A stretch of 64,000 nucleotides of DNA from Anabaena sp. FACHB-1237 (GTDB lineage Bacteria; Cyanobacteriota; Cyanobacteriia; Cyanobacteriales; Nostocaceae): assembly GCF_014696225.1 (NCBI RefSeq), contig NZ_JACJPV010000023.1:1-64000 (forward strand), given 5' to 3'. Below are positions 1 through 64,000 of this stretch, piece by piece (positions within the stretch are counted from its first letter, which is position 1; each line of letters opens with the position of its first letter). The notes below the pieces were generated by a model, which did not search any database, had not been told where the DNA came from, and saw only the letters and a program-made list of their open reading frames with translations. A program made the position numbers and the translations under genes.

Positions 1-59
1 GGCATAGCGAGTCATATCAGGATGTTCAGGGAATAAAGGATTTACAGGATGAAAGATCA

Positions 60-163
60 TAAGCTAATGTGCAGCACTCACTGTATAATTAAAAAACCTG
101 AAGTTACAGTAGCACAAGCATCTTGCTTGTATTAATTATTCAAGTTAAAGGCACAACAGCTTA
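60..163 (+). repeat. TA-flanked ~100-bp MITE-like element, copy 1
   Basis: The element runs from AGCTAATGTGC to GCACAACAGCT with a TA on each side; the ends are imperfect inverted repeats (11 of 13 matching when the TA is included). A central palindrome, ACAAGCATCTTGCTTGT, would form a hairpin. Near-identical copies lie elsewhere in the window (for example 4994-5097, 21787-21890, 57491-57594). It carries no ORF, so it would depend on a transposase supplied elsewhere. Confidence 0.85.
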
Positions 164-299
164 TACTCAAAACGGCTTAATTATCTGATTCTACAGGTAG
201 GAGTTTTTCATGATTTTGGAAAAGTCCAAACCCAAGCCGTGTTTAGTATAAGTAGGAAAATCTGGATATCTTCAAATCCCATAAATCCTAATTTATACC

Positions 300-2075
300 T
301 TAAAATCTAAAGGTAGTACGCAGCCAACCAACGACACTACCAGGATTTGTACTATCTGAGTTAGGTGCAGTAATCCAAATAAATCCAGGGGTAATTTCAA
401 TACTGTTCGTGAGTTTGTATAGATACCATCCTTCAATATGTAGAGATGTATCTTTATCAGCTTGACCCTTACCTGCTCCTAAGTCTACATTTGTGCTCAG
501 TTTGGTTAGTGTTGGTGCTTGACCTACAAAAATAGCACCTAAGCTACCTTTTTTACCCAGATCAGGAGATGTAAGTCCTACTCCCCAGTTCCATACTTGA
601 CCATCTCCATAGCCTAAATAACGATGGGCTGAGTAACCTACAAAACTATTAATTGTTAGCCTGGGATTGATTCTATATAATGCTCCAATCCCATAAAGAT
701 TTCCTAATGTTCCTTTATCAACAATACCGTTAGTTGCGTTGTCTGGGTTAGTAGAAATGGTGCTATTTGCTAAATTACTCCCAGCCGCAGGACCAAAGTT
801 TGTACCACCTTGACCTAATGTACCTGCTGGGCTATAGGTGTTAGCATAACTTAATCCTACTCGAAAGTTCTTTTTAGGGCTAAAATATGTTATTTGTCCA
901 AATGCTACATATCTACCTGTGAATAAGCCGTTTTTAGGTGAGGGATCATTACCATTAGGCGCACTATAGGATAAACCTAATTGCCACTGTTTACTCAGAT
1001 CATGGAGTATGGCAATTCCTGGACCTGTGTCTCCATAGTTATAGACCATATTCCGGCGGGAAAATCGGGAAATACCATTAGAAGCAGACCCTTCAAATGG
1101 ATTTGTTGGACCGCTTAATCCTATTTCATTTGCCCCATCAGATTGGGCAAAAATGTTGAATTGGGTTTTGTTACCAATGGGGAACCGATAACGGATACCA
1201 CCCATAATAATCTGATTTGGCCCAAAACTGGGACTAGCATTATCGGCTGTTCTGCCATCAAATGTTCCGAAGATTCCCCCTGTGGGATTGTTGGTACTAA
1301 GTCCAGTTCCTGTTCCTTTGGGATTAGGTACTCCACCTAATGAGTTAATATTTCCGCCTGATAGTGTTAATCGTAGTTGATCTTTACCAGTAAAACTCGT
1401 ATTTAATACTAAACGAGCTTGATTCTGTAAGGTTATTGTCTTAGGTGCGGGTTGTTTGGTGACAACATTATTTCCTGCCAGAACTCCTCCAAGCACAAAC
1501 TGAACTGTTCCTTGGAGTTTAGTTGTTGTGGAGAATTGATTACCTTCTAATTCTGTTGTTCGTGCTTCTATTGCGTCTAATCTTCCGCGTAATACGGTAA
1601 GTTCGGTATTAAATTCTTCACTTAGTCGCTGTATGGTTTCCAAATCTGTTTTTACGGCTAAATTAGACGTGGATGAGGCAATAAGTTTGTTGACTTGATT
1701 TAAACAAGCATTTAACCCAGCAGCAAATTCATAGCGAGTTAAAGCCTGATTACCGCGATACTTAGTATCAGAACCAACTAAACAGTTATAACGTTCTATA
1801 AGGGATTTTAATGATTCATAAGCCCAGTCACTTGGTTGAACATCTGAAAGTTGGGATACAGATGTAAGTTCTGACTCATTAGATAAAGAGGAAGGTTCTG
1901 CTTGGGCAATTATTTGAGTAGTTTTATCGTTATCAGCAGTATTTTCTTTGATGGATAATAGGTCTTCTTTTGTGTTATTTATTTCATTAGCTAGAGTTTT
2001 TGTACTAGCTGCTAGGACCAACAGACCTAGAGATATTGGCAAAGTGACTAATATGTTCCAAGTAGTTTTTTTCAT
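300..2075 (-). CDS. SLH-domain OprB/iron-uptake type outer-membrane porin
   Basis: Predicted outer-membrane channel of the cyanobacterial SLH-OprB porin family, which passes small solutes or inorganic ions across the outer membrane. The ATG at 2075 (MKKTTWN) is preferred over an upstream GTG at 2099, because the GGGGAG ribosome site lies between them. A signal peptide covers roughly residues 1-30. An SLH domain follows at about 75-132 (DVQPSDWAYESLKSL, TRYEFAAGLNACL), which in this family binds peptidoglycan-linked polysaccharide. Next comes a coiled-coil stretch (about 140-180), then a Gly/Asn-rich beta-barrel ending in a terminal Phe (TTFRF), the usual outer-membrane insertion signal. It is a paralogue of the porin at 31298-32923, with the same architecture. 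The solute it carries cannot be read from the sequence. Confidence 0.9.
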   Translation of the reverse strand: MKKTTWNILVTLPISLGLLVLAASTKTLANEINNTKEDLLSIKENTADNDKTTQIIAQAEPSSLSNESELTSVSQLSDVQPSDWAYESLKSLIERYNCLVGSDTKYRGNQALTRYEFAAGLNACLNQVNKLIASSTSNLAVKTDLETIQRLSEEFNTELTVLRGRLDAIEARTTELEGNQFSTTTKLQGTVQFVLGGVLAGNNVVTKQPAPKTITLQNQARLVLNTSFTGKDQLRLTLSGGNINSLGGVPNPKGTGTGLSTNNPTGGIFGTFDGRTADNASPSFGPNQIIMGGIRYRFPIGNKTQFNIFAQSDGANEIGLSGPTNPFEGSASNGISRFSRRNMVYNYGDTGPGIAILHDLSKQWQLGLSYSAPNGNDPSPKNGLFTGRYVAFGQITYFSPKKNFRVGLSYANTYSPAGTLGQGGTNFGPAAGSNLANSTISTNPDNATNGIVDKGTLGNLYGIGALYRINPRLTINSFVGYSAHRYLGYGDGQVWNWGVGLTSPDLGKKGSLGAIFVGQAPTLTKLSTNVDLGAGKGQADKDTSLHIEGWYLYKLTNSIEITPGFIWITAPNSDSTNPGSVVGWLRTTFRF

Positions 2076-2569
2076 TTTGATTGATAACTCCCCACACACA
2101 CATAATTAACTAAGTACGAAATCGGAAATAGATTCCGCATTTACCTGATGAAAAATATCGCAACTGTTGAAATTAAGGATTGGCACAAAAGGGCTATTCT
2201 CGGTCAGTTTGTATTCGTGATGACATGAAAGCCTATAGTAATTACAAGATTACCTGATGGAATATTTTTTAATATTTGATAAAAAACATACGGTAACTTG
2301 ATTGATTTACTGTAGTTTATCCTGAATAGATAGTATTTCACAAAAAATTTAAAATTCAAGTATTAGTGGATACATTTTTTTAAATTTTAATTAATTTCTA
2401 ATTAATTGCTACAAAGGGTTGCTTAACTAAATTATGTATGATACTCTGAATTTTGAGCTATTAAATACGGTAAGTCAGTAGATTTAGTGTATTTTTATAT
2501 AAAAGCCGTAGTTTGATTTTTTTTAGGAAAAAAGAATTAAGGTAATCTAAGGAGAATCATTGAAAGAGT
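2076..2569. other. Intergenic, divergent promoter region
   Basis: About 490 bp of AT-rich DNA between the divergently oriented porin and tas genes. It must hold both promoters, but I see no clear operator, riboswitch or ORF in it. Confidence 0.5.
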
Positions 2570-3610
2570 ATGAAATACAATCAACTTGGTGAAAGTAACC
2601 TGAATGTTTCTGAGATTTGTTTAGGCACTATGACTTATGGCCATCAAAATACGATTGAAGAAGCTCATGAACAACTTAACTATGCTGTTACCCAAGGGAT
2701 AAATTTTATAGATGCTGCGGAGATGTATCCTGTACCACCGCGTGGTGAAACTCAGGGTAAGACTGAGGCTTATATTGGCGAATGGTTGAAGAATCAACAA
2801 AGAGATAAGTTGATTGTGGCTACGAAAATTGCAGGTCCTGGCCGTCCTTTTTCGTGGCTGAGAGATGGAGATGTGAAAATTGACAATAAGAATATTAAAC
2901 AAGCTGTTGATGATAGTTTGCAGAGATTACAAACTGATTATATAGATTTGTATCAAATTCATTGGCCAGATCGTTATGTTCCTACTTTTGGTCAAACAGT
3001 GTATAATCCAGAATTAGTTAGGGAAACAGTACCTATTGTGGAACAGTTACAGGCGTTTGCCGATGTGATTAAAGAGGGGAAAATTCGCTATTTAGGTGTC
3101 AGTAATGAAACTCCTTGGGGTGTAAGTGAGTTCATTCGCATTGCTAATGAGTTGGGATTACCTAAAGTGGTTTCGATTCAAAATGCTTATAATTTGCTTA
3201 ATCGTAATTTTGATTCAGGTTTAGCGGAAGTTTATCACTATACAAATGTTGGTTTATTGGCTTACAGTCCTTTGGGATTCGGTTTTTTAACTGGTAAGTA
3301 TATCGAAAATCAACAATTAGAAAATACCAGAATAACTCTGTTTCCTGGTTTTGGACAACGTTATTTAAAACCCAATGTTCAGGAAGCGGTTAAGGCTTAT
3401 GTGGAAGTTGCTAAGAAGTATAATATTTCTCCTGCACAATTAGCGATCGCATTTGTTAAAAGTCGTTGGTTTGTGAAAAGTACAATTATTGGTGCAACCA
3501 CTTTAGCCCAATTGCAGGAAAATATAGGTAGTGTGAATGTAGTTTTGGATAAAGAGATTTTAGCAGAATTGGATGCAGTGCATACTCGTTATCCTAATCC
3601 AGCACCTTAG
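2570..3610 (+). CDS. tas: NADP(H)-dependent aldo-keto reductase, Tas family
   Basis: Cytosolic aldo/keto reductase that would reduce carbonyl compounds with NADPH; the physiological substrate is unknown. At 346 aa it has the length of the E. coli Tas protein and keeps its signature segments, such as LGTMTYGHQN, FIDAAEMYPVPPRGETQG and the C-terminal PNPAP-like end. The catalytic tetrad can be assigned as D48, Y53, K86 and H131 (IDLYQIHWPD). The TIM-barrel C-terminal cofactor motif (STIIGATTLAQLQENI) is intact. It is a single gene with a good AAGGAG at 2549-2554, although the 15-base spacing to the ATG is long. The flanking genes are convergent or divergent, so no operon context is available. 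Confidence 0.92.
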   Translation: MKYNQLGESNLNVSEICLGTMTYGHQNTIEEAHEQLNYAVTQGINFIDAAEMYPVPPRGETQGKTEAYIGEWLKNQQRDKLIVATKIAGPGRPFSWLRDGDVKIDNKNIKQAVDDSLQRLQTDYIDLYQIHWPDRYVPTFGQTVYNPELVRETVPIVEQLQAFADVIKEGKIRYLGVSNETPWGVSEFIRIANELGLPKVVSIQNAYNLLNRNFDSGLAEVYHYTNVGLLAYSPLGFGFLTGKYIENQQLENTRITLFPGFGQRYLKPNVQEAVKAYVEVAKKYNISPAQLAIAFVKSRWFVKSTIIGATTLAQLQENIGSVNVVLDKEILAELDAVHTRYPNPAP

Positions 3611-3749
3611 ATAATATCTGACAAGATAAGGCGAATATAATTCGCTACTACAAAAATAAAGTCCGCCTGCGCGGACTAATTTTCCTATGAAAACTTTTAG
3701 CTACGCTAAATCCATATCTGACAATTAAAAATTAATAGAAAACGGTGCA

Positions 3750-4589
3750 TTATATTTCATTAACGCACCCTACGGATTCTAAAGGTAATTGTAACTGCAT
3801 TTTGTCAGGTGATTGTATCGGACTTTCAGCTATTTGACAATATTCATTACTAATATCAATACCTATAAAATTTCGTTGCATTTGTTGGGCAACCTTGCAA
3901 GTTGTACCACTACCACACATAGGATCAAGAATAATATCGCCTACATTAGACCATGAATAAATATGATCTCTAGCTAATTGACAAGGAAAAGGTGCAGGAT
4001 GTCCTTTTGCTTCTTGATCTTCTAAATTTTTCCCAACTACATATTCCCAAATATTGCCACGAATTTTTTCATGTTTTACAGGATTGGCCATTTTTTCTCT
4101 TTTTTGATCATGTTTGGAATAATTTTTATATGTTGTTCCTTTTAAATCTAATCCTCCATGAAGACATTCTGTCATTAATGGGTTATGTGTTACTACTTTT
4201 CCTTTGCTAAGAACAAACATATATTCAAATTCATTATTGTATCTACTTCTATAAATTTGAGGAATTGGGTTCTTTTTTCTGAAAATCATTGTATCATGAA
4301 GATTAAAGCCAATTTCTTTGAAAAATAATGCTTGTTTAAAAGATGTTCCGGTTTCAGTTCCATCAATTGTTGCATCTCCTACTACCCAAACTAAAACACC
4401 TCCATTTTTAATAACACGATATATTTCTTTAGCTATTTCTTCAAAAGCAAATATATATCCTTTATAATTACGTAAATTGTCGTAAGGTGGAGATGTTAAT
4501 ACCATATCTATAGATTGATTATCAAAGTTTTTCATAACTTTTAAACAATCACCAGGTAATATTTTGTTGATGTATTCAGTGGTTGACAT
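3750..4589 (-). CDS. Site-specific DNA methyltransferase (amino-methyltransferase, TSPPY type)
   Basis: Transfers a methyl group from S-adenosylmethionine to the exocyclic amine of A or C in a specific DNA site. The catalytic motif TSPPY is at residues 32-36, and the SAM-binding motif DPMCGSGT comes later, at 222-229, followed by FIGIDIS. This is the order of the beta/N4-cytosine-like class. The length (279 aa) is normal for a complete small enzyme. No restriction endonuclease is recognisable next to it, only a 78-aa ORF upstream (4689-4925), so it is probably an orphan or the survivor of a restriction-modification pair. The recognition sequence cannot be predicted by eye. A MITE-like element lies about 400 bp upstream. 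Confidence 0.88.
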   Translation of the reverse strand: MSTTEYINKILPGDCLKVMKNFDNQSIDMVLTSPPYDNLRNYKGYIFAFEEIAKEIYRVIKNGGVLVWVVGDATIDGTETGTSFKQALFFKEIGFNLHDTMIFRKKNPIPQIYRSRYNNEFEYMFVLSKGKVVTHNPLMTECLHGGLDLKGTTYKNYSKHDQKREKMANPVKHEKIRGNIWEYVVGKNLEDQEAKGHPAPFPCQLARDHIYSWSNVGDIILDPMCGSGTTCKVAQQMQRNFIGIDISNEYCQIAESPIQSPDKMQLQLPLESVGCVNEI

Positions 4590-4688
4590 TTATTAATTCC
4601 TAATTTCAAAAATTGTATTGTTTGTAAATGAATTTATAGCTGCTATTTTATTTTCAATTTTATGAACTATCAGTAGTTATTGTAAAGC

Positions 4689-4925
4689 TTATTCATGAGT
4701 CATTTTCATAATTTTTGCTGCTTTCATAGACTCTAAAGCTGCTTGTTTTTCTTGTTTCCATAGTTTTTCCATTTTCTGATCAAATTCCAATATTGTAGTA
4801 GTTATTGCTATCCAATAACTAAACGCATCTTTTGATGGATTTAAAACCAAGATTTTTTTAAATATTTGGTGAAGCAATTCTTCTATCTTTTTGTTATCCT
4901 CAAACATAGAAAAAGAAATTAGCAT
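4689..4925 (-). CDS. Small hypothetical protein upstream of the DNA methyltransferase
   Basis: A 78-aa ORF on the methyltransferase strand, ending about 100 bp before that gene starts. The product is Lys/Glu-rich and looks helical (FEDNKKIEELLHQIF near the N-terminus, EKLWKQEKQAALESMKAAKI near the C-terminus). I do not recognise a family. The codon pattern looks plausible, but the gene is unproven. A start at the internal Met7 is equally possible. It could be the remains of a restriction-modification partner, but nothing in the residues shows nuclease function. Confidence 0.4.
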   Translation of the reverse strand: MLISFSMFEDNKKIEELLHQIFKKILVLNPSKDAFSYWIAITTTILEFDQKMEKLWKQEKQAALESMKAAKIMKMTHE

Positions 4926-4993
4926 AGCCAGATGTGAATATGTAAATATACAAACATTTTTTGTAGTAGCCGGTTGATAAATTTGGCTAGTTC

Positions 4994-5097
4994 TAAGCTA
5001 ATGTGCAGCACTCACTGTATAATTAAAAAACCTGAAGTTACAGTAGCACAAGCATCTTGCTTGTATTAATTATTCAAGTTAAAGGCACAACAGCTTA
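4994..5097 (+). repeat. TA-flanked MITE-like element, copy 2
   Basis: Nearly identical to the copy at 60-163. It starts AGCTAATGTGC and ends GCACAACAGCT with TA at both sides. No gene is interrupted here. Confidence 0.88.
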
Positions 5098-5806
5098 ACT
5101 GGTAATTGGTAAATTGGACATACAATCATTGTATAGTCTTTATTTTTTCTCCAACAGTCTTAAGTATTAGGGTGAAAAACTAATGTTATGGTTTTATATA
5201 AGCTAATTATAACTGAAAAACCATAATTATGATTGACAAACAATGAATAACTAAACCACTAAATGAATATCAATAAAGAATCTTGGATTATATTTCATTA
5301 ATGCAACTTACAAAATGAGATATATCAGTTGAGATCCCTTTCAAAATCAAGGATCTTTTTGTTTATAACCTACCTTCAACACACTAAACTGTCACACAAC
5401 GAAAACTGGTCGTTTAGAGATTTCGTTTTGGTACACAATACAACATTAATGGGGATAAAAATATTCAAAAACCGATTGTAACACCGAGGAATGCAGAATA
5501 AAATACGTATTTTTAATAAAAGTGATATATTATACAATTTTTGCAAATATAAATCATATCTACACGAGAAAAATCGTTTTTGGTAGGTTATTTCATCAAA
5601 TATACTCACGTAAACTTAGTTTAAACAGTAGTAAATTATACACCATAATTATTTTTTTATAGATAGCTTGATTTTTTACTAATTGATATGTTACTCTATG
5701 TTTATCTTTAATCTACTATTTCTCGATAGACTTACAGTATTTAACATATAGAGAGGTTAGAAATAATCTCCAAAATCTGAATTTTTAGTAATTGGAAATC
5801 TTTTTT
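5098..5806. other. AT-rich intergenic region with a possible 227-bp inverted-repeat element
   Basis: About 700 bp without a convincing gene. ATAACCTACC at 5365-5374 and its exact reverse complement GGTAGGTTAT at 5582-5591 bracket a block containing a 77-codon ORF of poor composition. The bracket may be another small non-autonomous element or chance. The promoter of the downstream gene cluster must lie before 5807. Confidence 0.3.
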
Positions 5807-6463
5807 ATGCCAAAAGACTGGTTAGAATGGCACGATCTTTATAATAGCGAACCTAAATTACAACAAAGGTTAGAAATCGTGCGGCAATATATTGCCTATA
5901 GTTTGGATAACGCTCCCACAGGAAACATTAGAATAGTGAGTCTTTGTGCTGGGGATGGACGAGATTTATTAGGGACATTACCAAATCATCCCCGTGCTAA
6001 AGATGTATATGCAAGATTAGTAGAACTCAATCCTCAATTAGTCGAACGTGGACGTGCGAATATAGAATCATTGGGTTTAACAAAGCAAATTGAGTTTATT
6101 AATGGTGATGCTACATCTGCTGCTAATTATCTAGGAGCAGCACCAGCAGATATTGTGATTGTCTGTGGTATTTTTGGTAATTTAGCTGATGAGAATGAAC
6201 TGAATCGTTTATTAGAAAATTTAAGTTTTCTTACGAAAAAAGGTGCTTTTGTTCTTTGGACTCGCGGACATACTCACGGTATTGCTTATTCAGAAATAGT
6301 GCGTAAATACTTCCGTGAATTTGGATTTGAGGAGATTGATTTTCAACTCACGGCCACAGGAGATATGGGAGTAGGTATTCATCGTTATTTAGGTGAAAGT
6401 ATAGCTACACCTAAACAAGAACAATTATTTGTATTTTCTGGCGTTCCTAATAAGGCAAGGTAA
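5807..6463 (+). CDS. Class I SAM-dependent methyltransferase of unknown substrate
   Basis: A 218-aa Rossmann-fold methyltransferase. The SAM-binding glycine motif is IRIVSLCAGDGRDLLG, followed by an acidic strand end (ARLVELNP) and the INGDA motif, all in the usual order. A TTG 15 bases upstream is in frame, but the ATG at 5807 (MPKDWLEWHD) is the better start. The stop lies only two bases before the next gene, so the two are almost certainly cotranscribed. This starts the same-strand cluster running to 13027. The methyl acceptor cannot be inferred; a small molecule is more likely than DNA, because no target-recognition domain is present. Confidence 0.8.
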   Translation: MPKDWLEWHDLYNSEPKLQQRLEIVRQYIAYSLDNAPTGNIRIVSLCAGDGRDLLGTLPNHPRAKDVYARLVELNPQLVERGRANIESLGLTKQIEFINGDATSAANYLGAAPADIVIVCGIFGNLADENELNRLLENLSFLTKKGAFVLWTRGHTHGIAYSEIVRKYFREFGFEEIDFQLTATGDMGVGIHRYLGESIATPKQEQLFVFSGVPNKAR

Positions 6464-6465
6464 AA

Positions 6466-7689
6466 ATGTCCATTTTTAGCACTACTATATCTAGTTGGGA
6501 AGAGATATTAGAAACTGCTCAACAAAATACTTCTGCACGAAGATTAAAAAGACCAGGACAGGCTCCTTCTACTGCTCCTATTCCTAGTAGTTATCATAAA
6601 CTTGCACCAAATACAAAACCACCTGTGTTGTTATATCGAGATAGTAACTCTTGGTGTCCTTTTTGTGAAAGGGTTTGGTTTGCTTTAGAAGAAAAAGAAA
6701 TTCCCTTTGAAACTGAATTTATTGATCTGAGTAATAAGCCTAAATGGTATACGGATTTGGTGCCAACAACTCTTGTACCAGGAGCTTATGTTAACGGTAA
6801 ATTGGTTTATGAATCTAAAGACATTCTTCTAGAATTAGAGGAACAATTTGGAGAAACATTACTTCCAGAAAATTTAGAAGAAAATGCGATCGCCAGACAA
6901 TGGATTGAAGATGTAGATCAAGCTAATGGTTTTCGGGATATTGCCTACAAATTCTTGAGACAACCTCCAGAAGACGCTAACGAATTAGAGAAATTAGAAA
7001 CAGAGTTTGAAACTAAATTAAATCAAATAGAGCAAACCTTGGGTAAATACCCAGGACCATTCTTCTTACCAACATTTAGTTTAGTAGATATCATGTATAG
7101 TCCTCATTTAGATAGATTAGCTGCTAACTTACCAGTATATAGAGGCTATCACATCAAAGAAAATCCCAAATTTCCCCATATCAATACTTGGTTTGCAGCA
7201 CTTAAAAAACGTCCTGCTTACAACAAAGTTAAATCAGACAATATTACCAATAACCTACTTTTACGTCGAAGATTTAGCGTAGAACCTATTGGTAATTCCT
7301 TACCTTTAGATATGGCTGACACTGAACATATTGAGTATCGAGCAGAAGCAGCAGAAAGATTAAGTGATAATCGAGAAATTGCTATTAGCGATGTTTTAAA
7401 AAACTCAGGTGTTCTATCTTTAGCCGTAGATAATGAGGTTTCTACGGTTAAAGAATCTGTTGATTTTCATTTGAGATTATTAGCTGATTATCTTGTTAAA
7501 GGTAATAGTCAATTATTACCAGGAGGAAGAACCGGAGGTAAGGAAAGTATAGATCCTATTATCGCTGCTATAGGGGCTATTACACTAGCTTATTTGAGAA
7601 ATAGGATTTGCGCTCCACGAGATATGAGTGCGGGCGCTGCAACGGCATTGCGAGGGGCAATAGATAAGGTTTTACCTTCTATTTATTGA
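6466..7689 (+). CDS. Glutathione S-transferase-like protein with CPFC active site
   Basis: A 407-aa cytosolic protein. Residues about 53-130 form a glutaredoxin/thioredoxin-like GST N-domain with CPFC at 64-67. The cis-Pro segment TTLVPGAYVNG and ESKDILLELEE (glutathione-binding region) follow, then an all-helical GST C-domain to about residue 240. The remaining 160 residues are an extra helical domain with a GG-rich segment (LLPGGRTGGKES) that I cannot name. The Cys-type active site points to thiol transferase or dehalogenase-like chemistry rather than Tyr/Ser GST conjugation. It begins two bases after the methyltransferase stop. The last 24 bases of the gene are the first unit of a tandem repeat (7664-7798). 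Confidence 0.85.
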   Translation: MSIFSTTISSWEEILETAQQNTSARRLKRPGQAPSTAPIPSSYHKLAPNTKPPVLLYRDSNSWCPFCERVWFALEEKEIPFETEFIDLSNKPKWYTDLVPTTLVPGAYVNGKLVYESKDILLELEEQFGETLLPENLEENAIARQWIEDVDQANGFRDIAYKFLRQPPEDANELEKLETEFETKLNQIEQTLGKYPGPFFLPTFSLVDIMYSPHLDRLAANLPVYRGYHIKENPKFPHINTWFAALKKRPAYNKVKSDNITNNLLLRRRFSVEPIGNSLPLDMADTEHIEYRAEAAERLSDNREIAISDVLKNSGVLSLAVDNEVSTVKESVDFHLRLLADYLVKGNSQLLPGGRTGGKESIDPIIAAIGAITLAYLRNRICAPRDMSAGAATALRGAIDKVLPSIY

Positions 7690-7798
7690 TGTAATACATA
7701 AGGTTTTACCTTCTATTTATTGATGTAATACATAAGGTTTTACCTTCTATTTATTGATGTAATACGTAAGGTTTACCTTCTATTTATTGATGTAATAC
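7664..7798. repeat. 34-bp tandem repeat, four units, beginning inside the GST gene end
   Basis: Units at 7664-7697, 7698-7731, 7732-7765 and 7766-7798 (the last lacks one T). The first unit includes the last codons and TGA stop of the GST-like gene, so the intergenic units are copies of that gene's 3' end. The near-identity suggests recent slippage or amplification. Confidence 0.95.
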
Positions 7799-7812
7799 AA
7801 GGATATATCAAA

Positions 7813-8247
7813 ATGAGTTATTTGAAAAAAGTTAGTGATGATTTGAGTATTTCTGGACAAGTTTCTTCTGAAGAATTAAAACAGTTGGCTATGGCAGGTT
7901 TTCAATCAGTTTTAAATTTACGTTCTCCTGATGAATATGGTTTTGTACTTGATGAAAAACAACAAGCGCAAATCGCAGGATTAGAGTATGTAAATATTCC
8001 TTTAAACTCCCATGTACCAAATCAAGAATTAACAACGGAAGCAATTCAAGCTATTGAAAATTTACCTAAACCAATTTTAATCCACTGCGCTGGTAGCGCA
8101 AGGGCAGGAGGTGTAGCTTTAATTTCTGAAGCAATTAAAACAGGTTTAACTTATGAAGAAATTACCCAAAAAGCTAAGGAGTTAGGTATTAATTTAGAAC
8201 AGCCACATCTCAAGGATTTTCTATTAGAAAAGTTTGCAGTTAAGTAA
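7813..8247 (+). CDS. DUF442 / protein-tyrosine-phosphatase-like protein
   Basis: A 144-aa protein resembling the DUF442 (beta-lactamase-hydrolase-like, BLH) branch of the cysteine phosphatase superfamily. Visible elements are GQVSSEELKQLAMAGF, VLNLRSPDE and the P-loop IHCAGSARAGG, with H91, C92 and R97. The spacing between Cys and Arg is four residues (CX4R), one fewer than in classical tyrosine phosphatases; this is how I remember the DUF442 signature. In other bacteria such domains accompany sulfide or persulfide oxidation enzymes, which would fit a sulfur or redox role for this cluster, but that is inference. The gene lies 124 bp after the GST gene, behind the tandem repeat. Confidence 0.75.
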   Translation: MSYLKKVSDDLSISGQVSSEELKQLAMAGFQSVLNLRSPDEYGFVLDEKQQAQIAGLEYVNIPLNSHVPNQELTTEAIQAIENLPKPILIHCAGSARAGGVALISEAIKTGLTYEEITQKAKELGINLEQPHLKDFLLEKFAVK

Positions 8248-8301
8248 TTTTAGGTTGTTCAAGTTATTCAGTTTGTAAGTTTATTATGAGGTGTATTTTC
8301 T

Positions 8302-8540
8302 ATGGGTTTAGAGTTAAACCTAACGGGTAAAACAGCAATTGTTACTGGTGGTTGTGCTGGAATTGGTTTAGCTGTTGCTAAGGCTTTGTACGGGGAAGGT
8401 GTGAATGTCGTTATCGCTGCTCGCAATGAAGAAAAACTGAAGAAGTTGCATTTTTGGTTTTATTTTTGGTTTCTGATTTAGCTGGTTCTATCACTGGTGC
8501 GGAAGTTCAAGTTGATGGTGGAACTATGCCAGGTATTTAA
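8302..8540 (+). pseudogene. Short-chain dehydrogenase/reductase remnant with a large internal deletion
   Basis: The N-terminus of a classical SDR is clear: MGLELNLTGKTAIVTGG, AGIG and [14 protein letters not shown]. The reading frame then jumps, with a frame change, straight to the typical SDR C-terminus ([20 protein letters not shown], then TMPGI and stop). About 150 central residues, including the Ser-Tyr-Lys catalytic region, are missing, and the first frame meets TAG soon after the junction. The surviving start has a normal position in the cluster, so an intact SDR was once part of it. Confidence 0.9.
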
Positions 8541-8593
8541 AGTGATCGCTATGGTTTTTCTGTTAATTAATGTTATAAAAAAGAGGAATTTCT

Positions 8594-10219
8594 ATGACTC
8601 AAAAACAATTGTTGTCACAAGATAGGAATGTAGATCAAGTTTTATTGGCTGATGTGTTAGTGATTGGTGGTGGTCCTGCTGGAACTTGGTCTGCGTGGGG
8701 TGCTGCTAATGTTGGAGCGAAGGTAGTTTTGGTGGATAAAGGCTATTGTGGTACAAGTGGTTGTGCTGCTGCATCAGGTAATGGTGTGTGGTATGTTCCA
8801 CCAGAAACCGACGGTAGGGAAGCGGCAATGGCTTCTAGGGAGGCTTTGGGAGGATTTTTGTCTAGGCGTGATTGGATGCAACGGGTTCTGGATCAAACTT
8901 ATGTGAATATTAACCAATTAGCTGATTGGGGTTATCCGTTCCCTACGGATGGGGAAGGTAAGCCTTATCGGCGCAGTCTCCAGGGTCCAGAATATATGCG
9001 CTTGATGCGGCAACAAGTAAATCGAGCAGGGGTAAAAGTTTTAGATCATAGTCCTGCTTTACAGTTGTTGGTAGATGCGGAAGGTACGGTGGCTGGGGCA
9101 GTAGGGGTTAACCGTCAGAGCGGTAAGAAATGGATTGTGCGATCGCATTCGGTAATTATTGCCACTGGTGGTTGTGCTTTTTTGAGTAAAGCATTGGGTT
9201 GCAATGTGCTAACAGGGGATGGATATTTGATGGCGGCGGAAGCTGGTGCGGATATGTCAGGAATGGAGTTTTCTAATGCTTACGGTATTGCTCCTGCTTT
9301 TTCTTCGGTCACTAAAACTTTATTCTATAACTGGGCAACTTTTACTTACGCTGATGGTACTCCTATCCCCTATGCTGGTTCCCAAAAAGGGCGTTCGGTT
9401 ATAGCCAAAACATTACTAACACAGCCGGTTTACGCCATTATTGACAAGGCAACGGAAGAAATGCAGGTGGCAATGCGGTTATCTCAACCCAATTTCTTTT
9501 TACCTTTTGATCGTGCTGGTATTAATCCTTTTACTCAACGCTTCCCTATTACTTTACGTTTGGAAGGAACTGTACGCGGTACTGGTGGTATTAGAATCAC
9601 TGATTATACCTGTGCTACTTCTGTGGGTGGGCTTTATGCTGCGGGTGATGCGGCTACTAGAGAGTTAATTTGTGGAGGTTTTACTGGTGGTGGTAGTCAT
9701 AATGCGGCTTGGGCAATATCTTCAGGGTATTGGGCAGGACGGTCGGCGGCTACATATTCCTATAGTTTGGGTGCGCAAGCTAACCAAAGGACTGTTTATG
9801 CTGTGGGTACGGTGGGGTTTGTCTCTGGTGGTGATAAGCAGTTTCACTGCGAGGATGTTATCAAGGCTACTCAAGCAGAGGTGTTTCCATATAATCACAA
9901 TTATTTCCGTAATCAACGAACTTTGACGGAATCGTTGCACAGGTTACATTCTCTCTGGGATGAGATTCGCAACAGTGATGTAGTAAACAATAGCAATATT
10001 GTCCGCTCTAGGGAGTCTGCTGCAATGGTAGCAACAGCTAGATGGATCTACAGTAGTGCTTTAGAACGCAAGGAAACACGAGGTATGCACAAACATTTGG
10101 ATTATCCGGAACAGGATCCTAATCAATTACATTATTTAATTAGTGGTGGTTTAGATCAAGTATGGGTAAAAGCTACACCTATACAGGAAAGAAGGGTGGA
10201 AGAATTTGTGATTATGTAG
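8594..10219 (+). CDS. FAD-dependent oxidoreductase (fumarate reductase / AprA-like flavoprotein)
   Basis: A 541-aa flavoprotein of the succinate dehydrogenase/fumarate reductase/adenylylsulfate reductase superfamily. The N-terminal dinucleotide fold is VLVIGGGPAG (21-30), followed by VVLVDKGYCGTSGCAAASG. An internal VIIATGG motif and a late GGLYAAGDAA motif complete the FAD site. There is no signal peptide or membrane segment, so it is cytosolic. The next gene encodes a small 2x[4Fe-4S] ferredoxin of AprB-like layout, and the pair probably works as a flavin-iron-sulfur oxidoreductase. The substrate is unknown. RBS AAGAGG sits just before the ATG. It is not one of the housekeeping SdhA/NadB/FrdA forms by visible sequence. 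Confidence 0.85.
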   Translation: MTQKQLLSQDRNVDQVLLADVLVIGGGPAGTWSAWGAANVGAKVVLVDKGYCGTSGCAAASGNGVWYVPPETDGREAAMASREALGGFLSRRDWMQRVLDQTYVNINQLADWGYPFPTDGEGKPYRRSLQGPEYMRLMRQQVNRAGVKVLDHSPALQLLVDAEGTVAGAVGVNRQSGKKWIVRSHSVIIATGGCAFLSKALGCNVLTGDGYLMAAEAGADMSGMEFSNAYGIAPAFSSVTKTLFYNWATFTYADGTPIPYAGSQKGRSVIAKTLLTQPVYAIIDKATEEMQVAMRLSQPNFFLPFDRAGINPFTQRFPITLRLEGTVRGTGGIRITDYTCATSVGGLYAAGDAATRELICGGFTGGGSHNAAWAISSGYWAGRSAATYSYSLGAQANQRTVYAVGTVGFVSGGDKQFHCEDVIKATQAEVFPYNHNYFRNQRTLTESLHRLHSLWDEIRNSDVVNNSNIVRSRESAAMVATARWIYSSALERKETRGMHKHLDYPEQDPNQLHYLISGGLDQVWVKATPIQERRVEEFVIM

Positions 10220-10443
10220 TGAGGAAAAAACTTTTTATTAAGTTCTTGTGGGGTAGGTATTATCCAGATGATCTGGAAGTTTATCCTTCTAGGGTTTACG
10301 TAAAATAGAATGAAGGTAGAGGTAATTAATGAGTTACTTTTACAAGATAATCAGGGTTGTAATTACTTTTTATGTAAGTCCTATTCACAATAGAAGAGGT
10401 GGGGGAGGTTCAATGTTTAATCAAGGTATTACTGGTAAATAAA

Positions 10444-10773
10444 ATGATTGAGTTAATTAGCGAATCCCGGTGCATTCAATGTAATCTCTGTGTTAAGGTT
10501 TGCCCAACAAATGTTTTTGAGAAGGTACTAAATGCAGTTCCAAAAATTGCTAGGCAAGGTGATTGTCAAACTTGTTTTATGTGTGAGTTATATTGTCCTG
10601 TGGATGCTTTGTATGTTTCACCTGATGTAGAACCATTAACAGGAATTGATGAACAATCGTTGGTGGAAAGGGAACTTTTAGGAAGTTATCGTAAAAATAT
10701 TGGTTGGGGAAAGTCTGTGATGGGTAGGGCTAAACAAGATGCAACATATCAATTGTTACAAAAGATGAAATAA
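10444..10773 (+). CDS. 2x[4Fe-4S] ferredoxin, probable partner of the flavoprotein
   Basis: A 109-aa ferredoxin-like protein. Two cluster-binding motifs are complete: C10-x2-C13-x2-C16-x3-C20-P and C41-x2-C44-x2-C47-x3-C51-P. The ATG at 10444 (MIELISESRC) is preferred over an in-frame start at 10399, because bacterial-type ferredoxins begin close to the first Cys motif. About 45 residues follow the second motif (VERELLGSYRKNIGWG), longer than a minimal ferredoxin and possibly a docking tail. It follows the FAD protein by about 220 bp, in the order seen in AprA-AprB pairs. It probably shuttles electrons to or from that flavin. Confidence 0.88.
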   Translation: MIELISESRCIQCNLCVKVCPTNVFEKVLNAVPKIARQGDCQTCFMCELYCPVDALYVSPDVEPLTGIDEQSLVERELLGSYRKNIGWGKSVMGRAKQDATYQLLQKMK

Positions 10774-10798
10774 ACTATCAAAAATAATCGGAGTTATT

Positions 10799-11746
10799 AT
10801 GAAACTCATTTTGCCAGTAGAAATTGCTCATGAAATTGAGCCGCATTTACCTGAAACCACTGCTGTATTGTCTGTAGATAGTGAGGGTAATATAGATGGT
10901 GATGCTACAGATGCGGAAGTTTATTTTAGTTGGTTTTATCTCAAACCTACTACTTTACATCGAGTATTAGATGCTGCACCTTTATTACGTTGGCATCATG
11001 CTCCAAATGCGGGTGTAAATCATATTTTGACTCCAAAATATTTAGAACGGGATTTGATATTGACTAATGGTGCTGGAGTGCATGGTATTCCTATTGCTGA
11101 ATTTGTGATTACTTATCTACTGGCTTATTCTAAACAATTACCAAGTTTATATCAGCAATACAATGAGCGTAATTGGCAAAGAGGTTTACCAATTCAAGAA
11201 TTATTTGAGAAAACTTTATTGATTATTGGTGCTGGTGGTATTGGTCAAGAAATCGCTGTTCGTGCTAAGGCGTTTGGAATGCGTATTTTTGGTAGTTCTC
11301 GTCATCCAAAACTATTACCAAACTTTGATAAAGTAGTCGGGGCTAACAAATGGAAAGAACTACTTCCAGAAGTAGAATTTGTGGTGATTGCCACACCTTT
11401 AACGCCAGAAACCAAGGGCATGATTGATCTAGAAACCCTGCGTTTATTTCGCCCTGATTCTTATTTAATTAATATTGCGCGGGGAGCGATTGTTGATGAA
11501 TCTGCACTTAGCCAGGCTGTAGAACAAGGTTGGATTGCTGGGGCGGCTTTAGATACAGTATTTACAGAACCTCTACCACCGGAAAGTCCTTTGTGGACGT
11601 TACCAAATGTCTTTATTACCCCCCATTGTTCTGGAAATTCGCCTAGAGTTAAAGGGAGAACCATTGCCCTATTTTTAGAAAACTTCACGCGCTATCGTCA
11701 AGGACAACAATTACGCAATGTGGTTGATAAAACTGCTGGTTATTAA
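10799..11746 (+). CDS. D-isomer-specific 2-hydroxyacid dehydrogenase
   Basis: An NAD(P)-dependent dehydrogenase interconverting a 2-keto acid and a D-2-hydroxy acid. The Rossmann motif GAGGIG lies at 144-149, inside LLIIGAGGIGQE. The catalytic triad is assigned as R228 (NIARGAIVDE), E257 (FTEPLPPESP) and H276 (ITPHCSGNSP). At 315 aa it has the standard length, and it lacks the C-terminal ACT domain of PGDH, so it is not the serine-pathway SerA. It lies 25 bp after the ferredoxin and is probably cotranscribed. The substrate is not predictable; a role with the flavoprotein pair is suggested only by position. Confidence 0.9.
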   Translation: MKLILPVEIAHEIEPHLPETTAVLSVDSEGNIDGDATDAEVYFSWFYLKPTTLHRVLDAAPLLRWHHAPNAGVNHILTPKYLERDLILTNGAGVHGIPIAEFVITYLLAYSKQLPSLYQQYNERNWQRGLPIQELFEKTLLIIGAGGIGQEIAVRAKAFGMRIFGSSRHPKLLPNFDKVVGANKWKELLPEVEFVVIATPLTPETKGMIDLETLRLFRPDSYLINIARGAIVDESALSQAVEQGWIAGAALDTVFTEPLPPESPLWTLPNVFITPHCSGNSPRVKGRTIALFLENFTRYRQGQQLRNVVDKTAGY

Positions 11747-11809
11747 ATAATAATAAATAATAAAACAATTATAGGTCAAAGTAAGTTGACTTGTGAATTT
11801 TCAATATAG

Positions 11810-13027
11810 ATGACGCAAATTATGGAGTACAGCTTATTTAGTCGGTTGGGTGAAATAGCTATACTATTTTTAAAATTGGGTGTTATTGGTTTTGGTGGAC
11901 CTGTTGCCCATATTGCCATGATTGAAGATGAAGTAGTCAAGCGTCGTCGGTGGTTGACACAAGACCATTTTCTCGATTTATTAGGTGCAACGAATTTGAT
12001 ACCTGGTCCTAATTCTACAGAAATGGCTATTCATGTTGGTTATATTTATGCAGGATGGTTAGGGTTGATTGTATCGGGTGTTTGTTTTATATTACCTGCT
12101 GTTTTAATAACGGGGGTGTTTGGGTGGGTTTATGTTAATTATGGTGGTTTACCTCAGTTTGCTCCGTTACTGTATGGGGTTAAGCCTGCTGTTTTGGCGG
12201 TTATGGTCAATGCTGTTTGGGGTTTGGCAAAAAAAGCAATTAAAAATTGTCAATTGTTGATGATTGCTACGGGTGTAGGGTTATTGGTATTAATTTGGCA
12301 AGTGAATGAAGTGGTTGCTTTGTTGTTTGGAGGACTGTTAGGTATGATTTGGTTACGTTCTGGAGGTCAATTCGGACCTCCAGGAAATAAGTTTAATCTA
12401 TTGATTGCTTTTTTGACTACAAGCGTAACGTTACAAACAACATCCACTTTCAGTGCTGTGGCTAGTGCTTCTATTCCTTTATGGCAATTGGGATGGTTCT
12501 TTTTAAGGGTCGGTTGTGTTTTGTTTGGTGGTGGTTATGTGTTAATTGCTTTTTTACAACAAGGGTTGGTTCAAGAGTATGGTTGGTTGACTCAACAGCA
12601 ATTGTTGGATGCGATCGCTGTTGGGCAATTTACTCCTGGACCTGTGCTATCTACTGCTACTTTTATTGGCTATGTGTTGGCTGATGTTCCTGGTGCGATG
12701 GTGGCTACTGTTGGTATTTTTTTACCGTCTTTTGTGTTTGTTGTTGCTTTAAATCCAGTTATTCCCCGCTTACGTGGTTCTGCTCGGATGAAATCTTTTT
12801 TAGATGCTGTGAATGCCAGCACTGTGGCTCTGATGGCGGTGGCGGTTTTGCAACTGGGTATGGCTACTTTAAATGTGGTAAAACCACCTTATGTAGATGT
12901 TTTAGGGATAGCGATCGCACTCATTTCCACAATTTTGATTACCCGCTATCACATTAATTCTGCTTGGCTAGTTTTAGCTAGTAGTTTAATTGGTTACATT
13001 GCCATAGCATTAGGTTATATCAAATAA
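11810..13027 (+). CDS. chrA: ChrA-family chromate/anion transporter
   Basis: A 405-aa inner-membrane protein made of two homologous CHR halves. The first carries LGVIGFGGPVAHIAM and NLIPGPNSTEMAIHVGY; the second repeats the pattern with RVGCVLFGGGYVLIAF and FTPGPVLSTATFIGY. About ten or more hydrophobic helices are visible. In this family chromate leaves the cell by proton-linked transport, and sulfate-like anions have been considered as substrates. Placement at the end of a redox gene run suggests resistance to, or export of, an oxyanion. A second possible start at Met5 (MEYSLF) would change little. Confidence 0.9.
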   Translation: MTQIMEYSLFSRLGEIAILFLKLGVIGFGGPVAHIAMIEDEVVKRRRWLTQDHFLDLLGATNLIPGPNSTEMAIHVGYIYAGWLGLIVSGVCFILPAVLITGVFGWVYVNYGGLPQFAPLLYGVKPAVLAVMVNAVWGLAKKAIKNCQLLMIATGVGLLVLIWQVNEVVALLFGGLLGMIWLRSGGQFGPPGNKFNLLIAFLTTSVTLQTTSTFSAVASASIPLWQLGWFFLRVGCVLFGGGYVLIAFLQQGLVQEYGWLTQQQLLDAIAVGQFTPGPVLSTATFIGYVLADVPGAMVATVGIFLPSFVFVVALNPVIPRLRGSARMKSFLDAVNASTVALMAVAVLQLGMATLNVVKPPYVDVLGIAIALISTILITRYHINSAWLVLASSLIGYIAIALGYIK

Positions 13028-13218
13028 AAATTGTTGAATATCTTAGCAGAGAAAATTCACAGAGAGGATTTGTCAGCAAACCCTAATTAGAGAAATATTT
13101 TTTTTACAGCAGATTGGAGATTTATGAAGTACATTAGCCTATTGAACTTCAAGTATTAAAACTATCTTCTAAAATTGACGTACCTCATTTACTCCAAAAG
13201 TGCTGTCATTATTTACTG

Positions 13219-13752
13219 TTAATCATCATCATCATCAGCAGGAGCATTTAGCTGTGAAGCAATTGGTTGACTACTTTGACCAATTAAAAATCTAAAAAAA
13301 CGATTAAGTCGCTTCATACCACTCAAAGTAATTAAAGTCAAAAATCCTCCCAACAATCCCATTTGCCACAAACCACAACCAATAGCTGCTCCTAATCCTG
13401 CCGCTGTCCAAACACAGGCCGCTGTAGTCAAACCCCGTACTTTTGGCACTTCAGAATTTCTGGGAGATTCTTGCAAAATTAATCCTGCACCAAGAAAGCC
13501 TATACCAGTAGTTACACCTTGAATAGTACGACTCAGAGCATTAGTCGCAGCGAAGGAACTATCACCTTCAGCTTGCAAAGGAATCATCACAAATAATGCT
13601 GCTCCCATAGTCACCAGCATAAATGTCCTCATCCCTGCTGCTCTACCACCTTTCTGGCGATTCAATCCAATTATGCAACCGACTAAAAGTGCCAGTATTA
13701 ATCTAAAACCTATATGTATCCAATCATCGGCAGCCAAAAACATTACACTCAT
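13219..13752 (-). CDS. MgtC/SapB family membrane protein
   Basis: A 177-aa membrane protein with about four helices. The family signature is clear: LILALLVGCIIGLNRQ, GRAAGMRTFMLVTMGAALF and GIGFLGAGLIL, with the conserved GLxR-like and RT motifs. MgtC proteins are linked to Mg2+ limitation and to control of F-type ATPase or phosphate homeostasis in other bacteria. The C-terminus ends in a short run of Asp residues (coded by repeated ATC on the + strand), an oddity that may be slippage-prone. It is convergent with chrA and alone on its strand here. No Mg2+ leader element was recognised upstream. Confidence 0.88.
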   Translation of the reverse strand: MSVMFLAADDWIHIGFRLILALLVGCIIGLNRQKGGRAAGMRTFMLVTMGAALFVMIPLQAEGDSSFAATNALSRTIQGVTTGIGFLGAGLILQESPRNSEVPKVRGLTTAACVWTAAGLGAAIGCGLWQMGLLGGFLTLITLSGMKRLNRFFRFLIGQSSQPIASQLNAPADDDDD

Positions 13753-14117
13753 GGATTGATTCCTCTGAAAGATGGAACGGAGTTTTGCACCTATTACCCA
13801 CAGGAGAAAAGATTACCTATTGATGATTGCAGCAAATCCAACTCCAGTAATTTGATAGGTTTAAAGTAGTTTGTTTTTACTTTAACATAAAATTAACAAT
13901 AAGTAAAATAACTGAGATATGATCAACACTATTTAGGGCAAGAATTGCTCGCCTTTGATAATCAATCTACTTCAGTCGTTTAGGTGTAATAGCTTCAGCT
14001 AATTGAGCAGGTAAAGTTGCATCCTTAAACATTTATCTTGGGGGGAATAACTTTTTTTCTTTTCAAAATAGAAATCTGCCCCTCGCTACTTCTGATATAC
14101 ATGCTTATAAATAATCA
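13753..14117. other. Intergenic region upstream of mgtC-like gene
   Basis: About 365 bp. It holds the mgtC-like promoter side and a 21-codon minus-strand frame (roughly 13968-14033, starting MFKDATLPAQLAEAITP) that might be a gene-end relic. Nothing else could be supported. Confidence 0.3.
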
Positions 14118-15425
14118 TTAAGAAAGTAATCCCATTTCCTCATATATAGGTTTTACCACTTTTCTAATATTTGAGATTTTTCTAGCAAAAAAATAAACTC
14201 CAAACACACAACAAGTACCACCAAAAAATAAAGCATTAGCAACACCAATATAATGCGCTAACCCCCCGAAAAATAAATTACCTAAAGGCAAGATTCCCAC
14301 AAACGTAGTCATAAATATACTAGTTACCCGTCCCCTTTTATCTTCTTCCACCAAAATTAATTGCATAAAATTATTAATTGCAGCTAGAGTTAAAGTATTA
14401 GTTAACCCCACAATAAAAATTAACACCAAACAAAATTCTAGCCGTGTTGAGCGAGAAAATAATATTAACGATACTCCCAGCACTAGGGTAGAAATTGCCA
14501 TAACCGTTTCTAATCCTATTACCTTCTTGCGTCGCACCAGATAAATACCAGAAAAAATAGAACCAAAGGCCGTAGAAGTCATCAGAAAACCCATCGTTTC
14601 CGCATTGCCCTTTAGCACTTCCTTAGCAAACATCGGCATCATATTTACATAAGTCATTGCCATAAAACAAACTATAACTTGCAATATTAAAATAGACCTA
14701 ATAGGCACGAAATTATAGACAAAAATAAATCCTTCTTTCAAATTATGCCAAATTTTTGTAGATTCGGATTTAGATGGATTATTGATATTTGGTTTTATCC
14801 GGATCGTGAAGATAACTAACATAAAAGGCAAATAGCTAATAGCATCTACTAAAAAACATAAACCTACTCCATTTCTAGCAATTATCAAACCCCCAATCAT
14901 CGGACTAACAAATTTAGCTGTATTAATTAAAAATGAATGCACAGCCATTGCACTATAAGTCTCGCTTCTGTTTTCTAGCAATCTGGGGATAGTTACTTGA
15001 CGTGCTGGTAAATCAAAAGATTTGACTATGCCCTGAAGAATACCAATGATTATAATATCTGTAAAGTTTATCTGATTACTAACAGTTAAAAAAGTTAGCA
15101 GTGAAGATAGGAAAATAGATATTATCTGGGTAGTTAATAGAACATATTTTAAATTCCATCTATCTAATAATACCCCTACCAATGGTGTAATCACCAAACC
15201 CATAACTTGATTGCTAAAGCCAGCTATGCCAACTAACATGACTGAATTTGTTAATTGATAAACTAGCCAAACTAAGGCAATTTGTGTCATCCAAGATCCG
15301 AAAAAAGATACGCTTTCCCCAATCAAAAAACCAAATAAATTTGGTGGTATAATTGCAGGTGAAATTTTCAAAAGAGCAAATATTTTGTTGCTTTTCTTCA
15401 ATGAAGTTCTATTCTTTTGTAACAT
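14118..15425 (-). CDS. Major facilitator superfamily transporter (MFS_3/EntS-like)
   Basis: A 435-aa inner-membrane protein with about 12 hydrophobic segments, likely an exporter of a small molecule or siderophore-like compound. The MFS_3 group is suggested by FFGSWMTQIALVWLVYQLT at helix 1, by VGVLLDRWNLKYVLL (the loop 2-3 motif), and by SFDLPARQVTIPRLL, typical of EntS-like exporters. The N-terminus is cytosolic and Lys-rich. The short distance (34 bp) to the SDR gene upstream on the same strand suggests cotranscription. The transported compound is unknown. Confidence 0.85.
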   Translation of the reverse strand: MLQKNRTSLKKSNKIFALLKISPAIIPPNLFGFLIGESVSFFGSWMTQIALVWLVYQLTNSVMLVGIAGFSNQVMGLVITPLVGVLLDRWNLKYVLLTTQIISIFLSSLLTFLTVSNQINFTDIIIIGILQGIVKSFDLPARQVTIPRLLENRSETYSAMAVHSFLINTAKFVSPMIGGLIIARNGVGLCFLVDAISYLPFMLVIFTIRIKPNINNPSKSESTKIWHNLKEGFIFVYNFVPIRSILILQVIVCFMAMTYVNMMPMFAKEVLKGNAETMGFLMTSTAFGSIFSGIYLVRRKKVIGLETVMAISTLVLGVSLILFSRSTRLEFCLVLIFIVGLTNTLTLAAINNFMQLILVEEDKRGRVTSIFMTTFVGILPLGNLFFGGLAHYIGVANALFFGGTCCVFGVYFFARKISNIRKVVKPIYEEMGLLS

Positions 15426-15459
15426 TAATATTACCTATTTTTCGGTCTAATTGTGATTA

Positions 15460-16209
15460 TCATCGGTCTTGCAGCGTTGGACGAATCAAGATTTCATTTA
15501 CATTTACGTGCTGTGGTTGGGTAACAGCATAGACTATTGCTGATGCTATATCTTCACTTTGTAATGGTGTAATTGCTTTGCGTCTGGCTTCAATTTCTTG
15601 CTTGGCTAATATATCAGTAATATGGTGATCAATTTCTGTTTCTACTAAACCAGGCTCAATAATAGTAACACGAATATTATCTTGATATACTTCTTGTCTT
15701 AACGCTTCCGAAAAGGCATTTACACCCCATTTAGTTACATTATAAGCAGACATTCCTGCACGAGCGATGCGTCCAGCTACGGAAGAAATATTAACAATAT
15801 GTCCTGATTTTTGCGCCTTAAATATGGGTAACACTGTGTAAGTTGTGTACATCAATGCGAGAACATTAATATCAATCATTTTGCGCCAATTGGAAGGATC
15901 TGCATTTTCGATTCTGCCTGGAAATGACACTCCTGCGTTGTTGACTAAAATATCTATCTGTCCATATTCTGCTTTTGCTTTTTGTACAATATTTTTAACT
16001 TGAGTTTCATCTGTAATATCTGCAACAACTAGTAATGCTTTTCCGCCATTATCAGTAATATGTTTTGCTAATTCTTCTAGACGTTCTACCCTTCTAGCAG
16101 CAATGACTACTTTCGCGCCCTCTGCTGCTAAAGCGATCGCTGTAGCCTTCCCAATTCCTGAAGATGCTCCTGTAATAATAGCTACTTTACTTTCTAATTT
16201 ATTTACCAT
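15460..16209 (-). CDS. Short-chain dehydrogenase/reductase (YdfG-like)
   Basis: A 249-aa NAD(P)-dependent oxidoreductase. TGASSGIG near the N-terminus binds the cofactor, and AARRVERLEEL suggests an NADP preference. NNAG is in VNNAGVSFPG, and the catalytic Ser and YxxxK appear as NISSVAG and SAYNVTKWG. The start at 16209 (MVNKLESK) is chosen over the longer frame from 16284, because SDR proteins begin just before the first beta strand and the longer N-terminus has no family likeness. It resembles the serine/3-hydroxy-acid dehydrogenase subgroup of SDRs, but the substrate is uncertain. The MFS gene follows on the same strand. Confidence 0.87.
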   Translation of the reverse strand: MVNKLESKVAIITGASSGIGKATAIALAAEGAKVVIAARRVERLEELAKHITDNGGKALLVVADITDETQVKNIVQKAKAEYGQIDILVNNAGVSFPGRIENADPSNWRKMIDINVLALMYTTYTVLPIFKAQKSGHIVNISSVAGRIARAGMSAYNVTKWGVNAFSEALRQEVYQDNIRVTIIEPGLVETEIDHHITDILAKQEIEARRKAITPLQSEDIASAIVYAVTQPQHVNVNEILIRPTLQDR

Positions 16210-16350
16210 AACCCATAGATCAACTAATTTTCTATTATATAGTACGGTATTTTGATAAAAATACTGTAGATTTAAAATAAACATATCACAGGGGCTAGAA
16301 AAAGCAATAGAAATTCAGCAAACTTCAAGATGAGTAAGTTATATAAAATA

Positions 16351-16472
16351 GTAGCTTCGCGTGTTAGCTAAGTGTATTAGACGCAAACAAATATTAGTAA
16401 AACAAAGCACTTACGGTGTGTTAAATGCAAAATTTCAAATTTTGAATTTCTCAACTTCATACCTGAGTTCAC
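16351..16472. repeat. Diverged copy of the 49515-49639 palindromic repeat family
   Basis: The stretch 16432-16471 matches the inner right part of the element at 49515-49639 (TTTCAAATTTTGAATTTCTC, then TTCATACCTGAGTTCA). The left part is only weakly similar, and the terminal GGCGTTGCTGAA is not kept. It lies in the secD upstream region. Confidence 0.6.
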
Positions 16473-16615
16473 CAATACCAGATTGTGAATAGAAAAGTAA
16501 AATTGTAGATTGGGTTTTGTTTCTCAATGTTACTAATGATTTGGCATGATTGGCCAACTCGTGAGAATGTGATTAACGGTACAATGTTATAGGTTTTTTA
16601 TCTTTTGAGTCTAGT

Positions 16616-18037
16616 ATGCAAAAACAGCAGTCGCTAGTAGCGTTAATTTTAGGGTTAATAGTAGCCGCAATTTGGGTGATTTTCACAATTCCTGTACCAT
16701 TGGGGTTGGATCTCAGGGGCGGTTCACAGTTGACTATCCAGGTAAAAACCTCCGCAGAAATTACCCAAATTACAGAACGGGAACTAGAAGCAGTAAAGAA
16801 AGTAGTAGAAAGGCGAATTAATAGTTTAGGCGTATCCGAACCTGTGATTCAAACCGTCAAGCCTAATAAAATTTTAGTCCAGTTACCTGGGGTAAATGAC
16901 CCACAACAAGCAGAACGGATATTAGGTGGTACTGCACAGTTGGAATTTCGTCTGCAAAAGCCCAACACTGAAACTCAGTTGTCAATTTTTTTAGCATCAC
17001 GGTCAGAAAAAAAGATCAAACAACAGGAGTTGAGAAAATCTAACGATCCTGGAGAAATTCAGAAAAACCAGGAAGAACTTAAGAAAATTCAACAGGCGAT
17101 CGCTGAATTATTCGAGAGTACGGACCCACCTCTCACAGGTAAATACCTCAAAGATGCTCAAGGCGAACCCACACAAAGTAATAATTGGAACGTAGCATTA
17201 CGTTTCAACACTCAAGGCGGTAAACTATTCGCAGAAATAACCAAAAAATTAGCTGGAACAGGACGCAGTATTGGTATTTTCCTAGATAGTGAATTGATCA
17301 GTTCTCCTTCAGTCGGTCCAGAATTTGCTGCCACTGGCATTACAGGAGGTAACGCAGTTATTACTGGTAAATTTACATTAGAAGAAGCCAACAACTTAGG
17401 AGTGCAACTACGGGGTGGAGCATTACCAGTACCAGTAGAAATTGCAGAAAGACGAACCGTAGGCGCGAGCTTAGGCAAAGACAGTATTCAAAGTAGCATC
17501 TATGCTGGCATTGGAGGTCTAACCTTAGTCTTTATTTTCATGATTGTGTACTATCGCTTGCCAGGCATGATCGCAAACATAGCATTAATCATCTATTCTT
17601 TATTAACCTGGGCAGCCTTCGCTTTATTAGGTATTACCCTTACCTTACCAGGAATAGCAGGATTTATTCTCAGTATTGGCATGGCTGTAGACGCTAATGT
17701 ATTAATTTTTGAACGTACAAGGGAAGAACTACGAGCAGGAAAATCCTTATATCGTTCTGTAGAATCTGGTTTTTACCGAGCATTTTCTAGTATTTTAGAT
17801 AGCAACGTAACTACTTGGATAGCCTGCGCTGCTTTATTTTGGTTGGGATCTGGCTTAGTTAAAGGTTTTGCTTTAACCTTAGCATTAGGTGTAGCCGTGA
17901 GTATGTTTAGTGCTATCACCTGTAGTCGCACATTAATGTTCTTGGTGATTTCTATTCATTCTTTGCGCAAACCTCAACTTTACTGTCCTAATCTTCCAGC
18001 AATTTCCACCACAAATAAAGGAGGGGTAATATCATGA
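16616..18037 (+). CDS. secD: Protein translocase subunit SecD
   Basis: Inner or thylakoid membrane component of the Sec machinery that, with SecF, uses the proton motive force to help proteins through SecYEG. The 473-aa protein starts with one transmembrane helix, followed by the family motif [16 protein letters not shown]. The large periplasmic/lumenal P1 region includes the [13 protein letters not shown] block. Five or so C-terminal helices carry the conserved [16 protein letters not shown] motif, in which the Asp is important for coupling. It overlaps secF by 4 bp, so translation is coupled. Confidence 0.95.
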
Positions 18038-18999
18038 CATTACAAATTCATAAATGGCGATCGCTGTGGTGGAGTATTTCAGCTATCGTAATTCTCAGCG
18101 GTATCATTTCCATGATCATTTCCTGGACAAATCCTAACATCAAAGCACCCCTACGTCCAGGAATAGATTTTATCGGTGGTACACGCTTACAATTAGTTAG
18201 AGACTGTAGTAAACCCAGCAATTGTGATCAACCAATAGATATTAACCTAGTCCGAGACATAGCCAAGTCTCAAGGATTAGGAGATAGTAGCATTCAATTA
18301 ATATCTGAAGATAGCAAAGATAACGGCATTACCATTCGTAGTAAACATTTAGATACAGATCAACGGATTAAACTACAAAACGCGTTAAGCGAAAAAATTG
18401 GTAACTTTGATCCACAAAAAAATCAAATAGATGATGTTGGTCCAACCTTAGGAAAAGAACTTTTTAAATCAGGACTTTTAGCCCTATTACTTTCTTTTGT
18501 TGGTATTACTATCTACATGGCAGTGCGTTTTCAATGGGATTATGCTACCTTTGCAATTGTCGCTCTTTTCCACGATATCTTAGTAACATCTGGGATATTT
18601 TCCATCTTGGGTCTAGTCGCAGGTATAGAAGTAGATAGTCTTTTTATCGTGGCTTTATTAACTATTACAGGGTTCTCTGTTAATGATACTGTGGTTATTT
18701 ATGATCGCATTCGAGAAACCATCACAATTAACCCAGATCGCCCAATTGCAGAAATTGTAGATGATGCGGTAAACCAAACCTTAACCAGATCAATTAACAC
18801 CACATTGACCACATTACTCACATTAGTAGCCATTTTCTTGTTTGGTGGTGAAACCCTTAGATATTTCTCCCTAGCTTTAATTGTTGGTTTTATTATGGGA
18901 GCTTATTCTAGTATTTTCATCGCTAGTACATTGCTAATTTGGTGGAGAGAACGTCATGAATTAGCAAATAAAAAATTACAAGTAACAGGCGGCAGTTAA
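18034..18999 (+). CDS. secF: Protein translocase subunit SecF
   Basis: Partner of SecD, completing the accessory Sec complex. It is 321 aa. An N-terminal helix is followed by [12 protein letters not shown], and the C-terminal membrane domain carries [17 protein letters not shown], the SecF counterpart of the SecD motif. The [17 protein letters not shown] helix and a final cytosolic tail are normal. The ATG overlaps the secD stop. A heptamer repeat follows the gene. Confidence 0.95.
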
Positions 19000-19060
19000 T
19001 ATGTGATGATTGATGATTGGTGATTGGTAACTGTTAAAATTTGAACCTCAGAATATTATC

Positions 19061-19102
19061 AATTATCAATTATCAATTATCAATTATCAATTACCAATTA
19101 TC
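19061..19102 (+). repeat. Heptanucleotide tandem repeat (AATTATC)n
   Basis: Six 7-bp units, one with AATTACC, directly before the gene at 19114, preceded by a partial unit at 19054-19060. Short tandem heptamers of this kind are common between cyanobacterial genes; the copy number is expected to vary between strains. Confidence 0.9.
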
Positions 19103-19113
19103 AATTTTATAAT

Positions 19114-19518
19114 ATGGATAAGTCAGAAAATCTTGATAATTTAGATCCCGTTTTTACCCAACAAGTGCAAAGATTACATGAATTAACTGTTTATGGTAGA
19201 TGGTTTTTTGCCATATTTTTATGGTTGACTATCGCACCTTTTTGTATTTGGGATCTACGTACAGAAATTTGTTTATTACAAGATTATTTTACCTGGGTTG
19301 CTGTGCGTTATGCTCTGATTTTTCATCCTTTTGCTACTGTAGGTTTAGCTTTTTGTATTGGGATGACGGTTTCTGTGTTAGTATGGCAAAGTCGTAATAT
19401 TCTTTGGGGATTACCATTAGCAGAAAAACAACATTTACACAAGCAAGTTTATAAAATTAAACAGCAGGGAAAATCTCATCCTCTGTGGAAATGGGTTTGT
19501 CAAAATAATCCAGAATAG
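19114..19518 (+). CDS. Conserved cyanobacterial-type small membrane protein, function unknown
   Basis: A 134-aa protein with two hydrophobic helices: WFFAIFLWLTIAPFCIW at about residues 30-46 and FATVGLAFCIGMTVSVLVW at about 73-92. An Arg-containing segment lies between them, and a basic C-terminal tail follows (LAEKQHLHKQVYKIKQQG). I do not recognise a named family. It follows secF by 114 bp on the same strand. The heptamer tract lies in its upstream region, so expression could vary with tract length, but that is speculation. Confidence 0.7.
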   Translation: MDKSENLDNLDPVFTQQVQRLHELTVYGRWFFAIFLWLTIAPFCIWDLRTEICLLQDYFTWVAVRYALIFHPFATVGLAFCIGMTVSVLVWQSRNILWGLPLAEKQHLHKQVYKIKQQGKSHPLWKWVCQNNPE

Positions 19519-19553
19519 GAATAATATACTATTACTAATTATCTACTAAAATT

Positions 19554-20249
19554 ATGTTAAAACAAGAAGCACAATGGCTCGGAAAAATGATTTATTCTCT
19601 TGATAAAGATACAGTTTTTCCATTATTAAATCTTGGAAGTTCCAGTAAAAAATTCCGAGAAAAACAACAACCTTGGATATATCAATTCTTGTTTAAACCT
19701 GCTCAGGAAAAGGGTAATTTAGTTATTCATGCTGATTTAAAACAGGATGTTGGTGTTGATTTAATAGGAAATTTAAACGATACTAAGTTTTTAAAGACTA
19801 TTTCTGAATTAAATATTCAATCTGTGATTTGTTCTAATTTACTAGAACATATTGTTAATAAAGAGGAAATTTGTCAAAACATTAGTTCTATTATTCCTGT
19901 TAATGGTTATTTATTTGTTACTGTTCCCTATCAATTTCCTTTACATTTAGATCCCATTGATACTTTATTCCGTCCCAATATTAATCAATTATGTGAACTT
20001 TTTCCTGAGTTAGAAATGATTGAAGGAGAAATTATTAGTGGAGGAAAATTATATCAATGTACATCAATTCCTGGTTTTTTATATGTGATCATTATGATTA
20101 TGAGATTGCTTTTACCATTTTATCAACCTTTAAGATGGCTAAATTCTTTCCGCTATAGTTTATGGTTATTTAGAGATATTTCTGTGACTTGTATTGTTTT
20201 TAAGAAAACCCAGAATATCCACGACTTCTACCAGAAGTCGGGGATATGA
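19554..20249 (+). CDS. Methyltransferase-like protein, SAM-fold, function unknown
   Basis: A 231-aa protein with a partial class I methyltransferase pattern: an LLNLGSSS strand-loop near residue 25, NLVIHADLKQDVGVDLIG in the middle, then VICSNLLEHIVNKEE and NGYLFVTVPYQFP, as in methyltransferase type 11 proteins. The glycine-rich SAM loop is weak (NLGSSSKKFRE), so activity is uncertain. A hydrophobic segment (GFLYVIIMIMRLLLPFY) near residue 180 suggests membrane attachment. The last codons coincide with a hairpin repeat (20215-20247), so the C-terminus may have been altered by that repeat. Confidence 0.65.
   Translation: MLKQEAQWLGKMIYSLDKDTVFPLLNLGSSSKKFREKQQPWIYQFLFKPAQEKGNLVIHADLKQDVGVDLIGNLNDTKFLKTISELNIQSVICSNLLEHIVNKEEICQNISSIIPVNGYLFVTVPYQFPLHLDPIDTLFRPNINQLCELFPELEMIEGEIISGGKLYQCTSIPGFLYVIIMIMRLLLPFYQPLRWLNSFRYSLWLFRDISVTCIVFKKTQNIHDFYQKSGI
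20215..20247. repeat. Palindromic hairpin repeat overlapping a gene end
   Basis: CGACTTCT and AGAAGTCG form an 8-bp stem around ACC, extended by ATATCC/GGATAT. The core resembles the hairpin at 37701-37731 (GGACTTCTT). There is no T-run after it, so terminator function is possible but not typical. It encodes the last residues of the upstream protein. Confidence 0.75.
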
Positions 20250-20366
20250 GTATATTCACAAGAACCTAACTAAAACTTAAAAGTTGCATATCTATATACA
20301 GGGTTACTATTTTTAGGGAAAATATGCCATAACAAATAAGATAATGTGAGTATGGGTTGACTGGAC

Positions 20367-20819
20367 ATGAAATATTCTCAACTTCATTTTAGCGATGGAA
20401 AAATTGATCTTTACCAACTCCAGGAATTGTTTAATATTACTGCTTTTTGGGCTAAAGAACGCAGTATTGAAGATTTAGCTATTGCTATTGCTAATAGTGA
20501 ACCTGTTATTTCTGTTTGGGACAAAGAAAGACTAATTGGTTTTGCTAGAGCGACTTCAGATGGTATTTATCGCGCTACAATATGGGATGTAGTGATTCAT
20601 CCTCAATATCAGGGAAATGGTTTAGGAACTAAGTTGGTTGAAACTGTTTTAAGTCATCCTCGCGTACAAAAAGTAGAACGAGTTTATTTGATGACCACTC
20701 ATCAACAGGAATTTTACAAAAAAATTGGCTTTGAAGTCAATCATACCACGACTATGGTTGTATATAATCAATCAGAATTAGATGCTTTAGTATCTCAAGA
20801 ACTTGAGGAGTTAGTTTAA
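20367..20819 (+). CDS. GNAT family N-acetyltransferase
   Basis: A 150-aa acetyl-CoA-dependent acetyltransferase. The acetyl-CoA pyrophosphate-binding motif is VVIHPQYQGNGLGTKLVE (Q-x-x-G-x-G pattern), followed by RVYLMTTHQQEFYKKIGFE, the standard final GNAT strands and helix. The N-terminus resembles plastid/cyanobacterial GNATs that acetylate protein Lys or N-terminal residues, but the substrate is not fixed by sequence. It is a single gene, transcribed toward the convergent histidine-kinase-like gene. Confidence 0.87.
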   Translation: MKYSQLHFSDGKIDLYQLQELFNITAFWAKERSIEDLAIAIANSEPVISVWDKERLIGFARATSDGIYRATIWDVVIHPQYQGNGLGTKLVETVLSHPRVQKVERVYLMTTHQQEFYKKIGFEVNHTTTMVVYNQSELDALVSQELEELV

Positions 20820-20850
20820 GAAGTCATGAGAAAAAATTTTCACTATCAGC

Positions 20851-21690
20851 TTAACTATCAGCGCAGGGAATAGATATTTGTAATCGGATGATTTTGGGTA
20901 TTATTTGTTTCATGATGGGAGATTCTATAATGACTAATTCTCCTCCCATCATTTCTATTAATGTTTGATTGATTAGAAATTTCATTCCTAGTGATAAGAT
21001 GTGATTTTCAGAAGTTAGGTTATTTTCTGATTTATCTAATGGATCTGATTTATGTGATTTAATTAAATCTATTGCTTCACTAATTACTAAACTATCTTTG
21101 GGAATATCTAACCAAATATGTATATGATTATTTATAGTCATATCACTACTGGATAGATGAATATTACTTTGTTGATGTGTGGTAATATTCATTTCTATCA
21201 AGTTAATTAATATTTGTCTGATACAACGATGATCAACTAATATATGAATTTCTGGATGAGGAAAAGTAATATTAAAAGGATAATTACGATTTGCTGCTAA
21301 TAAATAAGTTGCATGATAAACTTCTTCAAAAATATCTAATAATTTAATAGATGTAATATTTAATTGAGTTGTACCGTATTCTATTTTAGAGATCATGAGA
21401 ATTTCATCTATTAATTTTATCAGTTTGAGCGATCGCTGATGAGCTTGTTCTATAAATTCCCTTTCTTCTTCGGGACTTTCACACAGGTCTGATAAGATTA
21501 ATTGATGTAGTCCAATTAACCCATTTAATGGTGATCTCAATTCGTGACTAATTCTGGCTAAAAAACCTGCTTTAAAACTACACATTTCTTTAGCCATTTG
21601 ATATGCTAATTCAGTGTTTTTTAGTTGTTTTTTTAATGCTTGATTTTCTGCTATTAATTCATTTATATCAGAAGTTAATAAGGAATCCAT
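20851..21690 (-). CDS. Soluble sensor-histidine-kinase-like protein with a weak ATPase domain
   Basis: A 279-aa cytosolic protein. An N-terminal coiled coil (about 8-40) leads to a HisKA dimerisation/phosphoacceptor box, FLARISHELRSPLNG, with H49. The C-terminal half is placed as a HATPase domain (RQILINLIE as N-box and GMKFLINQTLIEMMGGEL as a G2-like box), but the D-x-G-x-G box cannot be found and the N-box is poor. It may therefore be unable to bind ATP well. No membrane segment or sensory domain is visible. No response regulator is adjacent. Confidence 0.75.
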   Translation of the reverse strand: MDSLLTSDINELIAENQALKKQLKNTELAYQMAKEMCSFKAGFLARISHELRSPLNGLIGLHQLILSDLCESPEEEREFIEQAHQRSLKLIKLIDEILMISKIEYGTTQLNITSIKLLDIFEEVYHATYLLAANRNYPFNITFPHPEIHILVDHRCIRQILINLIEMNITTHQQSNIHLSSSDMTINNHIHIWLDIPKDSLVISEAIDLIKSHKSDPLDKSENNLTSENHILSLGMKFLINQTLIEMMGGELVIIESPIMKQIIPKIIRLQISIPCADS

Positions 21691-21766
21691 TTTTTTGACC
21701 TAATTATACAAATCATATACAAATTAGTTTATCTTAGAATATTGACCTTATAACTATTAATTGTTA

Positions 21767-21980
21767 ATTACAGCAGTTTCGGTTATTAAGCTAATGTGCA
21801 GCACTCAGTGTATAATTAAAAAACCAGAAGTTACAGTAGCACAAGCATCTTGCTTGTATTAATTATTCAAGTTAAAGGCACAACAGCTTATGAGGTACAG
21901 ATGTTAATTATAAAACCCTTGTAGTGCAGGCATCTTGCTGTGCTAATAGTGTACCTCATGTAGATGGAATGTGCTGTATC
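21767..21980. repeat. Palindromic repeat family 2, copy interrupted by a MITE
   Basis: The sequence outside 21789-21890 is a close match to the uninterrupted repeat at 22671-22782: the ACAGCAGTTTCGGTTAT start, the GAGGTACAGATGTTAAT segment and the GTGTACCTCATGTAGATGG end. Its right end, GTGCTGTATC, overlaps the stop codon of tsaC. Confidence 0.92.
21787..21890 (+). repeat. TA-flanked MITE-like element, copy 3, nested in repeat family 2
   Basis: AGCTAATGTGC...GCACAACAGCT between TA at 21787-21788 and TA at 21889-21890. The empty relative at 22671-22782 reads GGTTATTATGAGGTAC at the same point, with a single TA. This demonstrates insertion with TA duplication. Confidence 0.97.
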
Positions 21981-22560
21981 AGTGGTCAATTATTAATTGT
22001 ACTTCTCCTTGACGTAAAATTTCCCAACCATTTTTAGTCCATTTAGCAACAGTGGAAGGTATTCCCAAACCTTTATATTCTACCGAGTCTAAAGTGATAA
22101 CTTCAGGAAAATAAGTTTGTATTTCTGATAAAGTTTCTAAAGCTGGTTGTCCTGATAAATTAACACTAGTGGTAGCTAAAGGTCCAGTTTGTGCCAAAAT
22201 GTTTTGGGCAATGATATTATTAGGTACTCTCACACCAATAGTATTGATATCATGGGGATTCATCACTAGTGGAACTTTTTTACTAGCTGGTAATACTAAT
22301 GTTAAAGCACCAGGCCAATATTGATTAATCACATTTTGCCAAGTTTGCAATTCTCTAGGATCACCTATTACATAATCCCATAAATCTTCAGCTTTAGCAG
22401 CCATTAAAATCAGTGGTTTATCTAAACTTCTTTGTTTAGCATTAAATATTAATTCTGCCTGTGCTGGTAAACTAGCTAAAGCCGGAACTGTATCTGTAGG
22501 AAAACTAATTAATTGACCATTTTTAGCTGCATTTACTAAATTTTCTAAGGAAACATTCAT
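21979..22560 (-). CDS. tsaC: Threonylcarbamoyl-AMP synthase (TsaC/YrdC/Sua5 family)
   Basis: Makes threonylcarbamoyl-AMP from Thr, bicarbonate and ATP, the first step of t6A37 tRNA modification. The 193-aa length is the short TsaC form, without the Sua5 C-terminal domain. Visible conserved parts are LISFPTDTVPALAS at the N-terminus, KQRSLDKPLILM (ATP/substrate residues), YWPGALTLVLPAS, IGVRVPNN and GPLATTSVNLSGQP. It lies about 240 bp downstream of prmC on the same strand; the pair is often neighbouring in bacteria. Its stop overlaps a palindromic repeat. Confidence 0.92.
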   Translation of the reverse strand: MNVSLENLVNAAKNGQLISFPTDTVPALASLPAQAELIFNAKQRSLDKPLILMAAKAEDLWDYVIGDPRELQTWQNVINQYWPGALTLVLPASKKVPLVMNPHDINTIGVRVPNNIIAQNILAQTGPLATTSVNLSGQPALETLSEIQTYFPEVITLDSVEYKGLGIPSTVAKWTKNGWEILRQGEVQLIIDH

Positions 22561-22670
22561 AGTTTATTCATGTTTGGAGTTAGGAGTCAGAAGTTAGGAG
22601 TTAGCACTCCGCTATGGATGTATTACAGGGTGTTTCAGACAGTATAAATGATGTCAATAAGCATATTTTT

Positions 22671-22782
22671 GATACAGCAGTTTCGGTTATTATGAGGTAC
22701 AGATGTTAATGGTAAAACCCTTGTAATACAGGCATCTTGCTGTGTTCATAGTGTACCTCATGTAGATGGAATGTGCTGTATC
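22671..22782. repeat. Palindromic repeat family 2, intact (empty-site) copy
   Basis: 112 bp with perfect 9-bp inverted ends, GATACAGCA / TGCTGTATC, and an inner inverted pair, ATGAGGTAC (22692) / GTACCTCAT (22753). A possible diverged relative lies at about 39972-40035 (TTACAGCAGTTT, CAGGTACA). It lies between prmC and tsaC. Confidence 0.9.
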
Positions 22783-22802
22783 TGATACACCCTAAAACTA
22801 CA

Positions 22803-23705
22803 TTAACTGGATTTTTTGTAAGCAAGTGCAAATCTATCAATTCCTGCTAAATCAGGATAAATTTGGATATTGTCATAAGTACCAGCACTTTTTAATAATG
22901 CTTTAACTATATTAGATTGTCCGGCCATCATTTCAATTAACCATACTCCCCCATTCTGTAAATAATCACTAGAAATTTTAATTAAATGACGAATACAGTC
23001 TAAACCATCAATTCCACCATCTAAAGCTAAATGAGGTTCATGGTTAACCACTTCTGGTTGTAAACTGAGAACAGTAGCACTAGGTATATAAGGCGGATTA
23101 GATATCATACCACTAAATTGCCCTTTAAGCAATGATAAAGGTTGCCACCAATAACCTTGATAAAAGTTAATTCTATCACTAAAATTATAATTTGCTGCGT
23201 TAATTTTGGCAATATTTAAAGCATCTACACTCACATCCACAGCATGAATATTTGCCTGGGCATTGTTTGCTGGTAAAACATCCGCTAAACCTAAAGAAAT
23301 TGCTCCGCTACCAGTACCTAAATCTGCCCAATTACCCAATTTTAAATCTTGATTTTTATTAGTAATATCTACAACTATATCTATTAAAATTTCTGTTTCT
23401 GGACGAGGAATTAACACTGCTGGAGAAACCTTTAATTTAAAATTCCGCCAATTGCTATAACCTGCTATATATTGTACTGGTAAATGTTCTTTTAATCGTC
23501 TATTCCATAAAGATTCTAATTGGTTTAATGACAGTTGCATTTTAATTTCATCCTGATTTTTAAAGGATTCTAAACGCAATTGTAGTTTATCTAATCCGCT
23601 AATTTCTGTTAATAACCAGTCCAATTCTAATAAGGGAATATTATTATTAATTGCGCTGTTTATTGCTTGTTTCCGCCATTGCCATAAATCATAACCAGAA
23701 ACCAT
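22803..23705 (-). CDS. prmC: Peptide chain release factor N5-glutamine methyltransferase PrmC
   Basis: Methylates the Gln of the GGQ motif in release factors RF1/RF2. The protein is 300 aa, with an N-terminal helical domain. Then come LIPRPETE (98-105), the SAM loop DLGTGSGAI and the signature catalytic NPPY at 203-206 (SNPPYIPSA), which binds the Gln amide. All motifs are intact. It is transcribed with tsaC after it on the minus strand, separated by a palindromic repeat. Confidence 0.94.
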   Translation of the reverse strand: MVSGYDLWQWRKQAINSAINNNIPLLELDWLLTEISGLDKLQLRLESFKNQDEIKMQLSLNQLESLWNRRLKEHLPVQYIAGYSNWRNFKLKVSPAVLIPRPETEILIDIVVDITNKNQDLKLGNWADLGTGSGAISLGLADVLPANNAQANIHAVDVSVDALNIAKINAANYNFSDRINFYQGYWWQPLSLLKGQFSGMISNPPYIPSATVLSLQPEVVNHEPHLALDGGIDGLDCIRHLIKISSDYLQNGGVWLIEMMAGQSNIVKALLKSAGTYDNIQIYPDLAGIDRFALAYKKSS

Positions 23706-23768
23706 ATTTTTGATTTTACTTATAATATTTAGAACTTTACTATATTAGACATTTGGTAAAAATTATCA

Positions 23769-23794
23769 TAGGGACAATTCATGAATTGTCCCTA
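23769..23794. repeat. Perfect 26-bp palindrome
   Basis: Half-site TAGGGACAATTCA followed by its exact complement. The same palindrome, two bases longer on each side, occurs at 30884-30913. Two identical perfect palindromes in unrelated intergenic sites suggest a mobile or regulatory hairpin. Confidence 0.9.
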
Positions 23795-23847
23795 CAAGGG
23801 TTTGGTGCTTATGCAGATTTAATTATCGGAGATGTCTATTAGGTGGA

Positions 23848-23906
23848 GGGTGCGTCAGATATCAATAATCTGTTTATTTACATTATTGATATTGTCTGAC
23901 GCGCCC
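23848..23906. repeat. Palindromic repeat family 3 (GGTGCGTCAGA ends), single copy
   Basis: Starts GGGTGCGTCAGATATCA and ends TCTGACGCGCCC, one mismatch from a perfect inverted repeat. Other copies are the tandem array at 32979-33356 and 45385-45441. Confidence 0.85.
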
Positions 23907-24026
23907 TACTAATGTATCAGTTTACATAAGTCCTGAATATTAGTAGGATGTGTGAGAATTTAACCTAACACACCACTAATGTTCTGATAATCTTAACCTA
24001 TTTAGGTTCAGAGTGAATAGTTAAGA

Positions 24027-24797
24027 TTATTTCTTTTTAGGAGTATTTTGTAAAGAACGAATAAATTCTATGGACTCCCGTGAAGGAAACAGAAATATTT
24101 TACTCATTCCTGGATCATTGCTACTATTTAAAGTTTCGATAACTCCATATAAATCTACTACTTGAATTTCTGTTTTTGCTGCTTCTTGTGGTTTGGCTTT
24201 TTTGAACTCATCTAATAAAGCTACAGCTTGTTCTTTTTCAAAATAGAAAGGAATCAAACGATCTTTACCTTGAGAATTTGCGGGAATAGTTAAATAACTA
24301 TTAGCTTCCTTAAATTTAGGTACAAATAAAGGAACACCTTTAAATTCTTGATTGAGTTTTAATAGACTTTTTGCAGAATCTAACTGTTCTTTTTGAGGTA
24401 TTAAGGTAAAAATCAAAGGAGAATCTTTTTTCTTAGAATTTTCTAACACCAGTTTATAATAATCTGCTAAAGAAACTGGTTTAATCTGAATATTACCTGC
24501 TAACTTAGGATTTTCCTTTTTCAAACGTACATCTAAAAATTTCTCAGCATCTTTCTTGCTAATGAAAAACCCTATTTGTGAAATAGTTTTAGATTCCACT
24601 TTCCGAGAAACTACTACAAATTCTCCTTTAGGATTTGTTAGTGTAAATATAGGAACTTCTTGTAAAGCTTTGATTACTTGATCTTGGGGTAGAGCGATCG
24701 CCTGCATATTATCATTATTATTGATATATGGTACACTACCAAAAATCACTCCACTAGCTAAACCCAATGCTACGCCCCAACGCACTAATGATTTCAT
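24027..24797 (-). CDS. Tic22-family protein
   Basis: A 256-aa homologue of the chloroplast import protein Tic22. In cyanobacteria, Tic22 is a periplasmic/thylakoid-lumen protein linked to outer-membrane biogenesis and photosynthetic performance. An N-terminal signal or membrane anchor (WGVALGLASGVIFGSVPY) is followed by repeated blocks typical of the family: PIFTLTNPKGEFVVVS, IGFFISKKDAEKFLD, VPLFVPKFKEANSYLT and PFYFEKEQAVALLDEF. The Lys-rich C-terminus (TPKKK) is soluble. It is a single gene, upstream of the prmC-tsaC pair on the same strand, with about 320 bp of repeat-containing DNA between. Confidence 0.88.
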   Translation of the reverse strand: MKSLVRWGVALGLASGVIFGSVPYINNNDNMQAIALPQDQVIKALQEVPIFTLTNPKGEFVVVSRKVESKTISQIGFFISKKDAEKFLDVRLKKENPKLAGNIQIKPVSLADYYKLVLENSKKKDSPLIFTLIPQKEQLDSAKSLLKLNQEFKGVPLFVPKFKEANSYLTIPANSQGKDRLIPFYFEKEQAVALLDEFKKAKPQEAAKTEIQVVDLYGVIETLNSSNDPGMSKIFLFPSRESIEFIRSLQNTPKKK

Positions 24798-25331
24798 GAA
24801 TACTCCTTGAATGAAAAACTCTACTTATCCTGAACAACAAACCAATTTGCTAACTTTGTCACTATTTAACGGTTTTAGTTATACCGCCATATACTTTAAT
24901 CCATCTTATATGAGTTTATACAAAGACATATAAAATACATCTAAAATCATGGTAGTTTGGAGGAATCAACTATGAATTACTAAATGCAGGTGATTCTATT
25001 ATCACTGTAATTTAGCGATAATTCTGACTAAAGTTATTTTATTTTTACTTTTCCTTAATTATTGATGATTTAGATTCTTTGTAACTTTGCACTCCTCAAT
25101 ACTCCTGATCAATATCTTCTACATTAATCTTAAATATCCTGGTAGTTTCAAGATCATCAGAATCTTATTATTATCACAGGACGGTGTTAGCTAATCAAAC
25201 GTTCCAACTAAAATAGTAGCGGATACAAGTAATGAATTTTCATGACATCCCTGACTTCTTGTAGAACAGGGCTATCTTGTTTACTAACCGTTGTAGAATT
25301 ATAGTTATTTTGAGAAGTTTATTTTTTAATC
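24798..25331. other. Intergenic region before thrS
   Basis: About 530 bp between divergent tic22-like and thrS genes. A small hairpin, CCCTG/CAGGG, at about 25248-25270 contains GACTTCTTGTAGAA, related to the ACTTCT hairpins elsewhere. I could not support a Zur box or leader RNA, though some cyanobacterial thrS paralogues are zinc-regulated. Confidence 0.4.
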
Positions 25332-27212
25332 ATGTCGTCAAATCAAGAAACCCCAGTAGTCGGAAAAATTACTTTACCGCGTACCAGCGAATCAGAAACC
25401 CTCAAAAAGATTCGTCATACAGCTTCTCATGTTATGGCCATGGCAGTACAAAAACTCTTTCCAAAAGCTCAAGTTACCATTGGTCCTTGGATTGAAAATG
25501 GTTTTTATTATGACTTTGATAATCCTGAACCCTTTAGCGATAAAGATTTAAAGACTATTCAGAAGGAAATGGTTAAGATTATTAATCGCAAATTGCCAGT
25601 AATTCGGGAAGAAGTGAGCCGCGAAGAAGCACAAAAACGAATTGAAACAATTAAAGAACCATACAAATTAGAAATTTTAGCAGATATCAAAGAAGAACCC
25701 ATTACCATTTATCATTTAGGTGAGGAATGGTGGGATTTATGCGCTGGTCCGCACTTGGAAAATACTAAGGAAATTAACCCTAAAGCCCTAGAATTAGAAA
25801 GTGTAGCGGGTGCTTATTGGCGTGGTGATGAAAAGAAAGCGCAATTACAACGTATTTATGCCACAGCTTGGGAAACACCAGAGCAATTAGCAGAGTATAA
25901 ACGTCGGAAAGAGGAAGCATTAAGACGTGATCACCGGAAAATAGGTAAAGAATTAGGATTGTTTATTTTCGCTGATCAAGTGGGTCCTGGCCTACCTTTA
26001 TGGACTCCTAAAGGAACTTTACTGAGAACAATTTTAGAAGACTTCCTCAAAAAAGAGCAGTTGAAACGGGGTTACTTACCTGTAGTCACTCCCCATATTG
26101 CTAGAGTTGATTTATTTAAAACATCTGGACACTGGCAAAAATACAAGGAAGATATGTTTCCCTTAATGGCTGAAGATGAACAAGCAAAAGCCATTGAACA
26201 GGGTTTTGTTCTCAAACCTATGAACTGTCCCTTTCATATCCAAATATACAAGAGTGAATTACGTTCCTACCGGGAATTACCCATGCGGTTAGCGGAATTT
26301 GGTACAGTTTATCGCTACGAACAATCTGGGGAATTGGGAGGTTTAACTAGAGTACGTGGTTTTACGGTGGATGATTCTCACTTGTTTGTAACTCCTGAAC
26401 AACTAGATCAGGAATTTCTCAATGTTGTAGATTTAATTTTGACAGTATTTAAGAGTCTGCAATTAAAGAACTTTAAGGCTAGATTAAGTTTTAGAGATCC
26501 TACCAGTGATAAATATATTGGTGGAGATGAAGTTTGGGATAAGGCTGAAGGTGCTATTCGACGCGCTGTGCAAGCCTTGGGAATGGACTATTTTGAAGGT
26601 ATTGGAGAAGCGGCTTTTTATGGTCCAAAGCTCGATTTTATCTTTACTGATGCTTTAGAAAGAGAATGGCAATTAGGTACGGTACAGGTAGATTATAATT
26701 TACCAGAACGCTTTGATTTAGAATATGTGGCAGAAGATGGTACACGCAAACGCCCAGTAATGATTCATCGTGCGCCCTTTGGTTCTTTAGAAAGGTTGAT
26801 AGGGATTTACATTGAAGAGTGTGCCGGTGATTTTCCTTTGTGGTTAGCACCTGTACAGATTAGACTATTACCTGTGGGAGATTTACAAGTTGATTTTTGT
26901 CAACAAGTGGTGGCGAAAATGCTAGAATTAGGCATTCGTGCAGAAGTTGATTTAAGTGGCGATCGCCTGGCTAAATTGATTCGCAACGCCGAAAAATATA
27001 AAATACCCGTGATGGCGGTGGTAGGTGCAAAAGAAGTAGAAACCCATTCTCTAAGCATTCGTACCCGTGCTTCTGGGGAATTGGGAAGTATCCCTGTGGA
27101 TATAGTTTTGGATAAGTTAGAGTATGCGATCGCTAAATTTGAGAATCTATGCATTGATGTTTCTGATGTAACGTCTCAACAAGTACCAGATGTTACCGAA
27201 GCATCTCTTTAA
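25332..27212 (+). CDS. thrS: Threonyl-tRNA synthetase, TGS-less form
   Basis: Charges tRNA-Thr in the cytoplasm. The 626-aa enzyme lacks the N-terminal TGS domain, as in cyanobacteria, and begins almost directly with the editing domain: HTASH (29-33) and CAGPH (C137, H141) supply its metal/catalytic residues. The class II core follows with the zinc Cys in NCPFHI, one His in DDSHLF and one in MIHRAPFGSLERL. The anticodon-binding domain ends near KLEYAIAKFEN. About 20 low-complexity residues then lead to the TAA. The reading frame continues past that stop as a hydrophobic tail (27213-27401). An upstream paralogue is known in related species, so which thrS this is cannot be told. Confidence 0.95.
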   Translation: MSSNQETPVVGKITLPRTSESETLKKIRHTASHVMAMAVQKLFPKAQVTIGPWIENGFYYDFDNPEPFSDKDLKTIQKEMVKIINRKLPVIREEVSREEAQKRIETIKEPYKLEILADIKEEPITIYHLGEEWWDLCAGPHLENTKEINPKALELESVAGAYWRGDEKKAQLQRIYATAWETPEQLAEYKRRKEEALRRDHRKIGKELGLFIFADQVGPGLPLWTPKGTLLRTILEDFLKKEQLKRGYLPVVTPHIARVDLFKTSGHWQKYKEDMFPLMAEDEQAKAIEQGFVLKPMNCPFHIQIYKSELRSYRELPMRLAEFGTVYRYEQSGELGGLTRVRGFTVDDSHLFVTPEQLDQEFLNVVDLILTVFKSLQLKNFKARLSFRDPTSDKYIGGDEVWDKAEGAIRRAVQALGMDYFEGIGEAAFYGPKLDFIFTDALEREWQLGTVQVDYNLPERFDLEYVAEDGTRKRPVMIHRAPFGSLERLIGIYIEECAGDFPLWLAPVQIRLLPVGDLQVDFCQQVVAKMLELGIRAEVDLSGDRLAKLIRNAEKYKIPVMAVVGAKEVETHSLSIRTRASGELGSIPVDIVLDKLEYAIAKFENLCIDVSDVTSQQVPDVTEASL

Positions 27213-27401
27213 CAAGCATCAAATGTTAGTGATACTAAATCTCAAGCAGTACAACCCGTTACATTACCTGTCTACTCATTCAAATCCTTGCTTTATATTG
27301 CATCAGCTATATTTTATTTAGTGGATGCATGGGAAATATGGTTGTGGCTATACAGTGGCTATACAATAGGTGCTAACATCTATTATGGGTTGAAAAATTA
27401 A
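27213..27401 (+). pseudogene. In-frame hydrophobic tail after the thrS stop: lost or read-through membrane domain
   Basis: 62 codons without a stop, in the same frame as thrS and directly after its TAA. The first part (QASNVSDTKSQAVQPVTLP) repeats the composition and wording of the last thrS residues (VSDVTSQQVPDVTEASL). The second part has two hydrophobic stretches (FKSLLYIASAIFYLV and WLWLYSGYTIGANIYYGL). There is no usable ATG or ribosome site. It looks like a membrane-anchoring appendix cut off by a nonsense mutation, or made by read-through. The arrangement recalls CAAD domains on other cyanobacterial synthetases, though the match is not clear enough to name. Confidence 0.6.
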
Positions 27402-27444
27402 GATACAAGGTTGGGTTGCACTTCGTTCAACCCAACCCATAGAC

Positions 27445-27610
27445 TTACTTAGTCTTAGCTTGTTCTAAAGCAATTTCCTTCACAGCTTGATAAGAATTAA
27501 TATTTGCAGTTCCTTCAATAGCTTTCACTGCTAAGTCCTGGACTTATTTTAATGCACACTCCAGTTGTTTAGATAAGTTTTGAATGCGAGTTTCTTGGTT
27601 AGTAATCTTT
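27445..27610 (-). pseudogene. C-terminal remnant of a coiled-coil protein
   Basis: One minus-strand frame gives a heptad-like piece (QETRIQNLSKQLECALK), a TAA, then VQDLAVKAIEGTANINSYQ and AVKEIALEQAKTK before the real stop. The frame is protein-like on both sides of the internal stop, and no start is left. The family is unknown. Confidence 0.5.
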
Positions 27611-27618
27611 AATTACCC

Positions 27619-27659
27619 AGGACTTACGCAAATGGCACATTGGCGCTTGCGTAAGTCCT
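27619..27659. repeat. 13-bp inverted repeat hairpin
   Basis: AGGACTTACGCAA at 27619-27631 pairs perfectly with TTGCGTAAGTCCT at 27647-27659. The related word AGTCCTGGACTTA occurs 80 bp upstream inside the decayed gene, hinting at a spreading palindromic repeat. Confidence 0.8.
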
Positions 27660-27917
27660 ATTACCAATCACCTAATTTAGTACAAATATACTATAAACAA
27701 GCCAGTTGCGGTTGTCAAGATAAGTTTACAAAATGATACTTATCTAACTATGGAGTTTTGCTGATATACAGGATAAGATGTAAGAAGGTTATACCAAGAG
27801 TATCAGAATATAGCTAGGAATCGGCTAAAAAGCCTGTCTATTTACTTAATTACTGAGTAAATACTATATTGAATTTTGGTTAATTAAAACTAGCAGGTTA
27901 GTAAAAGTTGTTACCTA

Positions 27918-28667
27918 ATGTACACCATTGAATTAAACAGATATACTGCCAAGGCAGATATTGAACAAACGAGCCGTGTTCTCGTAGTGGAAGATGAGGA
28001 GTTGATCCGAGAAATGGTAGTTGTTGCTTTAGAGGGGGAGGGATATGAAGTAATTACTGCTGGTGATGGTCGTAAGGCTATAGAATATATTAAAAACTGT
28101 GAGCACACTGAACAAGTACCTTTGGATTTGGTGGTTTTAGATGTGATGCTACCACAGGTAAATGGTTTGGATATTTGCCGTTTTTTGCGGCATCAAGGTA
28201 ACTCTGTGCCAATTTTGATGTTGAGTGCCAAAGGTAGTGAAACTGACCGTGTATTGGGCTTAGAAGTGGGTGCTGATGATTATTTAACTAAACCCTTTAG
28301 TATGCGGGAGTTAGTAGCGCGGTGTCGAGCGTTGTTGAGAAGACAGCGTTTAATCACTTCACCACAGGTTACAGTTCTAAAATACAAGGATGTTACCTTA
28401 AACCCCCAAGAATGTTGGGTAACTGTGCGTGGACAAGAAGTAAATTTATCTCCTAAAGAGTTCCGTTTATTAGAACTGTTTATGAGTTATACTCGTCGGG
28501 TATGGTCGCGGGAACAGTTGCTAGATCATGTATGGGGTGTTGATTTTGTGGGAGATAGTAAAACTGTGGATGTGCATATCCGATGGTTACGGGAAAAGCT
28601 AGAAATTGATCCCAGTCATCCAGAATATCTTGTGACTGTCAGAGGATTTGGCTACAAATTTGGTTAA
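27918..28667 (+). CDS. sphR: Phosphate-response regulator SphR (PhoB type)
   Basis: DNA-binding response regulator controlling phosphate-starvation genes. The receiver domain (about 20-135) has the acidic pair in VVEDEE, phospho-acceptor D75 (LVVLDVMLP) and K125 (LTKPFS). The OmpR/PhoB winged-helix domain (about 155-249) ends in TVDVHIRWLREKLE and VRGFGYKFG. Assignment to SphR rests on the directly following SphS-type kinase and phoU, the standard phosphate-sensing trio. It is 249 aa, full length. The gene is first of a three-gene operon, and about 250 bp of non-coding DNA lies upstream. Confidence 0.9.
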   Translation: MYTIELNRYTAKADIEQTSRVLVVEDEELIREMVVVALEGEGYEVITAGDGRKAIEYIKNCEHTEQVPLDLVVLDVMLPQVNGLDICRFLRHQGNSVPILMLSAKGSETDRVLGLEVGADDYLTKPFSMRELVARCRALLRRQRLITSPQVTVLKYKDVTLNPQECWVTVRGQEVNLSPKEFRLLELFMSYTRRVWSREQLLDHVWGVDFVGDSKTVDVHIRWLREKLEIDPSHPEYLVTVRGFGYKFG

Positions 28668-28720
28668 AGTTGTTAGTTAGTTGTTAGTTTTGATCAATCA
28701 CAAAAACACTAATGACATAA

Positions 28721-30028
28721 ATGTTTATATTGGGATTTTTGCTGGGTTTAACCCTTGGATTTGGGTTTTGGGTTTGGCAACAGCTACAATTTAGTTTGTA
28801 CTTACAATGCTTACTTCAATCTGCTAGTTCTCGCAATTATCAGCATATACCTTTTTCATTAGTGCTGTGGCCTCGTTTACGTCAAAAAATTTTGGCTTTG
28901 ACTAACCAACGGGAAACTATGCAAGATGCGTTATATTCTGATCACGATTTGTTAGATTCTGCTCCGTTGGGTTATTTACAGGTAGATGAGGAAAATCAAC
29001 TGTTATGGTGTAATGTCCAAGCCAGAGAAATCTTATCTTTACAAAGATGGCAACCTGGCCAGGTACGTTTGTTGTTAGAGTTGGTACGGTCCTATGAGTT
29101 AGATCAAGTGATTGAACAAACTCGTGATTGGCAAAAGCCCCAAGTGCGAGAATGGGTGTTTCACCCCTCTTGTGAGGATGCTATGGCTATGAAGCAGTTA
29201 AAGTCTTTGCGTTTACGCGCTTCTAGTTGTCCTTTGCAAAATGGACAGGTGGGGGTATTTTTGGAAAATTGTCAGCAGGTGTTAGATTTATATGAGAACC
29301 GCGATCGCTCTTTTTCTGATTTAGCTCATGAGTTGAGAACTCCCTTAACTTCTATTAAACTAGTGGCAGAAACTTTACAGTATCGCTTAGAACCTCCTTT
29401 AGATCGTTGGGTTAATCGCTTGATGCAAGAGATTGATCGCTTGATTAATTTGGTACAAAGTTGGTTAGACTTAACACAGATGGAAAATAACCCCACTATG
29501 CGGTTAAATTTGGAAGTGGTGGAAATGCGATCGCTCGTCTTGTCAGCTTATGAAACGTTAGAACCTATTGCGGAAAAACAATCATTACAACTATCTTGTA
29601 CTATTCCAGAAGATATTTATATTCGTGTTGATAAAGCTAGAATATATCAGGTATTTCTTAATTTAATAGACAACAGCATCAAATATAGTCCTAATTCTGC
29701 AACTATTAATATAAAAGCAGAAGTGTTAAGTATGAATAACAGTAACAACAGCAAACAAGTAGAAATCAATATTATTGATTCTGGTTTTGGCTTTGATGAG
29801 GCAGATTTACCCCACGTATTTGAAAGATTTTACCGAGGAGATAAAGCTCGTTATCGTTCTTCAAATGATGAAAGTAGTAGCAATGCAGGAATAACGGGTA
29901 ATGGTTTAGGTTTAGCTATAGTACAACAAATTATTTTAGCTCATAATGGTTGTATCAAGGCTATGAACCACCCAAAAACAGGAGGTGCTTGGATACAAAT
30001 TAACCTGCCGTTAACAGTCAGCAAGTAA
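28721..30028 (+). CDS. sphS: Phosphate-sensing histidine kinase SphS (PhoR type)
   Basis: Membrane-anchored kinase that phosphorylates SphR when phosphate is low. The 435-aa protein has an N-terminal hydrophobic segment (FILGFLLGLTLGFGFWVW, about 2-19), a PAS region (about 75-185; LLDSAPLGYLQVDEEN), the HisKA box LAHELRTPLTS with H203, and a HATPase domain with NLIDNSIKYSPN, DSGFGF and GNGLGLAIVQQI. The single short membrane anchor and PAS match cyanobacterial SphS rather than two-helix sensors. It is 53 bp after sphR and 60 bp before phoU. Confidence 0.9.
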   Translation: MFILGFLLGLTLGFGFWVWQQLQFSLYLQCLLQSASSRNYQHIPFSLVLWPRLRQKILALTNQRETMQDALYSDHDLLDSAPLGYLQVDEENQLLWCNVQAREILSLQRWQPGQVRLLLELVRSYELDQVIEQTRDWQKPQVREWVFHPSCEDAMAMKQLKSLRLRASSCPLQNGQVGVFLENCQQVLDLYENRDRSFSDLAHELRTPLTSIKLVAETLQYRLEPPLDRWVNRLMQEIDRLINLVQSWLDLTQMENNPTMRLNLEVVEMRSLVLSAYETLEPIAEKQSLQLSCTIPEDIYIRVDKARIYQVFLNLIDNSIKYSPNSATINIKAEVLSMNNSNNSKQVEINIIDSGFGFDEADLPHVFERFYRGDKARYRSSNDESSSNAGITGNGLGLAIVQQIILAHNGCIKAMNHPKTGGAWIQINLPLTVSK

Positions 30029-30088
30029 CTAACTGACTTTTTTAGAGTTAGAATATTAAGAATAAAATTTTCTTTTGAGATCATCAAA

Positions 30089-30757
30089 GTGAAAGCTGTT
30101 TTTTATCCTACTTCCCCTGAATTACTTCAAATAGAACGCTACATTAAGCGTGTAGAAAGAGACTTACTGCGTATGGGTGCTTTAGTAGAGCAATCATTTC
30201 GTTTAAGTCATCAGTCATTGTTTAATCGTGATTTAGATGCAGCCACAGAAATACGGCGATTAGACAAAAAAATAGATCGCTTTTATCGGCAAATAGAATC
30301 AGACTGTACAACTATCATTATCCGCCAAAAGCCCACAGAACAAGATTTACGTTGTTTAAGTGCTTTTATGCAGTTAGTAAGAGATTTAGAGAGAATAGGA
30401 GATTATGCAAAAGATATAGCGGATATTGCTGTGAAACTATTTCCCTATCCTCCCCATGACTTTTTACCAGAGATTGCTATGATGTCACAACACGCCCAAG
30501 CTATGTTAGCGACTAGTTTAGTTGCATTAGCAGATTTAGATGGTACAAGTGGACAAAGAATGAAAAAATTAGATGATGCGGTAGATGATGCCTATGAAGA
30601 ACTTTATCAAAAATTAGCATATCAAAAAGATGTACCAGGAGTCCTTGAACCAATATTATTGTTAACATTAGCAATTCGTTGTTTAGAAAGAATGGCAGAT
30701 CACGCTACAAATATAGGACAAAGAGTAACTTATATTGTTACAGGTCAGCGATCGTAA
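30089..30757 (+). CDS. phoU: Phosphate signalling regulator PhoU
   Basis: Negative regulator that links phosphate transport to the SphS kinase. The 222-aa all-helical protein has two PhoU repeats, each with the metal-binding E/D-rich pattern: RDLERIGDYAKDIADIA in the first and RCLERMADHATNIGQRVTYI in the second. It starts with GTG. It ends the sphR-sphS-phoU operon; no pst transporter genes are in the window. Confidence 0.93.
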   Translation: MKAVFYPTSPELLQIERYIKRVERDLLRMGALVEQSFRLSHQSLFNRDLDAATEIRRLDKKIDRFYRQIESDCTTIIIRQKPTEQDLRCLSAFMQLVRDLERIGDYAKDIADIAVKLFPYPPHDFLPEIAMMSQHAQAMLATSLVALADLDGTSGQRMKKLDDAVDDAYEELYQKLAYQKDVPGVLEPILLLTLAIRCLERMADHATNIGQRVTYIVTGQRS

Positions 30758-30883
30758 AATAAAGGAGATGAAGAATTTAGGCTCTCAAAAGTTTACGATA
30801 AAAAATAGTTTTACCGATCATCAGTTTGGCATATTATCCATAGATATCTGGTGGTAATTAAATCTTCATAACCACCAAACCTT

Positions 30884-30913
30884 TGTAGGGACAATTCATG
30901 AATTGTCCCTACA
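30884..30913. repeat. Perfect 30-bp palindrome
   Basis: Half-site TGTAGGGACAATTCA followed by its exact complement. The inner 26 bp are identical to 23769-23794. It lies in the 540-bp gap between phoU and the second porin; the rest of that gap shows no gene. Confidence 0.9.
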
Positions 30914-31297
30914 GTAATTTTCACCAATTTTCACCAGATGTCTAGTGAGGATACTTAGCAAATTTCGTATATTTGGTAACATTATTTATTAGAAATTCCC
31001 CTAAGTTATGAGAATATTAGTCAATCTTAATCTTAATTATATATTCCATCAAAATATCTAATATTGTTGAGTAGTTTGGAGATAACCAAATGCTGATATA
31101 ACCCTGTTGTTAGCATAGTAAATTACATTCTTTACCTAATCATAAATTGGTCTTAATTCTACGATAAAATCCAAAAAGTTACTTGTGTAAAGTGATATTT
31201 ATGTTGTATAGTAACTATAGGAAATTTATAAGTAATTTTCTGTGAATAAAACTTAACGATAGGTTATATTCATTTAGGTGTGAGAGAGAGTAAAAAC

Positions 31298-32923
31298 ATG
31301 AAAAAAACATTCTGGAATATCCTCAAATTTAGCCCAGTATTTGCTTCCACTGTATTAGTAGCTAATAGCGCGATCGCTGGGGAAGTTAATAACCAGGTAA
31401 CAAGTGTTGCTGAATTATCTCAAAATAGCAATAACATTGGTCAAGTAACATCGGTTTCTCAGTTTTCTGACGTACAACCTACAGATTGGGCGTTTCAAGC
31501 ATTACAATCTTTAGTAGAACGTTATGGTTGTATTGCAGGTTATCCTAATGGTACATTCCGAGGCAACCGTGCATTAAGTCGTTATGAATTTGCATCTGGT
31601 TTAAACGCCTGTTTAGATAGAGTTAATGAATTAATTGCCACTGCTACTGCTGACGTTGTGAAGAAAGAGGATTTAGCTACTCTGCAACGTTTACAAGAAG
31701 AATATTCTGCTGAATTAGCAACTTTGCGTGGTCAAGTGGATGCTTTAGAAGCGCGTACATCTGAGTTAGAAGCTAACCAGTTTTCTACTACCACCAAGTT
31801 GAAAGGAGAGGCTATTTTCAGCTTATCTCAGGCTTTTGGTGATAAAGTAGCAGTTGCTTCTGGGACACCATCAACAGATTTAGATTCTAACACCACATTC
31901 TCTGATCGTGTACGTCTGTCCTTAGAAAGTAGCTTCATGGGTACAGATAAGTTACAAACACGGTTACAAGGTATCAATATTTTCCCAAATAATACTGGTG
32001 CTACTGGTACTGGTACTAACATGACTCGCTTGGGTTATGACGGTAGTGCTACTGGTAATAACAGCAATAACACTGTTACCATTGATAAATTAAACTACGC
32101 TTTCAATTTAAGCGAGAAAATCAACGTTAAGGTTGATGCTATTGGTGCAGAGTTAAACGAGAACGTGGAAGTATTTAACCCAGACTTTAGAAGCAGTGGT
32201 ACAGGTGCTTTATCTCGCTATGGACGTTTTAGCCCCATCTACCGTTTAGCTAATGACGGTGCTGGTATCACGGTTAACGTTAAACCCAGCGATAAATTTA
32301 CTGTGAGTGCAGCCTATTTTGCACGCAATAGAAATGATGCGGCTGATCCTTCTACTAGTAAGGGTTTGTTTGACGGTGATAATACCTTCTTTGCTCAATT
32401 AGCTTTGAAACCTGCTAAACCGTTCAACATTGGTTTAACCTACGCCCGCTCCTACCAAAATACTACCAGAAGGTTATTTGGTGATACAGGAAGTGCTAGG
32501 GCAAATAATCCTTTCGGTGCTGCTACTGAGTCAGATAATTATGGTTTACAAATTAGCTTCCAACCTAGTGCTAAGATCACATTAGGAGGTTGGGGAGGTT
32601 ATACCAATGCTAGTGCTGTAACTGGTACTGCAAGAAGAGATGCAGATATTTGGTATTGGGCTGCTACTTTGGGTATTAAAGACTTTGGGAGAGAAGGTAA
32701 TACTTTAGGTTTCGTTTTCGGTCAGTCTCCTAAAGTTACTGGTGCTAGTGCAGGTGTTACCAAAGATGCAAATACTTCCTATCATTTAGAAGGTTTGTAT
32801 AAGATGAAAATTTCTGACAATATTCTGTTAACTCCTGGTTTGTTGGTAATTTTCAATCCTGAACACAACGATAAAAACAATACAACTTATGTAGGTACTT
32901 TACGGACCACTTTCTCCTTCTAA
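31298..32923 (+). CDS. SLH-domain OprB/iron-uptake type outer-membrane porin, second paralogue
   Basis: A 541-aa porin from the ATG at 31298 (MKKTFWNILKFSP). A GTG six codons upstream is less likely, because the purine-rich ribosome site GAGAGAGAG lies between the two. A signal peptide ends near SAIAGEV. The SLH domain is at about 45-105 (SQFSDVQPTDWAFQALQSL, RYEFASGLNACLDRV), followed by a coiled coil (LATLQRLQEEYSAEL) and the OprB-type barrel ending TTFSF. It shares signal, SLH and coiled-coil wording with the 300-2075 porin, so the two are paralogues with differing barrels and probably different solutes. Confidence 0.92.
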   Translation: MKKTFWNILKFSPVFASTVLVANSAIAGEVNNQVTSVAELSQNSNNIGQVTSVSQFSDVQPTDWAFQALQSLVERYGCIAGYPNGTFRGNRALSRYEFASGLNACLDRVNELIATATADVVKKEDLATLQRLQEEYSAELATLRGQVDALEARTSELEANQFSTTTKLKGEAIFSLSQAFGDKVAVASGTPSTDLDSNTTFSDRVRLSLESSFMGTDKLQTRLQGINIFPNNTGATGTGTNMTRLGYDGSATGNNSNNTVTIDKLNYAFNLSEKINVKVDAIGAELNENVEVFNPDFRSSGTGALSRYGRFSPIYRLANDGAGITVNVKPSDKFTVSAAYFARNRNDAADPSTSKGLFDGDNTFFAQLALKPAKPFNIGLTYARSYQNTTRRLFGDTGSARANNPFGAATESDNYGLQISFQPSAKITLGGWGGYTNASAVTGTARRDADIWYWAATLGIKDFGREGNTLGFVFGQSPKVTGASAGVTKDANTSYHLEGLYKMKISDNILLTPGLLVIFNPEHNDKNNTTYVGTLRTTFSF

Positions 32924-32978
32924 GATTTATTCTATAGCAGGTGACAGGTGACAGAGGTAAAAGTCTGTTTGTGTGTAG

Positions 32979-33356
32979 GGTGCGTCAGATATCAAGAATC
33001 TGTTTATTTGCAGTTATACATTCTGACGCACCTTGTGTTTAGTATTTAGTAGGGTGCGTCAGATATCGAGAATCTGTTTATTTGCAGTTATACATTCTGA
33101 CGCACCTTGTATTTAGTATTTAGTAGGGTGCGTCAGATATCGAGAATATGTTTGTTTGCAGTCATAAGCTGTTGTGCCTTTAACTTGAATAATTAATACA
33201 AGCAAGATGCTTGTGCTACTGTAACTTCAGGTTTTTTAATTATACAGTGAGTGCTGCACATTAGCTTACATTCTGACGCACCTTGTATTTAGTATTTAGT
33301 AGGGTGCGTCAGATATCAAGAATCTGTTTATTTGCAATCATACATTCTGACGCACC
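32979..33356. repeat. 74-bp tandem array of palindromic repeat family 3, four units, one interrupted
   Basis: Palindromes GGTGCGTCAGA...TCTGACGCACC start at 32979, 33053, 33127 and 33303. Taking out the 102-bp insertion in the third, the spacing is 74 bp throughout. Linkers read TTGTATTTAGTATTTAGTAG. The array fills the gap between the porin and raf1 and could form strong hairpins in either transcript. Confidence 0.93.
33165..33268 (-). repeat. TA-flanked MITE-like element, copy 4, nested in the family 3 array
   Basis: Reverse orientation: AGCTGTTGTGC...GCACATTAGCT. Filled site GCAGTCATA-element-TACATTCTG; the sister unit at 33303-33356 reads GCAATCATACATTCTG with one TA. This is the second direct filled/empty pair in the window. 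Confidence 0.97.
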
Positions 33357-33415
33357 TTGTATTTAGTAGGTGACAGAAGTAAAAGTCTCTGCTAAACTCC
33401 TACCGATATTTTCAA

Positions 33416-34489
33416 TTATTCATCAATTTGCCAAGCATCTTTAGTAAATTCCTCATCAAGAATTTTCTTAGGACGTACAATAACAATGATTTTTCCTAAT
33501 AATTTAATTTCTTGACTTTGGGCTTCAGTTTCAAACCATTGAAAATCAAGTTCTCCATTATTATCAAATACAAAATAACTGGTATCATCCCATTTTCTTT
33601 GAGCGCGATCTATTACTATTAAAACAGGTTCAACGTTGATTTGATGTTTATTAGGAAATAAGTCACTTTTTCCCATAATTACTACAGGATCCTCCGCACC
33701 TAATAAGACTTTCCAACCAGGTAAGGAAACCCAGGCTTGTTCTCCCGCAAATTTCACAATTCTAAAGGGTTCAATTTCCGTAATTAATGGTACTGATTTT
33801 AAATCTGCTGTAGCTAATGGCCATTCACCAATTACGGGTAAAATACGCGGTAAGTCATCATCCGTTTCTAAACGATAAAACGGATACGTAGGTGCAGGAC
33901 GTTTAGGAACTACGGTAAAATCCACCAATAACTGTTCTAATTGTGTTCTGGCGGTTTGTGAAGCAGCAAAACGTAAGCCTTTCGCAATTAAACGCGATCG
34001 CTCTTGTAAATCTGATTTTTGTCTAGCTAATTTCCAGGCTTGATAAGCTACTGCATCTCCTGGATGATGACTAAAACCTTCTGGTAACATAGGAAAACGA
34101 GAAAAATCTTTCACTGCTTTAGCAATTTCCCGCACTTCATCAGCATCTATTTTGTGCTGAAATGTCAAATTGGCAGTAGTAGCCCGATCTTCCTGCGTCA
34201 ATAAACGTAACTCATACAAAACATCACTACCGCGAGTTTGATAATGTGCTAATGTTTCTGGATGAGATCCGCATTTTTCCAGAGAACTATATACTTGAGA
34301 AGCCACCACTACCTGATTTTGTTGAATCGGTTCAAAGCCGGTTGCTTCAAAGATATCTTGGGGATGATGACCATTTTTTTGTAATTGAGCGATCGCTTGT
34401 CCCCATTCTACCCATGTTCCCTGTTTTTGTCGTAATTTAACTAATAAAGCCGCATCCTGTTGTGAACTTTGATTGTTACTTTCAGTCAT
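33416..34489 (-). CDS. raf1: Rubisco accumulation factor 1 (Raf1)
   Basis: Cytosolic assembly chaperone that holds RbcL dimers during Rubisco assembly. The start at 34489 (MTESNNQSSQQDAALL) gives 357 aa, the family length; the longer frame from 34567 adds an unrelated N-terminus. Recognisable parts are the helical alpha domain (GTWVEWGQAIAQLQKNGH, ATGFEPIQQNQVVVASQVY, VLYELRLL), the linker, and the beta domain with YPFYRLETDDDLPRILPV, VSLPGWKVLLGAEDPVVI and the acidic tail DEEFTKDAWQIDE. The carboxysomal/Rubisco genes themselves are not in the window. Confidence 0.93.
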   Translation of the reverse strand: MTESNNQSSQQDAALLVKLRQKQGTWVEWGQAIAQLQKNGHHPQDIFEATGFEPIQQNQVVVASQVYSSLEKCGSHPETLAHYQTRGSDVLYELRLLTQEDRATTANLTFQHKIDADEVREIAKAVKDFSRFPMLPEGFSHHPGDAVAYQAWKLARQKSDLQERSRLIAKGLRFAASQTARTQLEQLLVDFTVVPKRPAPTYPFYRLETDDDLPRILPVIGEWPLATADLKSVPLITEIEPFRIVKFAGEQAWVSLPGWKVLLGAEDPVVIMGKSDLFPNKHQINVEPVLIVIDRAQRKWDDTSYFVFDNNGELDFQWFETEAQSQEIKLLGKIIVIVRPKKILDEEFTKDAWQIDE

Positions 34490-34829
34490 AATCTCAGTAG
34501 TAAATAGTAAATTTGATGATATTTTATGGATAATCCTAAACTTGAATCTGATCAACCCTGCCGTCAAGCATGAGTCTCGAACGTCCCCAAAAATTAAAAA
34601 TCCTTGTCGTTGACAGATTTTTGCAAGTGCAAATACCAGTTTATTCCTCTCCTGATATACTGCATCAAGTTTCGTAGTTTAGCTTTCCCCGCTACGAGAT
34701 TGGTAGAGGTGTTTGGTAAAACTGGCATAGTTGATAATTTGGGTTTGTTTGCGATCGCCTGTGGTCTTCAATAAATACATAACATCTTATTATGAAATTG
34801 ACCAAAAATAATGGGATGCCAGCCCCCTC

Positions 34830-35190
34830 CTAAAAGGACGGCTTTTCTTGATTTTTAATATACTCCTTTAATATTTCTAGTGGCGCACCTCCTACACAAA
34901 CAGCAAAATAGCTAGGACTCCATAATGCTTCTTTATGGGGTTTTTTATAACCAGCTTGTCCATAACTGCGAATAGATACACCTTTTAAAGAATTTACTAA
35001 GCTAATGTGCAGCACTCACTGTATAATTAAAAAACCTGAAGTTACAGTAGCACAAGCATCTTGCTTGTATTAATTATTCAAGTTAAAAGCACAACAGCTT
35101 ATCTGAGAAATAGATAGTTTAGGCGGATACTCAATAAGTGGATGAATATGATTTTCTTCGCCATTAAACTCAAGCACTTGAAAATTCATT
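34830..35190 (-). pseudogene. IS200/IS605-type transposase TnpA, truncated and split by a MITE
   Basis: The part before the insertion reads FQVLEFNGEENHIHPLIEY then PPKLSIS; after it, LVNSLKGVS continues, then ALWSPSYFAVCVGGAPLEIL. Together these match the middle and end of Y1 HUH transposases of the IS200 family (the usual DHVH/NPPKxS and SLKG blocks). The N-terminal part with the first His-hydrophobic-His motif is mostly missing and the middle is altered. It is not functional. Confidence 0.88.
34998..35101 (+). repeat. TA-flanked MITE-like element, copy 5, inside the tnpA relic
   Basis: AGCTAATGTGC...GCACAACAGCT with TA at 34998-34999 and 35100-35101. Removing it with one TA joins the two parts of the transposase coding sequence in sense, so the insertion happened after (or during) the life of the IS. 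Confidence 0.93.
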
Positions 35191-35257
35191 TTTTCAGCAT
35201 TTTTTCAGCAACTTGTCATTTTTTATAGAGCAATATATAATTAGTTTACTAGCCAAT

Positions 35258-35710
35258 TATAGCACCAATCATCAAAGCTAGATATCAGTATCGTTTTCAC
35301 CCCACAATTCAACAACAACAGACTTTAGCTCAGTTGTTCGCTTCCGTGGGTGTGGTTTGGAATGATGCTCTAGCTATCTGTAAACAAGCAAAAAAATTAC
35401 CAAGTAATAATGATTTGCAAAAATTACTTATTACCCAAGCCAAGAAAACTGCTCAACGAAAGTACTTCAAAAGAAATTAGCACGTCAATCCAAGGGATCA
35501 AACCCTAGGGATAAAACTCCAATTAAAATTGCAAAACTGCATAATCAAATTACTGATACCCGTAAAGACTTTTTACACAAATTATCTACCAAGACTATTA
35601 GCGAAAACCAAGTTATTGCTTTGGAAGATTAAAAACCGCAAACTTACCAGGTCAATTAGTTTACAAGGATGGCGACAATTTAGAACTTTATGTGAAAGTA
35701 AATAAAATAT
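35258..35710 (+). pseudogene. IS605-type TnpB (RuvC-like) remnant
   Basis: Divergent from tnpA, as in IS605 elements. The first frame gives KARYQYRFHPTIQQQQTLAQ and VVWNDALAICKQ, then a stop near 35478. A second frame gives KLARQSKGSNPRDKTPIKIA and KDFLHKLSTKTISENQVIAL, then stop. A third piece gives SLQGWRQFRTLCESK. Large deletions and frame changes remove the RuvC core and zinc finger, so no nuclease can be made. Confidence 0.88.
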
Positions 35711-35749
35711 AATTGTCCTGACTCCTAACTCCTCGATCTCCTCTAAATT

Positions 35750-36439
35750 ATGACTGAACAAATACAAACAATATTTAACAAAATAGCCCCAGTTTATGAT
35801 GAACTAAACGACAAATTAAGTTTAGGACAACATCGTATTTGGAAACAAATGACTATTAAATGGACACAAGTACAACCCGGAAATATCGGTTTAGACTTAT
35901 GTTGTGGAAGTGGAGATCTAACTTTTTTATTAGCCAGAAAAATTACTAATAGTGGTCAAACTTACGGAGTAGATTTTTCCTGTAATTTGTTAGAAATGGC
36001 TAAAAAGCGTTGTAAAGATTACTATCCTCAACCCCAAATTAATTGGCTAGAAGCAGATGTTTTAAATTTACCCTTTGATAATAATTATTGTCATGTAGTC
36101 ACCATGGGTTATGGACTAAGAAACGTGCAAAATATTCCTCTGTGTTTACAAGAAATTTACCGCGTTCTCAAACCAGGAGGAAAAGCTGCTATATTAGACT
36201 TTCATCGGCCTAGTAATCAATATATTCGCAACATTCAACAATGGTATTTAGATAACTGTGTAGTTCCTTTAGCTACCCAAATGGGACTAAAAGAGGAATA
36301 TGCTTACATTAGTCCTAGTTTAGACCGATTTCCCAGAGGCAGTGAACAAAAGAAGATCGCCCAAGAAATTGGTTTTCAAGAAGTTACACATTATCCTCTA
36401 GCTAACGGTATGATGGGAGTATTAGTAGTTAGAAAGTAA
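35750..36439 (+). CDS. menG: Demethylphylloquinone (2-phytyl-1,4-naphthoquinone) methyltransferase MenG
   Basis: SAM-dependent last step of phylloquinone synthesis, the photosystem I A1 cofactor. The 229-aa enzyme belongs to the UbiE/MenG family: FNKIAPVYDELNDKLSLGQH at the N-terminus, the SAM loop LDLCCGSGDLTF, LEADVLNLPFD, then GYGLRNVQN and the characteristic RVLKPGGKAAILDF. All motifs are intact. The next gene (DUF445) starts 14 bp after the stop and is probably cotranscribed. Confidence 0.93.
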   Translation: MTEQIQTIFNKIAPVYDELNDKLSLGQHRIWKQMTIKWTQVQPGNIGLDLCCGSGDLTFLLARKITNSGQTYGVDFSCNLLEMAKKRCKDYYPQPQINWLEADVLNLPFDNNYCHVVTMGYGLRNVQNIPLCLQEIYRVLKPGGKAAILDFHRPSNQYIRNIQQWYLDNCVVPLATQMGLKEEYAYISPSLDRFPRGSEQKKIAQEIGFQEVTHYPLANGMMGVLVVRK

Positions 36440-36453
36440 TCTGAAATTGTCAA

Positions 36454-37689
36454 GTGGATTTATCTCATCTTTTACTCTACATATCACCACCGGTGCTTGG
36501 TGCTGTAATTGGCTATTATACCAACGATATAGCCATTAAAATGTTATTTCGTCCCTACCGGCCAATTTACATTTTTAAACGTCAATTACCCTTTACCCCA
36601 GGGTTAATTCCTAGTAACCAAGACAGACTAGGACAAAATATAGCTAATGCGATCATGAAATCGTTATTAACTCCGGAGGAATTGGAAAATTTAGCCAGAA
36701 AATTGTTAGAAACGGAAAGATTACAAAAAGGAATATTGTGGTTATTACAACTAGTTACAGAACAGTTGAAAAATAACACAAATCCCCGCACATCACAAAT
36801 AATTGCGGGGATTTTAAAAAACTTATTAGGGGAATCTTTGCCAAGGTTGTTAAAAGTTTTATCTAGACAGGAGAAGTTTTTAGAACCACAAATTAATCAA
36901 ATATTTGATAAGGTACTGTTAGAATTTAGGCTGACAGAAGAACAAGCTACAAGATTAGCAGATTGGTTATTAGAAGTAGTATTACCTCCGGAAGTATTGC
37001 GACAAATTATAGTAGATTTTTTGACAGATCGGACAATTCAAACCATAGATGAAAGTTTTAGAGAAAAAACTAGTGGTACTTATTGGGTAGTGGCTAATTT
37101 GTTTGGTTTAAAGAATACATTGACTAGATTGAGAACATTTTGCTTAGATGAAAAAGAAGTTAGTAATCAAAGATTAGCGGAGTTAATTAAAGATTTAAAA
37201 ATACGCGATCGCATTAAAGAGTTATTAGAAAAACTTTCTTTACAAAATTTACCAGTGGGTACAGTCAGACAACTGAGAAAAACCACTAGAGATAGTGTGA
37301 GACAATATTTACAAAATAGTGGCAGTGACTTTTTTAAAGACCTTACAGAATCAGCAGACTGGGAAAAAATAGCCACAGTTTTAATTAATCGTTTAATTAG
37401 TTCACCTGTGGTAAATACATCTTTAGAATTAGTTTCTCATGATTTTGCTTTAATTTTAGAAAAATATTTAGAAAAAGATTTAGAAATCATTGTTAAACAA
37501 ACCATACCCATATTATCCATAGATCAAGTAATAATCGAAAGAGTGAAAGCTACCCCTGCAGCAGAATTAGAAGCAGCTATAGAAGGAATTGTTAAAAATG
37601 AACTACAAGCGATCGTTTCCTTGGGAGGAATATTAGGTTTTATAGTGGGTTTATTTCAAACTGGGTTTATTTTCTTCACGCAAAATTAG
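36454..37689 (+). CDS. DUF445 family membrane protein
   Basis: A 411-aa protein starting with GTG. Its N-terminal membrane segment contains the hallmark [20 protein letters not shown], followed by [17 protein letters not shown], both strongly conserved in DUF445/YheB-type proteins. The long middle part is helical and amphipathic, and the C-terminus ends in a second hydrophobic helix ([19 protein letters not shown]). The role is unknown; the family is often linked to cell-envelope functions. A strong hairpin follows 11 bp after the stop. Confidence 0.88.
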
Positions 37690-37700
37690 TTAATAGTTAA

Positions 37701-37731
37701 GATCCCGGACTTCTTTAAGAAGTCCGGGATC
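37701..37731 (+). terminator. Perfect hairpin after the menG-DUF445 operon
   Basis: GATCCCGGACTTCTT and AAGAAGTCCGGGATC form a perfect 15-bp stem around one T. There is no U-run, so this is a terminator-like or mobile palindromic hairpin rather than a textbook intrinsic terminator. Its core matches the hairpin at 20215-20247. Confidence 0.6.
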
Positions 37732-37739
37732 TGGGATCT

Positions 37740-38215
37740 GAATTAATTAAATATCTGTAAATATCTGCAATTAGTCTAGCTTTTCTCAAGAAAAATTTTA
37801 ACACCGTTTCTTCACGGGAAATAATATCAACTGTACCTTCCATTCCTAATTGAATATGACAAAGATTTTTACCCTTACCTAAAGTTAAAGTTTCTGGTTT
37901 AATTGTCACTTCATAAAAAGCATTGGGGGCGATCGCCTAATTCCGCTTCAGCAACATTAATAATACCATTAAGTTTATCAGTTTGAGCTTTAATTTGAGT
38001 AAGCTAATGTGCAGCACTCACTGTATAATTAAAAAACCTGAAGTTACAGTAGCACAAGCATCTTGCTTGTATTAATTATTTAATAAAGCGGTAAAGGTAA
38101 ACTCGTTGTAAATAACGCCCAAAACCAGCAATTTTATCTGATTCCTGCTGATAAAAGCGACTTTCATCCGGTAGCAATTTTTTAAACCTTTACCATAAAC
38201 TATCTAACATAATTT
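37740..38215 (-). pseudogene. HlyD/membrane-fusion-type secretion gene remnant, interrupted by a MITE
   Basis: Minus-strand pieces IKAQTDKLNGIINVAEAELG and, after a frame change at about 37930, TIKPETLTLGKGKNLCHIQL then GMEGTVDIISREETVLKFFL match the C-terminal part of HlyD-like adaptor proteins. A MITE copy cuts the gene at 38000. The piece beyond it (LLPDESRFYQQESDKIAGF, then RYLQRVYLYRF) may be an earlier or unrelated segment. Frameshift, deletion and insertion make it non-functional. Confidence 0.65.
38000..38080 (+). repeat. MITE-like element, copy 6, right end lost
   Basis: Left end TA-AGCTAATGTGC and the central palindrome are intact, but the element stops at TTAATTATT and lacks the GCACAACAGCT end. 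Deletion after insertion is the simplest reading. Confidence 0.9.
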
Positions 38216-38328
38216 TAAAACCCAAAAAATTAGTGACCTCTTTTTGATTCTATCAAGAAAAGATCACTTTTATTTTCACCCTTACCTCCAACAATGAAAA
38301 TACCCTGCTTAAAAATGGGAACTTTAAT

Positions 38329-39789
38329 TTAGGCTACTTTAGGTTTTTGTAAATGCCAACTTGTGGATTGTTCATAAGCATGAGCTACTTGAAAAAGTTG
38401 CTCTTCTCCTAATACTTTACCAATGATTTGTAAACCAATTGGTAAACCTTTACTATCAAAACCACAGGGTAAACTTATTCCTGGTAAACCTGCAAGATTC
38501 ACAGGAATAGTCATTAAATCATTAAGGTACATACTCAAAGGATCTGTGGTTTTTTCTCCTGCGGTAAATGCCGTTGTGGGAGCAGTGGGACATACTAAAA
38601 CATCTACTTTTTCAAAAGCTTTTTCAAAGTCCTGTTTAATTAAAGTTCTGACTTTTTGAGCTTTTAAATAATAAGCATCATAATAGCCGGCGGATAAAGC
38701 ATAAGTACCAATCATAATCCGACGTTTTACTTCTGCACCAAATCCTTGAGAACGAGTGGTTTTATACATTGATATTAAATTACTTGCATCCTCTGATCTC
38801 AATCCATATTTCACGCCATCATAACGAGCTAAATTAGCTGATGCTTCCGAAGGTGCAATAATATAATAGGTAGGCAATCCATAACGGAAACTAGGACAAG
38901 AAATAGGATGTATTTCTGCTCCTAATTCTTGCAATTGATTGATCGCTTTTGTCACTGCTTCTTCTACTTCTGCATCTAAACCTTCTCCAAATGTTTCTGT
39001 AATTACTCCTATTCTTAATTTTCTCCGGGTTTGAAAATCCGGTTTTAAACTATCTGCATAATTGGGAATTGCTACTTTTAAACTGGTAGAATCTTGGGGA
39101 TCATGACCAGCGATCGCTTGTAGTAAAATAGCCGTATCTTCTACTGTTCTCCCAAAAGGTCCTATTTGATCCAAGGAAGACGCATAAGCAACTAAACCAT
39201 AACGAGATACTAAACCATAAGTGGGTTTCATTCCTACCACACCGCAAAAAGACGCGGGTTGACGAATTGAACCTCCCGTATCTGAACCCAGGGACACCAC
39301 ACATTCATCTGCAGCCACTGCTGCCGCTGAACCTCCAGAAGAACCTCCAGGAACGCGGGAAATGTCCCAAGGATTCGCGGTAACTTGGTAAGCAGAGTTT
39401 TCTGTGGAACTTCCCATCGCAAACTCATCTAAGTTAGTTTTACCTACCATTACCGCTCCAGCTTGAGCGAGTTTTTGCGTTACTGTGGACTCATAGGGCG
39501 GAATAAAGTTCTCTAAAATGCGAGAAGCGCAGGTAGTGGTAATACCTTTAGTACATAAATTATCTTTAATACCGATGGGAATACCTGCTAATAGGCCAAT
39601 TTCTTCCCCCGCAGCAATTTTTTGATCCACTGCTGCTGCTTGTGCCAATGCTTGTTCTTTAGTAATAGTTAAAAAACTTCGCAATTTAGGCTCTAATACT
39701 TCAATACGTTTTAAAGCATCCTGAGCAATTTCTACAGCCGAACTCTCTTTATTAATTAACTGTTCATGTAATTTGCGGATGGATGACAT
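38329..39789 (-). CDS. gatA: Asp-tRNA(Asn)/Glu-tRNA(Gln) amidotransferase subunit A
   Basis: Amidase subunit of GatCAB, which converts Glu-tRNA(Gln) to Gln-tRNA(Gln); it releases ammonia from Gln. At 486 aa it is full length. The amidase signature is intact: the catalytic Lys in [14 protein letters not shown], and the cis-Ser and nucleophile Ser in [15 protein letters not shown] then [15 protein letters not shown]. The C-terminal [18 protein letters not shown] is typical. GatB and GatC are not in the window. It is a single gene in minus orientation, with asnS upstream on the same strand. Confidence 0.95.
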
Positions 39790-39863
39790 AATTGCTCTCT
39801 TTACAATTCAAATCTCTGATTTTAGCATTAAAGGGGAAATGGGTGACAGGGATGAAAAATGAG

Positions 39864-39966
39864 TAAGCTGATGTGTACACTGTATAAATAACCAAAAAAC
39901 CTGAAATTACAGTAGCGCAAGCATCTTGCTTGCATTCATTATCCAAATTAAGAGCATAACAGCTTA
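39864..39966 (+). repeat. MITE-like element, copy 7, diverged
   Basis: TA-AGCTGATGTG...GCATAACAGCT-TA with the central palindrome GCAAGCATCTTGCTTGC. About 20 differences from the main form, plus a short deletion near the left end, indicate an older insertion. A possible family 2 relic follows (about 39972-40035). Confidence 0.85.
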
Positions 39967-40110
39967 GTAATTACAGCAGTTTACACTCGTTATCAGGTAC
40001 AAGATTAACAGGCAGGATGCCTGTTCCACCTGAGTTTTGCCTGGGTAGAAGCAATTTCTACAATTTCTAATCGCCCTTTTCAAACATCCTGTAAAGTTGT
40101 TCAGAAACTG

Positions 40111-40170
40111 CCATTATTGACCATTATTGACCATTATTGACCATTATTGACCATTATTGACCATTATTTA
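40111..40170. repeat. 10-bp tandem repeat, six units, overlapping the asnS stop
   Basis: CCATTATTGA repeated five times plus CCATTATTTA; the last unit contains the complement of the asnS TAA stop. On the asnS transcript the repeat begins exactly at the stop codon. Confidence 0.95.
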
Positions 40171-41559
40171 AAATTCAGCATTTTCCGGAGTGCGGGGGAA
40201 GGGAATTACATCCCTAATATTGCCCATTCCTGTCATAAATTGTACCAATCTTTCAAAGCCTAAACCGAACCCAGCGTGGGGAACAGTTCCATAACGACGT
40301 AAATCTAAATACCACCATAAATCCTCGGTTTTCATGCCTTGATTTAAAACTCGTTTTTCTAAAATATCAAGTCTTTCTTCCCGTTGTGAACCGCCAATAA
40401 TTTCGCCTATTTTTGGTGCAAGAATATCCATAGCGCGAACAGTTTTTTCATCATCATTCAACCGCATATAAAACGCCTTAATTTTTGCAGGATAATCTGT
40501 AACAATTACAGGTTTTTTAAACAATTGTTCAGCTAAATAACGTTCATGTTCTGATTGTAAATCAGCCCCCCAACTAACAGGATAATCAAATTTAACATCA
40601 GCTTTTTCTATGAGTTTAATTGCTTCGGTATAAGTCAATCTGGCAAATTCATTATGAATAATATTATTAGCAGTTTCTAAAACTGTATTATCAATTCTTT
40701 GCTGGAAAAATTCCATATCTTCTGCACAATTTTCCATGACATATTTAAAAACATATTTGAGAAACTCTTCAGCCAAATTCATATCACCTTCTAAATCACA
40801 AAAAGCCATTTCTGGTTCCACCATCCAAAATTCAGCTAAATGACGAGAAGTATTAGAATTTTCAGCGCGAAATGTCGGACCAAAGGTATAAACATTAGTA
40901 AAAGCAGTGGCCATAATTTCCGCTTCTAATTGTCCACTGACTGTTAAATAAGCAGGCTTATTAAAAAAGTCCTGACTATAATCAATTTGTTGATCTTTTG
41001 TGCGAGGAACATTCTTTAAATCTAGGCTAGTAACAGCAAATAATTCACCAGCACCTTCACAGTCACTAGCAGTAATAATGGGAGTATGTACCCATAAAAA
41101 TCCTCGTTCTTGAAAGAATTGATGAATAGCAGTAGCGCAAGCATTTCTGACACGAAATACTGCACCAAAGGAGTTAGTTCTAGGGCGTAAATGGGCGATA
41201 CTTCTCAGAAATTCAAAGGAATGACGTTTCTTTTGTAAAGGATAAATTTCCGGATCAGCATCACCATATAATTTCACAGTATCAGCTTTTAATTCTATTC
41301 TTTGTCCTTTACCTTGGGAAGCAACTACAACACCTTTGATTTCTACAGAAGCACCTGTATTAATCTGTTTTAAAATTGTTTCGTAATCGGGTATATCTTG
41401 ATTAATAACTATTTGTAAGTTACTTAAACATGAACCATCATTAAGTTCTAAAAAAGCAAAACCTTTTAATTCGCGTTTTGTTCTGACCCACCCTTGTACT
41501 AATAAGGATTCGTCAGGTTGACCAGTTTTTAATATTTCTACAATACGACGATTTAACAT
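40168..41559 (-). CDS. asnS: Asparaginyl-tRNA synthetase
   Basis: Class II synthetase charging tRNA-Asn. From the ATG at 41559 it is 463 aa, the usual cyanobacterial length; a TTG nine bases upstream is the alternative. The OB-fold anticodon domain has [19 protein letters not shown]. The class II core has [20 protein letters not shown] (motif 2) and [16 protein letters not shown] (motif 3), with [11 protein letters not shown] as in AsnRS rather than AspRS. Its stop codon lies in a decamer tandem repeat. Confidence 0.95.
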
Positions 41560-41635
41560 TGTTAACAATTTGTATTTTCTAAAAGTGTATATTTGGGGTG
41601 CAGGAGTGGAAGTTCTTTATTCTGACTCCTGACTC

Positions 41636-41989
41636 CTACCCTACCCAAGACTTTAATAACCATCCCATAATAACGCCTAAGCCCCCAAAACGAACAGCTT
41701 GCCAAAATGGTTTTTTTATGCTGTTCCACGATATTAACTGACTTTCTAAGTTAATTTCTATAGCTTCTAACTGCTCTTTGATGCGTGTTATATCAGCTTT
41801 TATTTCTGGAGTCTGTTCTCTATTTTGTTGTAAATTTTGTAATTCTTGTTGCCATTGTGCCTTTTGTTCTTTATCTGCTTGCACCTGGCCCAATCTTTGT
41901 TTAAGATGTTGTAAATCGGCTTCTAGTTCCTCTAGTTCCTGGGCAATCAGTAGGTTATCTGGTTCTTGGCGCTGTTCTCGATGATTCAT
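41636..41989 (-). CDS. Coiled-coil protein with C-terminal membrane anchor, function unknown
   Basis: A 117-aa protein. Residues about 15-85 are strongly heptad-like and Gln/Glu/Leu-rich (ELEELEADLQHLKQRLGQVQ), and a single hydrophobic helix near the end (FGGLGVIMGWLLKSWVG) would anchor it by its tail. I do not recognise a named family. It lies 77 bp upstream of asnS on the same strand and starts about 40 bp from the divergent gene at 42031. The composition is sound, so it is probably a real gene. Confidence 0.65.
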   Translation of the reverse strand: MNHREQRQEPDNLLIAQELEELEADLQHLKQRLGQVQADKEQKAQWQQELQNLQQNREQTPEIKADITRIKEQLEAIEINLESQLISWNSIKKPFWQAVRFGGLGVIMGWLLKSWVG

Positions 41990-42030
41990 TTAGTTGCTAG
42001 ATTAAGATAGTTATAGAAATTTTAATGATT

Positions 42031-42318
42031 ATGTCTCAACCCGATCAACTCCATGATATTTCTACTTTAGAATTAGCCCAAGTTTTAATGACTAGGTTAG
42101 GTATTTCCCCTGATGACTGGCATCGCCTCAAATCTAACCGCAATGCCCGCGCTAGTGAGCTTGTAGCGGCCGCTTTGGTATTTTTGGTCAAAAATGAACC
42201 TCAAGAGGCACAAGCTAGGTTAGAGCAAGCTGTAGGCTGGTTAAATAAGTCAATTTCTGCACCTCCTTGTCCCACTCATGCACATCACAAGGAATTAAAA
42301 ACTCATTCTTTTAACTGA
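42031..42318 (+). CDS. Small conserved cyanobacterial-type protein, function unknown
   Basis: A 95-aa helical soluble protein (start at ATG 42031, MSQPDQLHD; an ATG six bases earlier is equally usable). Segments such as LELAQVLMTRLGISPDDWHRL and RNARASELVAAALVFLVKN suggest a compact helical domain followed by a His-rich tail (THAHHKELKTHS). No function can be assigned. It is convergent with the anti-sigma-like gene and ends 10 bp from it. Confidence 0.65.
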   Translation: MSQPDQLHDISTLELAQVLMTRLGISPDDWHRLKSNRNARASELVAAALVFLVKNEPQEAQARLEQAVGWLNKSISAPPCPTHAHHKELKTHSFN

Positions 42319-42328
42319 AAGCTGATAG

Positions 42329-42781
42329 CTATGGCCAAGATAAAGATAATAAAGGCCTAGTTTCCAATTGTTTACATAATCTTAGTTCCGTTCCTTTATT
42401 ATTCCACTCTACTTCATCAAATATCTGATGAAGTAGAGACATTCCTCTTCCACTTTCTGCTTCTTCAGATGGTAAATACTCGATGGGATCTATATTTCTA
42501 TCAAAGGAAGGTGTAAAGCCTCTCCCTTGGTCTGATATAATCCACCAATATTGATTATCTATTAAAGAAAAACGCACCATTACTAATTTACCAGGATCAA
42601 GTTTATTACCGTGTTTTGCGGCATTTACTAATGCTTCCTGTAGCCCTAGTCTCAGTTCTCCCTGTAATTTGGCGGGAATGTCTGTGAGTAGTAGGTCTAA
42701 TATTGGACACAAGTATAGAGTTGAGGCAAAACTAATCGTACCCCAATAATGTTTCACTGGACGGAGAGAAATGGTAATCAC
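42329..42781 (-). CDS. Anti-sigma-factor-type serine kinase (RsbW-like HATPase)
   Basis: A 150-aa stand-alone GHKL ATPase of the RsbW/SpoIIAB kind, starting with GTG. The N-box is LQEALVNAAKHGN, the G1 box is IISDQGRGFTP, and a later SGRGMSLLHQIFDEVEW is the G2 box. Such proteins bind ATP and either sequester a sigma factor or phosphorylate an anti-anti-sigma protein. No STAS partner or sigma gene is next to it. The target is unknown. Confidence 0.87.
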   Translation of the reverse strand: MITISLRPVKHYWGTISFASTLYLCPILDLLLTDIPAKLQGELRLGLQEALVNAAKHGNKLDPGKLVMVRFSLIDNQYWWIISDQGRGFTPSFDRNIDPIEYLPSEEAESGRGMSLLHQIFDEVEWNNKGTELRLCKQLETRPLLSLSWP

Positions 42782-43184
42782 AAGAGAAACCCCATAGCTT
42801 TTAGTTAGTTAGACATCAGTTTGCTTTTGTAGGCACTCTGAATCAAAGTATTAATGCCATTTGTTGTGGTCAAACTTAGGTCTGCAAAACTAAATTTTTT
42901 AAGTGGGAAATCATAATTATTTGTTAACGATGAACTATTTTAGAAGTCAAGAAAACAAGGAGTCAGCAGGGGTTTAATATTGCTCCCTACTATCTTTAAT
43001 TAAATACGAATTTGTGATTTACACAACTTTTATTCACCATTTTTTAAGGATATTTACTGCGGCAACTTGGCAGAAATATACTCTGTTTGTGTGTTCATTC
43101 TAATCTAATTCTACCACTCTGACTAGAGGTTTGATTGTAAATTTGTATTTTCTCATTTTAGCTTTTGTTAAGAATTAATGACTT
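42782..43184. other. Intergenic region, no gene seen
   Basis: About 400 bp between the anti-sigma-like gene and rlmD. AT-rich. No ORF, repeat or RNA could be supported. Confidence 0.5.
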
Positions 43185-44582
43185 TTATGTATTGCTGGCT
43201 GTTGTGCTGATATTTGCTGATAGTTGGAGAAATGCTGCTGCTTCTACGTGGGGGGTTTGGGGGAAAAAGTCCGCTGGTTGTACTCTTGTGAGATGATATA
43301 CTCCTTCTCCACACAATATTTTTAGGTCACGGGCAAGGGTAGACATCTTACAACTAATATATACTATGCGTTTGGGTTTGATGTTCAGTAAAGTTTTGAT
43401 AACATTTATTTCACATCCTTTTCTGGGAGGATCAAGTAGGACAATATCTGGTATAATCCCTAAACTCGATATCATTTTTTCTACCGCTCCTGTGCGAAAT
43501 GTGACGTTGTTAATTCCGTTCTTTTCCGCGTTAATTATGGCTTGTTCCACTGCTGTATGTTGTATTTCTAAACCGATCGCTTGTTTGACTTGTTTGGCTA
43601 GAGGTAGGGTTAATGTACCTATACCACAGTAAGCATCTAGGAGAATTTCATCTGGTTGTGGATTAATTTCTTTTTGTATTTCTTGCAGTAGTGCTTCGGC
43701 TGTTTCTGTGTAAACTTGAAAAAATGTGTCTGGACGAATTTCAAATTCTAAGTTGGCAAAGTTTTCTTTGATATAGGGTTTACCCGCAATACTACGAGTC
43801 TCTTTGCCAAATATGCTGTTGGTGCGATCGCTGTTAAGATTTAAGGAAACTCCCACTAATTGCCCATATTTATCCATCCATTCCTGGGCTTGGGTGATGA
43901 TTTCTGGTAGTTGCCAATCAGTAACGACTAATGTTAATAATATTTCTCCTGTGCGTCTACCTATACGTAGTCCTAAATGGCGAATTTTCCCTTTGTGGCT
44001 TGTTTCATCGTATATTGACCAACCGCGTTTTTGAATGTCTTTTTTAATTTCCGCTAAAAATTGATTTAATTGTTGATCCTGTACAGGACATTGATTAAGA
44101 TTCACTAGTTTATGACTGCCTTTGTGATAATATCCCGCTTGAACTTGTCCAGTAGAAGATATTCTTAAAGGATAGGTGACTTTATTGCGATATCCCAAAG
44201 ATGCTAGAGGTATGAGTATGGGATCTACTCGTGGATTGTTAAAACCGCCAATTCTTTCTAATGCTTGAATAACTTGATTATGTTTAGCTGTGAGTTGATA
44301 TTGATAGTTGATATGTTGCCAATGACAACCTCCACATTTATCAGCAACTATACAACTGGGGCGGATGCGATAGGGTGAAGATGTTAATATTTGCTTAATT
44401 TCACCATAAGCATATTTAGGCTTGACGTGGAGCAGTTTGACAAGTAAGCGATCGCCAACTACGGCATCAGGAACAAAAACCACACGCTGATCAAAGCGTC
44501 CCACACCATCGCCAGTATCGCTTAAATCAGATATTTGAAGTTCTAGGACTTCACCTTGTCGCCATGTTATTGTATTAGTCAT
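43185..44582 (-). CDS. rlmD: 23S rRNA (uracil-C5) methyltransferase, RlmD/RumA type
   Basis: Makes 5-methyluridine in 23S rRNA. The 465-aa protein has an N-terminal TRAM domain (EVLELQISDLSDTGDGVGRF). The [4Fe-4S] cysteines are C77, C83 and C86 (CIVADKCGGCHWQH), with a fourth near LNQCPVQ. The SAM loop is LLDAYCGIGTLTLPLA, and the nucleophile Cys with flanking motif is VYISCKMSTLARDL; DPPRKGCE is also intact. RumA family members differ in target uridine (1939 or 747), so the exact site is inferred. Confidence 0.9.
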   Translation of the reverse strand: MTNTITWRQGEVLELQISDLSDTGDGVGRFDQRVVFVPDAVVGDRLLVKLLHVKPKYAYGEIKQILTSSPYRIRPSCIVADKCGGCHWQHINYQYQLTAKHNQVIQALERIGGFNNPRVDPILIPLASLGYRNKVTYPLRISSTGQVQAGYYHKGSHKLVNLNQCPVQDQQLNQFLAEIKKDIQKRGWSIYDETSHKGKIRHLGLRIGRRTGEILLTLVVTDWQLPEIITQAQEWMDKYGQLVGVSLNLNSDRTNSIFGKETRSIAGKPYIKENFANLEFEIRPDTFFQVYTETAEALLQEIQKEINPQPDEILLDAYCGIGTLTLPLAKQVKQAIGLEIQHTAVEQAIINAEKNGINNVTFRTGAVEKMISSLGIIPDIVLLDPPRKGCEINVIKTLLNIKPKRIVYISCKMSTLARDLKILCGEGVYHLTRVQPADFFPQTPHVEAAAFLQLSANISTTASNT

Positions 44583-44868
44583 AATTTATAGTAAGTGTGG
44601 AGTTGGGAGTTGGGAGTCGGGAGAAAATTTTCCTGAATGCTGATAGCTAAGGTAAATTTTCGTTAAGTTTTTTATCATCAAAAATTACAAAAGGAATAGG
44701 GAAAAAGTGAGATGTAAAATAGGGTATAAGTCTTATGGTATCTGAGTTTGACCATGATGAGAAATAGCAAATATTCAAAACTTGAGATATCTAATCTTCT
44801 CACACTCTTCACTTGTGTACCTCTAAGTCGCTAAACTAGCAAATATCATTTTCCCTGATTACGTAATC

Positions 44869-45354
44869 ATGACTGTAATTAGCCAAGTTATTCTCCAAGC
44901 TGACGACGAACTGCGTTACCCTAGCAGTGGCGAACTCAAAAGCATCAAGGAATTTTTGCAAACAGGCGAACAGCGTACCCGCATCGCTGCAACCCTGTCA
45001 GAAAACGAAAAGAAAATTGTCACAGAGGCCACCAAAAAACTTTGGCAAAAACGCCCTGACTTTATTTCTCCCGGTGGTAACGCCTACGGAGAAAAACAAC
45101 GGTCTTTGTGTATCCGTGATTTTGGCTGGTACTTACGTTTAATCACTTATGGTATTTTAGCCGGTGACAAGGAGCCAATCGAAAAAATTGGTTTGATTGG
45201 TGTGCGTGAAATGTACAATTCTTTGGGTGTTCCTGTTCCTGGTATGGTTGAGGCGATTATATCTCTCAAACAAGCATCTTTAGACTTGTTAAATTCTGAT
45301 GATGCACTCCAAGCAGAGCCTTACTTTGACTATATTATTCAAGCAATGTCTTAA
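44869..45354 (+). CDS. apcD: Allophycocyanin alpha-B subunit
   Basis: Phycobilisome core pigment protein; ApcD is a terminal emitter involved in passing energy to photosystem I or II. The 161-aa length and the wording ([56 protein letters not shown]) identify the alpha-B form rather than ApcA. C81 binds the phycocyanobilin. It is a single gene with about 285 bp of upstream DNA and is not linked to the apcABC operon here. Repeats of families 3 and the MITE follow it. Confidence 0.95.
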
Positions 45355-45384
45355 GTTATTTTAACTTAATGATATAAGTTTCAA

Positions 45385-45441
45385 GGTGCGTCAGATTCTA
45401 TAAATTCTCCAAATAAGCAGATTTTCGATATCTGACGCACC
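45385..45441. repeat. Palindromic repeat family 3, single copy after apcD
   Basis: GGTGCGTCAGA at the left and TCTGACGCACC at the right, 11-bp perfect inverted ends. It lies 30 bp after the apcD stop and eight bases before a MITE copy. Confidence 0.92.
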
Positions 45442-45448
45442 CTACCAC

Positions 45449-45552
45449 TAAGCTAATGTGCAGCACTCACTGTATAATTAAAAAACCTAAAGTTACAGTA
45501 GCACAAGCATCTTGCTTGTATTAATTATTCAAGTTAAAAGCACAACAGCTTA
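45449..45552 (+). repeat. TA-flanked MITE-like element, copy 8
   Basis: AGCTAATGTGC...GCACAACAGCT with TA on both sides, directly beside a family 3 palindrome. Confidence 0.9.
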
Positions 45553-46142
45553 ACTCAACAATAACATCTTTTGTTTTGCCTGTAATTATCCCTACCGTTA
45601 GTAATGACAAATTTTTACTAACTGTGGGGATAAAAATTTTTCTTAAAACTTATCTATTGTACCTTGCACTTAGCTCCATAAATCAAACAAATAACCATAT
45701 TACCATATTATTGATATCTAACTATTAACTACCCAAAGCTGACTACTGACTGCTAATAAATAAACTTTTGACCAAAAATGAAAAGCTAACAAACTTTGAG
45801 AGTCTGTTAGCGATTAGTGTGTTCCCTATTAATAACTCGGCTAGAGTTCAATATCATTATCTTAACGTTATAGATTCTAAGAAATGATCTAGATCATCAT
45901 ATTAATGTGATTTTGATCACTTCCTTATGCCAACTGAATGAATAATTAATTAAAAACTATCTACGTTAATTATAATAACTCATTTATGACAGAATATGCG
46001 ATCGCTATTAGCAATTATTATTAATCAATCTTGAAAGAATATCAACAAAGTTCAAAATATAACTACTTATCTATTTATCTAAGAATATCTATCTCTGATA
46101 TAAATAAAATAATTATTACCTATCCCCTATTACCTGATAATT
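45553..46142. other. AT-rich intergenic region
   Basis: About 590 bp without a gene. One imperfect hairpin, GCTAACA/TGTTAGC at about 45787-45813, is visible. No other signal could be supported. Confidence 0.4.
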
Positions 46143-46505
46143 CTATTCTACTTTCTTTTTCGTAGGACGCTTACGTTCTGATTTCTTCTTAAAACCTACT
46201 GCTTGCGCTGAATCACTATCTGAACCAAATTGACCTTTAACCGCTTCTTTCATAGCTAAAACAGCGTTATGAAACTCCCATTCTGCTTGTTTAGCTGCAT
46301 CCGCTGCGGCTTTGAATAATGCTTGTTTTTTTGTCTCTTCTTGTTGTTTTATTATCATTTCTGTATATGCTTTTTGTAACGCTTCCGGTGTAGCTTCTAC
46401 GCGACCAGTGGTATAGTTAGGAACAGCTTTGAGTCCGTTGTAGGAGTCTATATCTTGCTGAAGGTTACTAGGAGTAATGCGACGAGTAGTATTTGGTGTT
46501 GGCAT
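46143..46505 (-). CDS. Hypothetical helical protein with basic tail
   Basis: A 120-aa protein starting MPTPNTTRRITPSNLQQDID. The central part is an Ala/Lys/Gln-rich helix (KQALFKAAADAAKQAEWEFH), and the tail is strongly basic (KKKSERKRPTKKKVE), which may bind nucleic acid or acidic partners. I cannot name a family. It is monocistronic, with long non-coding DNA on both sides. The clean start and composition argue for a real gene. Confidence 0.6.
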   Translation of the reverse strand: MPTPNTTRRITPSNLQQDIDSYNGLKAVPNYTTGRVEATPEALQKAYTEMIIKQQEETKKQALFKAAADAAKQAEWEFHNAVLAMKEAVKGQFGSDSDSAQAVGFKKKSERKRPTKKKVE

Positions 46506-46971
46506 AGTAACTTTGTTATTAAAAATGATGCGATTATTTTACTATACAATGTTTGTTTATGGCAATACGTTATTTTTTTGATTGCTAAGTGAATGATTTG
46601 TTGTGTTTATTTTAGTTGTGATACTTATTTTTATTCCAGTGAAGTATCCCGAGTCATAATTAAACGCAGATTAACGCGGATAAACGCAGATAGTTTGGTA
46701 TTGTTTGAGATGAGGAAATGTTATATATGATTTTCAACCCTCACATTTTAATATGCAGAGTTTTAGCAGTGGTTTTTAATGCTTTTTGGTAAGTTATAGT
46801 TAGTTTTGTAAAAATTTTCCACAAAATCGCAGTATATTGATGTAGCTCAGATATAATTTTATGCAGGATTTTAGTAATTTATCAAGTATTTTGACACTGA
46901 TAATCCTGTACATCCTTAAATCCTGGATATCCTAATTCAGACAACTTTAAGATTGCATAACAATCATTTCT
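46506..46971. other. Intergenic region with short imperfect repeats
   Basis: About 465 bp. Three imperfect 11-bp units (AACGCAGATTA, ACGCGGATAA, ACGCAGATAG) lie at about 46663-46694. The run AATCCTGTACATCC near 46901 resembles wording at about 28-50 in the window. No gene seen. Confidence 0.4.
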
Positions 46972-47187
46972 TTATGTATCGTTATCTAATGCTTCTGTTT
47001 GCTGCTGCAAATACTCCCGAATAGATGACAATAACTTAGGATTGTTTTCTATTTGCTTTAGCAATGCTAACATTGTTTCTGTATTTAGATCGGCAAAGTT
47101 TGCTTGTTCTGCAAGTGATTCAAGAATATTAAACAATGTATTTTTATTACACTGCAAAAGGCTTATTATATATAATAATTTTACCAT
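46972..47187 (-). CDS. Small hypothetical protein
   Basis: A 71-aa ORF with a helical, Leu/Gln/Asn-rich C-terminal part (TETMLALLKQIENNPKLLSS). Met-start with no clear ribosome site. The composition is better than chance frames around it, but no family is recognised and the opposite-strand frame overlaps, so it may not be real. Confidence 0.35.
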   Translation of the reverse strand: MVKLLYIISLLQCNKNTLFNILESLAEQANFADLNTETMLALLKQIENNPKLLSSIREYLQQQTEALDNDT

Positions 47188-47537
47188 AAATGCTGCATTT
47201 TGCGTATTAGGATTTTTCTACATCAGCAGTAGCAACCAATTCCGCAAAAATCAGATTTGAGGGAATTTGTTATAAAACCTCTGGTTTGAGACTCCCGTGA
47301 GAAATATGGTAGTAATGGCAGTAGCTAAAGTTATGAGATCCATAGAATTATTCCTAAAGATGGTTAAATATCCCCATTATCGTCATAATTATTGAAAACC
47401 ATCAACACTACCCTGGTAGTGTAATCCGAATCATAATTAAGAGGTATTCCTTACCTGAAAAAATATAAAATCACAGAAGATTGATCTTCATCAACTTCAT
47501 AAAACTATCAGCAAGTAACTAAAACAAACAGATCACC

Positions 47538-49484
47538 ATGTTAGAACAAGGTACAATCAGTATTCATACTGAGAATATTTTCCCCATTATTAAGAAGTCT
47601 CTCTATTCAGATCATCAAATTTTCCTGCGGGAGTTGGTTTCCAACGCTGTAGACGCTATCCAAAAGTTAAATATGGTATCCCGTGCTGGAGAGTATAATG
47701 GAGAACTAGGAGAACCGGAAATTACCATTACCATAGACAAGGATAAAAAAACCCTGGCTATATCTGATAATGGTATTGGGATGACGGCTGAGGAAGTGAA
47801 GAAATATATCAACCAAGTCGCTTTTTCTAGTGCTGAAGAATTTATTCACAAGTATGAAGGTAAGGCTGATCAACCTATTATCGGTCATTTCGGGTTAGGA
47901 TTTTACTCTTCCTTCATGGTAGCGAAACAAGTAGAAATTGATACTCTTTCCTACAAAGAAGGTTCGCAAGCAGTACATTGGACTTGTGATGGTTCACCTG
48001 CTTTTACTCTTGATGATTCTACCCGTACTACTCGCGGTACTACTATTACTCTCAATTTGATGCCCGATGAGGAAGAATATTTAGAACCAGCTAGAATCAA
48101 AAATTTGGTGAAAACCTATTGCGATTTTATGCCTGTTCCTATTAAATTGGATGGGGAGGTTTTGAATAAACAGAAAGCTCCCTGGCGTGAGTCTAGTAGT
48201 AGTTTAACTAAAGAAGATTATCTCGAATTTTACCGCTATCTCTATCCTTTCCAAGAAGAACCTTTGTTATGGGTACATTTGAATACTGATTATCCCTTTA
48301 TCATTAATGGTATTCTCTATTTCCCTAAAATGCGCCCTGATGTGGATGTGACGAAAGGACAGATTAAGTTATTCTGTAATCAGGTGTTTGTCAGTGATAA
48401 CTGTGAGGAAATTATCCCTCAATTTTTAGTGCCCATGCGGGGAGTAATTGATAGTACAGATATTCCTCTGAATGTGTCTCGTAGCGCTTTACAAGGCGAT
48501 CGCACTGTGAAGAGAATAGGAGATTACATAGCTAAGAAAGTAGGCGATCGCTTAAAGGAATTATACAGAGAAAACCGCGAACAGTACATTAGTGCTTGGA
48601 AAGATTTAGGTACATTTGTTAAATTTGGTGTTCTCAATGATGAGAAGTTTAAAAAACAAGTGGAAGATATCTTAATTTTCCGCAGCACATTTACACCAGA
48701 ATTAACACCAAAAGTAGAAGTACAAACTGCTGCTGATGATGCTTGGCAAGAAACCACTCCATCTAGTACCATCCCTTATACAACCATCAAAGAATATTTA
48801 GAACGTAATAAAGAGCGTCATCAAAACCGCGTTTTCTATAGCACTGATGAAGCTACTCAAGCCACATACATAGAACTACACAAAAGTCAAGGCTTAGAGG
48901 TGCTATTTATGGACTCTTTCATAGATACCCACTTCATCAACTTTTTAGAACAAGAATATCGAGATGTTAAGTTTAGTCGTGTTGATTCTGATTTAGATGA
49001 TACTCTACTAGATGATAAATCTGGGGAAATAGTTGATCCCACAACCAATAAAACCAAGAGCGAAATTATCAAGGAACTGTTTGAAAAAGCACTGAATAAA
49101 CCCAAAGTTAATATCCGTACAGAATCTTTAAAAGCAGATAATCCTCAAGGAACACCTCCAGCAATGGTATTATTACCAGAGATTCTGCGACGTTTACGCG
49201 ATATGAATGCGATGATGCAGCAACAAACCAGCGAGTTTCCAGAAGAACATATTTTATTAGTGAATACTGCACATCCTTTGATTCAAAACTTGGTAAGTAT
49301 TAGTCAAGGTGCGATTATTCAAGGCGACGGAGAATCACCAACTACTAAGTTAGTAAATATGATTTGTCAGCACGTTTATGATTTAGCTTTGATGTCTCAA
49401 AAGGGTTTTGATGCTGATGGAATGAAATCTTTTGTAGAACGTTCTAATAGTGTGTTAACCACGTTGACAGAAAAAGTTAGTTAA
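47538..49484 (+). CDS. htpG: Molecular chaperone HtpG (Hsp90)
   Basis: Cytosolic ATP-dependent chaperone. In cyanobacteria it protects phycobilisome and tetrapyrrole enzymes in heat, cold and light stress. The 648-aa length is normal. The N-terminal GHKL ATPase has LRELVSNAVDAIQKL (the N-box), AISDNGIGMTAEEV and GHFGLGFYSSFMVA. The middle domain has YPFIINGILYFPKMRPD and LNVSRSALQGDRTVKRIGDY. The C-terminal dimerisation domain is present. A CIRCE/HrcA-type operator was not seen upstream. The stop codon begins a 9-bp tandem repeat. Confidence 0.96.
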   Translation: MLEQGTISIHTENIFPIIKKSLYSDHQIFLRELVSNAVDAIQKLNMVSRAGEYNGELGEPEITITIDKDKKTLAISDNGIGMTAEEVKKYINQVAFSSAEEFIHKYEGKADQPIIGHFGLGFYSSFMVAKQVEIDTLSYKEGSQAVHWTCDGSPAFTLDDSTRTTRGTTITLNLMPDEEEYLEPARIKNLVKTYCDFMPVPIKLDGEVLNKQKAPWRESSSSLTKEDYLEFYRYLYPFQEEPLLWVHLNTDYPFIINGILYFPKMRPDVDVTKGQIKLFCNQVFVSDNCEEIIPQFLVPMRGVIDSTDIPLNVSRSALQGDRTVKRIGDYIAKKVGDRLKELYRENREQYISAWKDLGTFVKFGVLNDEKFKKQVEDILIFRSTFTPELTPKVEVQTAADDAWQETTPSSTIPYTTIKEYLERNKERHQNRVFYSTDEATQATYIELHKSQGLEVLFMDSFIDTHFINFLEQEYRDVKFSRVDSDLDDTLLDDKSGEIVDPTTNKTKSEIIKELFEKALNKPKVNIRTESLKADNPQGTPPAMVLLPEILRRLRDMNAMMQQQTSEFPEEHILLVNTAHPLIQNLVSISQGAIIQGDGESPTTKLVNMICQHVYDLALMSQKGFDADGMKSFVERSNSVLTTLTEKVS

Positions 49485-49517
49485 TTTGGCTAATTTGGCT
49501 AATTTGGCTAATTTGGC
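49482..49517 (+). repeat. 9-bp tandem repeat, four units, starting at the htpG stop codon
   Basis: TAATTTGGC repeated exactly four times; the first TAA is the htpG stop. The next element (49515-49639) begins in the last unit. Confidence 0.95.
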
Positions 49518-49639
49518 GTTGCTGAATAGGGGTATAATTATGATATTTGTTTCGCGCATTAGCGAAGAGAAGCACTTGCGTTAGACCCAAAGTTTCAAAT
49601 TTTGAATTTCTCAATTTCATACCTGAGTTCAGCAACGCC
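49515..49639. repeat. 125-bp element with perfect 12-bp inverted ends (repeat family 4)
   Basis: GGCGTTGCTGAA at 49515-49526 and TTCAGCAACGCC at 49628-49639 are exact inverted repeats. The inner part is shared with 16351-16472. There is no ORF, so it may be a second, older miniature-element family. Confidence 0.88.
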
Positions 49640-49652
49640 TTAATTTAAAAAT

Positions 49653-49922
49653 TTAAAATGCCTGAATCCATTCTTTAATAGTATATTCTGTCCAGATTCC
49701 ATTTTGCCAATAAGGATCATTTTCTACTAATTCGCGAACGGTTTTTTCATCTTCCGCTTCATAAATTCCAAAGACTTGAGTTACATCTTTAGTCGGTCCT
49801 AAAGTAATTAATATACCTGATTCTTTTTGTTTGGCCAATCCTGCTAAATGCGCTTGACGATAGGATTCTCTTTTAGTTAAAACATCTTCACAATAACTAC
49901 CCCACATTATATATTTTGCCAT
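49653..49922 (-). CDS. YCII-related domain protein
   Basis: An 89-aa small protein of the YciI-like fold. MAKYIMWGSYCEDVLTKRES is followed by RQAHLAGLAKQKESGILIT, and VRELVENDPYWQNGIWTEYT is the family's C-terminal strand pattern, with a Asp-Pro (NDPY). The start at 49922 is chosen; the frame continues upstream into a MITE copy, which is not credible as coding sequence. The enzymatic role of YCII proteins is generally unknown; some are dehydrogenase- or epimerase-like accessory proteins. Confidence 0.82.
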   Translation of the reverse strand: MAKYIMWGSYCEDVLTKRESYRQAHLAGLAKQKESGILITLGPTKDVTQVFGIYEAEDEKTVRELVENDPYWQNGIWTEYTIKEWIQAF

Positions 49923-49948
49923 GTTTTTGTTACTCCTTGTATTTCTTG

Positions 49949-50052
49949 TAAGCTGTTGTGCTTTTAATTTGGATAATAGATGCAAGCAAGATGCTTGCAC
50001 TACAGTAATTTTAAGTTTTTTAGTTATACAGTGAGTGCTGCACATCAACTTA
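49949..50052 (-). repeat. MITE-like element, copy 9, diverged
   Basis: Reverse orientation: TA-AGCTGTTGTGC on the left, GCACATCAACT-TA on the right, central GCAAGCAAGATGCTTGC. It sits between the YCII gene and pheT, 27 bp upstream of the former's start, so it may affect its promoter. Confidence 0.88.
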
Positions 50053-50101
50053 GCTTGTAGGTTGGGTTGAATCAACCCAACCACATCAACCCAACTAACA
50101 A

Positions 50102-52534
50102 TTAACTTCTTAAAGTTACACCAAATTTTTCCACTAATGATGATCTTACCTTATCATGCACTGGTTGAACTTCTGCATCTGTAAGAGTGCGATCGCTAGA
50201 ACGATAAACTAACCTAAAAGCTAAACTTCTTTGTCCTGCTGGAACATTTTCCCCACAATACTCATCAAACAATTCTACCTGATCTAATAATCCTTTACCA
50301 GCTTTATTAATCACCTTTTCAATTTCCGAAACCGTGACTTTAACAGGGGCAAAAAATGCCAAATCTCGATCGCTTGCTGGATAAGTAGAATAACTATTAA
50401 ACTTTGGAGTTAACAAATCATCATTATCCAGCACATTTAACAACACATCTAAATCTAACTGAAACAGATAAACTGGATCAGGTAAATCTTTTTCCCGTTG
50501 TAATTGAGGATGTATTTGTCCAAAAGTACCTAACCTATTTCCTCCTACCCATAAAGAAGCAGTTCTTCCTGGATGTAACCGAAAATCTCGATTTTCTGGC
50601 TGAAATTCCACAGTAACTTTTAACTGTTGAAACACATTTTCTAAAATTCCCTTAGCTTCAAACCAAGTAATAGGTTTATCCTTACCTCCCCGTGACCATT
50701 TACCAGAAGTTATATCACCACCAATAATCCCAGCTAAAGCTTCTGCTTCCTGTAAACCATCTTCTTCTCGCCAGAAAATCCGCCCAATTTCAAAACCATT
50801 TAAAGACCCATTTCCCTGTTCTAAATTGTATTTAAAAGCCGTAATTAAGCCAGAAATTAAATCAGTTCTCAAAGCTGAATATTCTGTAAATAAAGGATTT
50901 GACAGCACAACTTGATTATTTTCTCCAGGCTTAACTAAAGAATATTGCATCAATTCAGTTAAACCTTCAGCACGTAAATAGGAGCGTAATTTACGAATTA
51001 TTTCTTGTTCAAAAGGTAAATACCCAGCCTCAGATTTTTCCGGTAAAGTATCACAGAAATTATCATAACCATAGAGGCGGGCAATTTCTTCAATTAAATC
51101 TATTTCCCGTTCTAGATCTCGATAGCGATAGGGAGGTACTTTTACCATCCAACTATCTTCTTGGTTTCTAGTTAATTCACAACCTAAAGCTGTTAATATT
51201 TCCTCCACATCTTTAACAGTTAATTCTCCTGTTTCTTCTCCCAAATCTACAGGTCCTAATATTTCATTAACCCTTTTTAACCGCAAATTAATAGTATTAG
51301 ATAAATTGGCAATATTGGGACGATAATCTGTTATTTCCTGTTGAACAATAACGCCATTAGCTAATTCTGTAATTAGGGATAAAGCGCGGTTACAAGCAAT
51401 TTCTAATTCAGCATGATTTACGCCTCTTTCATATCTACCGGAGGCTTCACTTCTTAAACCCACTGCACGCCCAGAACGACGAATAGCTACAGAATCAAAT
51501 AATGCAGCTTCTAATACCAAATTAGTGGTATTACTATCAACTTCTGTAGATTTTCCTCCCATAACTCCTGCTAATGCTACAGGAATATTATTAGCAGTAA
51601 TTAGTAAATTTTGGGTGGATAAATTGCGATTTTGTCCATCTAAAGTTTCTAAGGTTTCCCCGTTATTAGCAAATCTGACACCAACAGTAACATTTTCATT
51701 ACCGCCTACAGTTTGTAACTTTTGTAAATCAAAAGCGTGTAAAGGTTGTCCTCTTTCTAATAACACATAATTGGTAATATCTACCACATTATTAATTGGT
51801 CGCACTCCCGCCGCCAATAAACATTGTTGTAACCATTCGGGAGAAGGAGCAATTTTTACCTGTTCTATCACAGTGCCAATATAAGCAGGACAGGCTTTAT
51901 TTTCTTGAATTTGTAAGCCTAATTTTTTGCTGTTTTGAGATACTTGAATGTGATTATTTTCAGGAAGAGATAATTTTGCACCAGTTAAAGCCGCAACTTC
52001 TCTAGCAATACCTACCATTGATAAAGCATCAGCACGGTTTGCCGTAGCCGTTACATCTAAAATTACATCTTCTAAACCTAATAATGGTCTGACATCGCTA
52101 CCCAATTTAACATTTTCTGGGAAAATATGAATCCCATCATTTTCTGTGGGTAGGCCTAACTCTTTTAATGAACAAATCATCCCATGAGAAGGGACACCGC
52201 GCAATTTTGCAGGTTTAATTTTTAAGTCAATATTAGGAAGATATGTACCTACCGTAGCAACAGGAACAAAAATATCAGCGCGGACATTGGACGCACCACA
52301 AACAATATTTAACGTTTCATCCGCGCCTATATCAACTGTACACACACTTAATTTATCAGCATTGGGATGGGGTTGACGTTCCAGCACTTTTCCTATGACT
52401 ACACCATCAGCCCAAGTACGACGATCTTCTATATCTTCTACTTCAAACCCTGCCATTGTCAAGGTTTCGGCCAGTTCTTCTGGGGTTAATTTGATTTCTA
52501 CTAGTTCTTTTAACCAGGTTAAGGAAATACGCAT
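50102..52534 (-). CDS. pheT: Phenylalanyl-tRNA synthetase beta subunit
   Basis: Beta chain of the PheRS alpha2-beta2 enzyme. The full-length 810-aa chain has an N-terminal start [14 protein letters not shown], an EMAP-like OB domain ([38 protein letters not shown]), the B3/B4 editing domain ([20 protein letters not shown]), the B5 domain ([17 protein letters not shown]), a class II-like core ([18 protein letters not shown]) and the C-terminal anticodon-binding FDX-ACB domain ([16 protein letters not shown]). The alpha gene pheS is not adjacent. A tandem-repeat region lies upstream. Confidence 0.96.
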
Positions 52535-52785
52535 GGAATAATTTTGTCTTTGATGTTCGCTTTAATTTTATTATGTTATAGCAGGAATAGGGAATAGCAA
52601 GGAAAATTTTTTCAAATATTTTCAAATAATTGATACTTGATCATCTTTCCAAACTAAAAATTCTGATTTAACCAATTATATAATAAATATAAATAGTAGT
52701 AAATATTAGCGATCGCTAACATTATCTTACCATTATCTTACTATTATCTTACCATTATTTTAGCAAAAACTAATATTTAAACTAA

Positions 52786-53090
52786 TAAGCTGTTGTGTTT
52801 TTAATTTGGGTAATAGATGCAAGCAAGATGCTTGTGTTACTGTAATTTCAGGTTTTTTGGTTATATAGTCAGTCCTACACATCACCTTAATTTCTCAATT
52901 AATCAGGACTTACCCAAGGGTAATAAATACAAGCAAGATGCTTGTGTTACTGTAATTTCAGGTTTTTTGGTTATATAGTCAGTCCTACACATCAGCTTAA
53001 TTTCTCAATTAATCAGGACTTACCCAAGGGTAATAAATACAAGCAAGATGCTTGTGTTACTGTAATTTCAGGTTTTTTGGTTATATAGTC
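52786..53090 (-). repeat. MITE copy 10 expanded into a 110-bp tandem array beside cas3
   Basis: The left end TA-AGCTGTTGTG is intact. Then a 110-bp unit holding the palindrome and right half of the element, plus the linker TTTCTCAATTAATCAGGACT, occurs about 2.7 times: AAGCAAGATGCTTG lies at 52821, 52931 and 53041. The last unit is cut off 14 bp before the cas3 stop. Direct amplification of a MITE half is the simplest reading. Confidence 0.9.
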
Positions 53091-53103
53091 TGACAGAATA
53101 TAG

Positions 53104-55152
53104 CTATGATATTATTCCTGTTTCATCATAAACACCTATCCAAACATTGACTTTTCCCACTTGGGTATAATTAGTCAATTTCTCAGGAATATTAACAGTA
53201 AATTTTTGTAATTTCCGCCAATCTGACTCTGTTAAATATTCTTGATTCTGCATTTCTGCAATTAATTTTTCACTATCTCCCCATTTGACAACCACAGATA
53301 TTTGATGTTCATCATCAATCACTTTTACAGATTTAGCGACTTCAGGAAAATCATATCTTTCTCTTAATTTTTGCACATCTATACCTCCATCATGATTTTG
53401 ATTAAATAAATCACTAAAATATATCTCTGTCAGAGATAAAATATCACAGTTTAAATCATATTTTTCTAGGATTTTTTTGGTAATACTTATTCCGTATTGA
53501 TATCCTGGTGGGTTGGAAGATGACATATTAAAAATTATTACATTACCTTGATTTTGCCTTCCTTCTCTGTTACATCTTCCTGCGGCTTGAATGATAGAAT
53601 CTAAAGGTGCAAGTTGCCGATATACTATAGGAAAATCCACATCAACACCAGCTTCTATTACTTGGGTACTAATTAAAAAACAGGGTTTTTGATCTTTTAG
53701 TAATTGTCGCACCTTTGTGAGAATTTGGGAACGATGATCAGGACACATTCTGGAACTAAGATGAAAGCATTTTTCAGGAAATTGTGCAGATAATATTTCA
53801 TATCCTTCTCTAGCTAATTTAGTGGTATTGACAATAATTAAACCTTGATTTAACCCAGTATTTTCAATGTTATAAACTACATCTTTCCATTCCCAATTAT
53901 TAGCAATATATTCATATTTAACACGGTTAAGTTGTTGAAATAATCTAGTACTTTCATCTTCGGGAATAATATCTACAACATTAATTAAATCATCATCATC
54001 AAGATTATGAAATGCTGGTTGAGTAGCACTCATTAAAACTATTGTACATCCCCAATCTATCACTAAGGTATTTAATACATTTAAGATGGGACGGACTAAA
54101 TTACCAGGGATAGATTGAGATTCATCTAATAAAATAACCTTGTTAATTAAACCTTGTAATTTACGGCATTTTGTAGGATGATTAGCAAATAAACTTTCAT
54201 AAAATTGCACTCCACTGGTGACAATTACGGGTTTATCCCATCTTTCTGTGTTTAATTTATAATCTTTGCTTTCTTCTAACTTAGGTTCATATCCTGAATG
54301 ATGTTCTAATACTGCATTTTCCCCAAATAATTGCCGATAAACATCTGCTGTTTGTTCAATAATACTTTTTAGTGGTCCAACATAAACTATACCCGACATT
54401 TGATTTTTTTCACTGTGTAAATAGGCAAACTTAGCACTAGCAATAGTTTTACCAATTCCACAAGGTCCTGTTAATCTAAAAATTCCTTTGGGTAATTCGC
54501 TTTTATTGATACAATATTGAGCAAATACATTCCTTGCTTCACTAATTACATTTGGTGATGCTGAAAAGAACGAATGAAGATTGAAACTCATTTTGTTATC
54601 TGCTGATGCAGAAAGATCCGTATTATTTTTGGGGCTTTCGCATTCATATTCAAAGTTTCGCGCGTCTAATCTGTCATTATCAACTAATACAGAAAATAAC
54701 ATTCTAATAGCAAATTCTCGCCGCAATTTAGGTAAATTAATATCTGGTATTTCTTGAGGTATAAAATCTGCTATTTCCCGTTTAGCTATTTCTAAACATT
54801 CCTCTAAATTTATTGCTAATTGTTGATACTCATTACCTCTTAATCTCAATCTTTCTGATAAACCAGAATGATGGCCAGCAATAATATAAGCCATTGCTGG
54901 TGGTTCTTTTTTTGCCATTTGTAACGCTAAAACAGCACCATGGGGAGAATGTACAACCCGTTTACCTTTGTTTTTTAAGTATTTTTGCCATGTTTGCTGA
55001 TATTTACCCAAATCATGCCATAAACCAGCATACCTAGCTACTGCTTCAAATTCCTGGGGCACAGCGCTTGCAGACATTTTGGCCACATTCTGTAAATGTG
55101 CTGATAGTAGTTGTTCTTTACAATCTGTAGTAGTTCTTGCAAGATAATTCAT
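53104..55152 (-). CDS. cas3: Type I-C CRISPR helicase-nuclease Cas3
   Basis: Destroys the DNA target after Cascade recognition. It has 682 aa from the ATG at 55152 (MNYLARTTTDCKEQLL). The HD nuclease domain carries HLQNVA, LWHDLGK (H46, D47), HSPHGAVLAL and AGHHSGL, the metal-binding set. The SF2 helicase has Walker A GPCGIGKT (229-236), a DESQ box in LLDESQSIPG (near the DEAQ form usual for Cas3) and LMSATQP as motif III. The later helicase motifs (STQVIEAGVDVDFP, QAAGRCNREGR) are intact. It is divergent from cas5c, with only about 38 bp between the two start codons. It ends at a MITE-derived tandem array. Confidence 0.93.
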   Translation of the reverse strand: MNYLARTTTDCKEQLLSAHLQNVAKMSASAVPQEFEAVARYAGLWHDLGKYQQTWQKYLKNKGKRVVHSPHGAVLALQMAKKEPPAMAYIIAGHHSGLSERLRLRGNEYQQLAINLEECLEIAKREIADFIPQEIPDINLPKLRREFAIRMLFSVLVDNDRLDARNFEYECESPKNNTDLSASADNKMSFNLHSFFSASPNVISEARNVFAQYCINKSELPKGIFRLTGPCGIGKTIASAKFAYLHSEKNQMSGIVYVGPLKSIIEQTADVYRQLFGENAVLEHHSGYEPKLEESKDYKLNTERWDKPVIVTSGVQFYESLFANHPTKCRKLQGLINKVILLDESQSIPGNLVRPILNVLNTLVIDWGCTIVLMSATQPAFHNLDDDDLINVVDIIPEDESTRLFQQLNRVKYEYIANNWEWKDVVYNIENTGLNQGLIIVNTTKLAREGYEILSAQFPEKCFHLSSRMCPDHRSQILTKVRQLLKDQKPCFLISTQVIEAGVDVDFPIVYRQLAPLDSIIQAAGRCNREGRQNQGNVIIFNMSSSNPPGYQYGISITKKILEKYDLNCDILSLTEIYFSDLFNQNHDGGIDVQKLRERYDFPEVAKSVKVIDDEHQISVVVKWGDSEKLIAEMQNQEYLTESDWRKLQKFTVNIPEKLTNYTQVGKVNVWIGVYDETGIIS

Positions 55153-55190
55153 TGATGTGTACAATATATAAAAAATTTTTAGCCAAGTCT

Positions 55191-55856
55191 ATGCAACTAA
55201 AGATATGGGGTGAATGGGCATTATTCACAAGGCCGGAGTTTAAAGCTGAACCACATAGTTATCGGGTAATGACTTTTACTGCGGCTGTAGGTGTATTAGA
55301 GTCTATTTTCTGGAAACCAGAGATTAAATACAAGATTAATCACATCACGGTACTAAAACCAATTAATACATTTACCATCCAGCGTAACATGATACAGTCC
55401 AAACAAAGCTATAAAAATCCTAAAGATTGGATGAAGAATGATGGTATAGGGGGTTACACTGCTGTAAGCGATCGCGCCCAAAGAAATCATGTAATATTAC
55501 GTGATGTAGCGTACATCATTGATTTTAACTTTGACTTACAAACGGAGGAAGATTTATCTAATAAATATTCAGCCCAAATTAAGCACAGAATTGAAAAAGG
55601 GCAATGTTTTAGACAGCCTTATTTTGGATGTCGGGAATATATAGCCTATTTTAGTTTTCCTACAGAAGAAGATCAACCTGCACCAGAATTAAAAGGAGAA
55701 ATTGATTTAGGTTTAATGCCTAAACAAATGCACTTTATTCCTGATAAAAAAGGGGCGGTTTCTTGGCGTACTGCTGAAGGTTTTGTTAAGGGAAATGTAG
55801 TTACAGAATTTGCTCACTTTATCATGAGAGATGGGCGGTTATGTTGCAAGAATTAA
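55191..55856 (+). CDS. cas5c: Type I-C Cascade subunit and crRNA-processing enzyme Cas5c
   Basis: In subtype I-C, Cas5 replaces Cas6 as the enzyme that cuts pre-crRNA in the repeat. From the ATG at 55191 (MQLKIWGEWALFTRPEFKAE) it is 221 aa, matching the start of Cas5d/Dvulg proteins; the frame could extend to an ATG at 55155. Other family parts are AAVGVLESIFWKPEIKY, QRNHVILRDVAYIIDF and CFRQPYFGCREYIAYF. The catalytic residues are not certain by eye. It overlaps cas8c by 16 bp. Confidence 0.92.
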   Translation: MQLKIWGEWALFTRPEFKAEPHSYRVMTFTAAVGVLESIFWKPEIKYKINHITVLKPINTFTIQRNMIQSKQSYKNPKDWMKNDGIGGYTAVSDRAQRNHVILRDVAYIIDFNFDLQTEEDLSNKYSAQIKHRIEKGQCFRQPYFGCREYIAYFSFPTEEDQPAPELKGEIDLGLMPKQMHFIPDKKGAVSWRTAEGFVKGNVVTEFAHFIMRDGRLCCKN

Positions 55857-57493
55857 ATCAATTAAGCATAGCTTTAGAACAGAAAGATCGACTGACAACC
55901 ATAGGATTTGGTGAATGTCTGTGTCATTGGCAAATTAATTTACCTTTAAGTAGTTTTCAAGTTTTAGAAACACCTGCAACCAAAGGTAAACCGAAATTTG
56001 GCAGAAAAATGTTAGTACCAGATCTGCGGCGCAATGGCGATGAACCATTATTAATTGATGATGGAGGAGAATATGTTTTTGGTGCTGGTGATAGAGGTGC
56101 AAAACGTCATCAATTGTATTTACAGGTGCTAGAAAAATGTTTACAAGAAACTAACCACGAAGCAGTAAAAGCAGTTTATGATTTTGTCACAAATACAACT
56201 GTAGAACAAATCACCAAAGAGTTAACAGAAATTTATCCACCAGCAGCTAATACAGATTGGTATCGGGATAGATTTGTGTTTCTATTTAAAGGTAAACAAA
56301 TCACCAAAATTCCCATAGTTCAAAAATGGTGGGTTAACTATTATGCCAGTAAACAGGATACCGTTAATGGTGTTTGTTTATTAACAGGTGAACAGACTTC
56401 AACAATGGGGCGAAAAATGCCCATGATGGTTAAAGGTGTTCCTGGTGCTGCTACTTCTGGCGCAGCTATTAGTAGTTTTGATAAAGCCGCTTATCAGTCT
56501 CACGGATGGGAGGGAAATATTAACGCTCCCATAGGTTTTGAAAGTGCTGTGAGATTTCATAAAGCATTAGATTTTTTACTTAATAGTGACACCAACCGTT
56601 ATAAATTAGGAGATCAGGTTTTTGTTTATTGGGGTGAAGAAGATGGTTTAGGTATTAATCCTCAAATCTGGGAAGATATTCGCTTTAAATCTATTTTTAC
56701 TAGTCTCCATCATCCTAAAAATTTTAATCCAGAGGATATGCAATCTCGCTTTTATCTTGCTATTCTCAAAGGTAATAAAGGCAGAATTTCCCTTAGTGGT
56801 TGGAGTGAAGTTACTACCCAAAAAATCAAAGATTCTATTCAGGAGTTTATTGAATGTCAGCAACTTAATAATTTATCACCTAGTCCTATGTGGATGTTGT
56901 GTAATAGTGCTTTTTTGAATCCCAGTAAGGAACACACTGACAGAATAGCAACTGCTTTAGTTAAGGCTGGTTTTTTAGGTGAAGCATTACCGGATGAATA
57001 TGCCCACAGAATCATTGATAGGATATGCAGTGAAAAGGAGTTTAATGATTTTCCTTCAAAATGTAAACAATTTAGATATTTTCCCAGACTTCAAGGTTTA
57101 TTACTTTATTTAGCCACCAATAATATGAAATATCCCACAGGTGATCCAAAATTTGATACTGCTTACACTTTAGGCAGAATTGCATTTTTAATGCACCAAG
57201 CACAAGTTAAAGCTCAAAATATGACCAGTGAAGATAACACTAATGTCATGCGTAGTTTAAAAACTTTATCTTCCACACCTACTCAAGTGTTTGCTAGGCT
57301 TTGTCATGGTTGTACCCATTATTATTTAGAAAGTGATAATAGTAAATACATTAAAAAGTTACTAGCTGAAGAATTTGAAAGTTTTGATATTTCCATACTC
57401 CCAGAGGTGCTAGATTTAAAATCTCAAGCTTTGTTTTTTCAAGGTTGGTGGCAAAAAAGAGGTGAATATTTTACTAAAAAAACAGATGAATAA
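55841..57493 (+). CDS. cas8c: Type I-C Cascade large subunit Cas8c (Csd1), C-terminus shortened by a MITE
   Basis: Large subunit that reads the PAM and starts target unwinding. The 550-aa protein carries the Csd1 signs NGVCLLTGEQT, VKGVPGAATSGAAISSFDKA and GINAPIGFESAVRFH-like wording. It starts inside the cas5c end. The present TAA stop (57491-57493) is made by the TA duplication plus the first A of a MITE (57491-57594). Joining across the insertion with one TA would add 22 codons (YSFEDYCSHEDSWH, then VNINQTYM) before TAG at 57659-57661. The core looks intact, but the C-terminal truncation could affect assembly. Confidence 0.92.
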   Translation: MLQELNQLSIALEQKDRLTTIGFGECLCHWQINLPLSSFQVLETPATKGKPKFGRKMLVPDLRRNGDEPLLIDDGGEYVFGAGDRGAKRHQLYLQVLEKCLQETNHEAVKAVYDFVTNTTVEQITKELTEIYPPAANTDWYRDRFVFLFKGKQITKIPIVQKWWVNYYASKQDTVNGVCLLTGEQTSTMGRKMPMMVKGVPGAATSGAAISSFDKAAYQSHGWEGNINAPIGFESAVRFHKALDFLLNSDTNRYKLGDQVFVYWGEEDGLGINPQIWEDIRFKSIFTSLHHPKNFNPEDMQSRFYLAILKGNKGRISLSGWSEVTTQKIKDSIQEFIECQQLNNLSPSPMWMLCNSAFLNPSKEHTDRIATALVKAGFLGEALPDEYAHRIIDRICSEKEFNDFPSKCKQFRYFPRLQGLLLYLATNNMKYPTGDPKFDTAYTLGRIAFLMHQAQVKAQNMTSEDNTNVMRSLKTLSSTPTQVFARLCHGCTHYYLESDNSKYIKKLLAEEFESFDISILPEVLDLKSQALFFQGWWQKRGEYFTKKTDE

Positions 57494-57594
57494 GCTAATG
57501 TGCAGCACTCACTGTCTAATTAAAAAACCTGAAGTTACAGTAGCACAAGCATCTTGCTTGTATTAATTATTCAAGTTAAAGGCACAACAGCTTA
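57491..57594 (+). repeat. TA-flanked MITE-like element, copy 11, inserted in the cas8c gene end
   Basis: AGCTAATGTGC...GCACAACAGCT with TA at 57491-57492 and 57593-57594. It differs from the main form at very few positions (for example GTCTAATT for GTATAATT), so it is young. It separates cas8c from cas7c and enlarges the intergenic gap. Confidence 0.95.
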
Positions 57595-57650
57595 TTCATT
57601 TGAAGATTATTGTTCACATGAGGATTCTTGGCACGTGAACATTAATCAAA

Positions 57651-57683
57651 CATATATGTAGCATATATGTAGCATATATGTAG
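57651..57683 (+). repeat. 11-bp tandem repeat, three units
   Basis: CATATATGTAG three times in a row; the first copy contains the ancestral cas8c TAG stop. It lies 70 bp before cas7c. Confidence 0.95.
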
Positions 57684-57752
57684 AAACGTTTCATAGAACA
57701 TCTCTAAATTTCAACTAATCAAAATCTGAAAAATATCAAGGAATTAAAAATC

Positions 57753-58637
57753 ATGACTGTACATTTAGACCCTACTAAAAAACACGATGCTATCTTATTA
57801 TTTGATTGTTTAGACGGTAATCCTAATGGTGATCCCGATGCAGGAAATCAACCGAGAATTGACCCCCAAACAAATCAAGGTTTAGTCACAGATGCTTGTT
57901 TAAAACGCAAGGTAAGAAACTATGTAGACATGGTTGGTAAGAATGAACAAACACCAGAAAAATATAAAATATTTGTGGAAGAAGGAAGTGTTTTAAATGA
58001 AAAAATCAGTCGCGCTTATACTGATGTAGGTTTACCACAAAAAGAAGGAACACCAGAACAACAATTAAAGGTTGCTAACTGGATGCAGCAGAATTATTAT
58101 GATTTAAGAATGTTTGGTGCGGTACTTTCTACTGGTTTAAAAGCTGGCCAGGTTTGGGGACCTGTACAAGTTAGTTTTTCTCGCAGTATTGATCCGGTTT
58201 TTCCCCAATCTGTCAGTATTACTCGTTGTGCTGCAACTCAGGAAGCAACTAAAAAAGATGGTGGTACAAAGGATAATAAAACTATGGGCAGAAAAGAGGT
58301 TTTACCCTATGGTTTATATAAGTCCTATGTGTTTTATAATCCCCATTTGGCGCAAAAAACAGGTTGCGTTTATGTTACTGAACGTGATTTAGAGTTATTT
58401 TGGCAAGCATTAATTAAGGCTTGGGAGTTCGATCGCTCTTCTGCACGAGGTTTTATGGCTTGTAGAGGTTTGTACATTTTTACTCATGCCAATAAATACG
58501 GTAGCGCACCTGTACATCAATTATTTGATCACCTGCAAATTATGTCTACTGTTGATGTACCCCGCAGTTTTGCTGATTATCAAGTTAATTTAGATGCGGT
58601 GTTACCTGATGGTGTCACTTTGACAAAATTAGCCTAA
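57753..58637 (+). CDS. cas7c: Type I-C Cascade backbone subunit Cas7c (Csd2)
   Basis: Forms the helical backbone that holds the crRNA. The 294-aa protein begins with the Csd2 signature FDCLDGNPNGDPDAGNQPRI then DPQTNQGLVTDACLKRKVRN, followed by MFGAVLSTGLKAGQVWGPVQ, VEVLPYGLYKSYVFYN-like wording and FDRSSARGFMACRGLYIF. All parts are intact. It is the last cas gene before the array; cas4, cas1 and cas2, which usually follow in I-C operons, are absent. Confidence 0.95.
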   Translation: MTVHLDPTKKHDAILLFDCLDGNPNGDPDAGNQPRIDPQTNQGLVTDACLKRKVRNYVDMVGKNEQTPEKYKIFVEEGSVLNEKISRAYTDVGLPQKEGTPEQQLKVANWMQQNYYDLRMFGAVLSTGLKAGQVWGPVQVSFSRSIDPVFPQSVSITRCAATQEATKKDGGTKDNKTMGRKEVLPYGLYKSYVFYNPHLAQKTGCVYVTERDLELFWQALIKAWEFDRSSARGFMACRGLYIFTHANKYGSAPVHQLFDHLQIMSTVDVPRSFADYQVNLDAVLPDGVTLTKLA

Positions 58638-58864
58638 ATTGCGCGGATGGGTGGGTGTAAAAATCCAGATTTTGGGAAAATCCTGGAAACTCTGATTATC
58701 ACTGAATTTCCAGCGATCGCTGCTTACAACCACCCGCGCACCTTACAGTGTAAAGGTTTCGGTGTTTTTTCCCTTTGTGCTTTTGTTTGAAATGGAGTAT
58801 TATTTTGGCATCCGCGCAAATCGTTCTGGAAATTTCCTATTTTCAATGCTTTGCGAGGCCAGCA
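58638..58864 (+). promoter_or_regulatory. CRISPR leader region with nested inverted repeats
   Basis: The 227 bp between cas7c and repeat 1. TTGCGCGGATG at 58639-58649 and its exact complement CATCCGCGCAA at 58809-58819 bracket most of it. GGTGGGTGTAA (58650-58660) pairs with TTACAACCACCC near 58725. CTGGAAA/TTTCCAG form another inverted pair at 58683-58712. The repeat polarity (ATTGAAAC at the 3' end, degenerate repeats at the far end) makes this the leader side. Confidence 0.75.
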
Positions 58865-61810
58865 GTGAAAATCGCTGTAATAGGTGATTTTGGATTGAAA
58901 CAATTCGAGAAAGTTTTTTGGTAGCCATAAACAGGGTGAAAATCGCTGTAATAGGTGATTTTGGATTGAAACTTTTGGGGTTAACAAACAAGAGTCAAAT
59001 CATTTCGTGAAAATCGCTGTAATAGGTGATTTTGGATTGAAACGGCCAAATGTCCGATGCTGAAATTGAGGATTGTGGTGAAAATCGCTGTAATAGGTGA
59101 TTTTGGATTGAAACGTTTTCAAACCTCCTATAATTGCTTTCAACAATGCCCAGTGAAAATCGCTGTAATAGGTGATTTTGGATTGAAACCATAAGATTTA
59201 GAAATAGCTGACAACTTTGACTGAAGTGAAAATCGCTGTAATAGGTGATTTTGGATTGAAACAAATCATTTTAAATTCCCCGGTAACACGCCAAAAAATA
59301 ACGTGAAAATCGCTGTAATAGGTGATTTTGGATTGAAACCAAGAATTACCATCGGAAACCCAAGAACAGATTTAGTGAAAATCGCTGTAATAGGTGATTT
59401 TGGATTGAAACCTAGCCAAAGAAAATCTATTTCCATAAGTATAATTGTGAAAATCGCTGTAATAGGTGATTTTGGATTGAAACCTTATGTGTAGCGATGA
59501 ACAATTTTATTACTTATTGTGAAAATCGCTGTAATAGGTGATTTTGGATTGAAACTCTTAATTGAAGATTTAAAAATTAAAGATTTAGTTGTGAAAATCG
59601 CTGTAATAGGTGATTTTGGATTGAAACTCCCATATCTTCCACTCTGTGAGTTTATTATTATGTGAAAATCGCTGTAATAGGTGATTTTGGATTGAAACTT
59701 CCAGCATTTTAACCACCAGGTCGTAGCCTATAGTGAAAATCGCTGTAATAGGTGATTTTGGATTGAAACTCAATCCTGAGAAATTCTACTCTCATGTAGA
59801 AAGTGAAAATCGCTGTAATAGGTGATTTTGGATTGAAACCTAGCCAAACTTAATATTACACCTGAGATGTCTGGTGAAAATCGCTGTAATAGGTGATTTT
59901 GGATTGAAACTTAAGTTTCTTATCGTTCAAAAAAGGGATATAATTTAATGCGTGAAAATCGCTGTAATAGGTGATTTTGGATTGAAACCGAGATCGCTAC
60001 AACTTTTTTTGCCTAGTGTAATTCGTGAAAATCGCTGTAATAGGTGATTTTGGATTGAAACAAATATTCACCCGCTTTAGAGTAAAGCGTGGTGTAGTGA
60101 AAATCGCTGTAATAGGTGATTTTGGATTGAAACTTAAACAAGGATACCTGAGATTCCTTATTTACATTGTGAAAATCGCTGTAATAGGTGATTTTGGATT
60201 GAAACAATGAAAATTATTAACGCTTGTATGGCGATCGCATCAGAAAGGTGAAAATCGCTGTAATAGGTGATTTTGGATTGAAACCTTTTAATAGCGGTTT
60301 CGGAATAATCAAAAATCTTGTGAAAATCGCTGTAATAGGTGATTTTGGATTGAAACAGTACGAGCGATCGCCCCCACACCTAAGATTTTTGTGAAAATCG
60401 CTGTAATAGGTGATTTTGGATTGAAACTTTCAGGAGGTTGCGCTTGCCCCGACATAAGGAAGTGAAAATCGCTGTAATAGGTGATTTTGGATTGAAACTA
60501 ATAATCCTTATGTCCTGGGATGCCCAGGGCATAACTCCAGTGAAAATCGCTGTAATAGGTGATTTTGGATTGAAACTAAACTTAGCTCAGTATTAGAAAA
60601 AACAAAAAAAAGTGAAAATCGCTGTAATAGGTGATTTTGGATTGAAACTAGCCAAATTAATCATGGCTTCTTGTTTGTCTTTAGTGAAAATCGCTGTAAT
60701 AGGTGATTTTGGATTGAAACTCTGTAGGTACCACGCTTACACATCCCACAACAACGTGAAAATCGCTGTAATAGGTGATTTTGGATTGAAACTTTACCCT
60801 GGGAAACTAACAATTCTAGTTTCTGGTGAAAATCGCTGTAATAGGTGATTTTGGATTGAAACTTAACTGTTCTAACGATAGACTATACAGAAAGTAAAGT
60901 CGTGAAAATCGCTGTAATAGGTGATTTTGGATTGAAACCTGAAATTTCATAGCCCTTTTCAGCCATTCTTGCTAGTGAAAATCGCTGTAATAGGTGATTT
61001 TGGATTGAAACAATGCTGAAAATCAGAGACATAGAATTGCTTTAGTGAAAATCGCTGTAATAGGTGATTTTGGATTGAAACAATGCTGAAAATCAGAGAC
61101 ATAGAATTGCTTTAGTGAAAATCGCTGTAATAGGTGATTTTGGATTGAAACCATCCAGCATTGTACAGATTGATAGACGCTAAAAAGTGAAAATCGCTGT
61201 AATAGGTGATTTTGGATTGAAACTCGTACTCGGATGGATTGGTTTTTCCTACATAGGGATGTGAAAATCGCTGTAATAGGTGATTTTGGATTGAAACCAC
61301 AAATTAGCACGAGATTATGTTGCTAAAATTGTGTGAAAATCGCTGTAATAGGTGATTTTGGATTGAAACGCGCTACTTCCTGCTTGCTGTAAGGAATCAG
61401 CTTAGTGAAAATCGCTGTAATAGGTGATTTTGGATTGAAACGAAGAAAAATTGATAGAGAATTGGTCAGAATATCAGTGAAAATCGCTGTAATAGGTGAT
61501 TTTGGATTGAAACATGAAAACAACTTATAACTGTCATGATGTCAATCAAAAAAAGTGAAAATCGCTGTAATAGGTGATTTTGGATTGAAACGATTGGAGT
61601 ACAATCTACTGGAGAATCCAATCCAGTGAAAATCGCTGTAATAGGTGATTTTGGATTGAAACACAATTATAATTGTAATATATAGCATGAACAGGATGTG
61701 AAGTGAAAATCGCTGTAATAGGTGATTTTGAATTGAAACTAAATCATCAATATCTTTGCGGGATTGCTCCAAAGTGAAAATCGCTGTAATAAGCGATTTT
61801 GGATTGAAAC
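58865..61810 (+). CRISPR. CRISPR array, 41 repeats of 37 bp, 40 spacers
   Basis: The repeat starts GTGAAAATCGCTGT and ends TTTTGGATTGAAAC. First repeat 58865-58901, last 61774-61810. All but the last two are identical as far as I can read; repeat 40 (61703) has GAATTG for GGATTG and repeat 41 has AAGCG for AGGTG. These degenerate units mark the distal end. AAAATC/GATTTT inside the repeat gives a stem of about nine pairs with wobble. Spacers are about 31-43 bp. Two neighbouring spacers (61012-61044 and 61082-61114) are identical. Transcription is expected in the + direction from the leader. Confidence 0.98.
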
Positions 61811-61872
61811 ACTAATTACAAATTACACAAATTACGTGATATAATGGCTTTTGAGATAATTTTAATCTATCC

Positions 61873-62265
61873 ATGATTTTTACTAATGTATTTATAACAA
61901 TAGCAACCAATAACATAGAAAAATTAGTAGTTTTCTATGTTAAATTACTAGAACAAAAACCGCAGAAATTAATTAATAATGTTTATGCTGAATTTCAATT
62001 ATCCAGCTTAACATTAGGAATTTTTCAACCTCAAAAAAATCATCAATCAGAATTTTTTGCTAGTAATAAAAGTCCTATTAGTTTATGTTTTGAAGTGACT
62101 AACTTAGAAAAGTGCATATCTGATTTAAAATTGTTAGGTTATCCACCTGTAGGTAAGATTAATATCGCCTCTCATGGTTATGAAATCTACGCTTATGATC
62201 CCGACGGCAACCGTTTAATTTTACATCAGTCAAAGGAGCAAAAAACAGAAAAATCTCATGTTTGA
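61873..62265 (+). CDS. VOC (glyoxalase/dioxygenase fold) family protein
   Basis: A 130-aa protein of the vicinal oxygen chelate fold. The first beta-alpha-beta-beta-beta unit is NVFITIATNNIEKLVVFYVK, and the second ends in GYEIYAYDPDGNRLILHQS, the classical VOC C-terminal motif. The metal residues cannot be assigned with certainty (the first motif lacks the usual His). The substrate is unknown. It starts 62 bp after the CRISPR array and marks the return to normal chromosomal genes. Confidence 0.82.
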   Translation: MIFTNVFITIATNNIEKLVVFYVKLLEQKPQKLINNVYAEFQLSSLTLGIFQPQKNHQSEFFASNKSPISLCFEVTNLEKCISDLKLLGYPPVGKINIASHGYEIYAYDPDGNRLILHQSKEQKTEKSHV

Positions 62266-62380
62266 ATCATGTTTAAATCATGTGGAAATTATGTGGAAAT
62301 CATGGTAGCCTAATTTTTTTTGCTTAACTTTTGACTCACAAACTTATTAAGTCAACATAGTAAATAGGAACTGTTAAACA

Positions 62381-63262
62381 ATGTCAATAACACAAAATTA
62401 CAAATTAAATATCATTCAATGGTATCCTGGCCACATTGCCAAAGCCGAAAAAAATCTCAAAGAACAATTAAAACGAGTAGATGTAATTTTTGAAGTTAGA
62501 GATGGGCGTATTCCATTAGCTACAAACCATCCACAAATACCAGAATGGGTAGGAACTAAAAAGCGAATTTTGGTACTGAATCGTGTAGATATGATTTTGC
62601 CAGAAGTGCGATCGCTGTGGATTAACTGGTTTAAAAAACAACAAGAAACAGTGTATTTTACTAACGCCCAAAGTGGTCAAGGTATAACAGCCCTATTTAA
62701 AGCTGCCCAAGCAGCAGGAATAGAACTAAACAAACGTCGTCAAGATAGAGGAATGTTACCGCGTCCAGTGCGTGCAGTAGTTATTGGCTTTCCCAACGTC
62801 GGAAAATCTGCTTTAATTAATCGTTTATTAGGCAAAAGAGTAGTAGAAAGTGCCGCACGTCCAGGAGTAACTCGTCAACTGCGGTGGGTAAGAATTTCCG
62901 ACGATTTAGAACTATTAGACGCGCCTGGAGTCATTCCTGCAAGACTAGATAACCAGGCTGCGGGTGTTAAATTAGCAATATGTGATGATATTGGTGAAGC
63001 ATCCTACGATAATCAACTAATAGCAGCCGCATTTGTAGATATTATCAACGAATTACAAGAAACATATCCAGAACTATTACCACCAAATCCATTATTATCG
63101 CGTTATAATTTGGACTCAATCATTCATACAGGAGAAGAGTATTTACACAGCCTAGCTGAACATCGTTATAAAGGAGACATAGAACGCTGTGCCAGACAAA
63201 TAATTACAGATTATCGCAAAGGTTTTCTTGGCGCAATACCCCTAGAATTACCACAATCATAA
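62381..63262 (+). CDS. ylqF: Ribosome biogenesis GTPase YlqF/RbgA
   Basis: Circularly permuted GTPase that helps the late assembly of the 50S subunit. The 293-aa protein shows the permuted order G4-G1-G2-G3: NRVD at 67-70, GFPNVGKS at 136-143, a G2 Thr near 164 and DAPG at 180-183. The N-terminal IIQWYPGHIAKAEKNLKEQL, then VIFEVRDGRIPLATNHP, are typical of RbgA. The C-terminal ANTAR-like RNA-binding helical part is present. It is probably single, and clpP lies further downstream. Confidence 0.94.
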   Translation: MSITQNYKLNIIQWYPGHIAKAEKNLKEQLKRVDVIFEVRDGRIPLATNHPQIPEWVGTKKRILVLNRVDMILPEVRSLWINWFKKQQETVYFTNAQSGQGITALFKAAQAAGIELNKRRQDRGMLPRPVRAVVIGFPNVGKSALINRLLGKRVVESAARPGVTRQLRWVRISDDLELLDAPGVIPARLDNQAAGVKLAICDDIGEASYDNQLIAAAFVDIINELQETYPELLPPNPLLSRYNLDSIIHTGEEYLHSLAEHRYKGDIERCARQIITDYRKGFLGAIPLELPQS

Positions 63263-63361
63263 GGCCGAATACAGCATACAGGGTGTAGGGAGAAAAATTT
63301 TGATTCTCACTCCCCACCTTTGTGACTGCCAACTGCCAACTGCTGACTTCTACTGTTGTTT

Positions 63362-63520
63362 CTACTGTTGTTGATCTAACACACTAAAATTAAGTAAAGT
63401 TTCTGGGGATTGAGATATATTTAATACTGTTTTATACCGAATAGGGGGATTAACATTTAGCACTGCAATGAGTTGCAGTAAAAAAGTAATAAAAGCAGCT
63501 TGTATAAGTTTTTCTAACAT
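63362..63520 (-). CDS. Possible 52-aa small membrane protein
   Basis: ATG at 63520, stop at 63362-63364, minus strand. The product begins MLEKLIQAAFITFLLQLIAV, a likely membrane helix, followed by a polar C-terminal half (NVNPPIRYKTVLNISQSPE). The purine-rich AGAGAGG lies just before the ATG at a good distance, which is unusual for chance frames here. No family is recognised. It lies alone between ylqF and clpP, in a 670-bp gap otherwise without genes. A 13-bp duplication, TCTACTGTTGTTT, overlaps its end. Confidence 0.5.
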   Translation of the reverse strand: MLEKLIQAAFITFLLQLIAVLNVNPPIRYKTVLNISQSPETLLNFSVLDQQQ

Positions 63521-63929
63521 ATTTTACCTCTCTTTTTTTACATGGATGAAAGTTCCATAAAGACCAGTTATTATAAATACATTTCCTTTCCCTGATAATT
63601 CGGATAAATTCTGAGTAGCTTGTGTTAACTTAACAATACCTCAGAAAAATACAATAAAGTGTTATTAAAATCACTATTATCAAGAAACATACCTATAGCA
63701 GACGTGAAATTCGGGGAAAAGTGCCAGATTTATGGGAATTAGCTCTCAGGTATCAACCGCGAGTCATCAACCCCCAGTCATTAGCCGTCCCTAGAAATTT
63801 ACAACAATAATTAAACTACTGAAAGCCGAAAACTGATAATTAATAGCTAATAACCGTATCTTCAAAAATTCACACAATGAGGCATTCTCCCCGATAGAAT
63901 AAAGGAAAAATAGCTAAAAAACGCGCTCA

Positions 63930-64000
63930 ATGATTCCTATCGTTATTGAACAATCTGGTAGAGGCGAACGCGCCTTTGATATTTATTCACGGCTTTTACG
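63930..64000 (+). CDS. clpP: ATP-dependent Clp protease proteolytic subunit, 5' part only
   Basis: The window ends inside this gene. The first 23 codons read MIPIVIEQSGRGERAFDIYS then RLL, the conserved N-terminus of cyanobacterial ClpP serine proteases (VPxVIEQTxRGERxYDIYSRLL pattern). The catalytic Ser, His and Asp lie beyond the window. The ATG at 63930 is supported by this match. Confidence 0.9.
   Translation, partial: MIPIVIEQSGRGERAFDIYSRLL

Follow-up and report, generated by a model that had tools for sequence, protein, structure and literature searches.

How did a 100-bp sequence come to stand, with a TA dinucleotide on either side, inside one unit of an array of 74-bp repeats, and what kind of enzyme may have placed it there? 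The sequence occupies positions 33167-33266 of the 64,000-nucleotide stretch analysed here (the window), which is one part of a genome of 4.65 Mb in 95 contigs. It begins and ends with AGCT, and the filled site reads GCAGTCATA-AGCTGTTGTGC..100 bp..GCACATTAGCT-TACATTCTG, while the adjoining units of the array read GCAGTTATACATTCTG or GCAATCATACATTCTG. A preliminary description of this DNA had taken the third unit as filled and its neighbours, each with a single TA, as empty, and this pair stands as described.

Copies of the element and their TA flanks

The blastn comparison of the window with the sequence at 33167-33266 found ten copies at full length and one that is truncated, together with two fragments within a 110-bp tandem array. 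These copies of a miniature inverted-repeat transposable element (MITE) and the features around them are as follows.

32976-33368, plus strand: host array of 74-bp units, GTAGGGTGCGTCAGA...TCTGACGCACC, the MITE having uninterrupted units to its left and right
33165-33166, no strand: TA target duplication, left
33167-33266, plus strand: MITE copy of 100 bp, within unit three of the 74-bp array (sequence, blastn)
33198-33219, minus strand: REP-like hairpin with a GTAG tag that forms the core of the MITE; minus-strand sequence GTAGCACAAGCATCTTGCTTGT
33267-33268, no strand: TA target duplication, right
62-161, minus strand: full-length copy, 100%, TA on both sides (blastn)
4996-5095, minus strand: full-length copy, 100%, TA on both sides (blastn)
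21789-21888, minus strand: full-length copy, 98%, at a TA on the border of a family-2 repeat's inner part
22671-22785, no strand: uninterrupted family-2 repeat with a single-TA empty site; inner part 22693-22760, ends TGAGGTACA/TGTACCTCA
35000-35099, minus strand: full-length copy, 99%, which interrupts a Y1 (IS200-type) transposase remnant
37999-38088, minus strand: copy without the GTTGTGC end, 97% over 92 columns (blastn)
39866-39964, minus strand: diverged copy, 81%, TA on both sides
45451-45550, minus strand: full-length copy, 98%, adjoining a unit of the 74-bp family
49951-50050, plus strand: diverged copy of the TTTAATTTGGATAATAGATGC subfamily, 85%, TA on both sides
52788-52887, plus strand: diverged copy, 82%, TA on both sides, starting the 110-bp tandem array
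52921-52999 and 53031-53089: partial copies within the 110-bp tandem array
57493-57592, minus strand: full-length copy, 99%, TA on both sides

Seven of the ten full-length copies, the query being one, are 98-100% identical to the query and three (39866, 49951 and 52788) are 81-85% identical, in keeping with the earlier impression of a family that runs from near-identical to diverged members; all ten have TA on both sides. The preliminary description had counted at least 11 copies, and a blastn match was found at all 11 of its positions, although the copy at 38000 lacks one end. The two ends of the element are imperfect inverted repeats, agreeing in nine of the first 11 bases. Folding of the whole element was just mildly better than that of shuffled sequences (z of -1.8 and -2.3), and therefore no structure is claimed for the element as a whole. 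A search of the window against Rfam gave nothing at the gathering score, and the plasmid records searched gave no match.

Tandem arrays built of parts of the MITE occur at 52786-53090 in the window, with 110-bp spacing, and at about 90237-90600 on another contig (G000:C12), with a spacing of about 76 bp; these arrays show that copies can grow by recombination too. A long array of a different kind lies at 59007-61513, where a 37-base repeat, GTGAAAATCGCTGTAATAGGTGATTTTGGATTGAAAC, recurs at a period of about 72 bp with varied spacers, and looks like a CRISPR array.

Beyond the window, the 13-base end including TA, TAAGCTGTTGTGC, occurs 221 times genome-wide and its reversed control not at all; the non-coding 100-base element is present at about two hundred genomic places, nearly always at TA. 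Copies were examined individually in an 864-kb set consisting of the window and 800 kb from seven contigs with earlier matches, and thus not a random sample. This set holds 112 MITE matches, 73 of them full length. Among the latter, 26 are 100% identical over the aligned part (query included), 27 fall at 97-99.9%, nine at 90-97%, ten at 80-90% and one below 80%, and the exact same 100 bases occur in 25 copies. The element is thereby short (100 bp), non-coding and present in many near-identical copies, 53 of the 73 full copies in the 864-kb set being at 97% or more.

The TA flanks are nearly as regular across the set as they are in the window. More specifically, among 70 copies with exact ends TA is present at the 5' side in 69, at the 3' side in 68 and on both sides in 67, and in 49 of the 50 copies with at least 97% identity both sides have it. 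TA makes up 9.5% of dinucleotide positions in the set (82,312 in 864 kb), so that about 0.6 of 70 copies would be expected to carry it on both sides, and chance is therefore excluded. The preliminary description had made its transposition reading depend on TA pairs being seen at most copies in the genome, and such pairs are present at 67 of 70. Around the target TA of 67 distinct targets, T at position -3 is found in 57% against 34% at all TA sites (chi-square 21.2, 3 degrees of freedom) and A at position +3 in 55% against 34% (chi-square 18.7, 3 degrees of freedom), a target preference that is symmetric but weak. Full palindromes around the target TA showed no clear excess, whether of 6 bp (6.0% versus 6.4%) or of 8 bp (3.0% versus 1.6%). 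A single copy of the 73 lies within an open reading frame of at least 100 amino acids, compared with 74% of TA sites, and this avoidance is overstated because a copy that interrupts a reading frame can hide that frame.

Empty sites in other copies of the host repeats were sought by joining the flanks of the 73 copies with one TA and comparing them to 87 sequences of the same genome (1.10 Mb, overlaps included). Nineteen copies gave a qualifying match, of which six were dropped as matching their own locus only and two as a tandem MITE pair, leaving 11. At nine of these 11 testable insertions the uninterrupted paralogue elsewhere in the genome aligns without a gap across a single TA; in the other two the junction is off, one being 5 bp short and one having 7 bp extra. 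The clean empty sites are other copies of the host repeat in the same genome, not the same locus in another strain. Taken with the TA flanks, they bear out the claim that the element was inserted at TA with duplication of the dinucleotide.

The hosts of the nine clean sites are varied. Two are GGTGCGTCAGA-type repeats, one of them the 74-bp array, whose unit itself consists of GTAG followed by GGTGCGTCAGA...TCTGACGCACC. One is the family-2 repeat, at which the second filled and empty pair of the preliminary description was also confirmed: the site filled at 21789-21888 reads GGTTATTA-[100]-TATGAGG and the uninterrupted copy near 22671-22785 reads GGTTATTATGAGG. Three further sites lie at different places in, or directly beside, an IS200-type element, and the remaining three were not assigned to a kind of repeat. 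At 35000-35099, Pfam matches to Y1_Tnp flank the copy (34848-35003 and 35100-35210), and uninterrupted relatives of this remnant lie on contigs C1, C12 and C15, the gene on C1 being named IS200/IS605 by NCBIfam.

Each of these pairs could in principle record precise loss of the element from one paralogue rather than its insertion into the other, and a single pair gives no direction. However, the same difference recurs at nine insertions in separate places, whose hosts include at least three recognized types of repeat, and for some hosts a single interrupted copy stands against many uninterrupted relatives, which leaves precise loss hardly credible as the general explanation.

Same-locus comparison was attempted at the Raf1 locus. 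The order of the Raf1 gene and the next gene is kept in 69 of 80 loci of named relatives, and the intergenic DNA at these 80 loci, all from other genera, gave no alignment to that of the window. The intergenic length (a median of 1,423 bp in the relatives versus 1,183 bp in the window) is not telling. Across all 80 loci there is one MITE-like match, at 69% identity and in another place (L124).

IS630 elements with the same ends

The preliminary description had suggested a transposase of the IS630/Tc1-mariner type as the driver, and the terminal sequences speak to this directly. The 19-base end TAAGCTGTTGTGCNTTTAA is found in eight of 40 genomes searched, including that of the window, with 15 sites outside the latter. 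At three of these 15 (two in G001, one in G025) the end closes an IS630 transposase gene, the stop codon lying inside the end; at the other 12 no IS630 gene was seen beside it. The protein of G001 (L073) matches NF033545 (IS630 transposase) at 2.5e-68 and PF13358 (DDE_3) at 1.7e-36. Across the order, this transposase is present, whole or in part, in 84 of 388 genomes at E<=1e-60.

Both ends were present in 26 of 30 fetched transposase loci by script and in 27 by reading, most of them about 1.19 kb apart. The script accepted both ends within 6 mismatches of 19; its 26 includes one locus whose 'left end' looks like chance (L200) and misses one in which the right end was mis-picked (L179) and another with 7 mismatches yet a TAAGC start (L196). 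Among 600 shuffled stretches of 400 bases the best match usually had 7-9 mismatches, and 34 had 6 or fewer. The MITE and an IS630-family element thus have terminal sequences in common, identical over the 19-base end at three sites and recognizable at 26 of 30 loci. The same ends bound elements of about 1.19 kb in relatives, and this sequence likeness supports an IS630 reading of the MITE, under which an IS630 transposase would have mobilized it in trans.

The right end of the window's subfamily is less close to the IS ends, with a poor ungapped match of 17 of 30 bases, and has drifted; it is tied to them mainly through one relative (G398) and through older copies in the same genome. In G398, the right end of the MITE agrees with the left end of an IS (L201) in 26 of 30 bases, and the IS630 copy of G398 has related ends and an internal stop. 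MITE matches at E<=0.001 occur in 30 of 145 genomes of the family, including that of the window, many of them over the ends or the core only. Near full-length copies were found at 91-94% identity in G398, where six of 114 candidates were scored, and at 91% in G271 (one copy), and both genomes also gave transposase matches.

In the genome of the window no matching IS630 transposase was found in the assembly, the best candidates being a protein 37% identical over the DNA-binding part and a remnant at 41%; the MITE therefore looks orphaned. Two further loci matching PF13358 were rejected as drivers, one (L062) having TATGAGGTACA at both ends and the other (L061) an end similar to TATGAGGTACA at one side. 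Such ends agree with the family-2 repeat's inner part and do not suit the 100-bp element. The family-2 repeat itself looks nested, with a TA-TGAGGTACA...TGTACCTCA inner part like the IS630 remnant L062 set within outer TACAGCA/TGCTGTA arms, and its core is a GTAG hairpin as well. Five end-like matches lie outside the MITE matches in the 864-kb set. The DNA-binding match at 37% is a frame of 211 amino acids at about 1210-1842 of locus L093 (G000:C1:203231) that covers only the DNA-binding half of an IS630 transposase and stands just before a gene resembling, by eye, a peptidase-containing ABC transporter; this frame is possibly a domesticated transposase domain.

The proposed driver is therefore upheld by the ends that bound IS630 transposase genes in relatives, but not by its detection in the same genome: the whole-genome search found the end 221 times, whereas no IS630-type element with matching ends, such as a strict type I MITE has in its own genome, was detected in the assembly. 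Transposases of the IS5 family (IS427 group) can duplicate TA too. Movement by such an enzyme is compatible with the TA duplication alone, and no IS630 copy bounded by these ends was detected in the genome of the window; nevertheless, IS630 elements of many relatives have the terminal bases of the MITE on either side of the IS630 gene, and an IS5-family mover is accordingly very improbable.

The GTAG hairpin core

Inside the element, the core is a 22-base unit that on the minus strand comprises GTAG, one base and a 7-bp stem with a 3-base loop. Within 5 mismatches it has 157 matches in the 864-kb set, 112 in MITE matches and 45 outside, and the reversed control has none; among those outside are matches in the family-2 repeat and in tandem arrays as well as isolated ones. 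The core has the features of a GTAG-type REP, a tag beside a short palindrome in dispersed copies. Among nine MITEs of relatives with IS630 ends, four carry the window's core and five carry other cores, and CTAC (= GTAG) stands beside a hairpin, by reading, in seven of the nine, including four of the five with other cores; one of the latter (L256) keeps CTAC with a poor palindrome.

The occurrence of the core outside the MITE (45 of 157) leaves room for a different account, in which recombination or gene conversion multiplied the copies, or a RAYT moved them as REP-like hairpins, and TA is simply a piece of the repeat. A RAYT-like gene at C23:140363 (L267) matches NF047646 at 4.5e-17, below the curated cut-off, and the tandem arrays indicate that some copies grew by recombination. 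Against this account, the unit stops sharply at the IS630 termini and not at the hairpin, the clean empty sites lack exactly 100 bp and one TA, the flanks differ between copies at 67 distinct targets, and whole units without TA on both sides number only 3 of 70, one TA being missing in each. As the main route of spread it is highly unlikely. The 3.3-kb locus of the RAYT-like gene, the one weakly matching gene examined, contains no copy of the core REP within 5 mismatches. Read from the sequence, this gene is flanked by GTAGGGTGCG-like GTAG repeats similar to the unit of the 74-bp array.

A REP core within IS630 ends is the least ordinary part of this layout, and the mosaic reading of it is a lead rather than a result. 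One could go further and imagine a modular lineage of two systems, in which IS630-type ends repeatedly carry an exchangeable GTAG REP core, a DDE transposase spreads RAYT (HUH) cargo and each helps the other across the Nostocales; this seems to us unlikely.

Origin of the element and its meaning

The element is very probably an IS630-type MITE with ends from the Nostocales that was moved in trans into TA sites in a recent burst, the source of its driver being no longer visible. Its ends would derive from an IS630-family insertion sequence of the Nostocales, between which non-coding DNA including the GTAG-tagged REP-like hairpin would have come to lie. An IS630 transposase acting in trans would bind these ends and cut the element out; the excised element would be joined into a TA dinucleotide, and gap repair would leave TA on both sides. 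A recent burst may have made one subfamily very common, and the transposase source may later have been lost from the genome. We infer what the driver was, that the burst was recent and that the driver was later lost, and because the transposase was not detected in the genome, present-day mobilization here is unproven.

Cut-and-paste chemistry would fit by analogy with ISY100 of Synechocystis, a cyanobacterial IS630 element that was excised and inserted at TA with duplication in 34 of 39 products, and of which a mini-ISY100 that keeps just 30 bp from each end remains mobile (PMC2170065). The likeness lies in the duplicated TA target and in the ends that the window element has in common with IS630 elements of relatives; unlike ISY100, the window element is 100 bp long and without a transposase gene, and the two are likened by behaviour (PMC2170065). 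The MITEs described in Anabaena sp. strain 90, a related cyanobacterium, are likewise short and mostly intergenic, with 147 copies, and one IS630 type, disrupted, is listed for that genome (PMC3542288). Those MITEs were placed in type II, their ends being found on no IS of the same genome, whereas for the window MITE, likened to them by description, matching IS630 elements were found in relatives (PMC3542288). Nezha is another cyanobacterial MITE family, likened here by name only, as cited in PMC10969869 and PMC3733652. GTAG-tagged REPs within palindromes are described in Anabaena variabilis, which likewise places a GTAG hairpin inside a longer inverted-repeat unit; the consensus there is different, and IS630 is unmentioned in the main text of that report (PMC3733652). 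A literature text search for the end sequences returned nothing on the subject by title.

As a genomic parasite the element belongs to a known kind, of which it is a well-documented case. Paralogous empty sites within one genome serve as built-in controls for its insertion. Matching ends in relatives here link a cyanobacterial MITE to a family of transposases, whereas the strain 90 MITEs had no driver IS assigned to them in their report, and this suggests that relatives may retain a driver that the host genome no longer has. The REP-like core within IS630 ends further suggests that the two kinds of small bacterial repeat are not independent.
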